Shown here piece after piece: positions 1 through 64,000 of a stretch of 64,000 nt of DNA (its first letter is position 1; each line of letters opens with the position of its first letter). The translations under genes and the position numbers were made by a program. Where the stretch lies: positions 558,001-622,000 of the forward strand of contig NZ_QWGG01000002.1 of NCBI RefSeq assembly GCF_003730195.1, written 5' to 3'. The notes beneath the pieces were generated by a model that did no database searches, was not told the origin of the DNA, and saw only the letters and a program-made list of their open reading frames with translations. This DNA comes from Halosimplex salinum (lineage in GTDB: Archaea > Halobacteriota > Halobacteria > Halobacteriales > Haloarculaceae).

Positions 1-384
1 TGGCGCGAGCGCGTCGACGATACCGGTGACACGGCGGAGGCGGAGATGGTCTGGGAGCGCCATCGCGGCGACGAGCAACCGGAGACGGCGGCGCCGCGGT
101 TCCTCGTCAACGCGCCGGACCACGACGAGCGCGAGGCGCTGGTCGATGGCACGACGGTCGAGGGTCCGGCGACGCTCTCGCTCTACTGTGCGACGCAGGG
201 CGCGTCGATCGGCTACGCGCTGTCCGACGAGATGGTCGGGAACGACGGGTCCGAGCCGCGCTGGCGACTGTACACGGGACCCGTCGACCTTCCCGAGGGG
301 GAGACCACCGTGCGCGCGAAGGCGATCCGGTACGGCTTCGAAGAGAGCGACCAGCAGGTCGGCGTGTTCACCGTCTCCGAGTGA
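1..384 (+). CDS. Sulfatase, C-terminal fragment (5' end outside window)
   Basis: The reading frame is open from the first base, so this is the end of a longer gene; about 127 residues are visible. The last 75 residues resemble the chitobiase/hexosaminidase C-terminal beta-sandwich (pattern ATLSLYC, IGYALSDE, WRLYTGPVDLPEGETT, VRAKAIRYGF) that closes many haloarchaeal sulfatases. The preceding WERHRGD stretch also fits a sulfatase tail. The catalytic Cys/Ser motif lies outside the window, so the activity is inferred. A formylglycine-generating enzyme at 17964-18962 would be the matching maturase. The alternative is another hydrolase with the same C-terminal domain. Confidence 0.6.
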   Translation, partial: WRERVDDTGDTAEAEMVWERHRGDEQPETAAPRFLVNAPDHDEREALVDGTTVEGPATLSLYCATQGASIGYALSDEMVGNDGSEPRWRLYTGPVDLPEGETTVRAKAIRYGFEESDQQVGVFTVSE

Positions 385-502
385 ACCGTTTCGGAGTGAG
401 TCGTCCCGGAGCGCCGTCGGTTCCGAGGGAACCGTCCCGGAGCGCCCCGTCAGAAAAGCTATCCGTCCGCGCGGTCAACCACGCAGTAATCGGTCGAACA
501 GC

Positions 503-1552
503 ATGACAGACGATACGGACCAGCCGACGGCGGACGGGCGCTCGGGGGAGACGGAGACCGTCGGGAACCTGGTCGAGAAGATACGGGCGCTGGACGACGA
601 CGAGGAGCGCGGGCAGGGGATCCTCCTCGATCAACTCGCCGAGGTCGAGACCCGGCTCCTGTCGTTCGGACGGGCGCTCGGCGGCGACCCGGACACGGTG
701 GCGGATCTCCCCTTCACGGAGGAGGCGGGCACCGACAAGATGCCCGAACCGCTGTACGTCCGCCACGACACGGAGATGCTCAACCAGGTGACCGGCTGGC
801 TCCTCCAGGAACAGCACATCGGGCTCGTCAGCCACTACGGTACCGGCAAGACCGCGTTTCGGGAGATCGTCCGCCGCGACCTGGGCGAACACGACGAGTT
901 CGTCGTCGCCATCCTCGACAACCCCAGAGAGACCACGCCCCGGAAACTGTACGCCACGATCCAGACCACCGCCGAGGCCGCGGGCTACGAGATCGAAGAT
1001 CGTGACTACTGGCAGACCCGCGACGGCGTCCCGTGGGCCACCGAGGACGCCAAGGAGGCCGCTCGCGAACTCGTCGAGGAGGTCCGCGCCGACGGGAAGA
1101 CCATCCTGCTCGTCGTCGACGAGATAGAGGTCCTCCCCGCGGACATCCTCTCGACCCTGCAGGTCGCCGGCGACATGGGCGTCCGACTCTTCCTGATGGG
1201 CACGCCCGAGGGGAAAGAGCGCGTCGCGGACCTGCGCGGCACGCTCGACTCCCGACTGCGCTACTACGAGGAGATCGAGCCGTTCGACCCCGGGGACATC
1301 GCGGAGTACATCGCTCGCTCGTTCGCCTACTTCCGCGGCGAACCGTACGAGGACCAGCCCGTCGAACTGTTCACGGAGGACGCCATCCGGGACGTCCACC
1401 AGCGGACCGAGGGCGTCCCGCGGGAGGTCCGCATCGAGTGTCGCGAACTGTTCACGCGCGCGGCGTTCGTCTGGTACCGCACCGGCCAGGAGATCGACCG
1501 CATCCAGATCACGCCGGAGTTGCGGCATCGTCGCTTCGGGATGGGCCGCTAG
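503..1552 (+). CDS. AAA/Orc1-Cdc6-like ATPase
   Basis: 349 aa from the ATG at 503; the frame stays open upstream but that part is Arg/Ser-rich shadow sequence. Residues 110-117 (SHYGTGKT) form a Walker A loop whose first Gly is replaced by Ser. Residues 201-208 (ILLVVDEI) are Walker B, followed by a sensor-like MGTPEGKERV. The C-terminal 90 residues (EIEPFDPGDI, GVPREVRIECREL) look like the lid of Cdc6/MCM-type or TniB-type ATPases. It probably binds ATP in the cytoplasm, perhaps as a DNA- or complex-remodelling switch. No clear wHTH domain follows, so it is not a canonical replication initiator. It stands alone, followed by a repeat element. Confidence 0.7.
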   Translation: MTDDTDQPTADGRSGETETVGNLVEKIRALDDDEERGQGILLDQLAEVETRLLSFGRALGGDPDTVADLPFTEEAGTDKMPEPLYVRHDTEMLNQVTGWLLQEQHIGLVSHYGTGKTAFREIVRRDLGEHDEFVVAILDNPRETTPRKLYATIQTTAEAAGYEIEDRDYWQTRDGVPWATEDAKEAARELVEEVRADGKTILLVVDEIEVLPADILSTLQVAGDMGVRLFLMGTPEGKERVADLRGTLDSRLRYYEEIEPFDPGDIAEYIARSFAYFRGEPYEDQPVELFTEDAIRDVHQRTEGVPREVRIECRELFTRAAFVWYRTGQEIDRIQITPELRHRRFGMGR

Positions 1553-1628
1553 CAGTCTGATTTTCGATTAGTACCAGTGGGAGTGTCGTGAACAGCACGG
1601 CGACGACCGCTGGCGTGCTCGTGACCGC

Positions 1629-1938
1629 GAACAGCGTGAAAGCCCCCGACCGCTCCGGTCCCGGGGCTCGTTGCGCGCTTCGCTCACTGCGTTCGCTGCA
1701 GTGCTTACGTCGCCCGGGTTCCCGGAGCGGTCGGCCCCTTTCATTCCCACCCGTACAGACTGGTCGGCCAGCCGAATCGGGTGGGAATGAAAGGGGCGAC
1801 GTGCTGGACGAAGGCCGGCGACGCAAGCACCGTGGTTCGAGAGAGCAAAGCCCTCTCGTCATCACGAAAGAGCGCTCTGCGCTCTTTCGGCGACAGCGAG
1901 CCGCCCGAGTCCAGCGCGTCGGGGCTTTCACGCTGTTT
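1629..1938. repeat. Dispersed inverted-repeat element, copy A (two head-to-head units)
   Basis: The 446-bp gap between the ATPase and the zinc protein holds two units facing each other. Unit 1 (1629-1752) begins AACAGCGTGAAAGCCCC and ends GGCCCCTTTCATTCCCACCC. Unit 2 (1779-1938) is the same in reverse, starting GGGTGGGAATGAAAGGGG and ending GGGGCTTTCACGCTGTT. Inside each unit a GC-rich stem closes on itself (GACCGCTCCGG with CCGGAGCGGTC in unit 1; GCTGGAC with GTCCAGC in unit 2). Related copies lie at 9331-9725, 17607-17871, 23580-24043 and 53526-53780. No open frame or transposase is present, so it looks like a non-autonomous or RNA-structured repeat. Confidence 0.75.
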
Positions 1939-1998
1939 CAGAAGGCGGTCGCTGTCTCCTCGACAGCTCGTTCGGCCGCAGTTCTCGACCGACCCCTC

Positions 1999-2163
1999 CT
2001 ACGACGGGTGCTGATGTTTGATCTGTTCGGCGCGGATGCTCGGCACTTCGGAGAGACACTCCCGACACTTCCACGTGGGGTACACCTCGCCCTGCTCCTT
2101 CCGGAGGTCCTGCTTGTACTCGATGGTCGCCCCGCACTGGCAGGTGTAGGTCGTCGGGGACAT
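1999..2163 (-). CDS. Small zinc-ribbon protein (54 aa)
   Basis: Short protein starting MSPTTYTCQCGA and ending IKHQHPS. Two Cys pairs (CQC near residue 8 and CREC near residue 33) are spaced as in a single zinc knuckle, with a basic/acidic helix between them. Stop codon at 1999-2001, ATG at 2163. It is too short for generic gene finders but has the composition of the many haloarchaeal one-finger proteins. It lies divergent to the hydrolase at 2284, with about 120 bp between. Function is unknown; a nucleic-acid or protein-binding adaptor is plausible. Confidence 0.65.
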   Translation of the reverse strand: MSPTTYTCQCGATIEYKQDLRKEQGEVYPTWKCRECLSEVPSIRAEQIKHQHPS

Positions 2164-2283
2164 ACCCGAGACAACTCGGCGACCGGAAATAAATCGTCCG
2201 CCGGTCGCGGTCACGGGCTGTGCGCCGGGCGGACCCGTCATCCAGCCGGAATCTACACGGTGGTCCCACGCGCAGTGTCGACT

Positions 2284-3174
2284 ATGACCGCGACCGACGC
2301 GACGCTGCTCGATTTCCCCTCCGTCGAGTCGACTCGCCACACCGTCAACGACGTCGACCTGCACGTCGTCCGCGCGGGGGACCCCGACGACACGATGGTC
2401 GTCCTCCTGCACGGCTTCCCGGACTTCTGGTACGGCTGGCGCCACCAGATCCCCGCGCTCGCCGAAGCGGGCTACTACGTCGTCGCCCCCGACCAGCGCG
2501 GGTACAACCTGAGCGAGAAACCGCGAGGCATCGACGCCTACCGGATGCGTGAACTCTCCCGGGATATCGTCGACCTCGTCGCCGCCGAGGGTCGCGAGAG
2601 CGCGCACGTCGTCGGGCACGACTGGGGCGCGGCGGTGGCGTGGGACCTCGCACTCCGTTACCCCGATACCGTCGACCGACTCGGGATCATCAACGTGCCG
2701 CATCCGTCGGTGATGCGGCGGACGCTCCGGTCGAACCCCCGACAGCTCGTGCGAAGCTGGTACATGTTCGCGTTCCAGATCCCGCTCCTCCCGGAAGCGG
2801 TACTTGGTCGCGGCGACGCGCAGGGTGTCGTCGACTTGCTGGAGGGGAGCGCGAACCCGGGCGCGTTCACGGAGGCCGACGTCGCGTACTATCGCGACGC
2901 GTGGCAGCGACAGGGGGCGATCCGCGGCGCGGTCAACTGGTACCGCGCGCTGATCCGGCGGCCGGACGAACCGCCCCGTGAGACCGTCAAGGCGCCGACG
3001 CTGGTCGTCTGGGGCGACGAGGACGTGGCCCTCCTGCCGAAGATGGCCAACGAGAGCATCGGCCACTGTTCTGACGGTATCCTCGAACGGATCCCGTGGG
3101 CCTCCCACTGGGTCCACGACGAGGAGCCGGGGCGGGTCAACGACGCGCTGCTCGCTCACCTGACGGCCGAGTGA
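2284..3174 (+). CDS. Alpha/beta hydrolase, epoxide hydrolase/haloalkane dehalogenase-like
   Basis: 296 aa. The oxyanion-hole motif HGFPDFWYGW lies at residues 43-52. The nucleophile elbow GHDWG at 111-115 has Asp113 as nucleophile, which points to the epoxide hydrolase/dehalogenase branch rather than Ser esterases. A DQRGYNLSEKP loop follows strand 4. The catalytic His is in WASHWVHDE near residue 275, and the acid is probably in VVWGDEDVAL. The enzyme would open epoxides or release halide from small organics in the cytoplasm; the substrate cannot be told. It is a monocistronic unit convergent with tspO, 15 bp apart. Confidence 0.85.
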   Translation: MTATDATLLDFPSVESTRHTVNDVDLHVVRAGDPDDTMVVLLHGFPDFWYGWRHQIPALAEAGYYVVAPDQRGYNLSEKPRGIDAYRMRELSRDIVDLVAAEGRESAHVVGHDWGAAVAWDLALRYPDTVDRLGIINVPHPSVMRRTLRSNPRQLVRSWYMFAFQIPLLPEAVLGRGDAQGVVDLLEGSANPGAFTEADVAYYRDAWQRQGAIRGAVNWYRALIRRPDEPPRETVKAPTLVVWGDEDVALLPKMANESIGHCSDGILERIPWASHWVHDEEPGRVNDALLAHLTAE

Positions 3175-3189
3175 GCGCAAGAAGGTCGA

Positions 3190-3693
3190 TCAGTTCAGCC
3201 GCCAGAACTGGTAGTTCAGGACCGCGGCGAAGGTGACCCACGCGAGGTACGGGACGAGCAACAGCGCCGCACGGCGGTCGACGCGGTCGAAGGCGACGAT
3301 GGTGGCGAGCAGCGCCGGCCACAGCGCGACGATGACGACGAGTCCGGCCAGCAGGTTCTCCGCCGCGAAGAACGCGGGCGTCCACGCGACGTTGAGGACC
3401 ATCTGACCCGCGAAGAGCCCGAGCGCGACGCGCCGGGCGCGCCCCTCGTCGGCCAGCCAGACCAGCGCGAGGGCGACTCCGGCGAGCGTGAACAGGAGCG
3501 TCCAGACGACGCCGAACAGCCACCCCGGCGGGTAGATAGACGGCTTCGCGAGCGACTGGAACCACGCCGACCCCGGCCCCGACAGCACGGCCGGGGCCGC
3601 GCCGACGAGATTCACCAGAACGACGCCCGCCACTATCGTCCCGATAGTTCGGCGACCGCTCCGACCCGCTCCGACGGTGCCGGTCTCGCTCAT
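3190..3693 (-). CDS. tspO: TspO/MBR family tryptophan-rich sensory protein
   Basis: 167 aa with five predicted membrane helices. Family hallmarks are [24 protein letters not shown] in the first loop and second helix, then NVAWTPAFF, and a C-terminal [20 protein letters not shown]. In other organisms TspO binds porphyrins and other planar ligands in the membrane. The ATG at 3693 is preferred over an upstream in-frame ATG at 3759, because the extra 22 residues are basic and not conserved-looking. Convergent with the hydrolase; divergent from the thermosome with about 275 bp between. Confidence 0.92.
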
Positions 3694-3900
3694 ACCGGAG
3701 AGACGAACTCCGCGACCAAATGAGATCCGGCGACGCGGCTCTCCCACCACAACCGACACGACACCGCCCCGCTGCTCACGACAGCACGAATCGCCGCCCC
3801 GCCGCTCACATCTGCACGAATCGCCGCGCCTCTCTCGAAACGGCCGATTCTGCTATATAAATACACCTTTGATACGCGTTCTCACACTCTCTCGGGCGTC

Positions 3901-3967
3901 CAAGGAACGAAACGTCGGCTACCTCCGGTACTTTTATATAGAATCGCAATCAACCTTTCTCTTGATT
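3901..3967 (+). promoter_or_regulatory. Thermosome (heat-shock type) promoter
   Basis: A TATA box (TTTATATA) lies at 3933-3940, 28-35 bp before the ATG at 3968, so the transcript would be leaderless or have only a few leader bases. An AACGAAACGTCGG stretch sits upstream, where BRE and heat-shock elements are found in haloarchaeal cct genes. A second TATA-like stretch (CTATATAAATA) lies at about 3853-3863 and could serve an alternative start. Confidence 0.6.
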
Positions 3968-5659
3968 ATGTCTCAGCAGATGGGTAACCAGCCCCTCATC
4001 ATCATGTCCGAGGACTCGCAGCGTACCTCGGGGAAGGACGCACAGTCGATGAACATCACGGCCGGGAAGGCCGTCGCCGAGTCCGTACGGACCACACTCG
4101 GCCCGAAAGGGATGGACAAGATGCTCGTCGACGACGCCGGCTCCGTGGTCGTCACGAACGACGGCGTCACCATCCTCGAGGAGATGGACATCGAGCACCC
4201 GGCCGCCAACATGATCGTCGAAGTCGCCCAGACCCAGGAGGACGAGGTCGGCGACGGCACGACGACGGCGGTCGTCATCTCCGGTGAACTGCTGGGCAAG
4301 GCCGAGGACCTCCTCGACCAGGACATCCACGCCACCATCCTCGCACAGGGGTACCGCCAGGCCGCCGAGAAGGCCAAGGAGGCCCTCGAGGACATCGCCA
4401 TCGACGTCGACGCCGACGACACCGAGATCCTCGAATCCATCGCCGCCACCGCCATGACCGGCAAGGGCGCCGAGAACGCGAAGGACACCCTCTCCTCGCT
4501 CGTCGTCAACGCCGTGCAGGCGGTCGCCGACGAGGACGGCGTCGACACGGACAACATCCAGCTCGAGACCGTCGTCGGCGGCTCCATCGACGAGTCCGAG
4601 CTCGTCGAGGGCGTCATCATCGACAAGGAACGCGTCCACGAGAACATGCCCTACGCCGTCGAGGACGCCAACGTCGCGCTCCTCGACACCGCCATCGAGG
4701 TGCCCGAGACGGAACTGGACACCGAGGTCAACGTCACCGACCCCGACCAGCTCCAGCAGTTCCTCGACCAGGAGGAACAGCAGCTCGAGGAGTACGTCGA
4801 CAAGCTCGAGGACGCGGGCGCCGACGTCGTCGTCTCCCAGAAGGGCATCGACGACATGGCCCAGCACTACCTCGCCCAGCGCGGCATCCTCGCGGTCCGC
4901 CGCGCGAAGAAGTCCGCCATCAAGGCGCTCTCGCGAGCCACCGGCGGCCGCATCGTCTCCAACATCGACGACATCTCCGAGGACGACCTCGGCTTCGCGG
5001 GCTCGGTCGCCCAGAAGGACGTCGCCGGCGACGAGCGCATCTTCGTCGAGGACGTCGAGGACGCCAAGGCCGTCACGATGATCCTCCGCGGCGGCACCGA
5101 GCACGTCGCCGACGAGGTCGAGCGCGCCATCGAGGACTCGCTCGGCGTCGTCTCCGTGACGCTCGAAGACGGGCAGGTCCTCCCGGGCGGCGGCGCCCCC
5201 GAGGCCCACCTCGCGCTCGAACTGCGCGACTTCGCCGACTCCGTCGGCGGCCGCGAGCAGCTGGCCGTCGAGGCCTTCGCGGACGCCATCGACGTCGTTC
5301 CGCGCACGCTCGCCGAGAACGCCGGGCTCGACCCGATCGACTCGCTGGTCGACCTGCGTAGCCAGCACGACTCCGGCAACCACCAGGTCGGACTGGACGC
5401 CTACACCGGCGACACCGTCAACATGGTCGAGGAGGGCGTCGTCGAGCCCCTCCGCGTCAAGACCCAGGCAGTCGAGTCCGCGACGGAAGCGGCCGTCATG
5501 ATCCTCCGCATCGACGACGTCATCGCTGCGGGCGATCTGAAGGGCGGCGGCACCGACTCCGGCGGCGACGAGGGCGGCCCCGGCGGCGCGCCCGGCGGCC
5601 CCGGCGGCGCCCCGGGCGGCATGGGCGGCATGGGCGGCGGCATGGGCGGCATGATGTAG
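3968..5659 (+). CDS. ths: Thermosome subunit (group II chaperonin, CCT-like)
   Basis: 563 aa, the usual length. ATP-binding signatures LGPKGMDKM and GDGTTTAVV lie in the N-terminal equatorial domain. The apical domain follows, then [13 protein letters not shown] and the C-terminal equatorial part. The tail is a Gly/Met-rich repeat ([21 protein letters not shown]), typical of haloarchaeal subunits and projecting into the cavity. It forms the double-ring ATP-driven protein-folding machine in the cytosol. The start at 3968 is set by the TATA distance; the internal Met at 3980 is an alternative. A strong hairpin follows the stop. Confidence 0.97.
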
Positions 5660-5666
5660 AAGCCAC

Positions 5667-5726
5667 TTTTTCTTGACCGGGTTTCCTCGCTCGCTTCGCT
5701 CGCTGCGGGAACCCGGTCAAGAAAAA
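5667..5726 (+). terminator. Long T-flanked hairpin after thermosome
   Basis: The left arm at 5667-5686 starts TTTTTCTTGACCGGG; the right arm at 5707-5726 ends CCCGGTCAAGAAAAA. They pair over 20 bases with a single G.U, around a loop that itself contains TCGCTCGCTTCGCTCGC. The T-run right after the stop suits archaeal oligo-T termination. The structure is also the first stem of a three-hairpin module seen again at 15005-15224. Confidence 0.6.
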
Positions 5727-5740
5727 CTTGGGGAAAAAAG

Positions 5741-5797
5741 CCGCGACCTCACTCCGTTCGGTCGCGGTGAACCGCGCGCCGAAGGCGCGTGGATGCT
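5741..5797 (+). other. Two-hairpin repeat module, copy 1
   Basis: CCGCGACC (5741-5748) pairs with GGTCGCGG (5760-5767). The linker TGAACCG follows, then the short hairpin GCGCC-GAA-GGCGC and the tail GGATGCT (5791-5797). The second copy at 15162-15224 keeps the linker and tail, but its stems have different bases that still pair. No coding frame explains it. It lies in the 283-bp gap between the thermosome and the lipoprotein gene. Confidence 0.55.
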
Positions 5798-5942
5798 TAC
5801 CCGTCGACCCCCGAACCGCCTTCGACCGCTGCGGCCGGCTCCCGAGCCCATCTCCGCAGTTTCTTTCGTTCTCGACCGGTGAGCGACGGCGTCGTCGTTC
5901 GGCGTGTAGAAAGCTTATGCCGAGCTGACAACACCGTCCGGT

Positions 5943-6314
5943 ATGCGGAATTCGTCGCTTACCGTCGCGCTCGTGGTGACTGCGGCGCTCGCAGGCTGTC
6001 TCGGCGGCACCCCGAGCGGCGCACCGGTCTCGGACGAGAACGCGACCGAGCGAGCGCTCGCCACCGAGGAGGCGTTCGTCTCGGAGCGCCTGTCGAACGC
6101 CACTTGCGTCGACGAGTGGGGGACCGATCCGACGGTGATAGACAGGGAGGCGGTCGTCACCGACCGGAGCGCCGACGCGCTGTCGGTGAACGTGACCCAG
6201 CCGTACTGGTACGGGACGGCGAGAGACGAGGCCGACGGCGCGTCGCGCGCCCGGTATCGCGTGACCGCGAACGCGACCGAGCGCGTCGGCGGCGACGAGT
6301 TGTCGCCGTGCTGA
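5943..6314 (+). CDS. Small lipoprotein, unknown function
   Basis: 123 aa. The N-terminal signal sequence (basic NSS, hydrophobic LTVALVVTAALAGC) ends in the lipobox LAGC, so the Cys is probably lipidated and the protein anchored on the cell surface. The mature part is acidic with several N-x-S/T sequons (NAT, NVT) for N-glycosylation, and two more Cys that could form a disulfide. No enzyme motif seen. ATG at 5943. It is convergent with the lrp-type gene, ending 32 bp from it. Confidence 0.75.
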   Translation: MRNSSLTVALVVTAALAGCLGGTPSGAPVSDENATERALATEEAFVSERLSNATCVDEWGTDPTVIDREAVVTDRSADALSVNVTQPYWYGTARDEADGASRARYRVTANATERVGGDELSPC

Positions 6315-6346
6315 TCACCGCAACACCTGCGCCCGAAGCGCGTCGA

Positions 6347-6802
6347 CTACTCCGTCTCGAGTTCGAACTGCTCGTGTTCGGAGGCGGCGTTGAGCACGAC
6401 GCTGGTGTTGGACTCTTTGATCTCGGGGTCGACCAGCAGCTCCTTGATGTGCTCGTTCATGCCGTCCGTGTCGGTGAACTTGCCGATGGCGATGATGTCG
6501 TAGTCGCCGGTGACCTCGTAGACGGAGGTCATCTGTTCGTGGTCGCGCAGGGACTCGGTGACCTCCGGGAGCGAACTCCCCTCGACTTTGAGCTGGAGGA
6601 CGGCGGTCACGTCGTAGCCGAGCTTGTCGTAGTCGACCTTGGGGGTGTACCCCTCGATGATGCCGTCCTCTTCGAGGTCCGAGAGGTGGTTCGAGACGGT
6701 CGTCACCGACACGTCGAGGTCTTCGCCGAGGCTCCTGAGGCTCGCACGGCCGTCGCCCAGCAGCGCGTTTACCAACTTGCGGTCCAGATTTTCGTACGTC
6801 AT
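6347..6802 (-). CDS. Lrp/AsnC family transcriptional regulator
   Basis: 151 aa. Residues 1-60 form a helix-turn-helix ([44 protein letters not shown]), followed by the RAM/AsnC effector domain with [13 protein letters not shown]. It is divergent from glnA with 127 bp between, an arrangement known in haloarchaea, where this Lrp acts on glutamine synthetase. It would bind as dimers or octamers and sense an amino acid, probably glutamine-related; the ligand cannot be read from the sequence. The TATA-like AAAATTC sits about 30 bp upstream of the ATG, so it is likely leaderless. Confidence 0.93.
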
Positions 6803-6929
6803 TAGCCTCAGTAACTCTCCCCGGGCATTAGAATTTTACGAATATGCAATTCCGTGTCTCGAAGGGGAAGAATTGCGCAGATGGATAGGATTTTAATACT
6901 ATGGGTATACCCTTCGGGTGTCGATAAAC
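6803..6929. promoter_or_regulatory. Divergent lrp-glnA promoter and candidate Lrp operators
   Basis: An inverted repeat GAATT (6831-6835) and AATTC (6848-6852) with a 12-bp spacer overlaps the probable lrp TATA region. On the glnA side the TATA-like TTTTAATA is at 6891-6898. A perfect 10-bp palindrome GGGTATACCC (6903-6912) lies between this box and the ATG at 6930. The positions suit autoregulation of lrp and control of glnA, but neither site has been matched to a known consensus. Confidence 0.5.
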
Positions 6930-8300
6930 ATGACAAGCGAAAACGCGCAACCCGACGGCGGTCTCTCTGCGGAGGCACAGGACGTGCTCGACGAGATAGA
7001 GGAGAAGAACGTCGACTTCCTGCGTCTGCAGTTTACGGACATTCTGGGGACGGTCAAGAACGTATCAGTGCCGGCCGACCAGGCGGAGAAGGCGTTCACC
7101 GAGGGCATCTACTTCGACGGGTCGTCGATCAACGGCTTCGTCCGCATCCAGGAGTCGGACATGCGTCTCGACCCCGACCCGTCGACGTTCGCCGTCCTCC
7201 CGTGGCGCAACGACGACGACAGCGCGGCCGGTCGCCTCATCTGTGACGTGATCGACACCTCCAGCGGCAAGCCGTTCGCCGGCGACCCGCGCGGCGTGCT
7301 CAAACGCGCCATCCAGCGCGCCGAGGACATGGGCTACGAGATCAACGCTGCGCCCGAACCCGAGTTCTTCCTCTTCGAGGAGGACGAAGAGGGTCGCGCG
7401 ACGACGAAGACCAACGACGTCGGTGGCTACTTCGACCTCGCGCCCAAGGACCTCGCCCAGGACGTTCGCCGCGACATCATCTTCGGCCTCGAAGACATGG
7501 GCTTCGACATCGAGGCCTCTCACCACGAGGTCGCCGAGGGGCAACACGAGATCAACTTCACGTACGACGACGCGCTGTCGACGGCCGACAACGTCGCCAC
7601 CTTCCGCTCGGTCGTCCGCGCCATCGCGGCCGAACACGACCTGCACGCGACGTTCATGCCCAAGCCCATCGCGCGGATCAACGGGTCGGGCATGCACACG
7701 CACTTCTCGCTGTTCCAGGACGGCGAGAACGCGTTCCACGACGACGACGACGAGTTCAACCTGAGCGAGGTCGCAAAGCAGTTCACCGCCGGTATCCTCG
7801 ACCACGCCGAGGCGCTGTCGGCCGTCACCAACCCGACGGTCAACTCCTACAAGCGACTGGTCCCGGGCTACGAGGCGCCCGTCTACGTCGCCTGGTCCGA
7901 CCGGAACCGCTCGGCGCTCATCCGCAAGCCGGCCGCGCGCGTCCCGGCCGCCTCCCGCATCGAGGCGCGCTTCCCGGACCCGTCGTGTAACCCGTATCTC
8001 GCCTTCGCCGCGCTCATCCACGCCGGACTCGACGGCATCGAGCGCGACCTCGACTGCGACGACCCGGTCCGCGAGAACATCTACGAGTTCGACGAGGAGA
8101 AACGCGACGAGTACGGCATCACCACGCTGCCGTCGAACCTCGGCGAGGCCATCGACGCCCTCGAAGCGGACGAGGTCATCCAGGACGCCCTCGGCGAGCA
8201 CGTCTACGAGAACTTCACCGAGGCCAAGACCAAGGAGTTCGAGGAGTACATCGTCGAGGTCTCCCAGTGGGAACTCGACCAGTACCTCGAGACGTTCTGA
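6930..8300 (+). CDS. glnA: Glutamine synthetase, type I
   Basis: 456 aa. It makes glutamine from glutamate, ammonia and ATP in the cytosol. Visible signatures are [11 protein letters not shown] and FDGSSINGF in the N-terminal beta-grasp domain, [19 protein letters not shown], the [14 protein letters not shown] site, [16 protein letters not shown] and [19 protein letters not shown]. The ATG at 6930 is chosen over an in-frame GTG at 6918, because the GTG lies within or next to the likely transcription start. The regulator across the promoter (6347-6802) is the likely controller. No adenylylation-type loop can be asserted. Confidence 0.97.
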
Positions 8301-8455
8301 GAGCTCGTCTCGCACTCGGTTCACGTCGCGCCCACGACGCTGCTCCGGGGCCTGACGCCTGCCGCAGGCCTGTCGCCCCACCGCGTTTTTCGCTTTCGCA
8401 GTCTGCGCTCCGTTTCCTCGCTCGACAGTTCCGGCTACCGACAGGTTACCGTCGC

Positions 8456-8523
8456 CTTTTTATCCACGTACGGGCTCTGTCCCCCCAACGGACGGAGTCG
8501 CCGCCACAGGCGACGGAGAACGT
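8456..8523 (+). promoter_or_regulatory. Promoter and leader of EEP-family gene
   Basis: The gap 8301-8523 first holds a GC hairpin (GGGGCCTGACGCC, GCCGCAGGCC region) and a T-run (GCGTTTTTCGC at about 8385) that could end glnA transcription. The TATA-like CTTTTTATCC at 8456-8465 follows, about 60 bp before the GTG start at 8524. Confidence 0.45.
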
Positions 8524-9297
8524 GTGAAGATACTCTCGTGTAACGCCGGCTACCTGCTCGACTACGACGGATCGCTCCGCGAATACGCGCTGAAACCCCA
8601 CCGGGGGTTGCTCGGGAGCGACGCCGCCGAGGAGCGCGCCACCGAGCGCCTCGCAGACGTCATCGCCGACGAGTACCCCGACGTCGTCTGCCTCCTCGAG
8701 GTCGACCAGGGGTCGATGCGCACTATGACCGAAGGACAGGTCACTCGCCTCGCCGAGATGCTGACCGAACGGGGCCTGGACTACCACGCCCGCGCCGACG
8801 CCAAGTACGGCGACGGCAACGTCCTCGGCAACCTGCCCGTCCTCTCGCACCTCTCGAACGGCCTCCTCGTCCGCGACGACCTGGACGCCACCATCGAGGC
8901 CCACTACCTCGACACCGGCCCCAAACGGCTCGTCACCGAGGTCACCCTGAACGGCCTCTCCATCTTCGGCGTCCACCTCGCGATGAGCGGCCGCGGCCGA
9001 CGCAAGCAACTCGACGAGATCGCCGCCATCGTCGCCGAGCGCGACCGCGTCGTCGTCTGCGGCGACTTCAACGCCTACGACGGCCTCGAAGAGGTCGAGT
9101 CGGCCCTCAGCGAGACCGGGCTCCTCCTCCACAACCCCGGCGAGACCGTCCCCAAGCGCCCGCTCGACAGCATCGTCTCCGAGACCCGGACGCTCGATTT
9201 CTTCCTCGCCTCGCCCGACATCGTGGTGACGCGCTGTGACGTGATCGACGTGCAGGTCTCCGACCACCGCCCCGTGGTCCTCGAATTCGAGGAGTGA
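8524..9297 (+). CDS. Endonuclease/exonuclease/phosphatase family protein
   Basis: 257 aa from a GTG start. EEP-fold motifs appear in order: LSCNAGYL at the N-terminus, the metal-binding Glu in VVCLLEVDQGS, the GVHLAMSG strand, the catalytic CGDFNAYDG, and the C-terminal SDHRPVVLEFE. These are the Asp/His/Glu residues of Mg-dependent phosphodiesterases (DNase I, inositol phosphatase and related). No signal peptide, so it is cytosolic. The substrate may be nucleic acid or a sugar/lipid phosphate. Followed by an inverted copy of the dispersed repeat. Confidence 0.88.
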   Translation: MKILSCNAGYLLDYDGSLREYALKPHRGLLGSDAAEERATERLADVIADEYPDVVCLLEVDQGSMRTMTEGQVTRLAEMLTERGLDYHARADAKYGDGNVLGNLPVLSHLSNGLLVRDDLDATIEAHYLDTGPKRLVTEVTLNGLSIFGVHLAMSGRGRRKQLDEIAAIVAERDRVVVCGDFNAYDGLEEVESALSETGLLLHNPGETVPKRPLDSIVSETRTLDFFLASPDIVVTRCDVIDVQVSDHRPVVLEFEE

Positions 9298-9330
9298 CAG
9301 ACGGGGGGATCGACCGGTTGCGTTCCTGCT

Positions 9331-9725
9331 GTGGCGCGCGCTGTCGTCTCGGAATCGCTTGCGATTCCGAGGGCCGTCAGAGCTTGCTCTGACGTTGGCG
9401 CGTTTCATCGCGCGACAGTAGCCGTGCGAGGGATGAGCGACCGCAGGGAGCGAATCGGCTGGGGAGGCGTGAGGTGCGGTGTGGTTACGGTGCCGTCCCT
9501 GGTGGACTGAAAGGGCGAGGCGCGCTCGCACCGAAGGGGAGTCGCTGAACAGGCCCTATTCGAGGGAGCGAAAGCGACCGAGAATATCCTGTTCAGCGAC
9601 CGCGAGCGGGCCGAGGGCTTTCAGCGCTTGCTGTCGCCCGCGGTCGAGACCATTCATAGCGAGCGGGCCGAGGGCTTTCCGCGCTTGCCGTCACCCGCGG
9701 CCGAAATAATTCATAGCGAGCGTCC
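9331..9725 (-). repeat. Dispersed repeat element, copy E, with 57-bp tandem units
   Basis: The 501-bp gap before the phosphatidyltransferase gene holds the element in reverse. The tail region around 9410-9470 carries GCGAGGGATGAGCGA and CGAATCGGCTGGGGAGG, matching the tails at 23940-24040 and 53680-53780. The motif GGTGGACTGAAAGGGCG follows at about 9500. From 9604 the motif GAGCGGGCCGAGGGCTTTC recurs at 9661 and the unit starts again at 9718, a 57-bp period. GGAATCGC-TT-GCGATTCC and GTCAGAGC-TT-GCTCTGAC are perfect hairpins at about 9351-9391. Confidence 0.7.
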
Positions 9726-9798
9726 AGTACACAGAGAGCGGCCACCCCTCGTACACAGATCGGTGGACACATGGACCACCGAAGAGCAATCCAGCACC

Positions 9799-10464
9799 AT
9801 GAGTATCGACTGGCGGGCGCGGGCGAGCGAGGTGTGGACCGTCCCGAACCTGATCTCGCTCTCCCGCCTGCCGCTGGTCGCGGGCATCGTGTTCACGCTG
9901 AACTCCCCGCTGCGCTACGTCCTGTTCGCGCTCATCATCCTCTCGGACGGGATCGACGGCTGGGTCGCCCGCAAACTCGACCAGACGACGGAACTGGGCG
10001 CGCTGCTCGACCCCGCGCTCGACAAACTCACCGCGCTGGTCCTCGTCGCCGTGCTCTTCCCGCGGCTCGACCTCGCGGTCCCGTATCTCGCCCTCTTCTT
10101 CGCCCGCGACATCTTCGTCGTCTCGCTGGCGCCGCTCGTGCCGCTGTACGACTTCGACACGAGCAAGGTACAGGCGCGGCTCCCCGGGAAGGTCGTCACG
10201 AACCTGCAGTTCCTGGCGATGGTGGCGATGCTCGTGCCCGCGACCGCGGTCACGGAAGTCCTGCTGTGGGCGCTGGGGCTCGCGTCGGCCGTGGCGATCA
10301 CCGACTACGTCGTCTTCGTCGGGCGAGAACTGAGCGACCGCGAGTGGGTCCACGACTGGCGCGGGTTCGCGGCCGCGACCGGCGCCGTCTTCGCGGCGTT
10401 CGCGCTGCTCGTGTGGCTGCTCCTGTTCGACCAGTTCCGCGACGCGATCGCCACGATCCTGTAG
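9799..10464 (+). CDS. CDP-alcohol phosphatidyltransferase family protein
   Basis: 221 aa, about six membrane helices. The full family motif is present at residues 50-75: Asp50, Asp53-Gly54, Ala57-Arg58, Gly67, Asp71 and Asp75, in the sequence DGIDGWVARKL then GALLDPALD. These Asp residues bind two metal ions and the CDP-activated lipid. It would condense a CDP-archaeol (or CDP-alcohol) with a polar alcohol to make a phospholipid head group at the cytoplasmic membrane. The acceptor (glycerol phosphate, serine or inositol phosphate) cannot be told. ATG 9799. Confidence 0.92.
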   Translation: MSIDWRARASEVWTVPNLISLSRLPLVAGIVFTLNSPLRYVLFALIILSDGIDGWVARKLDQTTELGALLDPALDKLTALVLVAVLFPRLDLAVPYLALFFARDIFVVSLAPLVPLYDFDTSKVQARLPGKVVTNLQFLAMVAMLVPATAVTEVLLWALGLASAVAITDYVVFVGRELSDREWVHDWRGFAAATGAVFAAFALLVWLLLFDQFRDAIATIL

Positions 10465-10528
10465 CGTTCTCGACGGACTCGCTCACTCGAACGCGGAGTC
10501 GACCGCTCGAACACCCGCCGGAAGCCGC

Positions 10529-11308
10529 TTAGCGGTAGGCGTTCATGGCGGCGAAGCGGTCGGGGTAGTCGCCGGCGGGGTGGGTGGGTTCGTCGCCGCC
10601 GAGGACCACGCGCTGGAACTTCTCGTAGGTGTTCTCCCAGCCCAGGTGGGCGAACTCGACGCGGCGCTTGAGGACGTGCGAGAGGCCGTCGCGGTGGTAC
10701 ATCCGTCGCGGGGCGCCCGAGCGCAGCGCGTCCACGAGGTCGGCGGCGGAGTCGATCGAGCGGTCGAACTCGACCCAGGCCTCGCCGATAGTGGGGGTGA
10801 GGTGGGCGTACGAGGAGAGGTAGGTCGGGAGGCCGCTCTCGCGTGCGATCTCGCGGGCGCGGCGGTCGTCCCACGGCCAGTGTTTCGGGTTGTACACCTC
10901 GACGGCGTGGATGTCGTCGGCGTAGGTCGCGATGTCCGCTTCGGTCATGCTGAGGGTGAGGAACTCGGGGTGGGGGACGAGGATCCCGGCGTCGTGGGCC
11001 GATATCTCGGCCATGGTGTCCTCGAGGGTGAGGAAGTCGGGGACCGGTTCGTCGGGGTCGACGGCGAGGACGTGCTTGCGGTCGGTCCAGGTGTCGGTGA
11101 AGTACTCCCGGCCGGGGACGACGAGCAGGTCGTCGTCGGAGAAGCGGGCGGCGCGCTCCCGGATCGTCGAGAGGTGGGTGAAGTGTGGCGCGTAGACGAG
11201 CGCGTCGAGGCCGACGGCCTTGGCCCGCTCGACGACTCCCTCGTCCAGAATCTTGACGTGGAGGTCGACGCGGGACTCACCGTCCATCGACGCGCCACCC
11301 GAATCCAT
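10529..11308 (-). CDS. PHP-domain phosphoesterase-like protein
   Basis: 259 aa. Metal-binding positions of the PHP fold are visible: VDLHVK near the N-terminus (last His of the usual DxHxH replaced by Lys), YAPHFTH, the VVPGREYF Glu, LVPHPEF, and SSYAHL near residue 170. It is probably a metal-dependent phosphoesterase with an altered first metal site. The start at 11308 is preferred over Met8, since the TATA-like AATAACTAAA about 25-34 bp upstream would give a leaderless mRNA. Convergent with the phosphatidyltransferase gene, 64 bp apart. Confidence 0.8.
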   Translation of the reverse strand: MDSGGASMDGESRVDLHVKILDEGVVERAKAVGLDALVYAPHFTHLSTIRERAARFSDDDLLVVPGREYFTDTWTDRKHVLAVDPDEPVPDFLTLEDTMAEISAHDAGILVPHPEFLTLSMTEADIATYADDIHAVEVYNPKHWPWDDRRAREIARESGLPTYLSSYAHLTPTIGEAWVEFDRSIDSAADLVDALRSGAPRRMYHRDGLSHVLKRRVEFAHLGWENTYEKFQRVVLGGDEPTHPAGDYPDRFAAMNAYR

Positions 11309-11417
11309 GCCTGTGAGTTCGCGGGGCGGAGTTTAGTTATTTCGAACCGGCGAGAGACGAACGCAACCCCTGGCGGCCGAGGGGGCGTCCGTCGGCACTC
11401 GGCGGGGCCGGGGTCGG

Positions 11418-11888
11418 CTACCGGAACTTGCCGACGAGGTCGCGCAGGCCGGCGGCCTTGCGACCGGCGGCGAGGAACGAGCCGACGACGACCATGAAGA
11501 CGTAGAGGCCGAGCGTGGAGAGCCAGATGACGAGCATGGCGGCGACGGCGGCCCAGCCCGCGAGATACCAGAAGGCGGCGACGGTCATGGCGGTCCCGTA
11601 GAGGAGGACGAGGTAGGGACCCCAGCCGGTGGCGTGACCGCGGCGCTGGCGCTTGCGAACGTAGCGACGGAGTTCGGCGCGGATGTCGTCCCGGTGGACC
11701 GTCTTCTCGTCGATGCGCTCCCGCAGGGCATCGAGTTCCGCACGCAACTCCTCGACCTCCTCGCCACGCTCGTCGCGGTTCGTGTCGGTTCCGGCCCCCG
11801 GGCCGGGTGTCGGTCCGGGGTCCGGGGACGCGCTCCGCTCGTCGTCCACCCCGGAGGCGTCGTCGTCGGCACCAGTGTCTGCAGTCAT
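11418..11888 (-). CDS. Coiled-coil membrane protein, 2TM
   Basis: 156 aa. The first 40 residues are acidic and Pro/Gly/Asp-rich. Residues 41-80 form a heptad-like helix (VEELRAELDALRERIDE), followed by a basic patch RRYVRKRQRR and two hydrophobic helices (YLVLLYGTAMTVAAFWYLAG; AAVAAMLVIWLSTLGLYVFMVVVG). It starts inside the end of the BrkB-like gene (ATGA overlap 11885-11888), so the two are translated together and probably act together at the membrane. No known domain recognised. Confidence 0.75.
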   Translation of the reverse strand: MTADTGADDDASGVDDERSASPDPGPTPGPGAGTDTNRDERGEEVEELRAELDALRERIDEKTVHRDDIRAELRRYVRKRQRRGHATGWGPYLVLLYGTAMTVAAFWYLAGWAAVAAMLVIWLSTLGLYVFMVVVGSFLAAGRKAAGLRDLVGKFR

Positions 11889-12748
11889 GGGCGCGTGTCT
11901 TTGGTCTCGCCTGGCTCCCTCTTGGTGTTGGTGGTCTCACGGCTCCGGTCGGCCAGCACCGCGTTGAGCGCCGCGCCCAGCAGGACGACGATACTCCCCA
12001 CGTAGTACCACGTCACTAACAGCAACACGACCCCGAGCACGCCGTAGAGTTCGAACTGTCCGGCCATCCCCGCGTAGATCCGGAAGCCCGTCCCGAGGAG
12101 CGTCCAGCCGACGGCGGCGAACACCGTCCCCGGAAGCGCCTGACGGACGGTCCCGTCGGTGTCGGGGAAGACGTAGAACAGCGGGGCGAAGACGACGGTC
12201 AACACGACCACGAGCGAGACGGTGCCGAGAACGCCCGCGAACGCGACCCCCGAGTAGCTGACGAGCGTACCGACGACGACAAGCGCGGCCAGCCCGACCC
12301 CGACCGCGCCCAGCGCGACCACGGCGTCGCGCACACGACCGAGAAACGACGGCGCCGCCTCCGTCCCGTACACCCGCGAGAAGGCGATGTCGAGCCCGCG
12401 GAACACCTTGAGCGTACTCCACGCCAGCAGCGGGAGGCTGACCAGCGTCGCCGGCGCGCGCCCGGACGCGTCGACCAGCGTCGTCCGCAGCAGGTCCTGT
12501 CCGACCGGCGAGAGCGCGTCCCCGGTGACAGCGACGACCTCGCTGGCCAGGTCCTCGCCGCCGACCGCCGACGCGACGGCGAGTAGGAGCATCAGCGACG
12601 GCAGCAGGGAGACGAACGCGTAGTAGGCGATGCCCGCCGCCAGGAACGTCACCTCCCGCTCCTGGACGAGCGCGACCATCTCCCGCACGACGGCGACGCT
12701 CCCCCTGCCGACCGCCTGCGCCCGACCGTCCGCCGTATCCTCTTGCAC
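11885..12748 (-). CDS. YihY/BrkB (virulence factor BrkB-like) family membrane protein
   Basis: 287 aa from a GTG start at 12748, six membrane helices. Family signs are FLAAGIAYYAFVSLLPSLMLLLA at the N-terminus, WSTLKVFRGLDIAFSRVYG, and LYGVLGVVLLLVTWYYVGSIVVLLGAALNAVL near the C-terminus. The family is widespread and once mislabelled RNase BN; its transport role is unproven. The basic tail (RSRETTNTKREP) would be cytoplasmic. Operon with the downstream 2TM protein through a 4-bp stop/start overlap. Confidence 0.9.
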   Translation of the reverse strand: MQEDTADGRAQAVGRGSVAVVREMVALVQEREVTFLAAGIAYYAFVSLLPSLMLLLAVASAVGGEDLASEVVAVTGDALSPVGQDLLRTTLVDASGRAPATLVSLPLLAWSTLKVFRGLDIAFSRVYGTEAAPSFLGRVRDAVVALGAVGVGLAALVVVGTLVSYSGVAFAGVLGTVSLVVVLTVVFAPLFYVFPDTDGTVRQALPGTVFAAVGWTLLGTGFRIYAGMAGQFELYGVLGVVLLLVTWYYVGSIVVLLGAALNAVLADRSRETTNTKREPGETKDTRP

Positions 12749-12883
12749 GTCGTCGACTCCGGGTCAGCGACACTAATAGCCCCGGCTCTGGGTCGGTGAG
12801 TCGCGACTCTCGCCGTCGACCGCCGCGAGGGCGTCGGTGGCCGTGACGAAAGGACCAAGACGCGGCCGGCGTGACTCGAAGGT

Positions 12884-13261
12884 ATGGATCCCTCGCTCGA
12901 CGGGGCCGTGATGCGTGCGACGGTCGTGTTACTGGCTGGCGGCCTCTCGCTCGTCGCCGCCGGGACCGCGGGCGTCGGCGGTTCGTTCCTCCTCTTCGCC
13001 GCGCTCGCCGCGCTCGCCGTCGCGCTCCGCCTCGCCGCCGGGGCGCTCGACGACCCGTCCGACGACGGCCTCGGCCTCCACACGGTCGCGACCGACCTCT
13101 GGATCGGGCCGGCGCTCGCCGCCGCGCTCGTCGCCCTCCAGCTCGACGCCACGGCCGGCGAAGTGCAGGCCCTTGGCGGCCTCGTCGGCATGCTGAACTA
13201 CTTCCTCAGACCGCTCTACCACCTCGTCTACGCGCTCGCGCGCCGCCTCGGAGTCGCCTGA
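12884..13261 (+). CDS. Small 4TM membrane protein, unknown
   Basis: 125 aa, almost entirely hydrophobic: four helices separated by short loops (ALDDPSDDGLGLH is the only polar stretch). It starts MDPSLDG at the ATG 12884. It ends 22 bp before the convergent Trm1 gene. No family is recognised. Strong third-position GC and the acidic loop support a real gene. Confidence 0.65.
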   Translation: MDPSLDGAVMRATVVLLAGGLSLVAAGTAGVGGSFLLFAALAALAVALRLAAGALDDPSDDGLGLHTVATDLWIGPALAAALVALQLDATAGEVQALGGLVGMLNYFLRPLYHLVYALARRLGVA

Positions 13262-13283
13262 CCCGGGCAGTGCCGGCCCCCGA

Positions 13284-14456
13284 TCAGTCCCCGATCGCGG
13301 CCGCACGGATCTCGGCCACGTCGGCGTCGGTCTTGAACGTCGTCCCGCCGTAGTGCGTCCGCGAGGCCGCGTGACCGGCGTCGCGGAGCCGGTCGAGGAA
13401 CTCGTCCATCGCCGTGGCGCCGACTCCCCAGCGCTTCGAGAGGCGGTGCTGGTCGTAGTGAGTCGGTTCGTCGAGTTCGGCGCCGACCGTCTCGCAGAGG
13501 TCGCGGGCCTGCTCGGCGGTGCCCATGCCGTCGTCCACGGCGTCGCGGACCGCCTCGGTGAACGCGCGGTCGCGGATCGGCCCGAGCCAGATCGGACCGG
13601 CCGTCTGGATGCCCTCGCCGCACTCGGGACACCAGTCGATCGGGTCGGCGATCAGCCCGCGGGTCGCCTCGCGATACAGACAGTGCTCGCAGTGGTCGAC
13701 GTAGCCCAGCTCCTCGATCAGCGCGTCGGCCGCCTGCGCGCCCGAGTCCAGGCGGAGGTACGTCCGCGCGTAGTGTTTCGTCGCGTGACTGAAGACGGGC
13801 TCGGCGGCCAGGTCGTAGCGCGCCGCCGTTCTGACGAGCGCCGACAGCAGGACGCGCAGCCCCATCTCGGCGTGGTACTCGGTGTTGCGCGGCACCGTCG
13901 AGTAGTGACGCACGCCGCTCTCGAAGTGCGCGCCGCACAGCGGCGCGGTGTCCGTCGCGGTGATGGCGACCAGTCGCGTCGCCCCGCGGAAGGCGGCGTC
14001 GGCGAAGGGGATCGGCGTCCCGAAGGGGTCGATATCGACCACGTCGAAGGTTCCCTCGTGCATCACGGCGTTGGCGTCGCGGTGGACCACGTCCCCGTCG
14101 AGGTCGTTGCGCGCGAGGTTCTCGCGACACAGGTCGACGGCGTCGGGGTCCACGTCACACAGCGTCGCGTCGTACCCCTCGGCGGCCGCGCGGACGCCGC
14201 GGACCCCCGAAGCGGCGTTGGCGTCGAGGTAGCTCGGCGTCCGGTCGCCGTCGCGGCTCGCGGGTCGTTCCTCCCCGCTCGCTCTGTTCGAGGACTCGCT
14301 TCGCTCGTCCTCGCGCTCGCCCTCCAGCGCCCGCAGGACGGCGACGGTCAGGTCGCGGTTCAGCTCCTGGACGGGGTTGAAGAAGACGCCCTCGCCCACG
14401 CCGGCGTCGGCCTGCTCGGGCACCTCGACCTCGACGTTCCCCTCGGTGACGCGCAT
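13284..14456 (-). CDS. trm1: tRNA (guanine-26 N2)-dimethyltransferase Trm1
   Basis: 390 aa from the ATG at 14456 ([14 protein letters not shown]), the typical archaeal start; a longer frame to 14633 has no archaeal-like sequence. SAM-binding motif I is [15 protein letters not shown]. The catalytic region is [20 protein letters not shown]. The zinc-binding pairs CEHC and CPEC lie in the C-terminal half, and a wHTH-like end follows ([16 protein letters not shown]). It methylates G26 of tRNA twice using SAM. About 35 residues between motif X and motif I are Ser/Glu/Arg-rich, a halophilic insert. Confidence 0.95.
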
Positions 14457-14644
14457 ACCCGCACCTGTCCAGCGAACGCGAAAAGCCATGCGTTCTCGCG
14501 TCGGACGGGGCCGGTCCCCGGCGGCCCCGGTCGCTCCCTCGCGGGCCACACTGACGGGATCGCTGTCCGTACTCGCGGTACTCCGGTCGTACCGGCCCCA
14601 CGCACCGAACTTGTTTAGTTCGGGTGTGCCCAACGGGAGGTATC

Positions 14645-14992
14645 GTGAACGCGGTCGACCGCTGGGAGGCCGTGCTCGCCGACACGGGGGAACTCACTCC
14701 CGACGCCGTCGACGGCATCCTCGACGCCCACGGTGAGCGCGGCGCCCGCGCCATCGAGGCCGTCTCCGAGCGGCGCGTCAAGGAGTACCGCGACTTCACC
14801 GTCGTCGTCGGCTACGACGAGGAGTACGTCGTCGAAGACGACTCCTGTGACTGCAAGGACGCCGAGTACAACCTCGACGACGACGACCCCGAGCAACTGT
14901 GCTGGCACGCCATCGCCGTCCGCGTCGCCCGCGCCATCGACGCCCTCGACCACCACGACATGTGGTACTCCGACGTCCGGGAGTTCCTTTGA
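14645..14992 (+). CDS. Small SWIM-type zinc-finger protein
   Basis: 115 aa. The pattern CDC (around residue 62) followed about 18 residues later by CWH matches the SWIM zinc finger CxC...CxH, and is preceded by a beta strand pair ([17 protein letters not shown]). SWIM proteins bind DNA or partner proteins, and small archaeal ones occur near recombination genes. The GTG at 14645 is chosen because GGGAGG lies 4 bp upstream (14635-14640), a rare clear Shine-Dalgarno here; a GTG at 14624 is the alternative. Divergent from trm1. Confidence 0.82.
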
Positions 14993-15004
14993 CCATCTTT
15001 TTGC

Positions 15005-15080
15005 GACCATCTTTTTCCCGCTCGGGTGTCCTCGGCGCGCTTCGCGCGCCTGCGGGCACCCTCGCGGCAAAAACATGGTC
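15005..15080 (+). terminator. T-flanked hairpin after SWIM gene
   Basis: GACCATCTTTTTCCCGC (15005-15021) faces GCGGCAAAAACATGGTC (15064-15080), with GGGTG and CACCC inside and the loop GCGCGCTTCGCGCGC. The first GACCATCTTTTT is doubled: it also occurs at 14991-15002, starting at the stop codon. The same T5-stem-A5 layout follows the thermosome gene, so this is probably a terminator embedded in a repeat. Confidence 0.55.
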
Positions 15081-15161
15081 TCGTCGAGCGGAGCGAGACG
15101 AGGCTCGGAAGTCGCAGCCGCGAGCGAAGCGAGCGGATCGTCTTCCGGTGGTGAAAAAGGG

Positions 15162-15224
15162 CCGGAACCTCGCTTCGCTCGGTTCCGGTGAACCGGCTCG
15201 GCGCTCCGCGCCTCGCCGGATGCT
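15162..15224 (+). other. Two-hairpin repeat module, copy 2
   Basis: CCGGAACC (15162-15169) pairs with GGTTCCGG (15181-15188). The linker TGAACCG follows, then a second imperfect stem (GGCGC-TCC-GCGCC core) and the tail GGATGCT (15218-15224). The order, linker and tail agree with 5741-5797, while the stem sequences differ. Confidence 0.55.
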
Positions 15225-15403
15225 CCCCGCTCCGCCAAAGCCACCGCTCCGCCTCCGCTTCCCGCTCCGCCACAGCCACCGCTCCGCCTCCGCTTCCCGC
15301 TCCGCCACAGCCACCGCTCCGCCTCCGCTTCTCGCTCCGCCACAGCCACCGCTCCGCCTCCGCTCCCCACCACAGCCACCGCCCCGCTCACCGCCGCTTC
15401 CCC
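15222..15403 (+). repeat. 35-bp tandem repeat before mscS
   Basis: Units start at 15241, 15276 and 15311 with exact 35-bp spacing (CCACCGCTCCGCCTCCGC then TTCCCGCTCCGCCACAG). A shortened 30-bp unit follows at 15346 and a degenerate one after it. It is pyrimidine-rich on this strand and non-coding; it fills the last part of the 445-bp gap before the channel gene. Confidence 0.85.
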
Positions 15404-15437
15404 GAAACTCTTGGGCCGTCCGTCCTTTGGGGGCGCT

Positions 15438-15989
15438 ATGCAGACGCCCGTCGACTTTCTCGCCGATCTGGCTGTCGGGACGGTAAACGAACTCGCGGCG
15501 GCGCTCAGGGCCGCAATCCCCCGACTCGTGATGGCCATCATCTTCGTCTCGCTCGCCTACGTCGCGATCAAGGTCGTCCTGGCGGTCGTCCGCCGGTTCC
15601 TCGACAGGGTCTACCCCACCGAACAGGACCTCATCGCGCAACTGTGGGTAACCATCGTCGGCATTTTCCTCTGGTTCGGCGCCGCGCTCGTCCTCCTGAA
15701 CATCCTCGGACTGGGCGCTATCGCGGCGAGTCTCGGCACCGCGACGGGCTTTCTCGCGCTCGGCGTCTCCTACGCCCTCTCGGAGATGATCGAGGACGCC
15801 GTCGCGGGTGTGTACCTCCTGCAGGACCCCGACTTCAACCCCGGCGACCGGATCACCACGCAGTCGATGACGGGCACGGTCAGCGCTATCGAACTCCGCA
15901 AGACCCGGTTCGAACTCGACGAAGGGGACACCGTCGTCCTCGCCAATCGCGAGGTGGAGAAACGCTGGACGAAAGAGATGGACGCGTGA
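15438..15989 (+). CDS. Short MscS-family mechanosensitive channel
   Basis: 183 aa. Three membrane helices come first. The pore-lining helix TM3 and the following beta domain are recognisable (LGTATGFLALGVSYALSEMIEDAVAGVYLLQD, then FNPGDRITTQSMTGTVSAIELRKTRF, and VVLANREVEKRW). These match the conserved MscS core, but the large C-terminal cage domain is absent, so this is a minimal form. It would open under membrane tension to release solutes in hypo-osmotic shock, which matters for a halophile. ATG 15438. Confidence 0.88.
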   Translation: MQTPVDFLADLAVGTVNELAAALRAAIPRLVMAIIFVSLAYVAIKVVLAVVRRFLDRVYPTEQDLIAQLWVTIVGIFLWFGAALVLLNILGLGAIAASLGTATGFLALGVSYALSEMIEDAVAGVYLLQDPDFNPGDRITTQSMTGTVSAIELRKTRFELDEGDTVVLANREVEKRWTKEMDA

Positions 15990-16011
15990 CGACCGACCCG
16001 GGGACCGTCGC

Positions 16012-17007
16012 TCAGTCGCGGACGGCCGCCCGCTGGTCGGGGATCAGGTCGAACGCCTCGTTCGTGTCGCCGAGCACCAGCAGCGCGTAGTACCGCAGGT
16101 ACGTGATCACCGGCACCTGCACGAACGCGGCGACGGCGATGATCGCGAGGGCGAACAGGATACCGACGACGACGAACGCCGCGATGCCGACGGGCGCGGC
16201 GAGGACGAACAGCCCGAACGCCAGCGCGGCCAGCACGCCGAAGGGGATCAACAGCAGGACGGCGATGATCGCGGTGACGACGCCGACCAGGCCGCTGCCG
16301 ACGACGCCGAGGATGAACGCGACGACGATGTACGCGAGGTACTCGGTCCACTGCCCGGTCAGCGTCGGCCAGAAGCGCCGCCAGCCGGACAGCACGCCGC
16401 AGTCCTCGACCATCATCACCGGAACGACGAACGCGGTGGTGAACCCGCCGACGACCGCGGCGACGAGCGCGATCGCGACGAACGCCGGGACCAGCAACAG
16501 CGCGAGGAGGACGGCCGCTGTGCCGCCGTCGTCGAGCGCCAGCGGCACGAAGACGAGCGCCGCGAGGAGCGCCACCGCCGCCAGGACCGCCAGCCCGACG
16601 ACCAGTCGAAACCCGAAGAGGCGCAGTCCGCGCCGGAAGTACCGCCGCCAGTAGGCGCGGATCCGGACTCGCTCCTCGCGGAGCGACTCGACGAGGACGA
16701 ACTCCATCACCGACCCGACGAGCAGGAGGACCAGTGCGAGCGCGACCGCGGCGACGACCGCGACGGCGATCGCGATCCACGCCTCGACCGGGATGTCGAC
16801 CGCCCCGTCGACCGGTCCGCCGGGCATCGGCTGTTCGTCGGTGGGTCCGCCCCCGCCGAACTGGGCACCGCCCGCGTTCGCAGTCGGGAGGCCGACGAAC
16901 AGCCCGATCAGTGCGAGCTTCGCCCACCGCGTCCGGTCGACGGGTCGGAGGAACGCGCCGGTCGCCCGATACGCGTCGTCGATCGCATCGAGTGCGGCCA
17001 GTGACAT
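16012..17007 (-). CDS. Polytopic membrane protein, haloarchaeal conserved type
   Basis: 331 aa. The N-terminal cytosolic segment (LDAIDDAYRATGAFLRPVDRTRWAKLALIGLFVG) leads into about six Ala/Val/Leu-rich helices. A loop of Gly/Pro (GGGGPTDEQPMPGG) lies outside. Conserved-looking spots are YWRRYFRRGLRLFGFRL and VMMVEDCGVLSGWRRFWPTL. The C-terminal FVQVPVITYLRYYALLVLGDTN resembles haloarchaeal proteins annotated only as DUFs (DUF7544-like). Function unknown. Convergent with the MscS gene. Confidence 0.75.
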   Translation of the reverse strand: MSLAALDAIDDAYRATGAFLRPVDRTRWAKLALIGLFVGLPTANAGGAQFGGGGPTDEQPMPGGPVDGAVDIPVEAWIAIAVAVVAAVALALVLLLVGSVMEFVLVESLREERVRIRAYWRRYFRRGLRLFGFRLVVGLAVLAAVALLAALVFVPLALDDGGTAAVLLALLLVPAFVAIALVAAVVGGFTTAFVVPVMMVEDCGVLSGWRRFWPTLTGQWTEYLAYIVVAFILGVVGSGLVGVVTAIIAVLLLIPFGVLAALAFGLFVLAAPVGIAAFVVVGILFALAIIAVAAFVQVPVITYLRYYALLVLGDTNEAFDLIPDQRAAVRD

Positions 17008-17089
17008 GTCTCATCGTCCGCGCGAGGTGAGAAAAGTATGCGTCGGGTAGCCGGCGCGTAGCGCGTCCGTATCGCGCCGTAACCCTCGG

Positions 17090-17482
17090 TTATTCCGCTC
17101 GGAGTTCGAGCCGGTAGCGGACGGTCGGCTGCCCCTCGAAGGTCGGGCCGGCGCCGGTGTGCTCGAAGCCAGCGTCCTCGGCGGCGTCGCGCGTCTCGCC
17201 TTCGTCCTCCGGGACGAGCAACTCGACGGCCATCCCCTCCGACTCGGCGAAGCGTATCGGTTCCTCGAGGAGTCGGTCGCGCACGGCCGGCGTGCCCTCG
17301 AGTTGCGTGATGTGGACCGTCTCCGACTGCGCGTCGTAGCTGACGAACCCCGTTATCTCCTCGTCGTCGGTCGCGACGCGGACGGTCCGGTCGTGGACCA
17401 GGTTCCGCATCACGTCCTGCGGGGAGCCGGTGAGTTCCGCCAGCCGGTCCGCGTCCGCCTCGACTGCGTCCCGGATGTCCAT
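17090..17482 (-). CDS. GNAT-family N-acetyltransferase-like protein
   Basis: 130 aa from MDIRDAVEADADRLAEL, the common opening of GNAT proteins (strand 1, helix 1). Later strands are recognisable (VRVATDDEEITGFVSYD, VHITQLEGTPAVRDRLLEE), and the helix that binds acetyl-CoA appears in a reduced form. It would transfer an acetyl group from acetyl-CoA to an unknown amine. An upstream Met at 17494 is possible. Followed upstream by a 481-bp gap with repeat copy B. Confidence 0.7.
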   Translation of the reverse strand: MDIRDAVEADADRLAELTGSPQDVMRNLVHDRTVRVATDDEEITGFVSYDAQSETVHITQLEGTPAVRDRLLEEPIRFAESEGMAVELLVPEDEGETRDAAEDAGFEHTGAGPTFEGQPTVRYRLELRAE

Positions 17483-17606
17483 ACCCGCCACCATGCCCTC
17501 TGCGCCATTAAATCCACGCCTAGGAGTGGCCGCGGTTCGGTGTGGTCGATCTGGTGTCGTGTGTCGAGTGGCCGGCCCGACAGCGACCGAGACGACAGCG
17601 ACCACA

Positions 17607-17871
17607 AACAGCGTGAAAGCCCCCGACCGCTCCGGTCCCGGGACTTGCTGCGCCCTTCGGTCGCTTCGCTCCCTGCAGTGCTTGCTACGTCCGGGTTCCC
17701 GGAGCGGTCGGCCCCTTTCATACCCACCCGTGTCGGCCGATGGGCCTGTCTGTGCGGGTGGGAATGAAAGGGGCGACCGTTTCGGTGAAGGAAGCCGACA
17801 CAAGCACCGCAGCGTAGCGAGGAGCGCAGCGAGGCTCCCGAGCCGAAACGGTCGGGGCTTTCACGCTGTTC
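17607..17871. repeat. Dispersed inverted-repeat element, copy B (two units)
   Basis: Same build as 1629-1938. The forward unit 17607-17729 begins AACAGCGTGAAAGCCCC and ends GGCCCCTTTCATACCCACCC; the reverse unit 17756-17871 begins GGGTGGGAATGAAAGGGG and ends GGGGCTTTCACGCTGTTC. The stem in the forward unit is GACCGCTCCGG with CCGGAGCGGTC; in the reverse unit it is CCGAAACGGTC with GACCGTTTCGG. The difference is thus made on both arms. It lies in the gap 17483-17963. Confidence 0.75.
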
Positions 17872-17963
17872 TCGCAAGTGCTGTCTCCTGCGGTCGCTGT
17901 ACGCTCGTCCCCAACTACTCGGAGCACCCAAACCGTTTACTCCGAACCGCTCGAAGCGCGGGC

Positions 17964-18962
17964 GTGAGCGAGAACGACCGCGCCTGCTGCGGGCCGGGAC
18001 GCGACACCGACGACTCCACCGCGAGCGCCGCCAGAAACCACGCCTCCGACGTCGACTGGCGCACCGAACCCGCGACCGACGACGACGAACGAACGAACCG
18101 GATGGTCCGCGTCGACGGCGGGTCCTTCCGCATGGGCACCGACGACGACGTGGGCTTCGCGGAGGACGGCGAGGGGCCGGCCCGCGAGGTCACCACCGAC
18201 CCGTACTACATCGACCGCTACGCCGTCACGAACGCCGAGTTCCTGGCGTTCGTCCGCGAGACGGACTACACGACCGACGCGGAGCGATTCGGCTGGTCGT
18301 TCGTCTTCGAGGACTTCGTCGCCGAGGCCGACCGCGAACACGTCCGGGACCGGGTCCCCGGCGCGGAGTGGTGGGCGGCCGTCGCCGGCGCCGACTGGTT
18401 CCACCCGCGGGGCCCGAGTTCCAGCGTCGTCGACGCCGATATCCTCACGCACCCGGTCACGCACGTCTCGTGGTCCGACGCGGCGGCGTACGCGGACTGG
18501 GCGGGCAAGCGCCTCCCAACGGAAGCCGAGTGGGAGCGGGCCGCCCGCGGCGGCCGCGAGGGGACGCGCTTCCCGTGGGGCGACGAACTCGAACCCGACG
18601 GCGAACACCGCTGTAACGTCTGGCAGGGCGACTTCCCCGAGCACAACACCGGCGACGACGGCCACCTCGCGACCGCGCCGGTCGACGCCTACCGGCCGAA
18701 CGACTTCGGACTCTACGACGTCTGCGGCAACGTCTGGGAGTGGTGTCGCGACTGGTTCAGCGCCGACCACCACACCACCGACGCCTACGACCCCGAGAAC
18801 CCCACCGGTCCCGAGACGGGCGATGAGCGGGTGATGCGGGGCGGCTCGCACCTCTGTCACGAGTCGTGGTGCAACCGCTATCGGCTCGCCGCGCGGTCGA
18901 AGAACGACCCCGAGAGCTCGACTGGGAACATCGGCTTCCGCTGTGTCGTCGACGCCACGTAA
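17964..18962 (+). CDS. Formylglycine-generating enzyme (sulfatase-modifying factor)
   Basis: 332 aa from a GTG start. The N-terminal ACCGPG leads into an FGE domain: VDGGSFRMGTDD, FYID-type VTNAEFLAFV, HPVTHVSWSDAAAYADWAGKRLPTEAEWE, FPWGDE and NVWEWC. Near the C-terminus RGGSHLCHESWCNRYR is followed by SSTGNIGFRC. Cys298 and Cys303 correspond to the two active-site Cys of true FGE that bind copper, so it is likely a bona fide enzyme that oxidises sulfatase Cys to formylglycine. A sulfatase fragment sits at the left edge of the window. Cytosolic; no signal peptide. Confidence 0.93.
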   Translation: MSENDRACCGPGRDTDDSTASAARNHASDVDWRTEPATDDDERTNRMVRVDGGSFRMGTDDDVGFAEDGEGPAREVTTDPYYIDRYAVTNAEFLAFVRETDYTTDAERFGWSFVFEDFVAEADREHVRDRVPGAEWWAAVAGADWFHPRGPSSSVVDADILTHPVTHVSWSDAAAYADWAGKRLPTEAEWERAARGGREGTRFPWGDELEPDGEHRCNVWQGDFPEHNTGDDGHLATAPVDAYRPNDFGLYDVCGNVWEWCRDWFSADHHTTDAYDPENPTGPETGDERVMRGGSHLCHESWCNRYRLAARSKNDPESSTGNIGFRCVVDAT

Positions 18963-18979
18963 CCCGACCGGCTGTCGGA

Positions 18980-19021
18980 TCTCGGATAGAAATCCCGTTC
19001 GCAAAGTGTTGAAGTCGTCCC
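18980..19021 (+). promoter_or_regulatory. Shared upstream element, copy 1
   Basis: TCTCGGATAGAAATCCCG then TTCGC, followed by TTGAAGTCGTCCC, ends 18 bp before the ATG at 19040. Nearly the same sequence lies at 21742-21784 before the gene at 21801. ATAGAAATC may act as the TATA element. The identity runs over about 40 bp, much longer than a basal promoter needs. Confidence 0.65.
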
Positions 19022-19039
19022 CGACTGTCAGGTCGAGTG

Positions 19040-20713
19040 ATGACGGGGTCCGACCCTGAAGCCTCCGCCCCGAGTATCGCCTCCTCCAGACGAACGCTCC
19101 TCCGCGCCGTCGCCGGGCTCACGCTGGCCGGCGGACTCGCGGGCTGTAACGACGGTACCGGCGGGTCGACCGACACGCTGACGCCCGGATCGGAAGGGGC
19201 CGAAACCACGACTCGAAATCCATCGCCGAGGGTGACGCAGACACTGACACAGACACCGACGCCGACGATGACGGCACCACCGACGGAGACGCCGACTCCC
19301 ACGCCAGCGGGGACGCCGACAGCCACTGCGACTGCCACGGCCACCGCGACGGCGACTGCGACAGTCACCGCGACGGCGACGCCCGCGGGCCGTGAGACGG
19401 CTCGCGAGTTCGTCGCCGAACTCCGTGGGGGCGAGTTCGACGCCGCCCACGCCCGCTTCTCCGCCGACCTCGCGCGGGAGATGCCCCGTTCGACGCTCGA
19501 ACGCTACTGGCTCGGGCTCACTGCCCAGCACGCGGCCGTCGAGTCGGTCGGGAGCGTCGAGACCGACACCCGCGACGGGTCCGAGACGTTCGTCGTCCCC
19601 CTCGACTGCGCACAGGGGTCTCAGCCCGTCGAGACGGTCGTCGACGGCGAGGGACAGATATCGGGCCTCTGGTTCCCCGGCGAGTACGAGTCGCCGGAGT
19701 ACGTCGACGAGTCGGCGTTCACCGAGCGGACGCTGACGCTCGAACCGGAGGGGTGTTCGCTCCCCGCGACGCTCTCCGTGCCCGCCGACAGTTCGGGGAC
19801 GTCGACTGCCACGGCGACCGCGACTGCTACGGAGGCCAGCGCCGCCGCCACCGCGACGGCGACCGACACGGCAACGGCGACCAGCGCCGACACCGACGCG
19901 GACGCCGTCCCCGGCGTCGTCCTCGTCCACGGCAGCGGCGCCCACGACCGCGACGAGACCATCGGGCCGAACGAGCCCTTCCGCGACCTCGCGCAGGGCC
20001 TCGCCAGTCGCGGCGTCGCGGTCCTGCGCTACGAGAAGCGCACTCGCGCCTGCGAGGTGCCCCGCGCCGAGTGGTCCATCGACGACATAATCGTCGACGA
20101 CGCGGTCCACGCGCTGGGCGTCCTCCGCGAACAGGAGGAAGTCGAACCCGACAGAACGGTCGTCGCGGGCCACAGCATCGGCGCGACGTGCGTCCCGCGC
20201 ATCGCCGAGCGCGACGGCGCAGTGGCCGGCGGCGCCCTCCTCTCCGGGAACGCCCGGCCGTTCACCGAGGTGTACCCCGAACAGGTGCGACACATCTTCG
20301 AGGTGCAGGGCGGCCTCTCGACCCGGGAGCAACAGCAACTCTCGGCGGTGGAGCGGCTGATGTCCGCCGTCGAGGACGGCTCCGTGGCGGACGACCGGCA
20401 GATCGGGCCGCTCCCCGGCATCTGGTGGAAGACCCTCTTCGAGTACGACCAGGTCGCGACGGCCAACCGCGTCGACGCGCCGCTCTTTCTCGCTCACGGC
20501 GGTCGGGACTTCCAGATCCCGATCGACCCGGCGCTGTCGGGCTGGCGGGAGGGCCTCGACGACCCCGACGTCCACCGTTTCGAGCGCTATCCCGATCTCT
20601 CGCACCTGTTCCAGCCCGGCACGACTCCCTCGCTGTCGACGGAGTACGCCTTCCCGGACAACGTCGCGCGCGAACTGGTCGCCGACCTGGCCGACTGGGT
20701 GACCGGGCTGTAG
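19040..20713 (+). CDS. Tat/lipobox-type exported alpha/beta hydrolase with Thr-Ala repeats
   Basis: 557 aa. The N-terminus carries a twin arginine (SSRRTLLRA), a hydrophobic stretch and lipobox LAGC, so export by Tat and lipid anchoring outside the cell are likely. A Thr/Pro and then Thr-Ala linker (TATATATATA) of about 80 residues follows. A DUF3887-like domain comes next (FVAELRGGEFDAAHARF). The hydrolase has VLVHGSGAHDRDE, nucleophile GHSIGA, and a late His in YPDLSHLF. A second Thr-Ala stretch (ATATATATEA) interrupts the protein right at the start of the hydrolase fold. A GTG at 19037 could also be the start. Confidence 0.85.
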   Translation: MTGSDPEASAPSIASSRRTLLRAVAGLTLAGGLAGCNDGTGGSTDTLTPGSEGAETTTRNPSPRVTQTLTQTPTPTMTAPPTETPTPTPAGTPTATATATATATATATVTATATPAGRETAREFVAELRGGEFDAAHARFSADLAREMPRSTLERYWLGLTAQHAAVESVGSVETDTRDGSETFVVPLDCAQGSQPVETVVDGEGQISGLWFPGEYESPEYVDESAFTERTLTLEPEGCSLPATLSVPADSSGTSTATATATATEASAAATATATDTATATSADTDADAVPGVVLVHGSGAHDRDETIGPNEPFRDLAQGLASRGVAVLRYEKRTRACEVPRAEWSIDDIIVDDAVHALGVLREQEEVEPDRTVVAGHSIGATCVPRIAERDGAVAGGALLSGNARPFTEVYPEQVRHIFEVQGGLSTREQQQLSAVERLMSAVEDGSVADDRQIGPLPGIWWKTLFEYDQVATANRVDAPLFLAHGGRDFQIPIDPALSGWREGLDDPDVHRFERYPDLSHLFQPGTTPSLSTEYAFPDNVARELVADLADWVTGL

Positions 20714-20786
20714 CCGCCGATGGATTTGTGCCCGTCGGCGGCGAACCGTCGCGCATGCGACGGGTCCCCACCCGTGTGACGCGGCC

Positions 20787-21737
20787 GTGAGTCCGCCCGA
20801 CGAGGGCGGGGCCGACGGCACGACCGACGCCGACGGCGGCGAGTCCGGGGCGCCGGCGGGAGCGATGCACGTCGATCCGGCGGCGGCGTTCGCGTCGCTC
20901 TCCGACCCGCTCCGGGTCGACATCCTCCGGGCACTCGCCGCGTTCCACCGCGAAGCCGGGCCGGACTCCGTGGGCTTCGCCGACCTGCGCAGGCGCGTCG
21001 ACGTGCGCGACTCCGGGCGCTTTCGCTACCACCTCAACGAACTCCGCGACCACTTCGTCGAGAAAGCCGACGGCGGGTACCGACTCACCCACGCCGGCCT
21101 CGAAGTCGTCGCCGCCATCCTCGCGGGCACGTACACCGGCCGCGGGTCGATGGAGCCCGAACCCCTCGACAGCGACTGCTCGGTGTGTGGCTCTCCCGCG
21201 GTGGCGACCTACGAGAACGGCGTCTGCGCCGTCGTCTGCGAAGCCGGTCACCCCCTCTTCCACTGGTCGCTCCCGCCGGCCGCGGCCGCCGACGCGACGC
21301 TCCCCGAAGTCGTCTCGCTCACCGAACTGTTCGCCCGCCAGGCCATCGAGCGCGCGCTGGCCGGCGTCTGCCCGAAGTGCTCCGGCCCGGTCGACCCCGC
21401 CGTCGTCGCCGGCTCTGACGACACCGACCCCGACGCCGACGCCGACGGAGAGGAACCCTCCCCGAGACTCCGCGTCCGCTGTGACACCTGCGGCGCCCGC
21501 CTCGTCGGCCCGGTCGGTTTCTGTCTCCTCGTCGACCCCGCCGTCGCCGCGTTCTACCGCCGCCACGACCGCCCGCTGGACGAGCTACACGTCTGGGAAC
21601 CCGCGTTCGTCGACGGCGACGCAGTCTCCGTGGCCGACACTGATCCCGTGCGCATCGACGTCGACGTCTCGCTCGACGGCGACGCGCTCGCCGTCTCGGT
21701 CGACGACTCGGGGTCGGTGTCGGTCCGCGATTCGTGA
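20787..21737 (+). CDS. wHTH transcriptional regulator with zinc ribbons
   Basis: 316 aa, GTG start. After an acidic 30-residue tail comes an ArsR-like winged helix (AAAFASLSDPLRVDILRALAAF, DVRDSGRFRYHLNELRDHFVEK, GYRLTHAGLEVVAAI). Two Cys4-type ribbons follow (CSVCG ... CAVVC; CPKC ... CDTC). The build matches haloarchaeal regulators annotated DUF7347/DUF7351. It is 74 bp downstream of the exported hydrolase and 64 bp upstream of the next gene. Both neighbouring transcription units carry the same upstream element, so it is the natural candidate to read it. Confidence 0.82.
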   Translation: MSPPDEGGADGTTDADGGESGAPAGAMHVDPAAAFASLSDPLRVDILRALAAFHREAGPDSVGFADLRRRVDVRDSGRFRYHLNELRDHFVEKADGGYRLTHAGLEVVAAILAGTYTGRGSMEPEPLDSDCSVCGSPAVATYENGVCAVVCEAGHPLFHWSLPPAAAADATLPEVVSLTELFARQAIERALAGVCPKCSGPVDPAVVAGSDDTDPDADADGEEPSPRLRVRCDTCGARLVGPVGFCLLVDPAVAAFYRRHDRPLDELHVWEPAFVDGDAVSVADTDPVRIDVDVSLDGDALAVSVDDSGSVSVRDS

Positions 21738-21741
21738 CAGT

Positions 21742-21784
21742 TCTCGAATAGAAATCCCGTTCGCCGAGCGCTGAAGTGGGTCCC
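21742..21784 (+). promoter_or_regulatory. Shared upstream element, copy 2
   Basis: TCTCGAATAGAAATCCCG then TTCGC, ending CTGAAGTGGGTCCC, at nearly the same distance (17 bp) from the ATG at 21801 as copy 1 has from 19040. It differs from copy 1 at one base in the first 23, then at a few positions in the second half. Confidence 0.65.
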
Positions 21785-21800
21785 TGCGGTAGCCACACGT

Positions 21801-22049
21801 ATGAGTGTGAACAGCTCCGAATCCGAGCGCTCGAGCCTGTTCGCCGAGGCGAAGTCGATGGCGGCCTCGCCGTTGCTGTACATCGGTGCGATAACCGTCG
21901 TCTTCGGTCTCGAGATCGCCGAGCTACTCCCGCTCTCGAACACCCTCACGGCGCTCGCGCTCCTCCCCATCGCGCTCGCGCTGCTGTACGGGCAACTGAC
22001 GCTCCTGGCGCTGGCGCGCCGTCGCGGCTACGTCGGAGGGTGTCGATGA
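21801..22049 (+). CDS. Small membrane protein (82 aa)
   Basis: Starts MSVNSSESERSS; two hydrophobic helices (LLYIGAITVVFGLEIAELL and LTALALLPIALALLYGQLTLLALA) and a basic end ARRRGYVGGCR. No family is recognised. The shared upstream element at 21742-21784 supports expression as its own unit. The DUF3267-like gene starts 85 bp downstream on the same strand, so the two could be cotranscribed. Confidence 0.65.
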   Translation: MSVNSSESERSSLFAEAKSMAASPLLYIGAITVVFGLEIAELLPLSNTLTALALLPIALALLYGQLTLLALARRRGYVGGCR

Positions 22050-22134
22050 CCGGGCTCGACTGCCGGTGGCAGGGGCAGCGGCAAGAGCAGCGGCCGAGCG
22101 TCGAAGCGACCGACGCGGCGACGGCTCCGTGACC

Positions 22135-22677
22135 ATGTACGCCGACCCGGATCCCGAGTGCGACGACGACGCGTGGGGACGAGTGCGAGCGGTGGGCGTC
22201 CCGGTCGCCGTCGCCGCCGCGTTCGCCGGGGTCTACGTCGCGACCTACGGGTTCGACCGCTACCTCGACTACACCGCGATGCTCGGCCCGCGCGGGGACG
22301 TGCTCCAGTTCGCCCTGCTGGCGGGGGTTGTGGTCCTCCACGGCGCGGTCCACGCCGTCGCCTACGCGCTGCTGGGTGAGGGCTCCTGGCGCGACGTGAC
22401 CGTCGACGCGTCGCTGTTCCCCGGCGGACTCGATCCCGTCCGCGTAGCCGTCCTGCCCGCCGGGCCGATCCGCCGCTCGGCCTATCTCGTCGGCGTCGCC
22501 GCGCCCGGCGTGATTCTGGGCGTGGTGCCTGCGATGTGGGCGCTCGCCACCGGCAACCCGCTGGCGCTGTTCGTCGGCCTCGTCGGCGTCCTCTCGGCCG
22601 GTTCGGACGTGAGCGAGTCGCTCGACGCGATTCGCCACCCCGACGTCGTGAGCGACCGGGAGTTCGTCTCGTCCTGA
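22135..22677 (+). CDS. DUF3267-like putative membrane metalloprotease relative
   Basis: 180 aa, four membrane helices. VVVLHGAVHAVAYALLG sits where DUF3267 proteins have an HExxH zinc site; here it is HGAVH, so the catalytic Glu is missing. ALLPAGPIRR and the C-terminal VGVLSAGSDVSESLDAIR match the family's later conserved parts, including the Asp of the last motif. It may have lost protease activity. ATG 22135; longer upstream frames overlap the previous gene and look like shadow sequence. Confidence 0.72.
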   Translation: MYADPDPECDDDAWGRVRAVGVPVAVAAAFAGVYVATYGFDRYLDYTAMLGPRGDVLQFALLAGVVVLHGAVHAVAYALLGEGSWRDVTVDASLFPGGLDPVRVAVLPAGPIRRSAYLVGVAAPGVILGVVPAMWALATGNPLALFVGLVGVLSAGSDVSESLDAIRHPDVVSDREFVSS

Positions 22678-22721
22678 CGGCCCTCGCTCGGCCGTTCCGG
22701 GGCTCCCGGCGCTCGGACCCG

Positions 22722-23501
22722 CTACTCCTCGAACGTCGCGGCCCCGAACCCGTCGTCGACGTCGACGATCTCCCCGGTCGTGTAACTCGCCGCGTCGCTC
22801 GCCAGATAGATCGCCGCGCCCGCTATCTCCTCGGGCCGGCCCAGCCGTTCCTGTGTCGTCCGGTCCCTGATCGTCTCGAAGCGTGGCTCTCCCTCGGTGT
22901 AGGTCCCCTGCGTCTGCTCGCTGACGATAAATCCCGGCCGGACGGCGTTGACCCGAATCTCGGGGCCGAGTTCCTCCGCCGCGACCCTGACGAGCGTGTC
23001 CAGCCCGCCCTTCGCCACCGAGTAGGCCGCGAGGTTCGGGATCGCGCTCGTCGCCGACGCCGACGCGACGTGGAGGATCGATCCCTCGTCCATCGCCTCG
23101 GCGAAGACCTGTGTCGCCCGATAGGCCCCCTTGAGGTGCACGTCGAAGACCTCGTCCCACTGCTCGTCGCTGACGGCGTCGATAGACTCGCGGGCGATGT
23201 AACTCGGCGCGTAGACGAGGATATCGATGGAACCGAACTCGGCTTCGACCGCGTCGCGGAGCGCGGTGATTTCGTCGCGCTCGGTCGCGTCGCAGGTCCG
23301 TTCGAGCGTCTCGGCGCCGCGGTCGCGGATCTCCTCGGCCGTGCGCGCGACGCGGTCCTCACTGCGGGAGGTCGCGACCACGTCCGCGCCCTCCGCGGCG
23401 AACCCGAGCGCGATAGCCCGACCGATCCCGCTCGTCGCCCCGATCAGCACTGCCGTCTTCCCGTCGACCGTGACCGGCGTGTGGGTGTAGTCCAGTGGCA
23501 T
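22722..23501 (-). CDS. Short-chain dehydrogenase/reductase (SDR)
   Basis: 259 aa. The NAD(P)-binding GATSGIG is near residue 21, VVATSRSEDRV follows strand 2 (an Arg there favours NADP), and the catalytic Ser lies in HVASASATSAIPN with YSVAK carrying Tyr and Lys. The usual NNAG is replaced by VYAPSY. The C-terminal end GEIVDVDDGFGA is typical. It would oxidise or reduce an alcohol/ketone in the cytosol; substrate unknown. Convergent with the membrane gene, 44 bp apart. Confidence 0.92.
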   Translation of the reverse strand: MPLDYTHTPVTVDGKTAVLIGATSGIGRAIALGFAAEGADVVATSRSEDRVARTAEEIRDRGAETLERTCDATERDEITALRDAVEAEFGSIDILVYAPSYIARESIDAVSDEQWDEVFDVHLKGAYRATQVFAEAMDEGSILHVASASATSAIPNLAAYSVAKGGLDTLVRVAAEELGPEIRVNAVRPGFIVSEQTQGTYTEGEPRFETIRDRTTQERLGRPEEIAGAAIYLASDAASYTTGEIVDVDDGFGAATFEE

Positions 23502-23579
23502 CGATCTGTAGTCGGGACGGCGGGACTTGGTGGTTCGTCTCCCGGAGAATCGGGAGCCGCATCGATCGCCGTTGGTGGT

Positions 23580-23791
23580 GAGCGCCGAAAGCCCTCCACC
23601 TGATCGCTACGAGTCGTCTCGCCCGCACTCGACGATGAGCGCCGAAAGCCCTCGGCCCGCTCGCTAGCAGTTATTTCGACCGCGCTCGACGGCAAGCGAC
23701 GAAAGCCCTCGGCCCGCTCGCTAGCAGTTATTTCGACCGCGCTTGACGATGAGCGACGAAAGCCCTCGGCCCGCTCGCGATCGCTGAGTGG
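23580..23791 (+). repeat. 57-bp tandem repeat, four units
   Basis: CGAAAGCCCT recurs at 23586, 23643, 23700 and 23757, exactly 57 bp apart each time. Units 2 and 3 share CTCGGCCCGCTCGCTAGC followed by AGTTATTTCGACCGCGC. Unit 1 is divergent; unit 4 runs into the body of the dispersed element. The reverse complement of the same unit is at 9604-9725. Confidence 0.85.
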
Positions 23792-24043
23792 GATATCCGC
23801 GCTCGGACAACCGCACCACCCCGCACTCGCGCGGATAGTGCCCGCTCAGGCGACTGAACTGAACGCGAGCGGGCCTCGCCCTTTCAGTCCACCAGGGACA
23901 GCAACCGCCCCGCACAGCACTGCAGACGACCACACACCTCCCCAGCCGATTGCGTTACTCGTCGCTGCGCTCCTGCGTTACTCATCCCTCGCGCGGCTTC
24001 GTCGCGCGCACGAGAGCGCGCTCCAGCGCGCGCCACGACGGAA
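23757..24043 (+). repeat. Dispersed repeat element, copy D
   Basis: GAAAGCCCTCGGCCCGCTCGC (start 23758) faces GCGAGCGGGCCTCGCCC, then TTTCAGTCCACC near 23866-23892. The tail follows: CCTCCCCAGCCGATTGCG at 23938-23955, ACTCATCCCTCGCGCGGC at 23980-23997, then GAGCGCGCTCCAGCGCGC. The tail matches 53682-53775, and in reverse 9410-9470. It fills the 580-bp gap before lpdA. Confidence 0.75.
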
Positions 24044-24081
24044 GATCCGCGGCAGAAACGGACGATGCAGGCTATCGAGAG

Positions 24082-25506
24082 CTACCGATTCAGCGAGTGG
24101 ACGGCCTTCCCGAGCGCGTTGGCGCAGGCCTCGCGGACGGCCTCGGAGAGGGTCGGATGGGTGTGGACGGTGGCGGCCACGTCTTCGAGTTGCGCGCCCA
24201 TCTCGATCCCCAGGGCGAGTTCGCCGATCAGTTCGGAGGCCTCGGGCGCGACGACCTGCGCGCCCAGCAGGAACTCGCTGTCGGCGTCCCCGACGACGCG
24301 GACGAACCCCTCGTCCTCGCCGTGCGTGAGCGCGCGGCCGTTCGCCCGGAGCGGGAACTGGCCGACGATCGGGTCGAAACCGGCTTCTTCGGCTTCCGCC
24401 TGGGTCATCCCGACGGTGCCGATCTCGGGGTCGGTGAACACCGCGGCGGGGATGGCCTGATGGTCGAGCGCGGCGGGTTCGCCGGCGACGACCTCCGCGG
24501 CGACTTCGCCTTCGGCCATCGCCTTGTGGGCCAGCATCGGTTCGCCGGCCACGTCGCCGACGGCGAGGACGTGATCCACGTCCGTCCTGGCCTCGTGGTC
24601 GGTCTGGAGGAAGCCGTTCTCGTCGGGTTCCAGCCCGACGGCGTCGAGATCGAGCGTGTCCGTGACCGGTCGGCGACCGACGGCGACCATGCACGTCTCG
24701 GCGCCGAACTCGGAGACCTCGCCGTCCTCGTTCTCGGTGAGGACCGTCACGCCCTCGCCGGCTTCCTCCCACTCCGTCGCGGCCTGGCCGAAGTAGAAGT
24801 CGATACCCAGGTTCTCCGCGCGGTCGCGGACCACGCGGGCCACGTCGTCCTCGTAGCCGGGGAGCACGTCGTCCAGCATCTCGACGACGGTCACGTCGCA
24901 GCCGAGCTTCTGGTAGACGGTGGAGAGCTCCATCCCGATGTAGCCGGCGCCGACGACGACCATGCTCTCGGGGACGGCGTCGAGCGCGAGGGCGTCGCGC
25001 GAGGAGAGCACGTGCTCGCCGTCGAACTCGAAGCCCGGCACCTCGATGGGTTTCGAGCCGGTCGAGACGATGGCGTGTTCGAACTCGATGGTCTCCGAGC
25101 CCTGCCCCTCGCCGCCGTGGACGATGCGCGCCTTGTTCTCGCCGGCGAACTCCGCGCGGCCCTCGACGAGGTTGACGCCCGCCGCTTTGCAGAGCTTCTC
25201 GACGCCGCCGGTGAGCTGGTCGACGACGCCGTCTTTCCATTCGACCATGCCCTGTAAGTCGACGGCAGGATCGGCGTAGATACCCATCTCCTCGGCGTGG
25301 CCGGCGTCGTGGGCCACGTCCGTCGCCGAGATCATCGCCTTGGAGGGGATACAGCCGTAGTTCAGACAGGTCCCCCCGTAGGCGTCCTTCTCGACGAGGG
25401 TCACGTCGAGGTCGAGCTGTCCGGCGCGGATGGCGGCGACGTAGCCGCCCGGCCCCGCGCCGATGACCAGTACGTCGGTTCCAGTAGTGACGTCTCCGAC
25501 GACCAT
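24082..25506 (-). CDS. lpdA: Dihydrolipoyl dehydrogenase (E3)
   Basis: 474 aa. FAD-binding VIGAGPGGYVAAIRAGQL, redox-active disulfide GGTCLNYGCIPSK, NAD-binding VVVGAGYIGMELSTVYQKLG, the second FAD motif VLAVGDVAGEPMLAHKA, and the catalytic HTHPTLSEAVREA at the C-terminus are all present. It reoxidises the lipoyl arm of E2 with NAD+. It lies on the same strand as E1/E2 (28875-32758) but is separated from them by a two-gene insert and an opposite-strand gene, so it probably has its own promoter. Confidence 0.97.
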   Translation of the reverse strand: MVVGDVTTGTDVLVIGAGPGGYVAAIRAGQLDLDVTLVEKDAYGGTCLNYGCIPSKAMISATDVAHDAGHAEEMGIYADPAVDLQGMVEWKDGVVDQLTGGVEKLCKAAGVNLVEGRAEFAGENKARIVHGGEGQGSETIEFEHAIVSTGSKPIEVPGFEFDGEHVLSSRDALALDAVPESMVVVGAGYIGMELSTVYQKLGCDVTVVEMLDDVLPGYEDDVARVVRDRAENLGIDFYFGQAATEWEEAGEGVTVLTENEDGEVSEFGAETCMVAVGRRPVTDTLDLDAVGLEPDENGFLQTDHEARTDVDHVLAVGDVAGEPMLAHKAMAEGEVAAEVVAGEPAALDHQAIPAAVFTDPEIGTVGMTQAEAEEAGFDPIVGQFPLRANGRALTHGEDEGFVRVVGDADSEFLLGAQVVAPEASELIGELALGIEMGAQLEDVAATVHTHPTLSEAVREACANALGKAVHSLNR

Positions 25507-25597
25507 CTGTTACTCGATCGGTCGTCCTGACGTGGTTTAACTGTGGCGAGCGAGCGGGCGGTGGCGACGCGAACCGGTGACCGGCGGCGGCCCCCGG

Positions 25598-27139
25598 TCA
25601 GATCACGTTCACGTGACCGTCGGAGACGAACTCGCACTCCTCGCTCGGGTCGAACGTGATCTCGAGCTGGTGGGTCACGACCATCCCGCCGATGATCTTC
25701 GCGGCCTCCTCGGGGTCCATGTCGGGGTCGGCGCTGTTGACGTCCTGCGCGACGACGTAGTATCGCCACATCCCGAGTCGCGCGTCCTTTCGCCGGAAGT
25801 CGAACTCGCCCGTGTAGACGCCGTCGTCGGGCTTCTGGTCGGGGTCGATGCCGTCGTCCTGGAGCACGAACCGCTCGTACTCGCCGTTCGGACCGGCGAG
25901 GATACACTGGACGAACAGCTCGTCCCCGGTCACCTGGTTCCCGTCCTCGTCGAAGAACTCCGCCTCGACGACGAAGCGCTCTTGCTGGCCCGTGTCGACG
26001 ACGTCGGGCGCGCGGACCTCGTAGCGCGAGAGGACGTGCTGGTTCGTGTTGGTCTCGCTGACGCTGTGGGTGTACGTCCCGCCGGTCGTCTGGCGGGTGT
26101 ACGTCCACTTCACGTCGGCGGCGAACGGCCGACCGAGCGCGACGGGCTCCCCGTAGGAGATCGCGGCGTCGAGCCGCTCGCCCGTGGTCTGTTCGCCGGC
26201 GCCCGGGTCGGTGTTGTCCTGGCCGCGCCGGAACGGGTCCCGGTCGTCGGAAAGGACGGCAGCGGTCGCCGCCGCCGCCGCGGCCGCGACCAGGCCCGCC
26301 ACCAGGTAGCTACTGCTCCCGCCCGACGCGCTGACTCCACAGCAGTCTTCGTCCCCGTCTGCACCGCCGCCACCGCCGCCACCGCCGCCACCGACGATCA
26401 CGGTCCCGCCCTCCTGTGACGCGGCGATCGCGGCGGCGATCAGGAGGACGACCGCGATGATACACAGGACGATCTTCCACCAGGGGTCCTGGAACGGGAG
26501 GTCGCCGTACTTCCCGTCGTAGGGCGGCGTCGGCTCGACACCGATCGACAGCTCCTCGGGGAGGTACCCCGGCGGGCAGAACTCGAAGTCCGCCTCGTGA
26601 CCCTCGAACTCCTGCAGGTATTCGATCACGTCCGGTCGTCCGTCGACGCGGGTCTGCTCCGGTCTGTCCCTGTCCGGCGTCCGGCAACAGCGATCCCGTG
26701 GCTCGACCATGTCCGTGAACTGGACCTCCATGGTCCCTTCCGGCGTCTCCGCGCCGAACGTGAGCGTGTTCGGGTCGAAGTTCACCCGCGTGACGAATAT
26801 CTTCTCGATCATCCGGGTCCGATCGCCGCCGCTCTCGGCCACGAAGCTGACGTAGTGCACGCCGGGCGAGACGGCGCTGAAGTCGGCCTCCCAGGACACC
26901 TGTCGTGAGGCGCCACTCGAGAGCCCGGACACCTCGTGCGTCCGGGGCGACACGGTGAGCACCGGCGTCGAGGCTCCCTCGACGTACACGTTCACGCTGG
27001 TCGACGAGTTGCCGACGTTCCGCAGGTGGACGTTGATGTTCTGGGTCCCGATCGACGTCTCGAAGATGCCGTCAGGGAGCATGAGGCCGGTGATCTGTTC
27101 GGTCGCGAACGGTCGGTTGGGGATAGTGACGTGCGTCAT
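25598..27139 (-). CDS. Ig-like/membrane hairpin protein with choice-of-anchor-X-like end
   Basis: 513 aa, family not recognised. Residues 1-145 look like a beta sandwich (INVHLRNVGNSSTSVNVYVEG, CARDB-like). A Cys/Arg-rich segment has CC at 151-152. Hydrophobic helix 1 is at 221-241, followed by ten Gly in a row (250-259), CC at 266-267, and hydrophobic helix 2 at 278-296. Residues 320-513 carry LQDDGIDPD then DDGVYTGEF, like the choice-of-anchor X domain. No N-terminal signal peptide; the two helices would place both ends on the same membrane side. It starts in the stop of the 27136 gene (4-bp overlap), so the two proteins are coupled. Confidence 0.75.
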   Translation of the reverse strand: MTHVTIPNRPFATEQITGLMLPDGIFETSIGTQNINVHLRNVGNSSTSVNVYVEGASTPVLTVSPRTHEVSGLSSGASRQVSWEADFSAVSPGVHYVSFVAESGGDRTRMIEKIFVTRVNFDPNTLTFGAETPEGTMEVQFTDMVEPRDRCCRTPDRDRPEQTRVDGRPDVIEYLQEFEGHEADFEFCPPGYLPEELSIGVEPTPPYDGKYGDLPFQDPWWKIVLCIIAVVLLIAAAIAASQEGGTVIVGGGGGGGGGGADGDEDCCGVSASGGSSSYLVAGLVAAAAAAATAAVLSDDRDPFRRGQDNTDPGAGEQTTGERLDAAISYGEPVALGRPFAADVKWTYTRQTTGGTYTHSVSETNTNQHVLSRYEVRAPDVVDTGQQERFVVEAEFFDEDGNQVTGDELFVQCILAGPNGEYERFVLQDDGIDPDQKPDDGVYTGEFDFRRKDARLGMWRYYVVAQDVNSADPDMDPEEAAKIIGGMVVTHQLEITFDPSEECEFVSDGHVNVI

Positions 27140-27972
27140 CGGTTCGCCTCCGTGACGAGGACGGTCAGTCCGCCCAGCGGTCGGTCGCGGTCGGTGCGTC
27201 GGTCGCTCCGGAGCGTGACGTTCACGAGCGCGGCCTCGCCGTCGAGTCGCCCGACGAGCGAGAAGCCGGTCTGTCGCTCCGCGTCGAGTTCGAGGTCGCC
27301 GATCCGCTCCTCGGCGTCGACGTCGTCGAGGTCGGGACACGGCTCGTCCACGAACCCGAGGTCCTCGACGGCCCCCTCCTCGGGCAGTTCGAACTCGGGT
27401 CCGAACAGCGATTCGAGCCCCCGGACCGACTCGAAGTCGACCTGTTCGGCCCTCAGGCTGAACGTCTGGGGAACGCGTTCAGCGTTGTGGACCTCGAACG
27501 CGAACGAGAACCGGTACTCCATCGACTCCAGCGCCTGTACGATCGTGAGGTTCCGCTGTGCGACTTGCTTATCCGCCGGGACGTCGAAGGACGCACTCGG
27601 CCCCAGCGGGTCGAGCGTCTCGTGAAATGCCTCCGCTAGCAGGCACACGTGCCCTTCGTTGACGAACTGCGGCAGCCACTGTGTCAGACACAGCACCTCG
27701 GATGTCTCACCCGGATCTAGAGTGACGAACGACGTCCCGATCTGGGTCGCTGTCGTCCGGTCGAAGCCGACGGCCGGGTTCGCCCAGTAGAACCTGACGA
27801 CGGCGTTCTCCGCTCGCTCCGTCCCCTCGTTGTGTACTCGCGCCCAGACGTAACACGGTTCACCGACGACAGGCGTCCCGGGAGTCCCCTGCGGGTCGCC
27901 GCCCGGGACGGTCCAGATGTCGTGGCTCGCCCACCACGGACTTCCATCGTGTATCGACAGTTCTACCGGCAT
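27136..27972 (-). CDS. CARDB/Ig-like protein, first gene of a two-gene cassette
   Basis: 278 aa. The first half is a beta-sandwich with SPWWASHDIWTVPGGDP, then CYVWARVHNEGTERAENAVVR, FYWANPAVG and LDPGETSEVLCL, a pattern of CARDB-type adhesion or assembly domains. The second half (RFSFAFEVHNAERVPQTFSL) looks like another all-beta domain. Four Cys, no signal peptide, no membrane helix. The AT-rich promoter (ATTATATATTTG at about 27985-27996) differs from the GC-rich surroundings. It is coupled to the 513-aa membrane partner. Function unknown; it might coat or cap that partner. Confidence 0.72.
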   Translation of the reverse strand: MPVELSIHDGSPWWASHDIWTVPGGDPQGTPGTPVVGEPCYVWARVHNEGTERAENAVVRFYWANPAVGFDRTTATQIGTSFVTLDPGETSEVLCLTQWLPQFVNEGHVCLLAEAFHETLDPLGPSASFDVPADKQVAQRNLTIVQALESMEYRFSFAFEVHNAERVPQTFSLRAEQVDFESVRGLESLFGPEFELPEEGAVEDLGFVDEPCPDLDDVDAEERIGDLELDAERQTGFSLVGRLDGEAALVNVTLRSDRRTDRDRPLGGLTVLVTEANR

Positions 27973-28171
27973 ATGTGTATGGAATTATATATTTGAAAGA
28001 CAGTTAGTAACCACGTCGCTACCGGGCGCCGTCGCCGGGTAAGTCGGGCCTATCGACGCGGTTCGCTCCTGGGTCCGTCTCCACTCCACCTCGAATAGAT
28101 TCCCGCCGACGAGTTTGGCAACGCAAGCGTCTTATACAGGAACGGTCAGGCGCAACTAAGGGCGAACCGAC

Positions 28172-28810
28172 ATGGACCGAAGTCAGGCGGCCGACCCGGA
28201 CGACGCGCCGGAGGATCCGATCTGCCAGCGCGTGTTGAGCGACTCGGCGTACGACACCGTCCAGGTCGAACGCTTCTCTCACTTCAAACAGCCCGTGCCG
28301 CGGAAGCTCCTGATCCAGTGTGCGCTGATCGGCGCGCTGGCGCTCACGCTCCCGGTCTACGCGCTCTTCCCCGCGGACGCCGCCACGTATCTCCCGACCG
28401 TCGATCCGACGACGGCGTCCCCGACGATCATCCTGATGGGGCTGTTCGCGCTCGTCATCGAACTCGGGGCGGCGGCGCTCCTGCTCGGCGTCGTCCTCTA
28501 TCGAGTTCGCCACGAACCGCTCACCGAGGACCAGGCGATCAGCCTGTTCAACACCGAGACGTACGCGACCTACCTCGGGTTCGGGACGGGCGGGCTCGCG
28601 ACCGCCGTCATGCTCGCGCTGTTCGCGCTCGGCCTCGGCGGCGAGTCGACGCTCGGCGCGTACGTCCACGCGATGGACGGCGCGAACCCGTTCCGCGCGA
28701 GCGGACTCGGCGTCACGGTCGACGTGTTCGCGACTGTCGCGCTCGCCGGCGCGCTCGCCGTCTACGTCGCACGGGCCTACGCCGCCTCGCGCCTCGCGAC
28801 GCTGGAGTAG
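28172..28810 (+). CDS. 4TM membrane protein, unknown
   Basis: 212 aa. The first 55 residues are acidic and cytosolic (DPICQRVLSDSAYDTVQVERFSHFKQPVPRKLL). Four helices follow in two pairs, with the short cytosolic link VLYRVRHEPLTEDQAISLFNTETYATYLG between them. TATA-like CTTATACA lies at about 28131. It is on the opposite strand inside the split pdh locus, between E2 and the two-gene cassette. No family recognised. Confidence 0.72.
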   Translation: MDRSQAADPDDAPEDPICQRVLSDSAYDTVQVERFSHFKQPVPRKLLIQCALIGALALTLPVYALFPADAATYLPTVDPTTASPTIILMGLFALVIELGAAALLLGVVLYRVRHEPLTEDQAISLFNTETYATYLGFGTGGLATAVMLALFALGLGGESTLGAYVHAMDGANPFRASGLGVTVDVFATVALAGALAVYVARAYAASRLATLE

Positions 28811-28874
28811 GCCGCGGTCTCATCGTAAAACAGCGTTTTCGATTCGCCACTCCAGCAGCAGGAGCGCCGGACCG

Positions 28875-30623
28875 CTACTCCAGGAGGAGCAGCGTCGGGT
28901 CTTCGAGGTACTCCTTCAGCGTGTTGACGAACCGTGCAGCGTCCGCCCCGTCGATCACGCGGTGGTCGATCGACAGCGACAGGGTCAGCACGTCCCGCGC
29001 CACGACCTCCCCGTCGATAGCCATGGGTCGCTCCTCGATAGCGCCGAGTCCCAGGATGGCCGTCTCGGGGTAGTTGATGATCGGGGTGGCGTACTCGCCG
29101 CCGACGGCGCCGAAGTTGGTGATCGTGAAGGTGCCGCCCTGCATCTCCTCGCGGGCGATCGACCGCTCGCGGGCCTTCGAGACGAGTTCGTTCGCCTCCG
29201 AGGCCAGCTGCAGGAGGCCCTTGCTGTCCACGTCTTTCACGACCGGGACCATCAGCCCGGCGTCGGTCGCGGCCGCGACGCCGACGTTGCGGTCGGACTT
29301 GAAGACGACCTCCTCGTTCTCCTCGTCGAGTTGCGTGTTGAGGACCGGGTGTTCGTCGAGCGCGGCGGCGACGGCCTTCATCACGAACGGCATGTACGTC
29401 AGCTTCACGCCGCGCTCCTCGGCGCGCGGCTTGAGTTTCTCGCGGGCCTCCACGAGCGCCGTCGCGTCGACCTTGTCGAAGTGGGAGACGTGCGGCGCGG
29501 TGAACTTCGAGCGCTCCATCGCCTGCCCGATGGTCTTGCGGACGCCCCGGTAGGGCTCGCGGCGCTCGCCCTCGCTCGCCTCGACGGCGTCGGGTCCGGC
29601 GCCGCTCTCGACCGTCGTCGTCGGCGGTCCCGCCTCGCCGGCGTCCTCCGCCGTCGCGAGCGCCTCGGCGTCGGCGGCCTGGGCCTGCTTCTGGACCTCG
29701 GCGTACTCGCGGACGGCTGCCTCGTCGACGTAGGGCTCGCCGTCGCGCATCTCGTCGGTCGGCACGTCGTCGATGTTCACGTCGAGCTTCTCGGCGACTT
29801 TCCGGGTGGCCGGCGCCGCCAGCGTCCGGTCGCGTCCGGCGGCCTCGATGGACTGGGCCGCGCCTGCGGTCCCGCCGGCCGCGCCCGCCGACTCGCCGCT
29901 GTCGCCGTCGTCGATGCGCGAGACGGCGGATTTCAGGCCGCTGTCGGTGCTCGTGCTCGCGTCCGGCTCGCCGTCGCCGGCGCTCCCGTGGTCTCCGATG
30001 CGAGTGATGGCGGATTTCAGCTGTGTGCCGTCGGCCTCCTCGCCCTCGTCTTCCGCGGCGGCGCGCACGTCGGCCTCGGTGACGCGACCGCCGGGACCGG
30101 ATCCCGCGACGGCGGCGATGTCGACGCCCAGTTCCCGTGCGAGTCGGCGGGCGCTCGGCGCGGCGAACACGCGCCCGCCCTGCCCGTTCACCGACGACTC
30201 GGCCGCCTGCCCGGCGTCGTCGCTCTCGTCGGCGACCGCCTGTTCGGACTCGCCGACCGTCGCGGACTCGTCGGACACCGCTTCGGTCTCCGTGTCGGCG
30301 GTGGCGTCCTGTTCGCTCTCCGTCGCCTCCTCGCCGTCTCGCGGCTCCGCCGCTCGACTGTCCGAGGCGTCTGACGACGCCTCGCCTTCCACGTCGAAGG
30401 TGATGATCACCGTCCCGACGGGGACTACCTCGCCCGGTTCGGCGAGCAACTCTCGTACCGTGCCGTTGACGGGGGACGGTACGTCGACGACGGCCTTGTC
30501 GGTCTCCACGTCGGCGACGACCTGGTCCTCCGTGACCGGGTCGCCGGGTTCGACGTGCCACTCCAGGAGCTCGCCCTCGGCGACGCCCTCGCCCACGTCC
30601 GGTAGCTTGAACTCGCGGACCAT
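28875..30623 (-). CDS. pdhC: 2-oxoacid dehydrogenase E2, lipoyl acyltransferase
   Basis: 582 aa, longer than the usual 430-500. The lipoyl domain (1-78) has ETDKAVVDV with Lys43 as the lipoylation site. An acidic linker follows. E3/E1-binding domain 1 is at 152-188 (FAAPSARRLARELGVDI). A linker holds two related motifs, LKSAITRIGD (202-211) and LKSAVSRIDD (230-239). A second binding domain is at 268-308 (LAAPATRKVAEKLDVNI). The catalytic domain ends with SIDHRVIDGADAARF. It transfers acyl groups from lipoate to CoA in the multi-enzyme core. It starts 3 bp after the E1 beta stop. Confidence 0.95.
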   Translation of the reverse strand: MVREFKLPDVGEGVAEGELLEWHVEPGDPVTEDQVVADVETDKAVVDVPSPVNGTVRELLAEPGEVVPVGTVIITFDVEGEASSDASDSRAAEPRDGEEATESEQDATADTETEAVSDESATVGESEQAVADESDDAGQAAESSVNGQGGRVFAAPSARRLARELGVDIAAVAGSGPGGRVTEADVRAAAEDEGEEADGTQLKSAITRIGDHGSAGDGEPDASTSTDSGLKSAVSRIDDGDSGESAGAAGGTAGAAQSIEAAGRDRTLAAPATRKVAEKLDVNIDDVPTDEMRDGEPYVDEAAVREYAEVQKQAQAADAEALATAEDAGEAGPPTTTVESGAGPDAVEASEGERREPYRGVRKTIGQAMERSKFTAPHVSHFDKVDATALVEAREKLKPRAEERGVKLTYMPFVMKAVAAALDEHPVLNTQLDEENEEVVFKSDRNVGVAAATDAGLMVPVVKDVDSKGLLQLASEANELVSKARERSIAREEMQGGTFTITNFGAVGGEYATPIINYPETAILGLGAIEERPMAIDGEVVARDVLTLSLSIDHRVIDGADAARFVNTLKEYLEDPTLLLLE

Positions 30624-30626
30624 GGC

Positions 30627-31652
30627 TCAGAACTCGAAAGCGTCCCTGATGCCGTCTTCGATGCGCTCCGGCTCCGGCAGGTAGTAGTCCTCCAGCGCGT
30701 ACAGCGGGTACGGCACGTCGAAACCCGTGATCCGCTCGATCGGCGCCTCCTGGTACAGCAGCGCCTCCTCCTGAATGGTCGCGGTGATCTCGCCGGCCAG
30801 CCCGCCCGTCTTGGGCGCCTCGTGGACGACCGCGGCGCGGCCGGTCTTCTTGAACGACTCGACGATGGCGTCCTCGTCCAGCGGTGAGAGCGTCCGCAGG
30901 TCGACGACCTCCACGTCGATCTCACCAGCCAAATTCTCGGCGGCCTCCATCGTCGGGCGGGTCATCGCGCCCCAGGTGAACACGGACACGTCCGACCCCT
31001 CCTTCCGAACGGCGGCCTCGCCCAGCGGGACGGTGTACTCGTCCTCGGGCACGTCCTCGCGGAACGCCCGGTAGATGAGCTTCGGTTCGAGGAAGATCAC
31101 CGGGTCGGGGTCGCGGATAGCGGAGGCGAGCAGCCCCTTCGTGTCGTATGGCGTGCTCGGGATCACGACTTTCAGGCCGGGCTCGTGGACGAAGAAGGCC
31201 TCCTTGGACTCGGAGTGGTGTTCCGGCGCACGGATGCCGCCGCCGTAGGGCGCCCGGACGACGAGCGGGCAGGTGAACTCCCCGCGCGAGCGCGTCCGCA
31301 GGCGCGCCGCGTGCGAGACGATCTGGTCGAACGCGGGGTAGATGAACCCCATGAACTGGATCTCGGGCACCGGGCGCATCCCGTAGGCGGCCATGCCGAT
31401 GGCGGTGCCGACGATGCCCGACTCCGCGAGGGGCGTGTCGACCACCCGGTCGCCGCCGAACTCGTCGATGAGTCCCTCCGTCGCGCGGAAGACCCCGCCG
31501 TTCTCGCCCACGTCCTCGCCCATGACGATCACGCGGTCGTCGCGGGCCATCTCCGTCTGGAGGCCGTCGCGGACGGCCTGTACCAGCGTCAGGCTCTGCG
31601 TCTCGCCGCTCTCTGCCTCGGTGTCTGCGTCGGTGTCGGTGGTCTGGCTCAT
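30627..31652 (-). CDS. pdhB: 2-oxoacid dehydrogenase E1, beta subunit
   Basis: 341 aa. Family features: LTLVQAVRDGLQTEMARDDRVIVMGEDVGENGGVFRAT, DTPLAESGIVGTAIGMA, PEIQFMGFIYPAFDQIVSHAARLR, GGGIRAPEHHSES and GFDVPYPLYALEDYYLP. It forms the alpha2beta2 thiamine diphosphate enzyme with the 31655 gene. The start is the ATG at 31652, two bases after the alpha stop, so coupling is tight. A branched-chain or acetoin substrate cannot be excluded, as haloarchaeal E1 paralogues are hard to tell apart. Confidence 0.95.
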   Translation of the reverse strand: MSQTTDTDADTEAESGETQSLTLVQAVRDGLQTEMARDDRVIVMGEDVGENGGVFRATEGLIDEFGGDRVVDTPLAESGIVGTAIGMAAYGMRPVPEIQFMGFIYPAFDQIVSHAARLRTRSRGEFTCPLVVRAPYGGGIRAPEHHSESKEAFFVHEPGLKVVIPSTPYDTKGLLASAIRDPDPVIFLEPKLIYRAFREDVPEDEYTVPLGEAAVRKEGSDVSVFTWGAMTRPTMEAAENLAGEIDVEVVDLRTLSPLDEDAIVESFKKTGRAAVVHEAPKTGGLAGEITATIQEEALLYQEAPIERITGFDVPYPLYALEDYYLPEPERIEDGIRDAFEF

Positions 31653-31654
31653 GA

Positions 31655-32758
31655 TTACTCCAGTAGCGCCTCGTCGCCGTGTCGGTCGCGCAGTCGCTGC
31701 AGGTAGTCCAGCTGTTCGTCCAGCCGCCTGGGCATCCCCTCGTAGACGTGTGCGAACATCTCCGACGGCTCGGGCCGCTTGACGCCCTCGGCCGCCGTGA
31801 TAGCCTCGGCCACCGCGTCCTCGACCTCCCCCTGTATCGCCTCGACGCGCTCGTCGTCGAGTATCCCTTGGTCCCTGAGGAAGTTCTCCAGCCGCGGGAT
31901 CGGGTCTTTCGCGCGCCACTCCTCGACCTCAGCCTCGTCGCGGTACACCGAGGGGTCGTCGGCGGTCGTGTGGGCGCCGTAGCGGTACTGGACCGCCTCG
32001 ATCAGCGTCGGACGCAACTCGTCGGGGTTCGGGTGTTTTGCCTTCTCGACGGCGGCCTTCGTCACCTGGTAGACGGCGAGGGGGTCCATGCCGTCGACCT
32101 GCACGCCCTCGAAGCCGTAGGCGTCGGCCTTCTGGGCGAGCGTCGTGCTCCGCGTCTGGCGCTCTCGGGGGACCGAGATCGCCCACTGGTTGTTGTTACA
32201 GAAGAAGACCGCGGGCACGTCGAACACGCCCGCGAAGTTGAGTCCCTCGTGGAAGTCCCCCTCCGACGTGGCGCCGTCGCCGAAGTAACAGAGGAACGCC
32301 TTGCTCTCGTCTCTGAGCTTCGACGCCCACGCCGCCCCCGTGGCGTGAGGGATCTGCGTCGCGATGGGCACGGCGACGGAGAAGATGTTCTCGTCGTGAC
32401 GGACGTTCCCTTCCTCGTGGCCCATCCAGTACAGCAGCGTCTGCTGCAGGGAGAGCCCCTTGTGGAGCATCGCGGCGTGCTCCCGGTAGCTGGGGAACAG
32501 CCAGTCGTCGTCGGCCAGCGCGTGGACGCTGCCGATCTGTGCGCCCTCCTGCCCCGACAGGGGCGGGTAGGTGCCCATCCGCCCCTGCCGTTGCAGACTC
32601 ACCGCTCGCTGGTCGAAGTGCCGGGCCAGTTTCATCTCCCGGTACATCTCGACGAGGGTCTCGTCGGCGAGGTCGGGCACGGTCGCGCCATCGCGTACCT
32701 GGCCCTCCTCGTCGATGACCTGGACCCGGTCCTCCGGGTCGCGCTGTAAAGTACTCAT
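31655..32758 (-). CDS. pdhA: 2-oxoacid dehydrogenase E1, alpha subunit
   Basis: 367 aa. The thiamine diphosphate motif is [31 protein letters not shown] (GDG to NN). Also present are [12 protein letters not shown], the HIPHATG-like [10 protein letters not shown], and [16 protein letters not shown] in the phosphorylation-loop region. It decarboxylates the 2-oxoacid and passes the acyl unit to E2 lipoate. First gene of the run E1a-E1b-E2; a CTTAAG promoter-like box lies at 32803-32808, about 45-50 bp upstream of the ATG. Confidence 0.95.
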
Positions 32759-32966
32759 AAAACCCTCCTGCGTAGCATACCCGAACCAAGTGGTGCTGTC
32801 GGCTTAAGGATTTTCGTAAATAGCTTTCGCTGTGGTCCATTATTGCCGGTCGGCCTTGACGACCCGCGCGTTTGGGGATTTATTTTGCTGGAAAACGCGG
32901 CTATTGCGGGCGTGTTTGTGGGCGTTTGTCCACATTCGCGCGCACGGGACCCTCGTGGGAACCGGG

Positions 32967-33896
32967 CTATTCGGCAGCTTTCGCTTCGGCGCGCGCGTCT
33001 TCGACGCTCTTGCCGTCCCGGAGGACGGCGTCGACGAACAGTTCCCCAGCGCGATACGACGAGCGGACCATCGGTCCGGCCGCACAGTACAGGAAGTCCA
33101 GTTCCGCCTCGGCGACCCGCTGCCAGGTGTCGAAGGCGTCGGGGTGGACGTACTCGGACACTTCCAGATGCGACCGGGAGGGCTGGAGGTACTGCCCGAG
33201 CGTCACCACGTCGACGCCCACGCTCCGCAGGTCCCGGAGCGTCTGGTATATCTCGTGGTCGTACTCGCCGACACCGAGCATGACGCTCGTCTTCACGTAG
33301 GAGTCGGACTCGGCCGCGGCCTGCCGGAGGACGGAGAGCGACTGCTCGTACCCCGCTCGGCGGTCCCGGACCGGCCACTGGAGGCGGTCGACCGTCTCGA
33401 CGTTGTGCGCGAACACGTCCGGCTCGGCGTCGAGGACCTTCCGCACGAGGCGCTCCTCGCCCTGGAAGTCGGGCACGAGCGCCTCGACGAGGATGCCCGG
33501 GTGGCGCTCCTTGATCGCCTCGATAGTGCGCGCGAAGTGACCGGCGCCCTGGTCGGGTAGGTCGTCCCGGTCCACCGAGGTGAGGACGACGTAGTCCAGT
33601 CCGATCTCGGCGACGGCGTCGGCGACCTGCTCGGGTTCGTCCTCGTCCAGCGGGTCCATCCCGCCGGTCTCGACGTCACAGAAGTTACAGCCCCGCGAGC
33701 AGGTGTCGCCCATCAGCATGAACGTGGCCGTGCCGGGCCCGTCGCGCCCGCTCCAGCACTCGCCCATGTTCGGGCAGTTTGCCTCCTCGCAGACGGTGTT
33801 GAGGTCGCGCTCTCGCAACGTCTCCTTGATGTCCGTGAAGCGCTCGCCCGACGGCGGCCGCATCTTCAGCCACTCGGGCTTGCGGGCGCGACTCAT
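32967..33896 (-). CDS. lipA: Lipoyl synthase
   Basis: 309 aa. The auxiliary iron-sulfur cluster ligands are in CEEANCPNMGECW; the radical-SAM CxxxCxxC is CSRGCNFC; the C-terminal Ser ligand is in VRSSYRAGE. It inserts two sulfurs into octanoyl-E2 to give lipoate. It lies upstream of E1-E2 on the same strand, 208 bp away, which suits a shared role with a separate promoter for pdhA. AT-rich patches (GGATTTATTTTG at about 32876) lie in the gap. Confidence 0.97.
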   Translation of the reverse strand: MSRARKPEWLKMRPPSGERFTDIKETLRERDLNTVCEEANCPNMGECWSGRDGPGTATFMLMGDTCSRGCNFCDVETGGMDPLDEDEPEQVADAVAEIGLDYVVLTSVDRDDLPDQGAGHFARTIEAIKERHPGILVEALVPDFQGEERLVRKVLDAEPDVFAHNVETVDRLQWPVRDRRAGYEQSLSVLRQAAAESDSYVKTSVMLGVGEYDHEIYQTLRDLRSVGVDVVTLGQYLQPSRSHLEVSEYVHPDAFDTWQRVAEAELDFLYCAAGPMVRSSYRAGELFVDAVLRDGKSVEDARAEAKAAE

Positions 33897-34074
33897 TGTC
33901 GGTGGTTCGGTTCGGTCGCTGAAAAGCGTGCGGGAGTTCGACCGAACGCGGCCGCCGGCACCGCGACCGAGACGAGCGATCGGAGGACAAACGGGTGAAA
34001 TCCTCCAGATCCCTCGTCCGGCTCGGCCCGAGCCGAGAAAACGACAGAATTATTATCTATATTGTCTATTACTA

Positions 34075-35379
34075 ATGGATAGACCGTTAGGTCTGTACGC
34101 AATAAGACGTAAACGAACAGTCATCATGGTTTCACTGCTGGTCGTCGCCGGTCTGATCGTCGCAGCGTTCGTCGGGTTCAACATCGGCGGGTCGTCGACT
34201 GGCGTCGCGTTCGGGCCGGCGGTCGGGAGCCGACTCGTCAGGAAGACGACCGCCGCGACGCTCTTTACGGCCTTCGCGTTCCTGGGGGCGTGGACGGTCG
34301 GCCGGAACGTCATCGTGACGATGAGCGAGGGCATCGTCCCGGCCGCACAGTTCACCCCGGTAGCCGGCGTCGGGGTCCTGTTCTTCACGGGGCTCTCGCT
34401 GCTGGTCTCGAACATCTACGGCGTCCCGGCCTCGACGTCGATGACGGCCGTGGGCGCGATCGTCGGCCTCGGCCTCGCAACGGGCTCGCTCAACGAGGCG
34501 CTGATGTTCACGATCGTCTCCGCCTGGATCGTCGCCCCGCTCGTCGGACTCGGGATCGGTGCCGTCATCGGGCGGTACGTCTACCCCCAGCTCGAGGCTC
34601 GCCTGGCGTTCACACGGCTCGAACGACAGCTGGTACAGATCGACCGCTCTGGCAGTCTACCGCGCCCCCGACTCAACGAAAACGCGTCGTCGCGCGACCT
34701 CGCCGGGTCCGTGCTGGTGCTCGGTATCGCCTGCTACATGGGGTTCAGCGCGGGCGCATCGAACGCCGCGAACGCGGTCGCCCCGCTGGTCGGCAACGGC
34801 GCGGTCAGTATCGACCAGGGCGTGTTACTCGCCGTCGCCGCCATCGGTCTCGGCGGATTCACGATCGCCAGACGCACCCTCGCGACGGTCGGCGACGGCA
34901 TCACGGACCTCCCCATTCTGGCCGCGCTCATCGTCTCGACGGTCGGTGCGACGATCATCACCATCCTCTCGTATCTCGGCATTCCGGCGAGCCTCGCGGT
35001 GAGCACGACCTGCTGTATCATCGGCCTGGGCTGGGGCCGGGCGAGCCGTGCCGTCACGCTCGCCGAACTCGCCACCCCGCCGTCCGGGGACGCGCCGGGC
35101 CCGAGCCTCACCGCCGACGCACTCGCCGCCCCGTCGACAGAGGAAGGCGAACCCGCGGCCCAGACCGTGGGCGATATCGCGGCCGGAGAGTCGCCAGACA
35201 CCGAGGTTCGACAGGACGACTCGCCGTCGGTCCCCCCGATCGGAGAGGAGGACGTCGAGCAACTGACCGCCGAGAGCCTGTTCGACCCGGCGGCGACGAC
35301 CCGGATCGTCGCCCTCTGGATCATCACCCCGTCGCTGTCGGTCGCCGGCTCGTACCTCCTCTTCGCTCTTCTCCTGTGA
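34075..35379 (+). CDS. PiT-family inorganic phosphate permease
   Basis: 434 aa, about ten helices in two repeats. The second half has MGFSAGASNAANAVAPLVG, a variant of the SHGANDVANAxGP signature. The first half has the weaker FVGFNIGGSSTGVAFGPAVGSR. NIYGVPASTSMTAVGAIVG and YLGIPASLAVSTTCCIIG are the second conserved part of each repeat. It moves phosphate (or another oxyanion) with Na+ or H+. An about 95-residue acidic cytosolic loop precedes the last helix. The TATA-like TTATTATCTATA lies just upstream of the ATG at 34075; Met18 is an alternative start. Confidence 0.9.
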   Translation: MDRPLGLYAIRRKRTVIMVSLLVVAGLIVAAFVGFNIGGSSTGVAFGPAVGSRLVRKTTAATLFTAFAFLGAWTVGRNVIVTMSEGIVPAAQFTPVAGVGVLFFTGLSLLVSNIYGVPASTSMTAVGAIVGLGLATGSLNEALMFTIVSAWIVAPLVGLGIGAVIGRYVYPQLEARLAFTRLERQLVQIDRSGSLPRPRLNENASSRDLAGSVLVLGIACYMGFSAGASNAANAVAPLVGNGAVSIDQGVLLAVAAIGLGGFTIARRTLATVGDGITDLPILAALIVSTVGATIITILSYLGIPASLAVSTTCCIIGLGWGRASRAVTLAELATPPSGDAPGPSLTADALAAPSTEEGEPAAQTVGDIAAGESPDTEVRQDDSPSVPPIGEEDVEQLTAESLFDPAATTRIVALWIITPSLSVAGSYLLFALLL

Positions 35380-35455
35380 TTCGCTCGTCCGACCGGGTCT
35401 CGGGCGCCGCGTATCGCTCCCGACTTCCCTGCCGTCGTCAGCCGGCAGCGGTCCG

Positions 35456-37081
35456 CTACACGAACTCCGACTGGAACCGACTGATGTTCTCGTCGGTCCC
35501 GGCCACCACGAGTTCGTCACCGGATTGGATCACGAACGACGCGCCGGGGTTGGTGACGACGCGACCGTTCCGTTCGGCGGCGACCACGGTACAGCCGGTC
35601 CGGTTACGGATGTCCGCGTCGGCGAGCGAATCCCCCACGGCACCGGGGACGGTCGTCCTGACGAGTTTGAGTTGCGTCCCCGACGAGAGGATGTCCTCGC
35701 CCAGGACGATCGACGCGAGCATCCGACCGCTGACTGCCGAGAGCGAGAGCACGTAGTCCGCGCCGGCGCGATACAGTTTCGACACGTTCTCGTGCTCGTT
35801 CGCCTGGGCGATGACCTCGATGCGAGGATTCAGTTCGCGGATGGCGAACGTCGCGAAGATGGCCGTCGTATCGTCCGGCAGCGCGAGGACGACGGTGGCG
35901 GCGTCGGCGATACCCGCCGCCCGGAGGACCCGTCGTTCGGTCGCGTCGCCGACCACGTCGACGGTCGAGCCCGCCGCGAGGTCGATCGTCGTGTACTGGA
36001 ACCCGCCGTTCGAGAGCGCGGACGTGACGGCCCGTCCGACGACACGCATCCCCGCGACGACGACGTCTCCCCGCCGGTGGCGTCCCTCGGAGAGCGTCAT
36101 CTCCTTCAGTCGGTCGAGCTCCGCCTCTCCGCCGGTCGCGACGAGGACGCTCCGGGCGTCGAATCTGGTGTCGAGCGGCGGCGGACTCCGGAAGTTCCCC
36201 CGGACCCACACCCCGATGACGGCCGCGCCCGTCCGCTCCTCGACGTCGACCTCGTCGATGGTCTGGCCGATCAGTTCGCTCCCGCTCTGGAGCGGGAACT
36301 CCGCGATGTCGAAGTCCTCGTCGATCTCGACGGCTTCGATGGCCTCCGGGTCGAACGTCCCGACCGCCTTGGCCGCGAGCTGCTCGCCGAGTATCTGCTT
36401 GGGCGAGAGCACGTGGTCGGCCCCCGCGTACCGGTGATAGTCCGCGGCGTCCGGGTCGTCGGCCAGGCTGACCGTCCGAACGTCCGGGTTGACGGCTCGG
36501 GCGGAGAGGAGGACGCTCGGGTTCGCCTCGTCGTCGACGTTGGCGATCAGCGCGTCGGCGTGTGCCAGCCGGGCGCGCCGGAGCGCCGCGTCCGACTCGG
36601 GATCCCCGAACATCACCGTGTGCCCCGCCGCGTACAGGTCGTCGGCGCTCTCCCGGTCGGCGTCGACGACGACGTACTCGACGCCGCGTTCGGTGAGTTC
36701 GTCGACGAGAACCTCCTCGCGGGGCCCGTAGTCACAGAGGACGACGTGCTCGTCGACGCCGCGAACCGACGACGGGGCGCTGGACGTGAACGCGTCCTCG
36801 AAGAGCGGGACGACGAGCACCGGGAGCGCCGCGAAGATGAGCACGAGCCCCGAGAGGGACATGAGCGAGACGAGGTAGTTCATCTGCGGACTCGACCACG
36901 GGGCGTCCCCGCCGTACCCCACGGTGGTGACCGTCTGGACGACGGCCTCGACCGACCGGTACAGCGGCTGTGGCCGCCCCTCCCACGTGGCCATCCCGTA
37001 GTTGTACAGGACCACGAACCCGGACAGCACGCCGACGACGAGGACGAGATAGTAGACGGTGAGACGCGTTCGCCGATCCAT
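35456..37081 (-). CDS. Potassium channel with two RCK (TrkA-N/C) units
   Basis: 541 aa. Two helices flank a pore loop with the selectivity filter TTVGYG (52-57). Two RCK modules follow: the first Rossmann part HVVLCDYGPREEVLVDEL with IEAVEIDEDFDIAEF as TrkA-C, and the second DVVVAGMRVVGRAVTSAL with TQLKLVRTTVPGAV as the second TrkA-C. The usual Gly-rich GxGxxG is degenerate in both (DYGPRE, GMRVVG). It gates K+ in response to ligand or nucleotide in the membrane. The ATG at 37081 is used; the in-frame stretch upstream contains a mobile-element-like hairpin. Confidence 0.9.
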   Translation of the reverse strand: MDRRTRLTVYYLVLVVGVLSGFVVLYNYGMATWEGRPQPLYRSVEAVVQTVTTVGYGGDAPWSSPQMNYLVSLMSLSGLVLIFAALPVLVVPLFEDAFTSSAPSSVRGVDEHVVLCDYGPREEVLVDELTERGVEYVVVDADRESADDLYAAGHTVMFGDPESDAALRRARLAHADALIANVDDEANPSVLLSARAVNPDVRTVSLADDPDAADYHRYAGADHVLSPKQILGEQLAAKAVGTFDPEAIEAVEIDEDFDIAEFPLQSGSELIGQTIDEVDVEERTGAAVIGVWVRGNFRSPPPLDTRFDARSVLVATGGEAELDRLKEMTLSEGRHRRGDVVVAGMRVVGRAVTSALSNGGFQYTTIDLAAGSTVDVVGDATERRVLRAAGIADAATVVLALPDDTTAIFATFAIRELNPRIEVIAQANEHENVSKLYRAGADYVLSLSAVSGRMLASIVLGEDILSSGTQLKLVRTTVPGAVGDSLADADIRNRTGCTVVAAERNGRVVTNPGASFVIQSGDELVVAGTDENISRFQSEFV

Positions 37082-37111
37082 ACTCTCTAGCTCCCCAGTA
37101 GTCGGCTTCGT

Positions 37112-37131
37112 CCCACGGCTGAAGCCGTGGG
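37112..37131. mobile_element. IS200/IS605-type end hairpin remnant
   Basis: CCCACGGCT-GA-AGCCGTGGG is a perfect 9-bp stem. Haloarchaeal IS1341/TnpB elements commonly end in this same CACGGCTTCAGCCGTGG hairpin, which also forms the scaffold of the guide-like RNA. No tnpB frame is next to it, so this is at most a solo remnant just upstream of the channel gene. Confidence 0.4.
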
Positions 37132-37274
37132 CGTTCGCCTCACTACCGCTGTAACGGGACGATTGATATGCCATACGTTAGCACTCGCTGCCTAAAACGA
37201 TTGTCGCCCGTCGGAAATCGGATGCGACCGAGAGAGCGGTCCTGTCCTGTACCTCGCCGGACGAGCGCGCGCCG

Positions 37275-38429
37275 TCACCGCGCCCGGGGCTCGACGCGCT
37301 CGCCCCCGGACCGGAGTTCGTCGATCCGGTCGCCCAGCGGCGGGTGATGCGAGAGGACTCGGGAGGGACCGACCCCCGCCGCGATGTATCGCCGGTCGGC
37401 GAGCGTCTCCAGCGCGCTCGCGAGGGCGTCGCCGCCGACCGCTCGGGCCGCGTAAGCGTCGGCCTGTGCCTCCGTCCGGCGGACCACCCACGCCAGAACG
37501 ACCGCGAAGGGCGGCGCCCCGACCAGCAACGCGACCAGCGCGGCGTCGGGTGCGACCGACGCGACGCCGAGGGCGACGCCGAGGGCGACGCCCGCACCCG
37601 CCGCGACGAGCGTGTATCGCAGGAGGACGTGCTCGCGTTCGTGGTGGCCGACCTCGTGAGCGACGACCGCCCGCAGTTCCTCGTCGTCGAGGACCGCGAA
37701 CAACGACTCGGTGAGGAAGACGTACTCGGCGCCGGGGAGGACGCCGGCGGCGAAGGCGCTCCCCAGCCGCGTCCGGTCGTCGACGACGCGGAGGCGGACC
37801 CCGCTCGGGAGCGCGTCGGCGACGGCCGCCAGTTCCGCGTCGGTCGGCCAGCGGGTCCAAAGAGCGACGACCACCGCAAACGGCGTGAGCGCGGTCGCGA
37901 CCAGTCCCAGCCCGACCGCCGCGAGGACGCGCGGCCACCCCGCCGGGACGAGCGCGATGGCGCCTGCAGCCAGCAGGACGCCGACCAGTCCGACGCCGTC
38001 GCGTTCGAGTTCCCAGGCCGCGGCGTCGCGATAGCGGACCCGGAACCCGCGGACCGCGCGGCGGTACGGGAGCGTCGCCAGGCGGACGACGAGCGCGACG
38101 AGCATCACCGGGAGCGCGTACACCGCGACCGCGGCGACGACGCCGGCGACCGTCCCGAGCGGAACCAGCCCCGACGCGTCCGTGACCGCCTCGGTCACGC
38201 CCGCCTGTGCAGCTCGCCCCAGCCCCGTCCGGTAGGTGACTGCCGCCGTCGCACCGATACCCGCCACGTCGGCCAGCCGGCGGAGCCGTCGCAACTGCGC
38301 CGCGGTCTCCGCGTCGTCGGCCGGCCCCTCGTAGGCCGCGCGCCCCCGCCAGCGGACCGCCAGCCCGACGGCGAGCGCGACGGCGACCCAGGCGACGACG
38401 GCCTGGAGCACGGAGAGGGTCGGAGTCAC
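37275..38429 (-). CDS. M48-family membrane zinc metalloprotease (HtpX/Ste24-like)
   Basis: 384 aa from GTG at 38429. The zinc motif HEVGH is at 258-262 and the third ligand Glu is in RRTEAQADAYAARAVGG. About six membrane helices surround them, and the family's C-terminal HPPLGDRIDEL is present. The catalytic domain would face the cytosol or membrane surface and degrade or process membrane proteins. The order (filter loop, HExxH, ExxxD) fits M48. Its 5' end faces the MATE gene across a 106-bp AT-containing promoter region. Confidence 0.92.
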   Translation of the reverse strand: MTPTLSVLQAVVAWVAVALAVGLAVRWRGRAAYEGPADDAETAAQLRRLRRLADVAGIGATAAVTYRTGLGRAAQAGVTEAVTDASGLVPLGTVAGVVAAVAVYALPVMLVALVVRLATLPYRRAVRGFRVRYRDAAAWELERDGVGLVGVLLAAGAIALVPAGWPRVLAAVGLGLVATALTPFAVVVALWTRWPTDAELAAVADALPSGVRLRVVDDRTRLGSAFAAGVLPGAEYVFLTESLFAVLDDEELRAVVAHEVGHHEREHVLLRYTLVAAGAGVALGVALGVASVAPDAALVALLVGAPPFAVVLAWVVRRTEAQADAYAARAVGGDALASALETLADRRYIAAGVGPSRVLSHHPPLGDRIDELRSGGERVEPRAR

Positions 38430-38535
38430 TGCCGAGAGAACGTCGCCCCGTCACAAAATGTCACCGAACGGGCCGGTACTCCGCTCAAAACATAGATACA
38501 AATATTTAACATGTATCGACGAGAGAGGATCGTGC

Positions 38536-39930
38536 ATGTTCGACGTGTCTCGGGAGGACATCGTAGGGGGATCGCTGGCACGCGCGCTCGTCGTGCTGGC
38601 GGGGCCGCTGGTGGCCCAGAACTTCGCGCTCGTCGCGCAGTCGGTGGTCGACCTGTTCTGGGTCGGTCGCCTCGGCGGGACGGCGGTGGCGGCCGTCGGC
38701 GTCGCGACGGCCATCGTCGCCCTGCTCCACGTCCCGCTGCGGACGTTCTTCGTCGGCGGGCAGGTCGCCACGTCACAGCGAGTCGGCGCGGACGAGACCG
38801 ACGCCGCCCGACGCGTCCCGTTCACGGCGGCCGCCTGTGCGATCGCCGTCGCGGCGGTGCTGGGCGTCGGTCTCGTCGTCGGCGCCGACTCCGTCGTCGG
38901 CCTGTTCACCGACGACCCGATGGTCCAGTCCATGGCCGTCAGCTACCTCACCGCCTACGCCCTCGCGCTGGTCGCCATCGCCGCGAGCGACACCCTCGAG
39001 AGCGGTTTCACCGGCTGGGGGGACACCCGCGCGGCGCTGTACGTCAACCTCACCGCCATCGTCGTCAACGTGATCTTCGACCCCCTGCTGATCCTCGGCT
39101 GGGGCCCGTTCCCCCGACTCGAACTGTTCGGCGCGGCGCTCGCGACGGCCATCGGGTACGGCGTCGGCGGACTCTTCGCGCTCGCGCTGGCCGCTCGGGG
39201 CCGCCAGGGCTTCGTGCTCACCCGCGAGGCGCTCCGCCCCCACATCGACACCGCCCGCGACGTGGTCGACGTGGGCCTGCCTATCGCCGGGCAGAGCGCC
39301 GGGCGACAGGTCGCTCGACTCGTGATGATCTGGGTCGTCTCGGCCGTGGGCGGTCCCGCCGGCCTGGCGGCCTACCACATCGGGTCGCAGGTCGCGACGG
39401 TCGCGTTCGTCCCCGCGCAGGGGGTCGCGCAGGCCGCGACCAGCGTCGTCGGGCAGAACCTCGGCGCCGAACAGCCCGTCCGGGCCCGCCGGGCCACGTG
39501 GATCGGCGTCGCCATCGCCGCCGTCGGGCTCTCCGTCTTCGGCGTGATCCAGTGGTTCGTCCCGGCGCCGATCGCACAGGTGTTCGTTCCGGATCTCTCG
39601 GGACAGGCGCTGGAGTACACCGTCCTCTACCTCCAGATCCTCGCCTACGGCTACTGGGCGCTGGGCGTCATCTACACCGTCGAGGCGGGGTTCAACGGCG
39701 CCGGCAACACGGACGTGAGCATGTACTCGACGCTCGCCCAGTACTGGGCGGTCCGCCTGCCGGTCGCGCTCGTCGGCGCGTACGTCCTCGACCTCGGAGT
39801 CGCGGCCGTCTTCTGGGGCGTCACGCTCTCGAACGTCGCCGCCGCGCTGTGGCTCGCGGGCTACTTCTACCTCTCGACGGACCGGGGGATGCTCGACCAG
39901 GCCGCGACGGAGGCCGCCGCGTCGGACTAG
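38536..39930 (+). CDS. MATE-family efflux transporter
   Basis: 464 aa, twelve helices. N-terminal LAGPLVAQNFALVAQSVVDLFWVGRLGGTAVAAVGVA and the second-repeat PIAGQSAGRQVARLVMIWVVS, YHIGSQVATVAFVPAQGVAQAATSVVGQNLGA fit the family. It exports cationic drugs or metabolites in exchange for Na+ or H+. The TATA-like ACAAATATTTAAC lies at about 38498-38510, giving a short leader to the ATG at 38536. Monocistronic and convergent with the next gene. Confidence 0.93.
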   Translation: MFDVSREDIVGGSLARALVVLAGPLVAQNFALVAQSVVDLFWVGRLGGTAVAAVGVATAIVALLHVPLRTFFVGGQVATSQRVGADETDAARRVPFTAAACAIAVAAVLGVGLVVGADSVVGLFTDDPMVQSMAVSYLTAYALALVAIAASDTLESGFTGWGDTRAALYVNLTAIVVNVIFDPLLILGWGPFPRLELFGAALATAIGYGVGGLFALALAARGRQGFVLTREALRPHIDTARDVVDVGLPIAGQSAGRQVARLVMIWVVSAVGGPAGLAAYHIGSQVATVAFVPAQGVAQAATSVVGQNLGAEQPVRARRATWIGVAIAAVGLSVFGVIQWFVPAPIAQVFVPDLSGQALEYTVLYLQILAYGYWALGVIYTVEAGFNGAGNTDVSMYSTLAQYWAVRLPVALVGAYVLDLGVAAVFWGVTLSNVAAALWLAGYFYLSTDRGMLDQAATEAAASD

Positions 39931-39958
39931 TAGGGTGGCAGGGCCTCCGTCGGTGACG

Positions 39959-40510
39959 TTACGACCAGACGACGAGCGCGTCCAGTCGTTCTCCTGCCAA
40001 GCGGGGGACGAAGACGACCGCGACCGCGAACGTCACGAGCAACGCGGTGTTCGCGAACAGGATCGGCGGGATTCCGTCGGGGAGCGGGTCACGACCGCTG
40101 GCGACGAGCGCCCCGCCGACGAGGACAGTTCCCAACGCCCCCACCGTCGCGATCGGCGGTCCGGGGACGGTCGATGGCGAGAACGTCGCGACCCATCCGG
40201 TCGCCGCGAGGACGAACGGTCCGGCAAGGATCGCGCCGACGATCCACGGACCCACGTGCCGGACGGACTGTCCATCTCGGACCAGCGACAGTCCGATTCC
40301 GGCCGGGAGCGCGACGTAGAGGGCCAGTACGACGACCGGTGCGACCCGCGCGATCCCGATCGCGAGAGTGACGGCTGGCGTCGTCGGACGAGGCTTCGCG
40401 AAAACATCGCCCGGCGCGTAGCCGATGAGATCGAGCAGCAGGCTGCCCAGAACTGCAACGATCACTAACTGCCCGGCCGCGTAGACGAGCGCTCGATCTT
40501 TCGCTCGCAT
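39959..40510 (-). CDS. Membrane protein, unknown (183 aa)
   Basis: About six helices, starting MRAKDRALVYAAGQL. No family recognised. It starts one base after the stop of the frameshifted gene at 40512-41218, so it was probably the second gene of that operon and may depend on it for translation. GARVAPVVVLALYVALPAGIGLSLVRDG and SPSTVPGPPIATVGALGTVLVGGALVASG are the main hydrophobic parts. Confidence 0.7.
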   Translation of the reverse strand: MRAKDRALVYAAGQLVIVAVLGSLLLDLIGYAPGDVFAKPRPTTPAVTLAIGIARVAPVVVLALYVALPAGIGLSLVRDGQSVRHVGPWIVGAILAGPFVLAATGWVATFSPSTVPGPPIATVGALGTVLVGGALVASGRDPLPDGIPPILFANTALLVTFAVAVVFVPRLAGERLDALVVWS

Positions 40511-40511
40511 C

Positions 40512-41218
40512 TCAGGGAACGAGCGCGTAGAGGAGGATACCCAGAATCGGTGCCAGCAGGAGGTTCATGATCGTCAGGTACGCGAGTGTCCCGCGTCGCT
40601 TGAACGAGTTGTCGGGGAAGAGCCCACCTGCGAGTCGATAGCCGACGACTTCCGCGACCGCGAACGTGCCGACCGCGACGGTGCCGGCCAGCGCCCGCGC
40701 GACCGCACAGCTCACCGGGCCGCAGTCGGTGACCAGGTAGATATCGGACGCGTACATCGGCTGGATCCGTGCGGCCTCAGCCGGGAGAGTCCGTTCCGGT
40801 CGAGCCAGTCGAGGAGCGGCCCGTCGTCGAGATTCTCGATCCGGACCGCGTTGTCCGTCGCGGCGATCCGGTCGACCAGTTCCTCCGCTCCATCGGCGAG
40901 CAGGAGCGCGGCGACGGCACAGGGGACGCCGTTCGCGCCGACGAACTGTGCTGCCCGACGGGGTTCGGCGTCGTTCGTGGGGAACTCCCCACGACGCCGA
41001 TAGCGCCGGAGCGCGTCCAGCGCTCGGTGCCGCCGACGCCGCCGATCGGCGTCGAGGTGGTCGGTATCGGCGGCACGGAGCGCGCGTTCGGTGCGCCGGA
41101 GATGCGCGCGGATTCGGACCGCGTCGACCCTCCGGATCACGGCGACGAGGACGGCGAGGAGTCGCGATCTGCGGCGACACCGAGGAGGTGGCGTCGAATC
41201 GGCGGTATCGGTGGACAT
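40512..41218 (-). pseudogene. Two-domain soluble/membrane protein broken by a one-base frameshift
   Basis: The ATG at 41218 opens a frame (MSTDTADST) reaching FVGANGVPCAVAALLLADG and LLDWLDRNGLSR, where related proteins continue AEAARIQPxY. Here that continuation (PAEAARIQPMYASDIYLV) lies in another frame, which runs on through two membrane helices to the stop at 40512. The frame switches at the CCGG at 40781-40784; one added base gives a single 235-aa protein. Read literally, the first frame ends at 40712 (168 aa) and the second could start at 40757 (81 aa). Either a real mutation or a base-call error. Confidence 0.6.
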
Positions 41219-41318
41219 GTCACCACGGTCGGAAGTCCGCGTTATAGGTCTTCGGCACCACCGGCGGTCGCGGACCGACGCCACCCGCGACCACTTCCAC
41301 TCCGCCATAGAAACGCAT

Positions 41319-43769
41319 ATGCCGACGGGGCCCCCGCCTTCTGTCGTGTCACGGCACGCCGACGGCGAGACGGACCTGGCGGTGTCGGAGGTGCTGCCCG
41401 ACTACGCCGACGCGTTCCCCTTCGAGCGCTTCAACGCCATGCAGTGTGGCGTGCTCCCCGCGCTGCTCGACTCCGAGGAGAACGTCGTCGTCAGCGCGCC
41501 GACCGCCAGCGGCAAGACCGCCCTCGCCGAAGTCGCCATCTGTGAAGCCATCGAAGCCGACGGGACCGCGCTCTTCCTCGCCCCTCTCCGCGCCCTGACG
41601 AACGAGAAGGAGAGCGAGTGGGAACGCTTCGAGGACCTGGGCTACTCGGTCTACGTCGTCACCGGCGAGCGCGACCTCAACCCGCGCCGCGCCGAGCGGG
41701 CGGACATCCTCGTGATGACCCCCGAGAAGGCCGACTCCGCCACCCGGAAACACGACTCGCCGCGCTACTCGTTCATCACCGACGTGGACTGCTGTGTCAT
41801 CGACGAGGTCCACCTCCTCGACTCCGAGAAGCGCGGCTCCGTGCTGGAAGTGACGGTGTCGAGGCTGCGCCGACTCTGCGACCCTCGCGTCGTCGCGCTG
41901 TCGGCGACGATGCCGAACGTCGACGACGTGGCCGGGTGGCTCGACGCCCCGCCCGACAACACCTTCGCCTTCGGCGACGACTACCGGCCCGTTCCGCTCC
42001 ACGCCGACGTGCGCACGTACACCCACGGCGACAACGCCTTCGCCGACAAGTACCGTCGGCTCTACCGCGCGCTCGACATCGCCGAACCGCATATCCGCGA
42101 GGAGGGACAGGCGCTCGTGTTCGTCTCTTCGCGCCAGGACACGGTCCAGGCCGCGAAGAAGGCCCGCGACGAGATCGTCGAGCGGGACATCCCGATGGGC
42201 GCCCGGGGCGACTACGACTTCCACAACGACGCCGCCGACCTCTCGAACGAGACGCTCCGCCAGTCCGTTCTCGACGGCGTGGGCTTTCACCACGCGGGCC
42301 TCTCGCGGGACGACAAGAACCTCGTCGAACAGTGGTTCAAGGAGGGGAAACTCCAGTTGCTGTTCTCCACCTCGACGCTGGCGTGGGGCGTGAACCTCCC
42401 CGCCCGCTGTGTCGTCATCCGCGACACCAAGCTCCACGACCCGCTGGAGGGCGAGGTCGACATGAGTCCGCTGGACGTGCTCCAGATGCTCGGGCGAGCG
42501 GGTCGCCCGGGGTACGACGACAAGGGGTACGCCTGGGTGGTCTGTGACTCCTCGGACGCCGACAAGTACCGCAAACTCCTGCGAGAGGGCAAGGAGATCG
42601 AGTCCCGACTCGCCGAGGACCTGGACGCGCATCTCAACGCCGAGATCGCGCTGGGGACCGTCGGCGACATCGACGACGTGATGGACTGGCTGGAGACGAC
42701 CTTCTACTACGTCCGGGCGCGGAGCGCGCCCGGCGAGTACGACTCGGAGAGCGCGCTGCGCGAACGGGTCAGCGACACGCTCCGGTCGCTGGTCGCCGAC
42801 GGGTTCGTCGAGCGCGAGGACATGCGCCTCGAACCCACGCCGCTGGGCCGACTGGCCTCGAAGTTCTACCTCCGCCTCGACACCGCCCGGGAGTTCGCCG
42901 ACCTGGCCGAGCGGGAGGCCGACATCGACCAGGACGGCATCCTCCGGGCCATCGCGACGGCCGCGGAGTTCGACAGCGTGAGCGCGCGGTCGGACGAACG
43001 CGACGCCGTCGCCGCCGTCCTCGGGGCGACCGAGGACCTCGAACCGGGCGGGCGGAAGGTGCTCGCGATCCTCGAGTCGCGGATGCGCGGGACGACGCCG
43101 AGCGAGTTACAGAGCGACGCGTGGGTGATCACGCAGAACGTCCTGCGCCTGCTCGCCGCGCTCCGCGCGTTCCTCGAACGACTCGACGGGCCGCGGGCCG
43201 CGAACCTCGCCTGTCGCATCGAGGCGCGCATCGAGAACGGCATCAGCGACGACGCCGTCGGACTGACGGCCATCGACGGCGTCGCCTCCGGTCGCGCGAG
43301 CAAACTCGCGGCCGAGGGGATCACGACGCCCGCCGAGGTGCTCGACGCCGGCGTCGAGGGGCTCGTCCGGGCCGGCCTCTCGGAGGGCGTCGCCGAGCGC
43401 GTGGTCGACAGCGCCGGCGAACTCCCGAACGTCGTCGTCGAGTGGGGCGACTTCCCGGACAGCGTGACCGCCGGCGAGAACGACATGCAGGAGGTCACCG
43501 TTCGCAACGTCGGCGGCGACGCCCGCGCGGGCCTGCGCGTCACCGTCAACGCCCGTCGGAGCGAGGCTCCGACGAGCCAATCGGGAAGCCGTGGGGTTCC
43601 CGATGACGGCGTGGAGATGGCGGCGAAGAACCGCTATCTCGGCGAGGTGGACCTCCCCGTGGGCGTGTTCGGCGGTGACGCCGACGAACTCGAGTACGCC
43701 ATCGAGATCGCGTTCCCGGACCTCCCGCTCCATCCGATCGTCGAGACTCGCTCGGTCCGCGTCGAGTGA
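41319..43769 (+). CDS. Ski2-type DEAD/DEAH-box helicase with Sec63/Ig-like end
   Basis: 816 aa. Walker A APTASGKT (60-67), the DEVH box in CCVIDEVHLL, motif III SATMPN, motif IV-V region VFVSSRQDT to STSTLAWGVNLPA, and motif VI QMLGRAGRPGYD. A winged helix, ratchet-like bundle and HhH (IDGVASGRASKLAAEGI) follow, then an Ig/FN3-like C-terminus (VVVEWGDFPDSV). It is close to Hel308 but carries the extra end as in Sec63-type helicases. It would unwind nucleic acid 3' to 5'. A GTG at 41346 is a possible start. Two palindromes (43555-43604) lie inside the C-terminal domain coding region. Confidence 0.92.
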   Translation: MPTGPPPSVVSRHADGETDLAVSEVLPDYADAFPFERFNAMQCGVLPALLDSEENVVVSAPTASGKTALAEVAICEAIEADGTALFLAPLRALTNEKESEWERFEDLGYSVYVVTGERDLNPRRAERADILVMTPEKADSATRKHDSPRYSFITDVDCCVIDEVHLLDSEKRGSVLEVTVSRLRRLCDPRVVALSATMPNVDDVAGWLDAPPDNTFAFGDDYRPVPLHADVRTYTHGDNAFADKYRRLYRALDIAEPHIREEGQALVFVSSRQDTVQAAKKARDEIVERDIPMGARGDYDFHNDAADLSNETLRQSVLDGVGFHHAGLSRDDKNLVEQWFKEGKLQLLFSTSTLAWGVNLPARCVVIRDTKLHDPLEGEVDMSPLDVLQMLGRAGRPGYDDKGYAWVVCDSSDADKYRKLLREGKEIESRLAEDLDAHLNAEIALGTVGDIDDVMDWLETTFYYVRARSAPGEYDSESALRERVSDTLRSLVADGFVEREDMRLEPTPLGRLASKFYLRLDTAREFADLAEREADIDQDGILRAIATAAEFDSVSARSDERDAVAAVLGATEDLEPGGRKVLAILESRMRGTTPSELQSDAWVITQNVLRLLAALRAFLERLDGPRAANLACRIEARIENGISDDAVGLTAIDGVASGRASKLAAEGITTPAEVLDAGVEGLVRAGLSEGVAERVVDSAGELPNVVVEWGDFPDSVTAGENDMQEVTVRNVGGDARAGLRVTVNARRSEAPTSQSGSRGVPDDGVEMAAKNRYLGEVDLPVGVFGGDADELEYAIEIAFPDLPLHPIVETRSVRVE

Positions 43770-43897
43770 CCGAGCGCGGCCGGTGCGCGCGGCCACGGCG
43801 ACGAGTCGCTCGATCACCGCCGATTCGACTCGCGACGTGACCTGTTTCGGCACTTACCGACACTCTCGCCGAATGCCGAGGTACGACGTTAGATGGG

Positions 43898-44024
43898 GTT
43901 TTAAAAACTCTAAACGGTTTTAGGACGGTTTTAAAACGTTCGGAAAACAGCTGAAAGGTCAGTTTGGGGTCGGCAAAATCGGCTGATCGGCGCGAAATGG
44001 GGCTAGCGGTCTGTCCTTTATATG
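43898..44024 (+). promoter_or_regulatory. AT-rich operator-like palindromes and promoter
   Basis: The 291-bp gap holds GTTTTAAAAAC (43898-43908) and the perfect palindrome GTTTTAAAAC (43928-43937), about 30 bp apart, with GGTTTTAGG between them. A TATA box TTTATATGG at 44017-44024 precedes the ATG at 44061 by about 40 bp. The palindromes sit about 80-120 bp upstream of the TATA box, a position that suits an activator. Confidence 0.5.
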
Positions 44025-44060
44025 GGGTAGTGGATGCATGTGGGTAGTAGGTGACAACAG

Positions 44061-44309
44061 ATGTCGAGTGCCTCTCCATTCCGTCGCTCCGCCCCTGACC
44101 GCCCGTCCGCTCGCAGTGCAGAGTGGGTCCGGTCCCGTCTCGTCGACTCGGCGCAGTTCGCCGGGTTCTGGTCCTCCGTCGCCTTGCCGTTCGCGATGCT
44201 CACGCTCGTCGCATCCGGCTCGGCCGCCGAGCAGGCGCCGCTGTTCGTCGCGCTGCTCGTCGCGAACGTCGTCGCCCTCCGCATCGGCCACGGCTACAAG
44301 CAGCACTGA
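44061..44309 (+). CDS. Small membrane protein (82 aa)
   Basis: MSSASPFRRSAPDR opens a basic 30-residue head; then come two hydrophobic helices (FWSSVALPFAMLTLVASG and APLFVALLVANVVALRIG) and the end HGYKQH. The clear TATA box and AT-rich upstream sites support a real, perhaps strongly regulated gene. No family recognised. Confidence 0.7.
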   Translation: MSSASPFRRSAPDRPSARSAEWVRSRLVDSAQFAGFWSSVALPFAMLTLVASGSAAEQAPLFVALLVANVVALRIGHGYKQH

Positions 44310-44419
44310 CGTCTTCGAATCGTTTCGGTCCCCGCCTTCCTGCTTCGCCGACGATCTCGCGGTGCTCGGTTTCCACTCGCTCCTGAACTTTAAGTCCGAA
44401 CCCGCGACCACGCCGACCC

Positions 44420-45139
44420 ATGCACGACGAGGTGCGCGTCGTCGCCGGCGACTGCACGACGACGTTCGACGGACGCAACGAACGCGAACACCGCGGCGAC
44501 GTGGTCACGGTGGTCAAACCCGACAACACGGTTCTGGTACACGACGCCGACGGCTACCAGCCGGTGGCGTGGCTCACCAGAGCCGACAGCGTCCAGTTCG
44601 TCGACGGCGTGCTCGACGCCCGCGAGGGGGACCAGCGGCTCCGCGTCGAGGTCCACGACGAACACGGCGCGGCATGCCACCCGGTCTCGCGGGCCGGCGT
44701 CCCCGTCGGCGACTGTCCGACCTGCGAGGGGTCGCTCGTCCTCGCGCGCGGGTCGGTGCTGTGTCGGGAGTGCGACGACGAGTACTCCGTTCCGCGCGAC
44801 GGGGCGGTGCTCGACGAGACCTGTCCCGTGTGCGCGCTCCCCTCGCTTCGGGTCGAGCGCGGCGACACGTTCGAGGTGTGCATCGACCGGGACTGCGAGT
44901 CCATCGACGACCGCGTGACCGAGCGGTTCGACCGCGAGTGGGACTGCCCGAACTGCGAGGGCGACCTCCGGATCCTCCGCCGCGGCGGTCTCATCGCCGG
45001 CTGTGAGCACTACCCCGACTGCGACACGGGCTTCGGCGTCCCGACCGGCGTCGTCGACGGCACCTGCGACTGCGGACTCCCGGTGTTCGAGACGGCCTCC
45101 GGTCGGCGGTGTCTGGACACGGGGTGTGCGCAGACCTGA
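44420..45139 (+). CDS. NucS-N-like plus topoisomerase-type zinc-ribbon protein
   Basis: 239 aa. The first 75 residues (VRVVAGDCTTTF, GDVVTVVKPDNTVLVHDADGYQPVAWL) resemble the N-terminal beta domain of NucS (DUF91), but the nuclease domain is missing. Four to five Cys4 zinc ribbons follow (CPTC...CREC; CPVC...CIDRDC; CPNC...CEHYPDC; CDCG...CLDTGC), like topoisomerase I C-terminal fingers. It probably binds DNA or RNA in the cytoplasm. Convergent with the HAD gene. Confidence 0.8.
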   Translation: MHDEVRVVAGDCTTTFDGRNEREHRGDVVTVVKPDNTVLVHDADGYQPVAWLTRADSVQFVDGVLDAREGDQRLRVEVHDEHGAACHPVSRAGVPVGDCPTCEGSLVLARGSVLCRECDDEYSVPRDGAVLDETCPVCALPSLRVERGDTFEVCIDRDCESIDDRVTERFDREWDCPNCEGDLRILRRGGLIAGCEHYPDCDTGFGVPTGVVDGTCDCGLPVFETASGRRCLDTGCAQT

Positions 45140-45151
45140 GGACCGCCCCGC

Positions 45152-45805
45152 TCAGGCGCTGGAGTCGTCGGCGCGGGCGAGGATGTGCTCACGCAGGCTC
45201 GCGGGCGAGCCGGCGACGAAGTCGGCCGCACTCCGGTCGGTGTCGTCGGCGCTCCCGTGGCGGAAGCCGACGACGTGCATGCCCGCGCGGCTCGCTGACT
45301 CGATCCCGTGGACGGAGTCCTCCACGGCGACTGCGTCGGTCGGGTCGACGCCGATCTCGCGAGCGGCGTGTTCGTACACCGCCGGTTCGGGCTTGCCGGG
45401 GCCGTCGAGCGCGTCGGCGCTGATCACCGCGTCGAACGCGAGGTCGAACCGCTCCAGCACCACGTCGATCCAGTCGTGGGGCGAGGAGGAGACCAGCGCG
45501 ACGGTGACGCCCCGCTCGCGGAGCGTCGCGAGCAGGTCGTCGGCGCCGTCGAGCAGACGAACCCGTTCGCCGTAGATGGTGGTCGCCGCCTCGTCGTACC
45601 ACGCGAGAAACGCCGCGCGCTCCATCTCGATCTCGTAGGTCTCGACCAGGTACTCGTAGATCTCACGGTAGTTCATCCCCGTGATCTCGTCGACGTCGAG
45701 TCCCTCGAGACCGAGCGTCGGGAACAGTTCCTCCTCCTCGTAGGGGACCCAGTAGTCCTCGGAGTCGACCAGTACTCCGTCCATGTCGAAACAGACCGCG
45801 TCCAT
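45152..45805 (-). CDS. HAD-superfamily phosphatase (beta-phosphoglucomutase-like)
   Basis: 217 aa. Motif I is DMDGVLVDSED, motif II Ser is in VALVSSSPHD, and motifs III/IV are KPEPAVYEHAAREIGVDPTDAVAVEDSVHGIESA. The cap is the helical type 1 (YEIEMERAAFLAWYDEAATTI). Mg-dependent hydrolysis or transfer of a sugar phosphate is likely. The ATG at 45805 puts the catalytic Asp near residue 8, as usual. Divergent from endA with 148 bp between. Confidence 0.92.
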   Translation of the reverse strand: MDAVCFDMDGVLVDSEDYWVPYEEEELFPTLGLEGLDVDEITGMNYREIYEYLVETYEIEMERAAFLAWYDEAATTIYGERVRLLDGADDLLATLRERGVTVALVSSSPHDWIDVVLERFDLAFDAVISADALDGPGKPEPAVYEHAAREIGVDPTDAVAVEDSVHGIESASRAGMHVVGFRHGSADDTDRSAADFVAGSPASLREHILARADDSSA

Positions 45806-45953
45806 GGGCGCGTGTCTCGGGGGCGTGTGGAGTGTCTTGTGGAAGCCCGTCCGTGCCGAGCGTGTCGCGGTCGGGCCGGCCAGTGGTGTCGCTGTGCGAA
45901 CAGACAACCGGTGGATCGTAGGTGCTTTCAGCGGGGATGAGTTCCGACCACAC

Positions 45954-47024
45954 ATGGACGCGACGCTCTCTGGAGACGTGGTGCGCGCGGGAGACGAGGC
46001 GCGCGAGCGGTTCTACGACTCCAGTGGCTACGGCCACCCGGTCGACGCGGGCGCGCTCGAACTCGCGCCCGTCGAGGCCGCCCACCTCCTCTACCGGGGC
46101 GACCTCGACGCCGTGGCGGACCCCGACGGGACGGCGATGGACTTCCGGGCCTTCCTCACCTCCGCCGCCGTCTCGGAGATCGAATTTCTCGTCTACAAGG
46201 ACCTGCGCGACCGCGGGTTCTATCTCTCCCCCGCCCGCGACGGGTGGACCGACTCCGCGGCCGCCCGGAGCGCCATCGACGACCCGTCCGTGGACTTCGT
46301 CGTCTACCCCCGCGGGTCGGGGCCGTGGGGCGACGAGGTCGCCTACCGCGTCGCCGTCGTCAGCGAGCGCGAGGCCGTCGCGTCGAGCGACCTCGGTGAT
46401 CTGGTGCTCGCGGTCGTCGACGAAGAGAGCGAACTCACCTATCTGGAGACCGAACGCCCCGAGATAGCGGGGACGAGCGACGCGGAGCTCCCGGAGGACG
46501 TCCCGGGCGAACTCCTCGCCGACCGCGTCCTGCTGTGGGACCCGCCAGAGGCCCTCTACACCAACGGGTTCTACGGTCAGCCGCTGGACGACCAGATCGG
46601 CGACGTGATCCAGCTCTCCCTGCTCGAAGCCGCGTGTCTCGCTCGGACCGGCGTGCTCGACGTCGAGGGCGGGGCAGGGGCAGTCGTCGAGCGCGGTCAG
46701 GACATCGAGGGCGATCGATTCGACCGCCGCCTGCGCGTGTACGAGTTCCTCCGCGAATCCGGTCTCGTCCCCAAGACCGGCTACAAGTTCGGCGCGGACT
46801 TCCGCACCTACGCCGACGTGGAGTCCGTCGAGGACCTGGGCCACTCCGAACTGCTGGTCCGGGTCCTGGAGGGGGGCCACTCGTTCTCACCGCGGGACCT
46901 CGCACTCGACGTTCGGCTCGCTCACGGCGTTCGAAAGAAGATGGTGTTCGCGCTCGTGGACGGCGAGTCGGACGACGAGTCCGACGGGATCGAATGGCTG
47001 TCCGTGAGTCGGCTGACGCCGTGA
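45954..47024 (+). CDS. endA: tRNA-splicing endonuclease
   Basis: 356 aa, the fused double-length form of Halobacteria (two endonuclease repeats in one chain). The second repeat holds the catalytic triad: Tyr in KFGADFRTY, His in GHSELLVRV and Lys in HGVRKKMVFALVD. The first repeat keeps the fold (FLVYKDLRDRGFYL) but not the triad. It cuts bulge-helix-bulge sites in pre-tRNA and pre-rRNA, such as the stem flanking 16S in this window. It is followed by trpS, a pairing often seen in haloarchaea (trpS carries the intron in its tRNA). Confidence 0.93.
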   Translation: MDATLSGDVVRAGDEARERFYDSSGYGHPVDAGALELAPVEAAHLLYRGDLDAVADPDGTAMDFRAFLTSAAVSEIEFLVYKDLRDRGFYLSPARDGWTDSAAARSAIDDPSVDFVVYPRGSGPWGDEVAYRVAVVSEREAVASSDLGDLVLAVVDEESELTYLETERPEIAGTSDAELPEDVPGELLADRVLLWDPPEALYTNGFYGQPLDDQIGDVIQLSLLEAACLARTGVLDVEGGAGAVVERGQDIEGDRFDRRLRVYEFLRESGLVPKTGYKFGADFRTYADVESVEDLGHSELLVRVLEGGHSFSPRDLALDVRLAHGVRKKMVFALVDGESDDESDGIEWLSVSRLTP

Positions 47025-47122
47025 GCGCATACGTCCGTCTCGCGACGTTCGACCGGTGTGAGTCCTGAAACGATTCGAATCGCTCACCAGTCTCGGGTCC
47101 GCCCTTCGAATCGCGAGTTCCG

Positions 47123-47245
47123 TCAGGTCCCGCTCCCCGCTGCGTCCGAGGTCCCGTCGTCCGCAGTCTCCTCCCCGTCGTCGTCGCTGTCGTCCGTCCC
47201 CGATCCCTCGCCCGTTGTGATGCCGTATGGTGAGAGTACTGTCAT
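47123..47245 (-). CDS. Possible 40-aa acidic small protein
   Basis: ATG at 47245 gives MTVLSPYGITTGEGSGT followed by an Asp/Glu-rich tail. The frame continues upstream without a stop for about 40 codons and reads protein-like (ESHLHWYPERNE, STTSNGHTY), but has no ATG or GTG there. A TATA-like AATTTTTATCC (minus strand, about 47344-47354) would start transcription near 47320. It sits in the 492-bp gap between endA and trpS, where nothing else is seen apart from AT-rich sequence at 47340-47410. Confidence 0.35.
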   Translation of the reverse strand: MTVLSPYGITTGEGSGTDDSDDDGEETADDGTSDAAGSGT

Positions 47246-47516
47246 GTAGGTGTGGCCGTTGCTGGTCGTCGAGCGGTGCGCCCGCGCCGAATCGACCGAG
47301 GGGGACTCGTTCCTCTCGGGATACCAGTGTAGATGACTCTCCCGGATAAAAATTACTATTTAGATTAAGTTTACTGCCTACTTACAACTTCGAACGCCTG
47401 GGATATAAAATTTTCGGCGGTCGGATCCGGTGGGGCGGGCGGCCGTCGCGGGCGCGCCTGCGAGGTGGGGAAAGCGAACGGTATTAGTGCGTGTCGGGGC
47501 GAGTACATCCCAATCA

Positions 47517-49196
47517 ATGACACGCGATTCGCCAGAGGACGATTCGGCGGGCTCACGCCCGGATTCGGACGCGGTTCGGGCGGACGGAAATGAGCCGGGC
47601 GAAGGGAGGCGAGGGTCGTCAGCGCTCCGCTCCGACGGAGGGGTCGACGCGGAGGGGGCCGACGAGATGGCCCTCGACCCGTGGGGGTCGGCCACGGTCT
47701 CGGACTACCGGAAACTGTTCGCGGAGTTCGGCATCGAGGAGTTCGACGAGGTGCTCCCGGAGGTCCCCGACCCGCACTACCTGATGCGCCGCGGGGTCAT
47801 CTTCGGCCACCGCGACTACCGCCCGGTCGCCCGCGCCATGCGCGAGGGCGACGACTTCGCCGCGCTCTCGGGATTCATGCCCACCGGCGACCCGCACATC
47901 GGCCACAAACTCGTCTTCGACGAGATCATCTGGCACCAGCAACAGGGCGGGGACGCCTACGGTCTCATCGCCGACCTGGAGGCTCACAGCGCCCGCGGCC
48001 TGACGTGGGACGAGATCGACACGCACGCGCGGGACTACGTGCTCTCCCTGCTCGCGCTCGGGTTCGACCCGGAGGACGGCGAACTGTACCGCCAGTCCAC
48101 CAACCGCGACGTACAGGACGTGGCCTTCGAACTCGGCGTCGAGGCGAACTTCTCCGAGCTACAGGCGATCTACGACTTCGACGGCGAGACCGACGTCTCG
48201 CACATGCAGAGCGTCGTCACGCAGATGGCCGACATCCTCTACCCCCAGATCGACGAACCCCGTCCCACCGTCATCCCCGTCGGCCCGGACCAGGACCCGC
48301 ACATGCGTCTCGCCCGCGACCTCGCGGCACGGATGCGATTCTTCCGCGTCACGGAGGCGTTCGCCGGCTTCGAGGTCGAGGACGAACGGGAGCGCGCGCT
48401 CCTCGGCGCGGTGTACGACGACCTCACCGACGGGGGCGACGCGACGGACGAGAGCGGCGACCCGCTGCGGTGCGAGGACGCCGCCGACGCCCTCCGCACC
48501 GACCGCGCGGAGTACGAGTCCCTCGGCTACGAGGCCGCGACGATCGAGGGCGTCCTGGAGAAACTCGAGAACGCCGGGATGGAGCCGATCCGCCGGCGGA
48601 CGCGCTTCCTGGGACGCAACGCCACCGACGAGGCGTTCGACGCGCTGATCGAGGCCGTCGACGGCGAGAAGCGCGTCTACGACGAGCACGTCGACGCGTT
48701 CGAGCTGTCCCACGAGGCGGCCGAGGAACTGGCCCGCGACGTCGAGGTCGACCACGGCGGCTACGGCTTCGTCGCCCCCTCCTCGATCTACCACCGGTTC
48801 ATGACCGGTCTCACCGGCGGGAAGATGTCCTCGTCGGTCCCGGCGTCACACATCTCCCTGCTCGACGACCCCGAGGACGGCTACGACAAGGTGAAGTCGG
48901 CGACGACCGGCGGCCGCGAGACCGCCGAGGAGCAGCGCGAACTCGGCGGCGAGGCCGACGAGTGCCCGGTGTACGAACTGTACGCCTACCTGCTGGCCGG
49001 CGACGACGACGAGTTCGCGACCGAAGTGTACGAGGAGTGCGTCGGCGGCGAGCGGCTCTGCGGCGGCTGTAAGGAACAGGCCGCCGAACTCATGGAGGAG
49101 TTCCTCGAAGACCACCAGGAGAAGCGCGCGGAGTGGGCCGAGAAGGTCGACGAACTCGACATCGACCTCGACGTGGCCGCGGACCGTCGCGGGTGA
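47517..49196 (+). CDS. trpS: Tryptophanyl-tRNA synthetase
   Basis: 559 aa. Class I motifs are present: GDPHIGHK as HIGH, and GGKMSSS as KMSKS. Archaeal TrpS blocks such as PHYLMRRGVIFGHRDY, VIPVGPDQDPHMRLARDLAARM and GEADECPVYELYAYLLAGDDDEF are also visible. The first 50 residues are an acidic, low-complexity extension. A halophilic insert of about 150 residues (DDLTDGGDATDESGD to ELARDVEVDHGG) separates the two catalytic motifs. It charges tRNA-Trp. TATA-like CGGTATTAG is about 38 bp upstream. Confidence 0.95.
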   Translation: MTRDSPEDDSAGSRPDSDAVRADGNEPGEGRRGSSALRSDGGVDAEGADEMALDPWGSATVSDYRKLFAEFGIEEFDEVLPEVPDPHYLMRRGVIFGHRDYRPVARAMREGDDFAALSGFMPTGDPHIGHKLVFDEIIWHQQQGGDAYGLIADLEAHSARGLTWDEIDTHARDYVLSLLALGFDPEDGELYRQSTNRDVQDVAFELGVEANFSELQAIYDFDGETDVSHMQSVVTQMADILYPQIDEPRPTVIPVGPDQDPHMRLARDLAARMRFFRVTEAFAGFEVEDERERALLGAVYDDLTDGGDATDESGDPLRCEDAADALRTDRAEYESLGYEAATIEGVLEKLENAGMEPIRRRTRFLGRNATDEAFDALIEAVDGEKRVYDEHVDAFELSHEAAEELARDVEVDHGGYGFVAPSSIYHRFMTGLTGGKMSSSVPASHISLLDDPEDGYDKVKSATTGGRETAEEQRELGGEADECPVYELYAYLLAGDDDEFATEVYEECVGGERLCGGCKEQAAELMEEFLEDHQEKRAEWAEKVDELDIDLDVAADRRG

Positions 49197-49246
49197 CCGC
49201 TCCTACAGCTACACGCTGTTCGGGACGGTCCTCCGGAAACGACCGC

Positions 49247-49462
49247 TTACTCGTCGATCTCTATCTGGATCGGCTCAGAAGTGGGTTCGACGAAGTCGGA
49301 TTCGAATCGTCCGCTGAGTCGCCAGCTGGCGGCGGCGCCGACGCCCCCGAGGACGGCCCCGGCCCGGACGCCGGTGTCGCGGTCGCCGAGGAGTCGACCG
49401 AGGAGGTAGCCGACGAAGAAGTTTGTGACGAAGGTGAGCACGGCGCTTCGAATGCGATCCAT
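49247..49462 (-). CDS. Small glycine-zipper-like membrane protein (71 aa)
   Basis: MDRIRSAVLTFVTNFFVGYLLGRLLGD opens with one hydrophobic helix. AGAVLGGVGAAASWRLSG is a second, Gly-rich one. The end is acidic (EPIQIEIDE). Met at 49471 is an alternative start. No family is recognised. Convergent with trpS, 50 bp apart. Confidence 0.65.
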   Translation of the reverse strand: MDRIRSAVLTFVTNFFVGYLLGRLLGDRDTGVRAGAVLGGVGAAASWRLSGRFESDFVEPTSEPIQIEIDE

Positions 49463-49873
49463 ACCCGCCATTTGTCGTCGGTACTCATAGACGTTGGCAC
49501 GCCGACGGGGTCGGCGGCCGCTCACGTGGGCCGTCGGGCCGTCGTGGCCCCGGCGATCACCGGCCGCGAAGTTCGGAACGCTTTTCGGCCGCGACGTGAA
49601 TCGATCGCACATGGCACCCGAACCCACGACGGGACGCCTCGCACGTCGACCGGAAGCGGCGCGGCCGGGGTTCGGGTTTTTCTTCGACGGTACGTGACGG
49701 GCGGTGGACGCCCGGGCCGACGGTTCGTGCCGAAACGAACCCCGGTGGCCCGGGTCGAACCCGCTCGCGTCGGCCGGCGCCGACCCAGCGCGCTCCGCGC
49801 AGCCGCGAGTCTCGTGCGCGCCCGGCGCAACAAGAACCGTTAACTGACGACCACGCCGATCCAGCGACAACAG
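49463..49873. other. 411-bp intergenic stretch before pheS
   Basis: It contains GC-rich, Arg-coding shadow sequence, a T-run (GGGTTTTTCTTCG at about 49675-49687), and near the 3' end CCGTTAACTG (49836-49845), which may be the pheS TATA element about 30 bp before the ATG. No small gene or tRNA-like fold can be supported here. Confidence 0.4.
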
Positions 49874-51400
49874 ATGAAACTCCCGGAAACACAGGTCGCC
49901 GTGCTCGAAACCGCGAGCGCGGACGACCCCACACCAGTCGAACAGATCGCCGAGGACACCGGCGAACCGACGGCCGCAGTGAGCGGCGCCGCCTTCGAAC
50001 TCGAAGACCAGGGGCTGCTCACCACCACCGAGCGAACCGAGACCGACCTCGTCCTCACCGAGGAGGGCGAGGACTACGCCTACGACGGACTGCCCGAACA
50101 CCTCCTCTGGGTCGGGGCCCTCTCGAACGACGCCGACGAGGAACCCATCGAACTCGGCCAGGCGCTCGGCCCCGCCGGCCTGGGCGACGACCAGGTCGAG
50201 ATCGCGCTCTCGAACTTCGCGCGCAAGGGGATGGGCACCATCGACAGCGGCACCATCGAAGTCAACGGCGACTTCGACCTCGAGTCCGACCCCGAGCGCA
50301 CGCTCCTCGAAGCGCTCCGCGACGACGACGACCTCCGGCCCGAGGACGTCGACGAGGACGCGCTCGCGGGCCTCGAACGCCGCGGGCTCGTCGAGCAGCG
50401 CGAGCGCACGACCCGCGAGGTCGAACTGACCGACGAGGGCGTCACCGCGCTGATGGAGGGCGTCGAAGTCGCGGAGACGGTCGGTCAGGTCACGCCCGAA
50501 CTGCTCACCTCCGGCGAGTGGGACGAGGTCGAGTTCGCCGAGTACAACGTGGGCGCCGACGCCGAGACGGTCAACGGCGGCAAACCCCACGCGCTCCGCG
50601 AGATGTCCGAGCGCGTCAAGGACGTCCTCGTCGGCATGGGCTTCGAGGAGATGCAGGGCCCCCACGTCGACGCCGACTTCTACATCAACGACTGCCTGTT
50701 CATGCCCCAGGACCACCCGGCGCGGAATCACTGGGACCGCTTCGCCCTCGAGGAACCCGCCCGGATGGACCGCGAGGACCTCCCCGACGACCTCGTCGAG
50801 GCCGTCGAGAACGCCCACCGCAACGGCGTCGGCCCGGACGGCGAGGGCTACCACTCCCCCTGGGACGAGGACTTCGCCAGCGCGCTCGCCCTGCGCGGCC
50901 ACACGACCTCCCTGTCGGTCCGCCACCTCGCGGGCATCGCCGACGGCGACATCGACCCGCCACAGCGCCACTTCTCCATCGAGAAGGCCTACCGCAACGA
51001 CACCCTCGACGCCACCCACCTGCTGGAGTTCTTCCAGATCGAGGGCTGGGTGATGGCCGAGGACCTCTCCGTCCGCGACCTGATGGGCACCTTCACCGAG
51101 TTCTACGAGCAGTTCGGCATCACCGATATCGAGTTCAAGCCCCACTACAACCCCTACACGGAGCCGAGCTTCGAGCTGTTCGGCCGCCATCCCGAGACGG
51201 ACGAACTCATCGAGATCGGGAACTCCGGCATCTTCCGCCCGGAGATGCTCGAACCCCTCGGTGTGGAGGCCGACGTGATGGCCTGGGGACTGGCCCTCGA
51301 ACGGCTGTTCATGCTCGCGACCGGCGCCGAGGACATCCGCGACGTGCACGGGACGCTCGTCGACCTCGAGTTCCTCCGCAACGAGGAGGTGGTGTACTGA
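49874..51400 (+). CDS. pheS: Phenylalanyl-tRNA synthetase, alpha chain
   Basis: 508 aa. The first 90 residues are a winged-helix repeat (VEQIAEDTGEPTAAVSGAAFELEDQGL) typical of the archaeal/eukaryotic type. The class II core has motif 2 in RHFSIEKAYRNDTLDATHLLEFFQIEGWV and motif 3 in GLALERLFMLATG. It charges tRNA-Phe together with PheT. Its stop overlaps the pheT ATG by one base (TGATG at 51398-51402), so the two are translationally coupled. ATG 49874 directly follows ACAACAG. Confidence 0.96.
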   Translation: MKLPETQVAVLETASADDPTPVEQIAEDTGEPTAAVSGAAFELEDQGLLTTTERTETDLVLTEEGEDYAYDGLPEHLLWVGALSNDADEEPIELGQALGPAGLGDDQVEIALSNFARKGMGTIDSGTIEVNGDFDLESDPERTLLEALRDDDDLRPEDVDEDALAGLERRGLVEQRERTTREVELTDEGVTALMEGVEVAETVGQVTPELLTSGEWDEVEFAEYNVGADAETVNGGKPHALREMSERVKDVLVGMGFEEMQGPHVDADFYINDCLFMPQDHPARNHWDRFALEEPARMDREDLPDDLVEAVENAHRNGVGPDGEGYHSPWDEDFASALALRGHTTSLSVRHLAGIADGDIDPPQRHFSIEKAYRNDTLDATHLLEFFQIEGWVMAEDLSVRDLMGTFTEFYEQFGITDIEFKPHYNPYTEPSFELFGRHPETDELIEIGNSGIFRPEMLEPLGVEADVMAWGLALERLFMLATGAEDIRDVHGTLVDLEFLRNEEVVY

Positions 51401-53205
51401 TGCCCACCGTCGAGATCGACCCCGACGAGCTCCGAGAGCTGACCGGACACCCGGAGAAGGACAACGGGACGCTCCGAAGCGAACTGTTCGCGCTCGGCCT
51501 CGAGTACGAGGGCGAGACCGACGACGGCGAGTTCGAACTGGAGTTCGCGCCGGATCGACTGGACCGCCTCTCCGTCGAGGGCGTCGCCCGCTCGCTGCGC
51601 TACCAGTACGGCGAGGACCGCGGCGTCTACGTCCCGACCACGAACGACGCCGAGTGGACCATCGAAGTCGACGCGGACGTGCCCGACGAGCGCCCCTACG
51701 TCACCGGCGCGGTCGTCCGCGGCCTCGACATGGACGAGGCGGCGCTGGAGTCGCTCATCCAGTTACAGGAGAAGCTCCACGCGACGATGGGCCGCCAGCG
51801 CGCCAAGGGCGCCATCGGCGTCCACGACCTGACCATGCTGAAGGGTCAGGTCGCGGCCAGCGGCGGCGAGGACACGCCCGAAGAGGAGGCGGACCCGCGC
51901 ACCGAGATCGCCTCGACCGGCGGCGGCAAGTCGGTCCAGTACACCGGCATCGGCCGGCGCGAGGACCGCTTCGTCCCCCTCGAAGGCCAGCGCGACCAGA
52001 CGCCCCAGGAGGTGCTGATGGGCCACCACACCGCCCACAAGTTCGCCGACCTCGTCGAGGACTACGAGCGGATGCCGGCCATCTACGACGACATCGGGCT
52101 GTTCTCGTTCCCGCCGGTGATCAACGGCAAGCGCACCGAGGTGACCGAGGACTCCCGTGACCTGTTCATCGAGATGACCGGCACGGACCAGTGGACGATC
52201 GACCACATGCTGAACATCGTCTGCTACGCCCTCGACGCCCGCGGCGGCCGCGTCGAGGAGGTCGAGGTGCAGTACGCCGACGACGCCGCCGGCGACTACG
52301 CCGGCAACACCCTCGTCCGCCCGAACTTCGACACCAAGACCAAGACCGTCGACCACTCGGACGTGGAGTCGATGCTCGGCATCGACCTCGACGGTGAGGA
52401 GGTCGTCGGCCTGATCGAGCAGGCCGGCCTCGGCGTCGACGGCATCGAGGGCGCCGACCAGGAGGACGACTTCCTCTCCTACGAGGTCGAGATCCCACCC
52501 TACCGCGTCGACGTGCTCCACCCCGTCGACGTGATCGACGACGTGGGTCGCGCCTACGGCTTCAACGAACTCGAACCGCGCTACCCCGACGTGTCCACCG
52601 TCGGCGGCCGCCACGAACGCTCCCGCCTGGAGCGGGCCGCCCGGACCGCCCTCGTCGGCATGGGCTTCGAGGACCTCCTGAACTTCCACCTGATCAGCGA
52701 GGAAGCCAACTACGACCGCCTCGACGTCGAGCGCGGCAGCGACGTCCTCGGCGGCGGCGCACCGGCGGTCATCCAGGAGCCCTACAGCACCGACTACGAG
52801 ATCGTCCGCACGTGGGCGCTCCCGTCCGTGATGATGGTCCTCGGGAACAACACCCATCGTTCCTACCCGCAGGACCTCGCCGAAATCGGCCTCGCGGCCG
52901 AACAGGATGACAGCGAGCCGACGAAGATGGCCGAGCGCCAGTCCGTCGCCGCCGCGCTCGCCCGCAACGACGCCTCCTACGAGGACGCCAAGGCCCGCCT
53001 CCAGGCGCTGTGTCGCGCGTTCGACGTCGAACTCGCGACCCCGCCCACGGACCACCCGAGCTTCATCTCCGGGCGCACCGCCGACGTCATCATCGACGGC
53101 CAGCAGGTCGGGGTCGTCGGCGAAGTGCACCCGAAGGTGCTCGTCCAGTACGATCTGGAGGTCCCGGTCGCCGCGTTCGAGTTCGATCTGGACGCGCTTC
53201 GATAG
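51400..53205 (+). CDS. pheT: Phenylalanyl-tRNA synthetase, beta chain
   Basis: 601 aa. B3/4 domain (MLKGQVAAS-like, GRQRAKGAIGVHDL), B5 domain with VEIPPYRVDVLHPVDVIDDVGRAYGFNELEP, and a class II-like but inactive core (LEIGLAAEQDD) follow in the archaeal order. It builds the alpha2beta2 enzyme and edits mischarged tyrosine. Its last 8 codons and the following terminator are duplicated 126 bp downstream. Confidence 0.95.
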   Translation: MPTVEIDPDELRELTGHPEKDNGTLRSELFALGLEYEGETDDGEFELEFAPDRLDRLSVEGVARSLRYQYGEDRGVYVPTTNDAEWTIEVDADVPDERPYVTGAVVRGLDMDEAALESLIQLQEKLHATMGRQRAKGAIGVHDLTMLKGQVAASGGEDTPEEEADPRTEIASTGGGKSVQYTGIGRREDRFVPLEGQRDQTPQEVLMGHHTAHKFADLVEDYERMPAIYDDIGLFSFPPVINGKRTEVTEDSRDLFIEMTGTDQWTIDHMLNIVCYALDARGGRVEEVEVQYADDAAGDYAGNTLVRPNFDTKTKTVDHSDVESMLGIDLDGEEVVGLIEQAGLGVDGIEGADQEDDFLSYEVEIPPYRVDVLHPVDVIDDVGRAYGFNELEPRYPDVSTVGGRHERSRLERAARTALVGMGFEDLLNFHLISEEANYDRLDVERGSDVLGGGAPAVIQEPYSTDYEIVRTWALPSVMMVLGNNTHRSYPQDLAEIGLAAEQDDSEPTKMAERQSVAAALARNDASYEDAKARLQALCRAFDVELATPPTDHPSFISGRTADVIIDGQQVGVVGEVHPKVLVQYDLEVPVAAFEFDLDALR

Positions 53206-53396
53206 GGACGTTCGCGAACGGAGTGAGCGAGCGGCTTTTTGCCCCATCTTTTTGGCCGAGTGGTCGTGAACGTAGTGAGCGACCCGAGGCGAAAAAGGTG
53301 GTCGCAGTTCGATCTGGACGCGCTTCGATAGGGACGCTCGCGAACGGAGTGAGCGAGCGGCTTTTTGCCCCATCTTTTTGGCCGAGAGGTCGCGAG
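53181..53396 (+). repeat. Direct duplication of pheT 3' end and terminator
   Basis: The block from GTTCGATCTGGACGCGC (53181) to the sequence after TTTTTGGCCGAG (about 53270) recurs from 53307 to about 53396. The period is 126 bp with only a few changes (T or C after GGGAC; T or A after GCCGAG). It includes the stop codon of pheT, so the second copy ends in a stranded 8-codon tail with no gene. Confidence 0.9.
53236..53253 (+). terminator. pheT terminator (oligo-T)
   Basis: TTTTT at 53236-53240 and again at 53249-53253 (CCCCATCTTTTT), after the short stem CGAACGGAGTGAGCGAGCG. The copy is at 53362-53366 and 53375-53379. Repeated T5 runs shortly after a stop codon are the typical archaeal termination signal. 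CCATCTTTTT also follows the SWIM gene at about 14993-15017. Confidence 0.6.
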
Positions 53397-53525
53397 GGGT
53401 GCGAGTCCTCCGGTGGACAAGCGTCACACGTCGACAGCCGAGAACTGTAGCTTGCCGAGTAGGCGTGCGACGACGAGCGGTAGGGCGAACGAGTCTTTGA
53501 GTCCTTCTCGCGGATCACGACGGAG

Positions 53526-53780
53526 CGCTGAAAGCCCCGACGTGCTCGCCTCGGGAGGCTCGCTGCGCTCCTCGTCGTTCGCTTCGCTCACTCCTGTGGT
53601 GCTTCCATCGCCTGCCGTCGCCGAGCCCGTCGCCCCTTTCAGTCCCACCCGACCGCGCCGACAGCCTCTCACCTCCCCAGCCGATTGCGTTGCTCGCTCC
53701 CTTCGGTCGCTGCGCTACTCATCCCTCGCGCGACTACTGTCGCGCGCATGAAAGCGCGCTCCAGCACGCGCCACCGCGTT
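53526..53780 (+). repeat. Dispersed repeat element, copy C
   Basis: It starts GCTGAAAGCCCCGACGTG (53527) and closes with CGTCGCCCCTTTCAGTCCCACC (53628-53649). Between them are CTCGGGAGGCTCGCTGCGCTCC and TGTGGTGCTTCC, matching the reverse unit of copy B. The tail is CACCTCCCCAGCCGATTGCG (53671-53690), ACTCATCCCTCGCGCG (53717-53732), a GCGCGC hairpin pair, and GCGCGCTCCAGCACGCGCC. It fills the gap between pheT and the nucleotidase gene. Confidence 0.75.
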
Positions 53781-53813
53781 CGCTGTCTTCACAGACAGAC
53801 CGCCGTCGAACAG

Positions 53814-55169
53814 TCAGTCCGCGATATCCTCGATCCGACCGTCGAGTTCCACGGACAGATCCGATACACCCCGAGCGTAGTCGACGAACGCGCGGTACTG
53901 GAGACCGTGCAGTTCTCGGGCGTCCGCGGGGCCGAGCGTCTGGAACTCGTCGGTGTAGACGACGTAGCCGTTCGTGGCCAGTCGCAACTCCCGGTCGGGT
54001 TCGAGCGGGGAGCCGTCGAACGACACCTCCGTTTCGCCTGCGTCGGGGTCCCACTGGATCTCGATCCCGGAGAACTGGCCGGTCCAGGCGTGGCCGTCCA
54101 GTGTATCGAGGTCCGAGCGGTGGGACTCGGCGACAAGTTGCCGAAGCTCCCGACCGGAGACGGTGGCGACGAAGACGCCGGCCTCGAACGGGGAGACGCC
54201 GACCAGGTCGACGACGCGGACGTCCGGGCCGATCGGCGGGCCGCCGCGCAGGCCGCGGGTGTCGACGTGGGCCACGTCGGCGTCGGCGACCCACCGGAGC
54301 GCGTCCGTCGCGAAGTTCGCCAGGCGCGCCTCGCCGCGGAGACAGGCCCGCCGGTCGCGCTCGACGGGCGATTCGACCGTCGCGACCACCTTGTCGAGTC
54401 CGGTCTCGCGGAGATTCGCGCGCACGCGGTCGGCCATCGTCTCGTCTATCGGCCCGTGGGTCACGTCGTGGCGGGTGGCGGTCGCTTCGCCGTCTTCGGC
54501 CACATCGGCCTCGCCGCCGAGGGTCACTTCCCACACCACTTCGCCGTTGGACCCCGGGCGAACGAGGAGCGTTCCGTCGACGCGCTCCCGGAGAACGTCG
54601 TGGCAGTGGCCGGCGAGCACGGCGTTCGCGGCCGTCTCGCGGGCGATCTCGCGGACGGTCTCGTCCGACGCGTGTGCGAGCACGACGAGCGAGTCGAGGT
54701 CGCGGTCGGCCGCGACGCGCCGGACGGCCGCGACGGGGTCGCCGACGGTGAGCGCGGGTGCGAGATGGATTCCCCGCCCGCTGACGCCGATCACGCCGAC
54801 GCGGTGGCCGTCGCGTTCGACGACGACCGCTGGGTCGACGCCGGTGACGGGGTCGCCGTCGCGCCCGACGTTGGCGCTGACCCACGTGACCGGCGACTCG
54901 GCGACGATTTCGCGGGTGTTGCGGAGGCCGTAGTCGAAGTCGTGGTTCCCGAACGTCTCGATATCGGGTTCGACGCGTTCGAAGAAGGCCAGCGAGTGGT
55001 GGCCCCGGGTCTCGATGCCGAGCGCGCCCGGAGCGGTGTCGTCGCCGGTGCCGACGACGAGCGTCCGCTCGTCCCGGCGGTCGTCGATGGTGCCGGCGAG
55101 TCGGCCCATTCGCTCCGGCCGGTCGTGCGCGTTCTCGATGTCGGAGTAGTGGAGGAGGCGGGGGACCAT
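53814..55169 (-). CDS. 5'-nucleotidase/UshA-type metallophosphoesterase
   Basis: 451 aa. The N-terminal metallophosphatase domain has HYSDIEN (the usual DxH is altered to DIE), FGNHDFDYG, VVLAHAS, and GHCHDV. The 5'-nucleotidase C-terminal domain follows, with NFATDALRWVADADVAHVDTRGLRGG and VVDLVGVSPFEAGVFVATVSGREL. No signal peptide is visible although most family members are exported, so it may act in the cytosol on nucleotides. Stop at 53814 lies 34 bp from repeat copy C. Confidence 0.88.
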   Translation of the reverse strand: MVPRLLHYSDIENAHDRPERMGRLAGTIDDRRDERTLVVGTGDDTAPGALGIETRGHHSLAFFERVEPDIETFGNHDFDYGLRNTREIVAESPVTWVSANVGRDGDPVTGVDPAVVVERDGHRVGVIGVSGRGIHLAPALTVGDPVAAVRRVAADRDLDSLVVLAHASDETVREIARETAANAVLAGHCHDVLRERVDGTLLVRPGSNGEVVWEVTLGGEADVAEDGEATATRHDVTHGPIDETMADRVRANLRETGLDKVVATVESPVERDRRACLRGEARLANFATDALRWVADADVAHVDTRGLRGGPPIGPDVRVVDLVGVSPFEAGVFVATVSGRELRQLVAESHRSDLDTLDGHAWTGQFSGIEIQWDPDAGETEVSFDGSPLEPDRELRLATNGYVVYTDEFQTLGPADARELHGLQYRAFVDYARGVSDLSVELDGRIEDIAD

Positions 55170-55178
55170 CCGCGGCGC

Positions 55179-55484
55179 TCACTCCGACGAACCCGCGTCG
55201 CCCGACTCGTCGAGACGGCGCTCGTACTTCGCGAGCGACTCCGCCAGCGCGGCCTCGGCGTCGATATCCAGCGCGTCCGCGGTCGCCAGCAGCGAGAAGA
55301 GGGCGTCGCCGAGTTCGTCTTCGCTGACGGTCAGTTCGTCGGGTGACGCCCCGTACTCGCTCGACTTCGCGGCGTCGGCGGCGATCTCGCCGACCTCGGC
55401 GGCCAGGTCGAGCACCCGGTAGGCCGGGTCGGCGTCCATGTCGTTGGCCTCGACGAACGCGGCGACGCGGTCCTGTGCGTCCAT
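55179..55484 (-). CDS. MazG-like nucleotide pyrophosphohydrolase
   Basis: 101 aa. The all-alpha NTP-PPase pattern is present: VLDLAAEVGEIAADAAKS (ExxE region) and ELTVSEDELGDALFSLLATADAL (ExxD). It would remove pyrophosphate from unusual or excess NTPs. A longer version from 55511 (adding MGPSGEPES) is possible, because the TATA-like GATATAGC lies about 26 bp upstream of it. It ends 9 bp before the nucleotidase gene on the same strand, so the two are probably one operon for nucleotide turnover. Confidence 0.85.
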   Translation of the reverse strand: MDAQDRVAAFVEANDMDADPAYRVLDLAAEVGEIAADAAKSSEYGASPDELTVSEDELGDALFSLLATADALDIDAEAALAESLAKYERRLDESGDAGSSE

Positions 55485-55571
55485 GGACTCCGGTTCACCC
55501 GAGGGGCCCATAATTCCGCCGCCGGATCGGCCGCCCGTAGCTATATCCCGCGACCGGGCGGATCGGAACCC

Positions 55572-56606
55572 ATGGCCGCACTCGAAGTGGAGGGTCTCAC
55601 CAAGGACTACGGCGAGGTCCTCGCCAACGACGACGTAACGTTCGCGGTCGAGGAGGGCGAGGTGTTCGGCTACCTCGGTCCCAACGGCGCCGGGAAGACG
55701 ACGACCATCCGCACGCTGATGGGCTTCCAGTCGCCGACCTCCGGCGGTGCGACCGTGCTCGGGCACGATATCACGGACGAGTCCGACCTGATCGCCGCCA
55801 AGCGCCGCATCGGGTACCTGCCCGCACACCCCTCGTTCGACGAGACCGTGACCGGACGGGAGATCCTCGACCTCCACGCCAGTATCAAAGGCGGCGAGCG
55901 CCGAGACGAACTCCTCGAGACGTTCGACCCGCCGCTCGACCGGAAAGTCCGCGAGTACTCGACCGGGAACGTCCAGAAACTCGGCCTGGTCCAGGCGTTC
56001 ATGCACGACCCCGACCTCGTCGTCATGGACGAACCGACCAGCGGCCTCGACCCGCTCATGCAACGGGCGTTCAACGAGTTCGTGGAGGTCGAGCGCGACC
56101 GGGGGCTGACGGTGTTCCTCTCCTCGCACGTCCTCAGCGAAGTCCGCCGCGTCTGCGACCGGGTCGGGATCCTCCGTAGCGGTCGCCTCGTGACGACCGA
56201 ACGGATCGAGGATCTCCTGCACCGCACCGGCAAGTTCGTCCGCGTGCGCGTCGCCGGCGACGTGGGCCCGAGCGCCTTCGACCTCGACGGCGTCCACGAC
56301 GTCTCCTGTAGCACGACCGACGGCGGCGCTCCCGACGGCGGGACGTCCGAGGGCGGCGCGGCCGACCGTGAGGCGACCACCAGTGAACCGGCCGACGGCG
56401 GCGTGGCCGACCGTGAACCGACCGACGGCGGCGCGGCCGACGCCCCACTCGTCGATGGCCCCGTCACCGAGTGCACGTTCACCTTCACCGGCAACGTGAA
56501 CGACCTGATCGCTCGGCTCGGCGAGCGGACCGTCGTCGACCTCGACGTGGAGGAGGCGCCACTCGAGGAGGTCTTCATGCGGTTCTACGGTGATCACGAT
56601 GCTTGA
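55572..56606 (+). CDS. ABC transporter ATP-binding protein
   Basis: 344 aa. Walker A is GPNGAGKTTTIRTL, Walker B is DLVVMDEPTSGLDP, the Q-loop lies near MGFQSPTSGG, and the H-loop is SSHVLSEVRRV. The signature is EYSTGNVQKL, differing from LSGGQ. After the core, residues about 245-295 are a Gly/Asp/Ala low-complexity insert with repeats (TDGGAPDGG, ADGGVADREPTDGGAAD), then the NatA-type end (LEEVFMRFYGDHDA). Together with the downstream permease it forms an exporter. Divergent from the MazG-like gene. Confidence 0.92.
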   Translation: MAALEVEGLTKDYGEVLANDDVTFAVEEGEVFGYLGPNGAGKTTTIRTLMGFQSPTSGGATVLGHDITDESDLIAAKRRIGYLPAHPSFDETVTGREILDLHASIKGGERRDELLETFDPPLDRKVREYSTGNVQKLGLVQAFMHDPDLVVMDEPTSGLDPLMQRAFNEFVEVERDRGLTVFLSSHVLSEVRRVCDRVGILRSGRLVTTERIEDLLHRTGKFVRVRVAGDVGPSAFDLDGVHDVSCSTTDGGAPDGGTSEGGAADREATTSEPADGGVADREPTDGGAADAPLVDGPVTECTFTFTGNVNDLIARLGERTVVDLDVEEAPLEEVFMRFYGDHDA

Positions 56607-57393
56607 GATCGCTCGCTACGAGGGACGCCACCGCGTCCGCGGGGCCGCCGCCGCGACGGCCGCGCTCAGCGCGTTCGCACTCCTCTACATCTTCGTCTAC
56701 CCCACGTTCGCCGAGAGCATGGGCGGCGATATCGACCAGCTGCTCGAAGCCTACCCCGAGGCGCTCTCGAAGGCGTTCGGCGTCCAGTCGCTGGCGACCA
56801 TGGAGGGGTACCTCGCCTCCGAACTGTACACCTTCGGCTGGCTCCTGATCGTCGGGATCTACTTCGCGTACGCCGCGGCGTCGCTGATCGCCGCCGACGT
56901 GGAACGCGATCGGATGGACATGCTCCTCTCCCTGCCCGTCTCCCGCGCCCGCGTCGTCGTCGAACAGTTCGTCTCGCTGGCCGTCCCGCTGGTCGCACTC
57001 TCCGCGGTCGTCCCCGTGGTGGTCGTCCTCGGGACTATCGCCGTCGACTACCCGATCGCCGCGACGGACGTGGTCGCGCTCCACCTCCTCTCGATCCCGT
57101 ATCTCACCACGTGCGCGGGGATCGGTCTCGTCGCCTCCGTGCTGTTCGACCGCGCGAGCATCGCCCAGCGGAGCGCGGCGGGCGTCATCGCCGGCCTCTT
57201 CTTCGCCGAATCGCTCCTGACCGACACGGACTTCGAGGCGGTCGGCGCCGTCTCGCCGACGCGGTACGTCGACCCCAACGCCGTCCTCCGGGAGAGCGAG
57301 TACGCCCTCGGCGACGCCGTGGTCCTCGTCTTCGCGACGCTCGCGCTCGTCGGACTCGCCGTGGTACTCTTCCGACGGTCTGATATCGAGTGA
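56599..57393 (+). CDS. ABC transporter permease (ABC-2 type)
   Basis: 264 aa from MLEIARYEGRHRVRG; an in-frame GTG at 56590 is possible. Six helices, with a long outside loop (PTFAESMGGDIDQLLEAYPEALSKAFGV) that matches ABC-2 permeases, and DVERDRMDMLLSLPVSRARVVVEQF, the coupling region. It overlaps the ATPase gene by 8 bp, so the two are coupled. Substrate unknown. Confidence 0.9.
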   Translation: MLEIARYEGRHRVRGAAAATAALSAFALLYIFVYPTFAESMGGDIDQLLEAYPEALSKAFGVQSLATMEGYLASELYTFGWLLIVGIYFAYAAASLIAADVERDRMDMLLSLPVSRARVVVEQFVSLAVPLVALSAVVPVVVVLGTIAVDYPIAATDVVALHLLSIPYLTTCAGIGLVASVLFDRASIAQRSAAGVIAGLFFAESLLTDTDFEAVGAVSPTRYVDPNAVLRESEYALGDAVVLVFATLALVGLAVVLFRRSDIE

Positions 57394-57409
57394 AGACGGC
57401 GTCGGATCG

Positions 57410-58465
57410 TCAGCCGAGGTCCGCGCCGACCGCGGCTTCGACGCTGTCGAAACCGTCACGCTCCAGGAGGTCGAGCAGGCCGCGGTTGATCTCACGCGCG
57501 ATCGACGGGCCGCGGTAGAGGAAGGCGGTGTACAGCTGGACGAGGCTTGCGCCCGCGCGGATCTTCCGGTAGGCGTCCGCCGCGGTGGCGACGCCGCCGA
57601 CGCCGACCACGGGCACGTCGACGCGCTCGGCGACGAAGCGAGTCATCTCCGTCGCGCGCGCCTCGATGGGCGCGCCGGAGAGCCCGCCGGTCTCGACGCG
57701 GTTCGGACTCTGGAGGTCGTCGGGGCGCTCGGTGGAGGTGTTGGTCGCGACCACGCCGTCGAGTCCGAGTTCGGTGACGAGATCGAGCGTGTCCGCGACC
57801 GCGGGTTCGGGCAGGTCCGGCGAGAGCTTCACCAGGAGCGGCGCGGCGCCGGCGTCCTGGAGCTCCGTGAAGATCGTCTCCATCGTGTCGCGATTCTGGA
57901 GCTCCTCGAACCCCTGGGAGTTCGGGCAGGAGACGTTGACGACGAAGAAATCGCCACCGGCGGCGACTTCCTCGAAGGTGGCGCGGTAGTCCGCCGGTGC
58001 GTCCTCCGTGCCGACGTGTTCGGACTTGGCGATGTTGACGCCGACGGGGACCGGGGCGGTCAGTCGGGAGAGGCGCTCGCCGACGACTTCGGCGCCGTCG
58101 TTGTTGAGGCCCATGCGGTTGATGACCGCGTCGTCCTCGCGCAGGCGGAACAGCCGCGGGCGGGCGTTGCCCGACTGTGGGACCGCGGTGACGCCGCCGA
58201 CCTCGACGAACCCGAAGCCCAGCGCGGCCAGTCCGCGGACGGCCTCGGCGTTCTTGTCGAAGCCGGCGGCCACGCCGACGGGGCTGGGGAACGATTGGCC
58301 GAGCGCGTCGACGCGCAGTCGGTCGTCGTCGACGGCGTAGTGGCGTGCGAGCGCGCCCTCGAAGGGAGGACGCCCGGCGAACCCGAGCGCGCCGTGGCCG
58401 AGACTGTGGGCGGTTTCGGCGGGCAGTGAGAACAACAGTGGTTTGGCGATATCGTATGCGTTCAT
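57410..58465 (-). CDS. pyrD: Dihydroorotate dehydrogenase (quinone), class 2
   Basis: 351 aa. The class 2 N-terminal membrane-association helix region (AKPLLFSLPAETAHSLGHGAL) is present. FMN site residues are AAGFDKNAEAVRGLAALGFGFVEVGGVT, RPRLFRLREDDAVINRMGLNNDG, and the catalytic Ser in NVSCPNSQG. VGVGGV and LYTAFLYRGPSI are at the end. It oxidises dihydroorotate with quinone for pyrimidine synthesis at the membrane. Convergent with the ABC permease. Confidence 0.96.
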   Translation of the reverse strand: MNAYDIAKPLLFSLPAETAHSLGHGALGFAGRPPFEGALARHYAVDDDRLRVDALGQSFPSPVGVAAGFDKNAEAVRGLAALGFGFVEVGGVTAVPQSGNARPRLFRLREDDAVINRMGLNNDGAEVVGERLSRLTAPVPVGVNIAKSEHVGTEDAPADYRATFEEVAAGGDFFVVNVSCPNSQGFEELQNRDTMETIFTELQDAGAAPLLVKLSPDLPEPAVADTLDLVTELGLDGVVATNTSTERPDDLQSPNRVETGGLSGAPIEARATEMTRFVAERVDVPVVGVGGVATAADAYRKIRAGASLVQLYTAFLYRGPSIAREINRGLLDLLERDGFDSVEAAVGADLG

Positions 58466-58495
58466 GAGAGGAGTGTCGCCCCGGGGTGGGGCGGG

Positions 58496-58693
58496 TCAGA
58501 ACTCGTGTTCCACGTCGTCCGGGTCGGCCTTCTGGATGATTATCTTGTTGTCGCGGACCCTGACGAACACCTCGTCCCCGATCTCCATCCCGGCGACGGC
58601 CAGCTCGTCCTCGTGGATGTTGATGTGGACGTTGTGGTACTCGCCGTCCTCGTCTTTGGCGCCACTCGGGCTGAGCTTCTTCTTTCGCACCAT
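58496..58693 (-). CDS. AbrB/SpoVT-type small protein (65 aa)
   Basis: MVRKKKLSPSGA then EYHNVHINIHEDELAVAGMEIGDEVFVRVRDNKIIIQK, the swapped-hairpin AbrB-like core. Such haloarchaeal proteins may bind DNA or act as antitoxin-like regulators; no toxin gene is next to it. A promoter box CTTAAG at 58730-58735 lies about 40 bp upstream. 30 bp from pyrD on the same strand, possibly cotranscribed. Confidence 0.85.
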   Translation of the reverse strand: MVRKKKLSPSGAKDEDGEYHNVHINIHEDELAVAGMEIGDEVFVRVRDNKIIIQKADPDDVEHEF

Positions 58694-58861
58694 CGCGCTA
58701 TCCTATTCGGCCCTTCGCCGCAGGATACACTTAAGTCTACCGTGCGCGGCCGCCGGCCGGGTCGCAGACGGCGCTCGATCCGTGCGCGCGAGTTAAATTC
58801 CCGGCGCTCTCCCCGGAAATCTGGGCGGTTTCGGACGGATCGCCCGGGTGGTTCGACGGCG

Positions 58862-58914
58862 AGTTATAAAGGAATCGCCAGCACGCGCCACGATTGGGGG
58901 GTATATTTATAATG
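58862..58914 (+). promoter_or_regulatory. MC1 gene promoter region
   Basis: Two TATA-like boxes: GTTATAAAG (58863-58871) and GTATATTTATAATG (58901-58914). The second is about 37-50 bp before the ATG at 58951, giving a leader of about 12 bases. This argues against the in-frame Met at 58912, which overlaps the box. Confidence 0.55.
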
Positions 58915-58950
58915 AATCATGTGCTGGGTTGGCATGGAGCGGTCGAACCA

Positions 58951-59298
58951 ATGGCACCCGACAGTGACAAGCGCAACTTCGCGCTCAGGACGAAGAACGG
59001 TGAGGAAGAGAGCGTCTTTTCGGGGAGCACACCTCGACAGGCGGCACTGAAGGCGGCGCGGCGACTCGAACCGGCCAGCAGTGAGGAGGCGGCCGATCGC
59101 GAGTCGATCCGGCTCCGGGAGAAGGGCACTCACAAGGTCCACGTCTACGAGGGGTGGTCCTGGAAGGAGTCGCCGCCGGACGTCGACATGAACGAGTGGG
59201 ACGCGGAGGACCCGTCCGACGTGTGGATGAACCAGGTCGACGAGATCACGAAGGCGAACGTGTCGAAAGAGGGCGTCGAGCACCTAGACGACATTTGA
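58951..59298 (+). CDS. Chromosomal protein MC1
   Basis: 115 aa. MAPDSDKRNFALRTKNGEEESVF, then STPRQAALKAARRL, SIRLREKGTHKVHVYEGW and a C-terminal VSKEGVEHLDD match the MC1 core. MC1 binds and sharply bends DNA and is a chromatin protein of haloarchaea and methanogens. The chain is more acidic than methanogen MC1, and the insert EPASSEEAADRE is typical of the halophilic form. It lies just upstream of the rRNA operon, in the same direction. Confidence 0.92.
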   Translation: MAPDSDKRNFALRTKNGEEESVFSGSTPRQAALKAARRLEPASSEEAADRESIRLREKGTHKVHVYEGWSWKESPPDVDMNEWDAEDPSDVWMNQVDEITKANVSKEGVEHLDDI

Positions 59299-59580
59299 GT
59301 CGGTCCGACCCGGAACGTCTCTCCGACTACCCTCTCCGACACCGACCGTCCTGAGCCACGGGTCCGTCGGTGCGGGCGCGTCGCCCGCGTGCGTGACTTA
59401 CATAGGTCGGGCCCACTCATCGCAAGACGCGTGGCTACCACTCGGCCATACCGAGCGTGAGACGCGCGGGATGACTGGCCGCCCTCCTGCCACGCGACAT
59501 CACCGTCTCGAGCACCGGCTGGTCTCGGCTTCGTTCACGGGGTCCCGTTCCATGTAATCGCATGACGTGGCGGTCATCGA
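59299..59580 (+). other. Distal rRNA leader region
   Basis: No gene is seen. The sequence contains GC-rich short hairpins (GCGGGCGCG...) and a stretch (59395-59460) that on the minus strand looks slightly tRNA-like but lacks a matching acceptor stem. Confidence 0.4.
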
Positions 59581-59598
59581 TTCGACGGCCTTAAGTAA
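59581..59598 (+). promoter_or_regulatory. rRNA promoter P1
   Basis: TTCGACGGCCTTAAGTAA: the CTTAAG box (59590-59595) with the upstream TCGACG that haloarchaeal rRNA promoters share. It is 463 bp upstream of mature 16S. Confidence 0.8.
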
Positions 59599-59738
59599 AA
59601 CACCCTCATCGTATCAGATACGAAGCGGCGCGGGGCACACGCCCCCGCCGGGCCGTGGGACGCACTCCACCTCACCGGATCCGCCGGTCGAGTGATGGAG
59701 CATTCGTCCCGCTCCCGTCGTGCGGTTCGACGGGACTC

Positions 59739-59761
59739 GATCCGACGCCCTTAAGTGTAAC
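59739..59761 (+). promoter_or_regulatory. rRNA promoter P2
   Basis: Same form: CCGACGCCCTTAAGTGTAA (box CTTAAG at 59750-59755), exactly 160 bp after P1. Tandem promoters ahead of the operon are normal in Halobacteria. Confidence 0.8.
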
Positions 59762-59926
59762 AGGGCGCTCGGATGGAATGCAAACGCGGCCCGGTCGGGG
59801 CCGACGAAACCCGACCGCCGGACTCACTCGAGGTCGAAGGGGTTATGTACCCTTCTCGACCTACGATTAGGTCCGAAGGAAATGAGGATTCCACCCCTGC
59901 GGTCCGCCGTCAAGATGGAATCTGAT

Positions 59927-59943
59927 GTTAGCCCTGGTAGTTC
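59927..59943 (+). other. Pre-16S processing stem, 5' arm
   Basis: GTTAGCCCTGGTAGTTC pairs perfectly (17 bp) with the 3' arm at 61606-61622. Further inside, GGACGCTAG (59976-59984) can pair with CTAGCGTCC (61570-61578). The interrupted pairing between the two blocks suits a bulge-helix-bulge, the substrate of EndA. Confidence 0.8.
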
Positions 59944-60058
59944 GGTGACACCCGGTCTGTGGCCGTGTGTCGCCGGACGCTAGACTAAGATAGCGATATT
60001 AGAGATCACACTCATATCTGAGTGTGTTCCCGCCTAACCCCCCTGTTCTGCAGGGGAC

Positions 60059-61531
<1,473 letters not shown>

Positions 61532-61605
61532 ACTGACCGGGATCGGGGCGACGCCCCGACCCACTTACCTAGCGTCCGTCGGCCGTTCGCAGTCCGGGCA
61601 CCTAT

Positions 61606-61622
61606 GAACTACCAGGGCTAAC
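61606..61622 (+). other. Pre-16S processing stem, 3' arm
   Basis: GAACTACCAGGGCTAAC, the complement of 59927-59943. It ends two bases before the tRNA-Ala gene, so excision of pre-16S and the tRNA 5' end are close together. Confidence 0.8.
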
Positions 61623-61624
61623 AC

Positions 61625-61696
61625 GGGCCCATAGCTCAGCGGCAGAGCGCCGCCTTTGCAAGGCGGAGGCCCTGGGTTCAAATCCCAGTGGGTCCA
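61625..61696 (+). tRNA. tRNA-Ala (UGC)
   Basis: 72 nt. Acceptor GGGCCCA pairs with TGGGTCC and contains the G3-U70 pair, the identity element of alanine tRNA. Anticodon loop TTTGCAA inside stem CCGCC/GGCGG gives UGC. T-loop GTTCAAATC. 3' CCA is not encoded. Its place between 16S and 23S is standard for haloarchaea. Confidence 0.97.
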
Positions 61697-61723
61697 TGTC
61701 ACGTACGGCGATTCGAACCGTGT

Positions 61724-61734
61724 CCCTTAAGTGG
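61724..61734 (+). promoter_or_regulatory. Internal spacer promoter-like box
   Basis: CCCTTAAGTGG (CTTAAG at 61726-61731) preceded by ATTCGAACC, resembling P1 and P2. It may supply extra 23S transcription. Confidence 0.5.
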
Positions 61735-61871
61735 GTCACTGCGTTCGAGTCTAAGTACGAAGACCGGTGCACCATCCCGTGTGAACGCGGATGGGAAGGG
61801 TCGATGCACGCGCCACCTCACCCGTGGGTGTGCAAATGAGACTGTGTGTACGTGCGATCCAGGCGTCCACT

Positions 61872-61980
61872 GGACTCGTTCATCGAGTCCAACGTGACGT
61901 AGGAGATCCATCCGATGGATCTCCACACACTCGGAGGTCCTCACTGGACCTCCACTTTGAAGGTCCCTCACCGGACCTTC
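61872..61980 (+). other. Ladder of four perfect hairpins in the 16S-23S spacer
   Basis: GGACTCG-TTCAT-CGAGTCC (61872-61890); GGAGATCCATC-C-GATGGATCTCC (61902-61924); GGAGGTCC-TCACT-GGACCTCC (61933-61953); GAAGGTCC-CTCACC-GGACCTTC (61959-61980). Hairpins 3 and 4 share GGTCC/GGACC and CTCAC-type loops. Confidence 0.85.
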
Positions 61981-61989
61981 TCCACTAAC

Positions 61990-64000
<2,011 letters not shown>

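Follow-up and report, generated by a model that had tools for sequence, protein, structure and literature searches.

The described systems closest to the locus analysed here are VARTIG islands and certain antiphage operons. The VARTIG islands of Thermococcales are archaeal and laterally variable, and place a CARDB-type Ig protein ahead of membrane proteins (PMC8416519). The canu (caspase-nuclease) and nuclease-protease antiphage systems carry proteases in laterally acquired operons, and Ig-like domains occur in canu (PMC12799240). In the window, by which we mean the whole 64,000-nucleotide stretch of Halosimplex salinum DNA that was analysed, a gene for a soluble-looking Ig-like protein (P1) is followed by a gene for an Ig-bearing protein with two hydrophobic segments (P2), between E2 and lpd (E3) of the pyruvate-dehydrogenase cluster (Table 1). 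A preliminary description had presented the two genes as an undescribed cassette with a 4-bp overlap, and inspection bore this layout out. Both ORFs lie on the minus strand, P1 then P2, sharing the 4 bp ATGA. A longer P2 ORF from a GTG (580 aa) was rejected as unsupported by homologues, and the ATG at 27139 was taken as the start. Elsewhere in the window, positions 19037-20713 encode an alpha/beta-hydrolase-like protein that is predicted to be secreted and contains long low-complexity stretches of Thr, Ala and Pro.

Table 1. Features of the P1-P2 locus in the window, and loci carrying the pair or its relatives A and B (L numbers denote sequence records).
Feature	Position or record	Strand	Description
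P1 gene	27136..27972	-	278 aa, two Ig-like (E-set) beta-sandwich domains, without signal peptide or TM segment
P1 domain 1, CARDB-like Ig	27607..27972	-	residues 1-122; Pfam CARDB below cut-off, CARDB structures among Ig matches
P1 domain 2, second Ig-like sandwich	27145..27555	-	residues 140-276; AF2 strands
P2 gene	25598..27139	-	513 aa; start inside ATGA overlap with P1 stop
P2 N-terminal Ig-like domain	26705..27139	-	residues 1-145; CARDB 18.1 bits, E-set Ig folds
P2 hydrophobic segment 1	26414..26473	-	residues 223-242; directly 3' of conserved LP(F/Y)(Q/S)DPWWK motif
P2 loop between hydrophobic segments	26306..26413	-	ten Gly, acidic, invariant CC (266-267)
P2 hydrophobic segment 2	26246..26305	-	about residues 279-298; Ala-rich; then conserved DP(F/W)(R/W)RGQ motif
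P2 C-terminal beta region	25601..26191	-	residues 317-513; choice-of-anchor X motif DDG..D...DDGVYTG; AF2 strands, low to moderate confidence
P1 upstream region, putative promoter	27973..28010	-	76% A+T, TATA-like stretch
Interval holding insertion	25507..28115	.	lpd and upstream region of 212-aa gene directly adjoin in five congeners
212-aa membrane-protein gene	28172-28810	+	divergent from pair; native to locus, conserved between E2 and E3 in congeners
Full-length P2 with P1 upstream	Pontibacter L013, Saccharibacteria L014, Shewanella L015, Dyadobacter L016, Desmonostoc L017
Full-length P2 with P1 upstream	IMG/VR contig L064; eight Rugamonas-family genomes L089-L096
A and B tandem pairs	L018:7539-11134, L019:7527-11116 (Nitrosospira)		protease half on each
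A and B tandem pairs	L020:9638-13369 (Rugamonas), L054:8048-11740 (Methylocystis parvus plasmid pMpar-2)		protease half on each

P2 begins with an Ig domain, followed by a Cys-containing linker, the motif LPFQDPWWK, segment 1, a loop, segment 2, the motif DPFRRGQ and a C-terminal beta region. The features attributed to it beforehand (Ig head, two hydrophobic segments, ten glycines, CC pairs and a choice-of-anchor-X-like end) were all present. The mean Kyte-Doolittle hydropathy over 19 residues is 3.11 at residue 223 and 2.11 at residue 279, and the CC pairs stand at residues 151-152 and 266-267. The ten-Gly run occurs in the Halosimplex salinum copy only among the homologues, and so carries no weight. 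Common to the P2 homologues are the CC and, one exception aside, an acidic loop poor in K/R; K/R residues are few or absent in the loop, and both flanks carry them. Conserved cysteines were found in P1 as well as in P2. Hydropathy analysis revealed no signal peptide at the N-terminus of P1 or P2 in any copy, whether Gram-negative, cyanobacterial or archaeal, and the start residues of both proteins are conserved among homologues, in agreement with the earlier remark that neither protein has one.

The CARDB nature proposed for the pair was examined by fold and by sequence. The fold comparison of P1 domain 1 includes the CARDB structures 3idu and 2kl6 (Z 8.2 and 7.7, rmsd about 3 Å over about 90 residues), with which many other Ig folds tie, but the Pfam CARDB (PF07705) scores of 18.1 bits for P2 and 15.9 bits for P1 both fall below the curated cut-off of 22.7. 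Domain 2 of P1 resembles pilus-chaperone/MSP-type Ig folds in a generic way (Z 7-8), and the P2 N-terminal domain matches E-set Ig folds, with a top Z of 11.4 over 95 residues at 2.4 Å. The AF2 model of P1 consists of two Ig-like beta-sandwiches (mean pLDDT 70.6), and that of P2 is poor (55.9). Foldseek/VIA-align matches to transglutaminase, alpha2-macroglobulin, complement, GH2, HAP2/Fusexin domain III and pilus chaperones were regarded as generic Ig folds and were not read as function. A search of PDB sequences gave no match for P2 and an E of 0.015 at best for P1, no relation was detectable between the P1 and P2 profiles, and PHROGs yielded chance-level matches alone for P2 (E 0.29 and above). 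At the C-terminal end of P2, NCBIfam NF041940 (choice_anch_X) scored 26.2 bits against a cut-off of 25; the Pontibacter copy scored 26.3 bits, and the Desmonostoc copy 22.7, under the cut-off. Beyond this marginal motif no curated family describing the pair was found, and the cassette can still be called undescribed.

Proteins with a choice-of-anchor X motif are typically extracellular. Together with the CARDB-like domain type and the conserved cysteines of P1 and P2, the presence of this motif at the C-terminus of P2 would suit a pair that, as is usual for CARDB and choice-of-anchor X domains, serves adhesion or the matrix at the cell surface, and that leaves the cell without a classical signal peptide. 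Such a role is doubtful, however, since by hydropathy the signal peptide is missing from both proteins in every copy and dedicated export genes are absent beside the copies read.

Comparison with relatives of the host supported the claim that the cassette had been acquired into the pdh locus. In five congeners the site beside lpd is empty, and lpd adjoins the 212-aa gene and E2, from which we conclude that the pair was inserted at a pre-existing site. The location between E2 and E3 had been given correctly, but the native 212-aa gene sits there as well. Full-length P2 was detected in one of the 391 sampled Halobacteria, namely Halosimplex salinum, and the five other listed matches were short and weak. 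Because the intergenic DNA has diverged, the insertion ends and any target duplication cannot be placed exactly; no convincing target-site duplication or inverted repeat was seen at the ends. The AT-rich promoter, previously taken as a sign of acquisition, lost its weight, as an upstream region of this composition is ordinary for a haloarchaeal promoter. The GC3 values (0.92 for P1, 0.83 for P2) and codon correlations (0.97 and 0.91) match those of neighbouring genes, and the acidic excess of P2, +49 residues, is of the salt-in type, compared with +14 to +22 in bacterial copies. This fit to the host indicates a transfer old enough for amelioration rather than contamination. The genome does carry a contamination estimate of 4.6%, but an assembly artefact or bacterial contamination of the archaeal genome is hardly conceivable when the flanks are syntenic with five congeners and the genes resemble their neighbours in GC3, codon usage and salt-in acidity. 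Lateral acquisition of P1-P2 in Halosimplex salinum is therefore almost certain.

We then considered whether the two genes belong together. In each of the 15 P2 loci that were read on the upstream side, P1 lies immediately 5' of P2 on the same strand, at a spacing of -4 to +27 bp. One is the locus in the window, five come from bacteria belonging to four phyla, one is on a phage-like IMG/VR contig and eight are from genomes of Rugamonas' family; the homologues share 39-56% identity over their full length. The neighbourhood survey suggested beforehand thus found a pair that travels jointly, rather than homologues that always appear singly. Of 195 genomes from Rugamonas' family, about 12 had adjacent pairs, and among 92 sampled genomes of this family P1 occurred in exactly three, the same ones that hold P2. 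Pairwise identities of P1 and P2 correlate (r = 0.905, n = 21 pairs). No third gene stands constantly beside the pair in the loci read. Its neighbours differ among phyla, and the downstream genes are identical within the Rugamonas-family group, where the pair is therefore chromosomal and mostly inherited vertically. The median dN/dS in that group (0.20 for P1, 0.14 for P2) demonstrates purifying selection where it is measurable. These results make it very probable that P1 and P2 are an obligate pair acting as a complex.

The range of the pair takes in archaea, Patescibacteria, Bacteroidota, Proteobacteria, Cyanobacteria and a phage-like genome, undescribed by curated families. In both the P1 and the P2 tree the internal branches are unresolved save the Desmonostoc/phage split, but trees that place the archaeon together with Bacteroidota, Patescibacteria and Shewanella do not follow the species tree. 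Searches of P2 against plasmids and phages, and of P1 against plasmids, gave no match. Scans of sampled Bacteroidota, Cyanobacteria, Patescibacteria and Proteobacteria with the P2 or A1 profile added no full-length copies, a weak kind of absence because few candidates were scored per genome and the scan of Proteobacteria missed the Rugamonas-family group, whose copies came to light with the profile of B, a relative described below. That the pair moves widely and is under purifying selection where measured argues for a useful function without local partners.

Weak P2 matches in Nitrosospira and Rugamonas revealed a second arrangement, the tandem genes A (about 610-650 aa) and then B (about 580 aa), which is complete on a Methylocystis plasmid too, annotated there as 'hypothetical protein'. 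The N-terminal half of P2 aligns with A through hydrophobic segment 1 (hhalign E 4e-26, probability 99.7), and the C-terminal half, consisting of the second segment and the following region, aligns with B (E 3.4e-23, probability 99.5). Judged by these profile alignments, there can be little doubt that P2 is homologous half by half to A and B. The A protein shares the N-terminal Ig and the QDPWWK hydrophobic segment of P2, and B shares the second hydrophobic segment, the DPxR(R/W)GQ motif and the following beta region. Like P1-P2, A and B are tandem genes with no obvious signal peptide. Unlike P2, they carry the halves of a trypsin-like protease in place of the short loop, at the end of A and the beginning of B, and A has an extra N-terminal domain. 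No remnant of a protease was detected in P1 or P2, the latter being without GDSG and without a protease match, and no P1 homologue was found in the L018, L020 and L054 records.

In PHROG 20754 'protease' (324 positions), B matches positions 40-173 and A positions 223-317, and alignment to intact single-chain proteases confirmed the halves. In single-chain proteases of this type, such as that of Paenibacillus (L055:3983-4963), the His lies in the first half and the Asp and GDSG in the second, and the halves align to A and B; they differ from A/B in being one polypeptide without Ig or hydrophobic segments. Catalytic residues are retained in all four A/B pairs, with the His invariant on B and the Asp and the GDSG Ser invariant on A. 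That three separate lineages have kept these motifs speaks against decay. With A ahead of B, the gene order reverses the two protease halves, and an active enzyme could be rebuilt solely by both proteins jointly; we infer from the sequences that A and B would do so. On this idea, the catalytic triad of a trypsin-like protease would be shared out between a pair of Ig-bearing proteins and would work only after their assembly; A/B, if this is true, would be a natural split-enzyme sensor. We regard these split-protease relatives as the strongest new lead. In the literature searched, no split trypsin-like protease combined with Ig domains was described, and the NAL1-like protease literature gave nothing useful.

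Further protease-related genes were noted. Single-chain relatives of the split protease are the Paenibacillus gene cited above, which lies on plasmid pART37, and L088:475-2148, which has a long Lys/Glu-rich tail. In Nitrosospira sp. Nsp11 the C-terminal part of a subtilase (L073:3364-5715) matches P1 residues 36-129 (E 1.5e-6); here an Ig region and a protease are again combined with no obvious signal peptide but, unlike P1, in a single 783-aa chain with Peptidase_S8. The subtilase gene adjoins a gene for a 618-aa protein without a Pfam match.

The surroundings of several copies are mobile in character. The IMG/VR contig with the pair (L064) encodes a head-tail adaptor (PHROG 442, E 2e-28); terminase, portal, capsid-type and integrase genes were recognized on it by eye, and the pair lies on the strand opposite to the structural genes. 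Other genes on that non-structural strand of the contig (IMGVR_UViG_3300047160_036011; L064, L071, L072) encode a TPR protein, a protein of very large size whose LESR motif is planctomycete-like, and one of ATPase type that weakly matches mad3 of a defence model. The Pontibacter copy is flanked by a resolvase, a transposase gene of IS21 type was recognized by eye downstream of it, and Tni transposition genes are near the Methylocystis A/B copy. The phage-like contig, resolvase and transposase contexts fit a laterally mobile accessory gene pair.

The same contexts, and the sporadic spread over two domains of life, would also be expected of a lateral defence or superinfection-exclusion cassette, in which P1 senses an infection signal and the P2 hairpin disturbs the membrane; bacterial antiphage systems, moreover, include Ig-like domains and trypsin-like proteases (PMC12799240). 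PADLOC 2.0.0, however, found no match for P1, P2, A, B or nine of the ten neighbours scanned, with nothing up to E = 1 for the pair; the one neighbour with a weak defence match is on the phage-like contig. No defence island was seen in the loci, and in the Rugamonas-family group the pair is fixed in the chromosome with constant downstream genes, in which most defence cargo differs. We therefore consider a defence role unlikely.

We propose that the two genes form a laterally mobile unit whose products, P1 and P2, would be the subunits of a single complex. The hydrophobic hairpin of P2 would anchor the protein in the cytoplasmic membrane; the short acidic CC loop would lie on the far side, and the Ig regions, both of them together with bound soluble P1, on the cytoplasmic side. 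From the sequence, a membrane hairpin in P2 is probable. By hydropathy, and by the scarcity of K/R in the mostly acidic loop, both Ig regions would be cytoplasmic, the likelier topology though an unproven one, and the earlier idea of a hairpin holding both large domains on one side is upheld as a predicted topology. Against it, the positive-inside counts are small (1-2 K/R before TM1, 1-4 after TM2), and the conserved cysteines of P1 and P2, if they form disulfides, could point to an outside location. In A/B, cytoplasmic Ig regions would mean that the N-terminal protease half of B has to cross the membrane with no signal to direct it; the reverse topology shifts this problem to A. Because protease halves on one side need signal-less crossing of a large N-terminal domain, the segments are perhaps not simple TM helices; they might pack together, or enter the membrane only after assembly. 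These difficulties limit our commitment to a membrane-tethered, non-catalytic module with P1 as its soluble partner. That P1-P2 is such an interaction module, a sensor or a scaffold, has about an even chance of being right, and we give the explanation as a whole the same standing. P1-P2 would then be the protease-free counterpart of A/B, in which the meeting of A and B would assemble an active protease. More tentatively, there may exist a mobile family of membrane-tethered Ig pairs in which a split protease becomes active once the Ig partners join its halves, P1-P2 being a branch that lacks the protease but has kept the recognition part, and for which assembly alone would serve to signal or to block.

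An internal hydrophobic hairpin without a signal peptide might equally belong to cargo of a contractile injection or type VI-like system, the hairpin entering the target membrane, and the A-type locus of Nitrosospira sp. Nsp11 is near a large YD-repeat-type gene (by eye). This is very unlikely, given that the hosts include a 1.2-Mb Saccharibacteria genome and a haloarchaeon and that injection-system genes are absent from the loci read. The toxin-delivery role once suggested was not supported: neither a toxin domain nor a secretion-system neighbour was seen in those loci.

We treat VARTIG and canu as analogies to P1-P2, not as tested homologues. The canu and nuclease-protease systems have a nuclease effector and intact proteases, whereas P1-P2 has neither (PMC12799240). 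VARTIG proteins are large, mostly with predicted signal peptides, and are encoded in variable multi-gene islands (PMC8416519). A VARTIG island is recognized by a large arCOG07710-type protein at the 5' side and variable genes downstream; P1, in contrast, has 278 aa, and P2 is the constant partner in all the P2 loci read. Unlike VARTIG, the P1-P2 cassette has a fixed content of two genes and occurs in archaea and bacteria alike.
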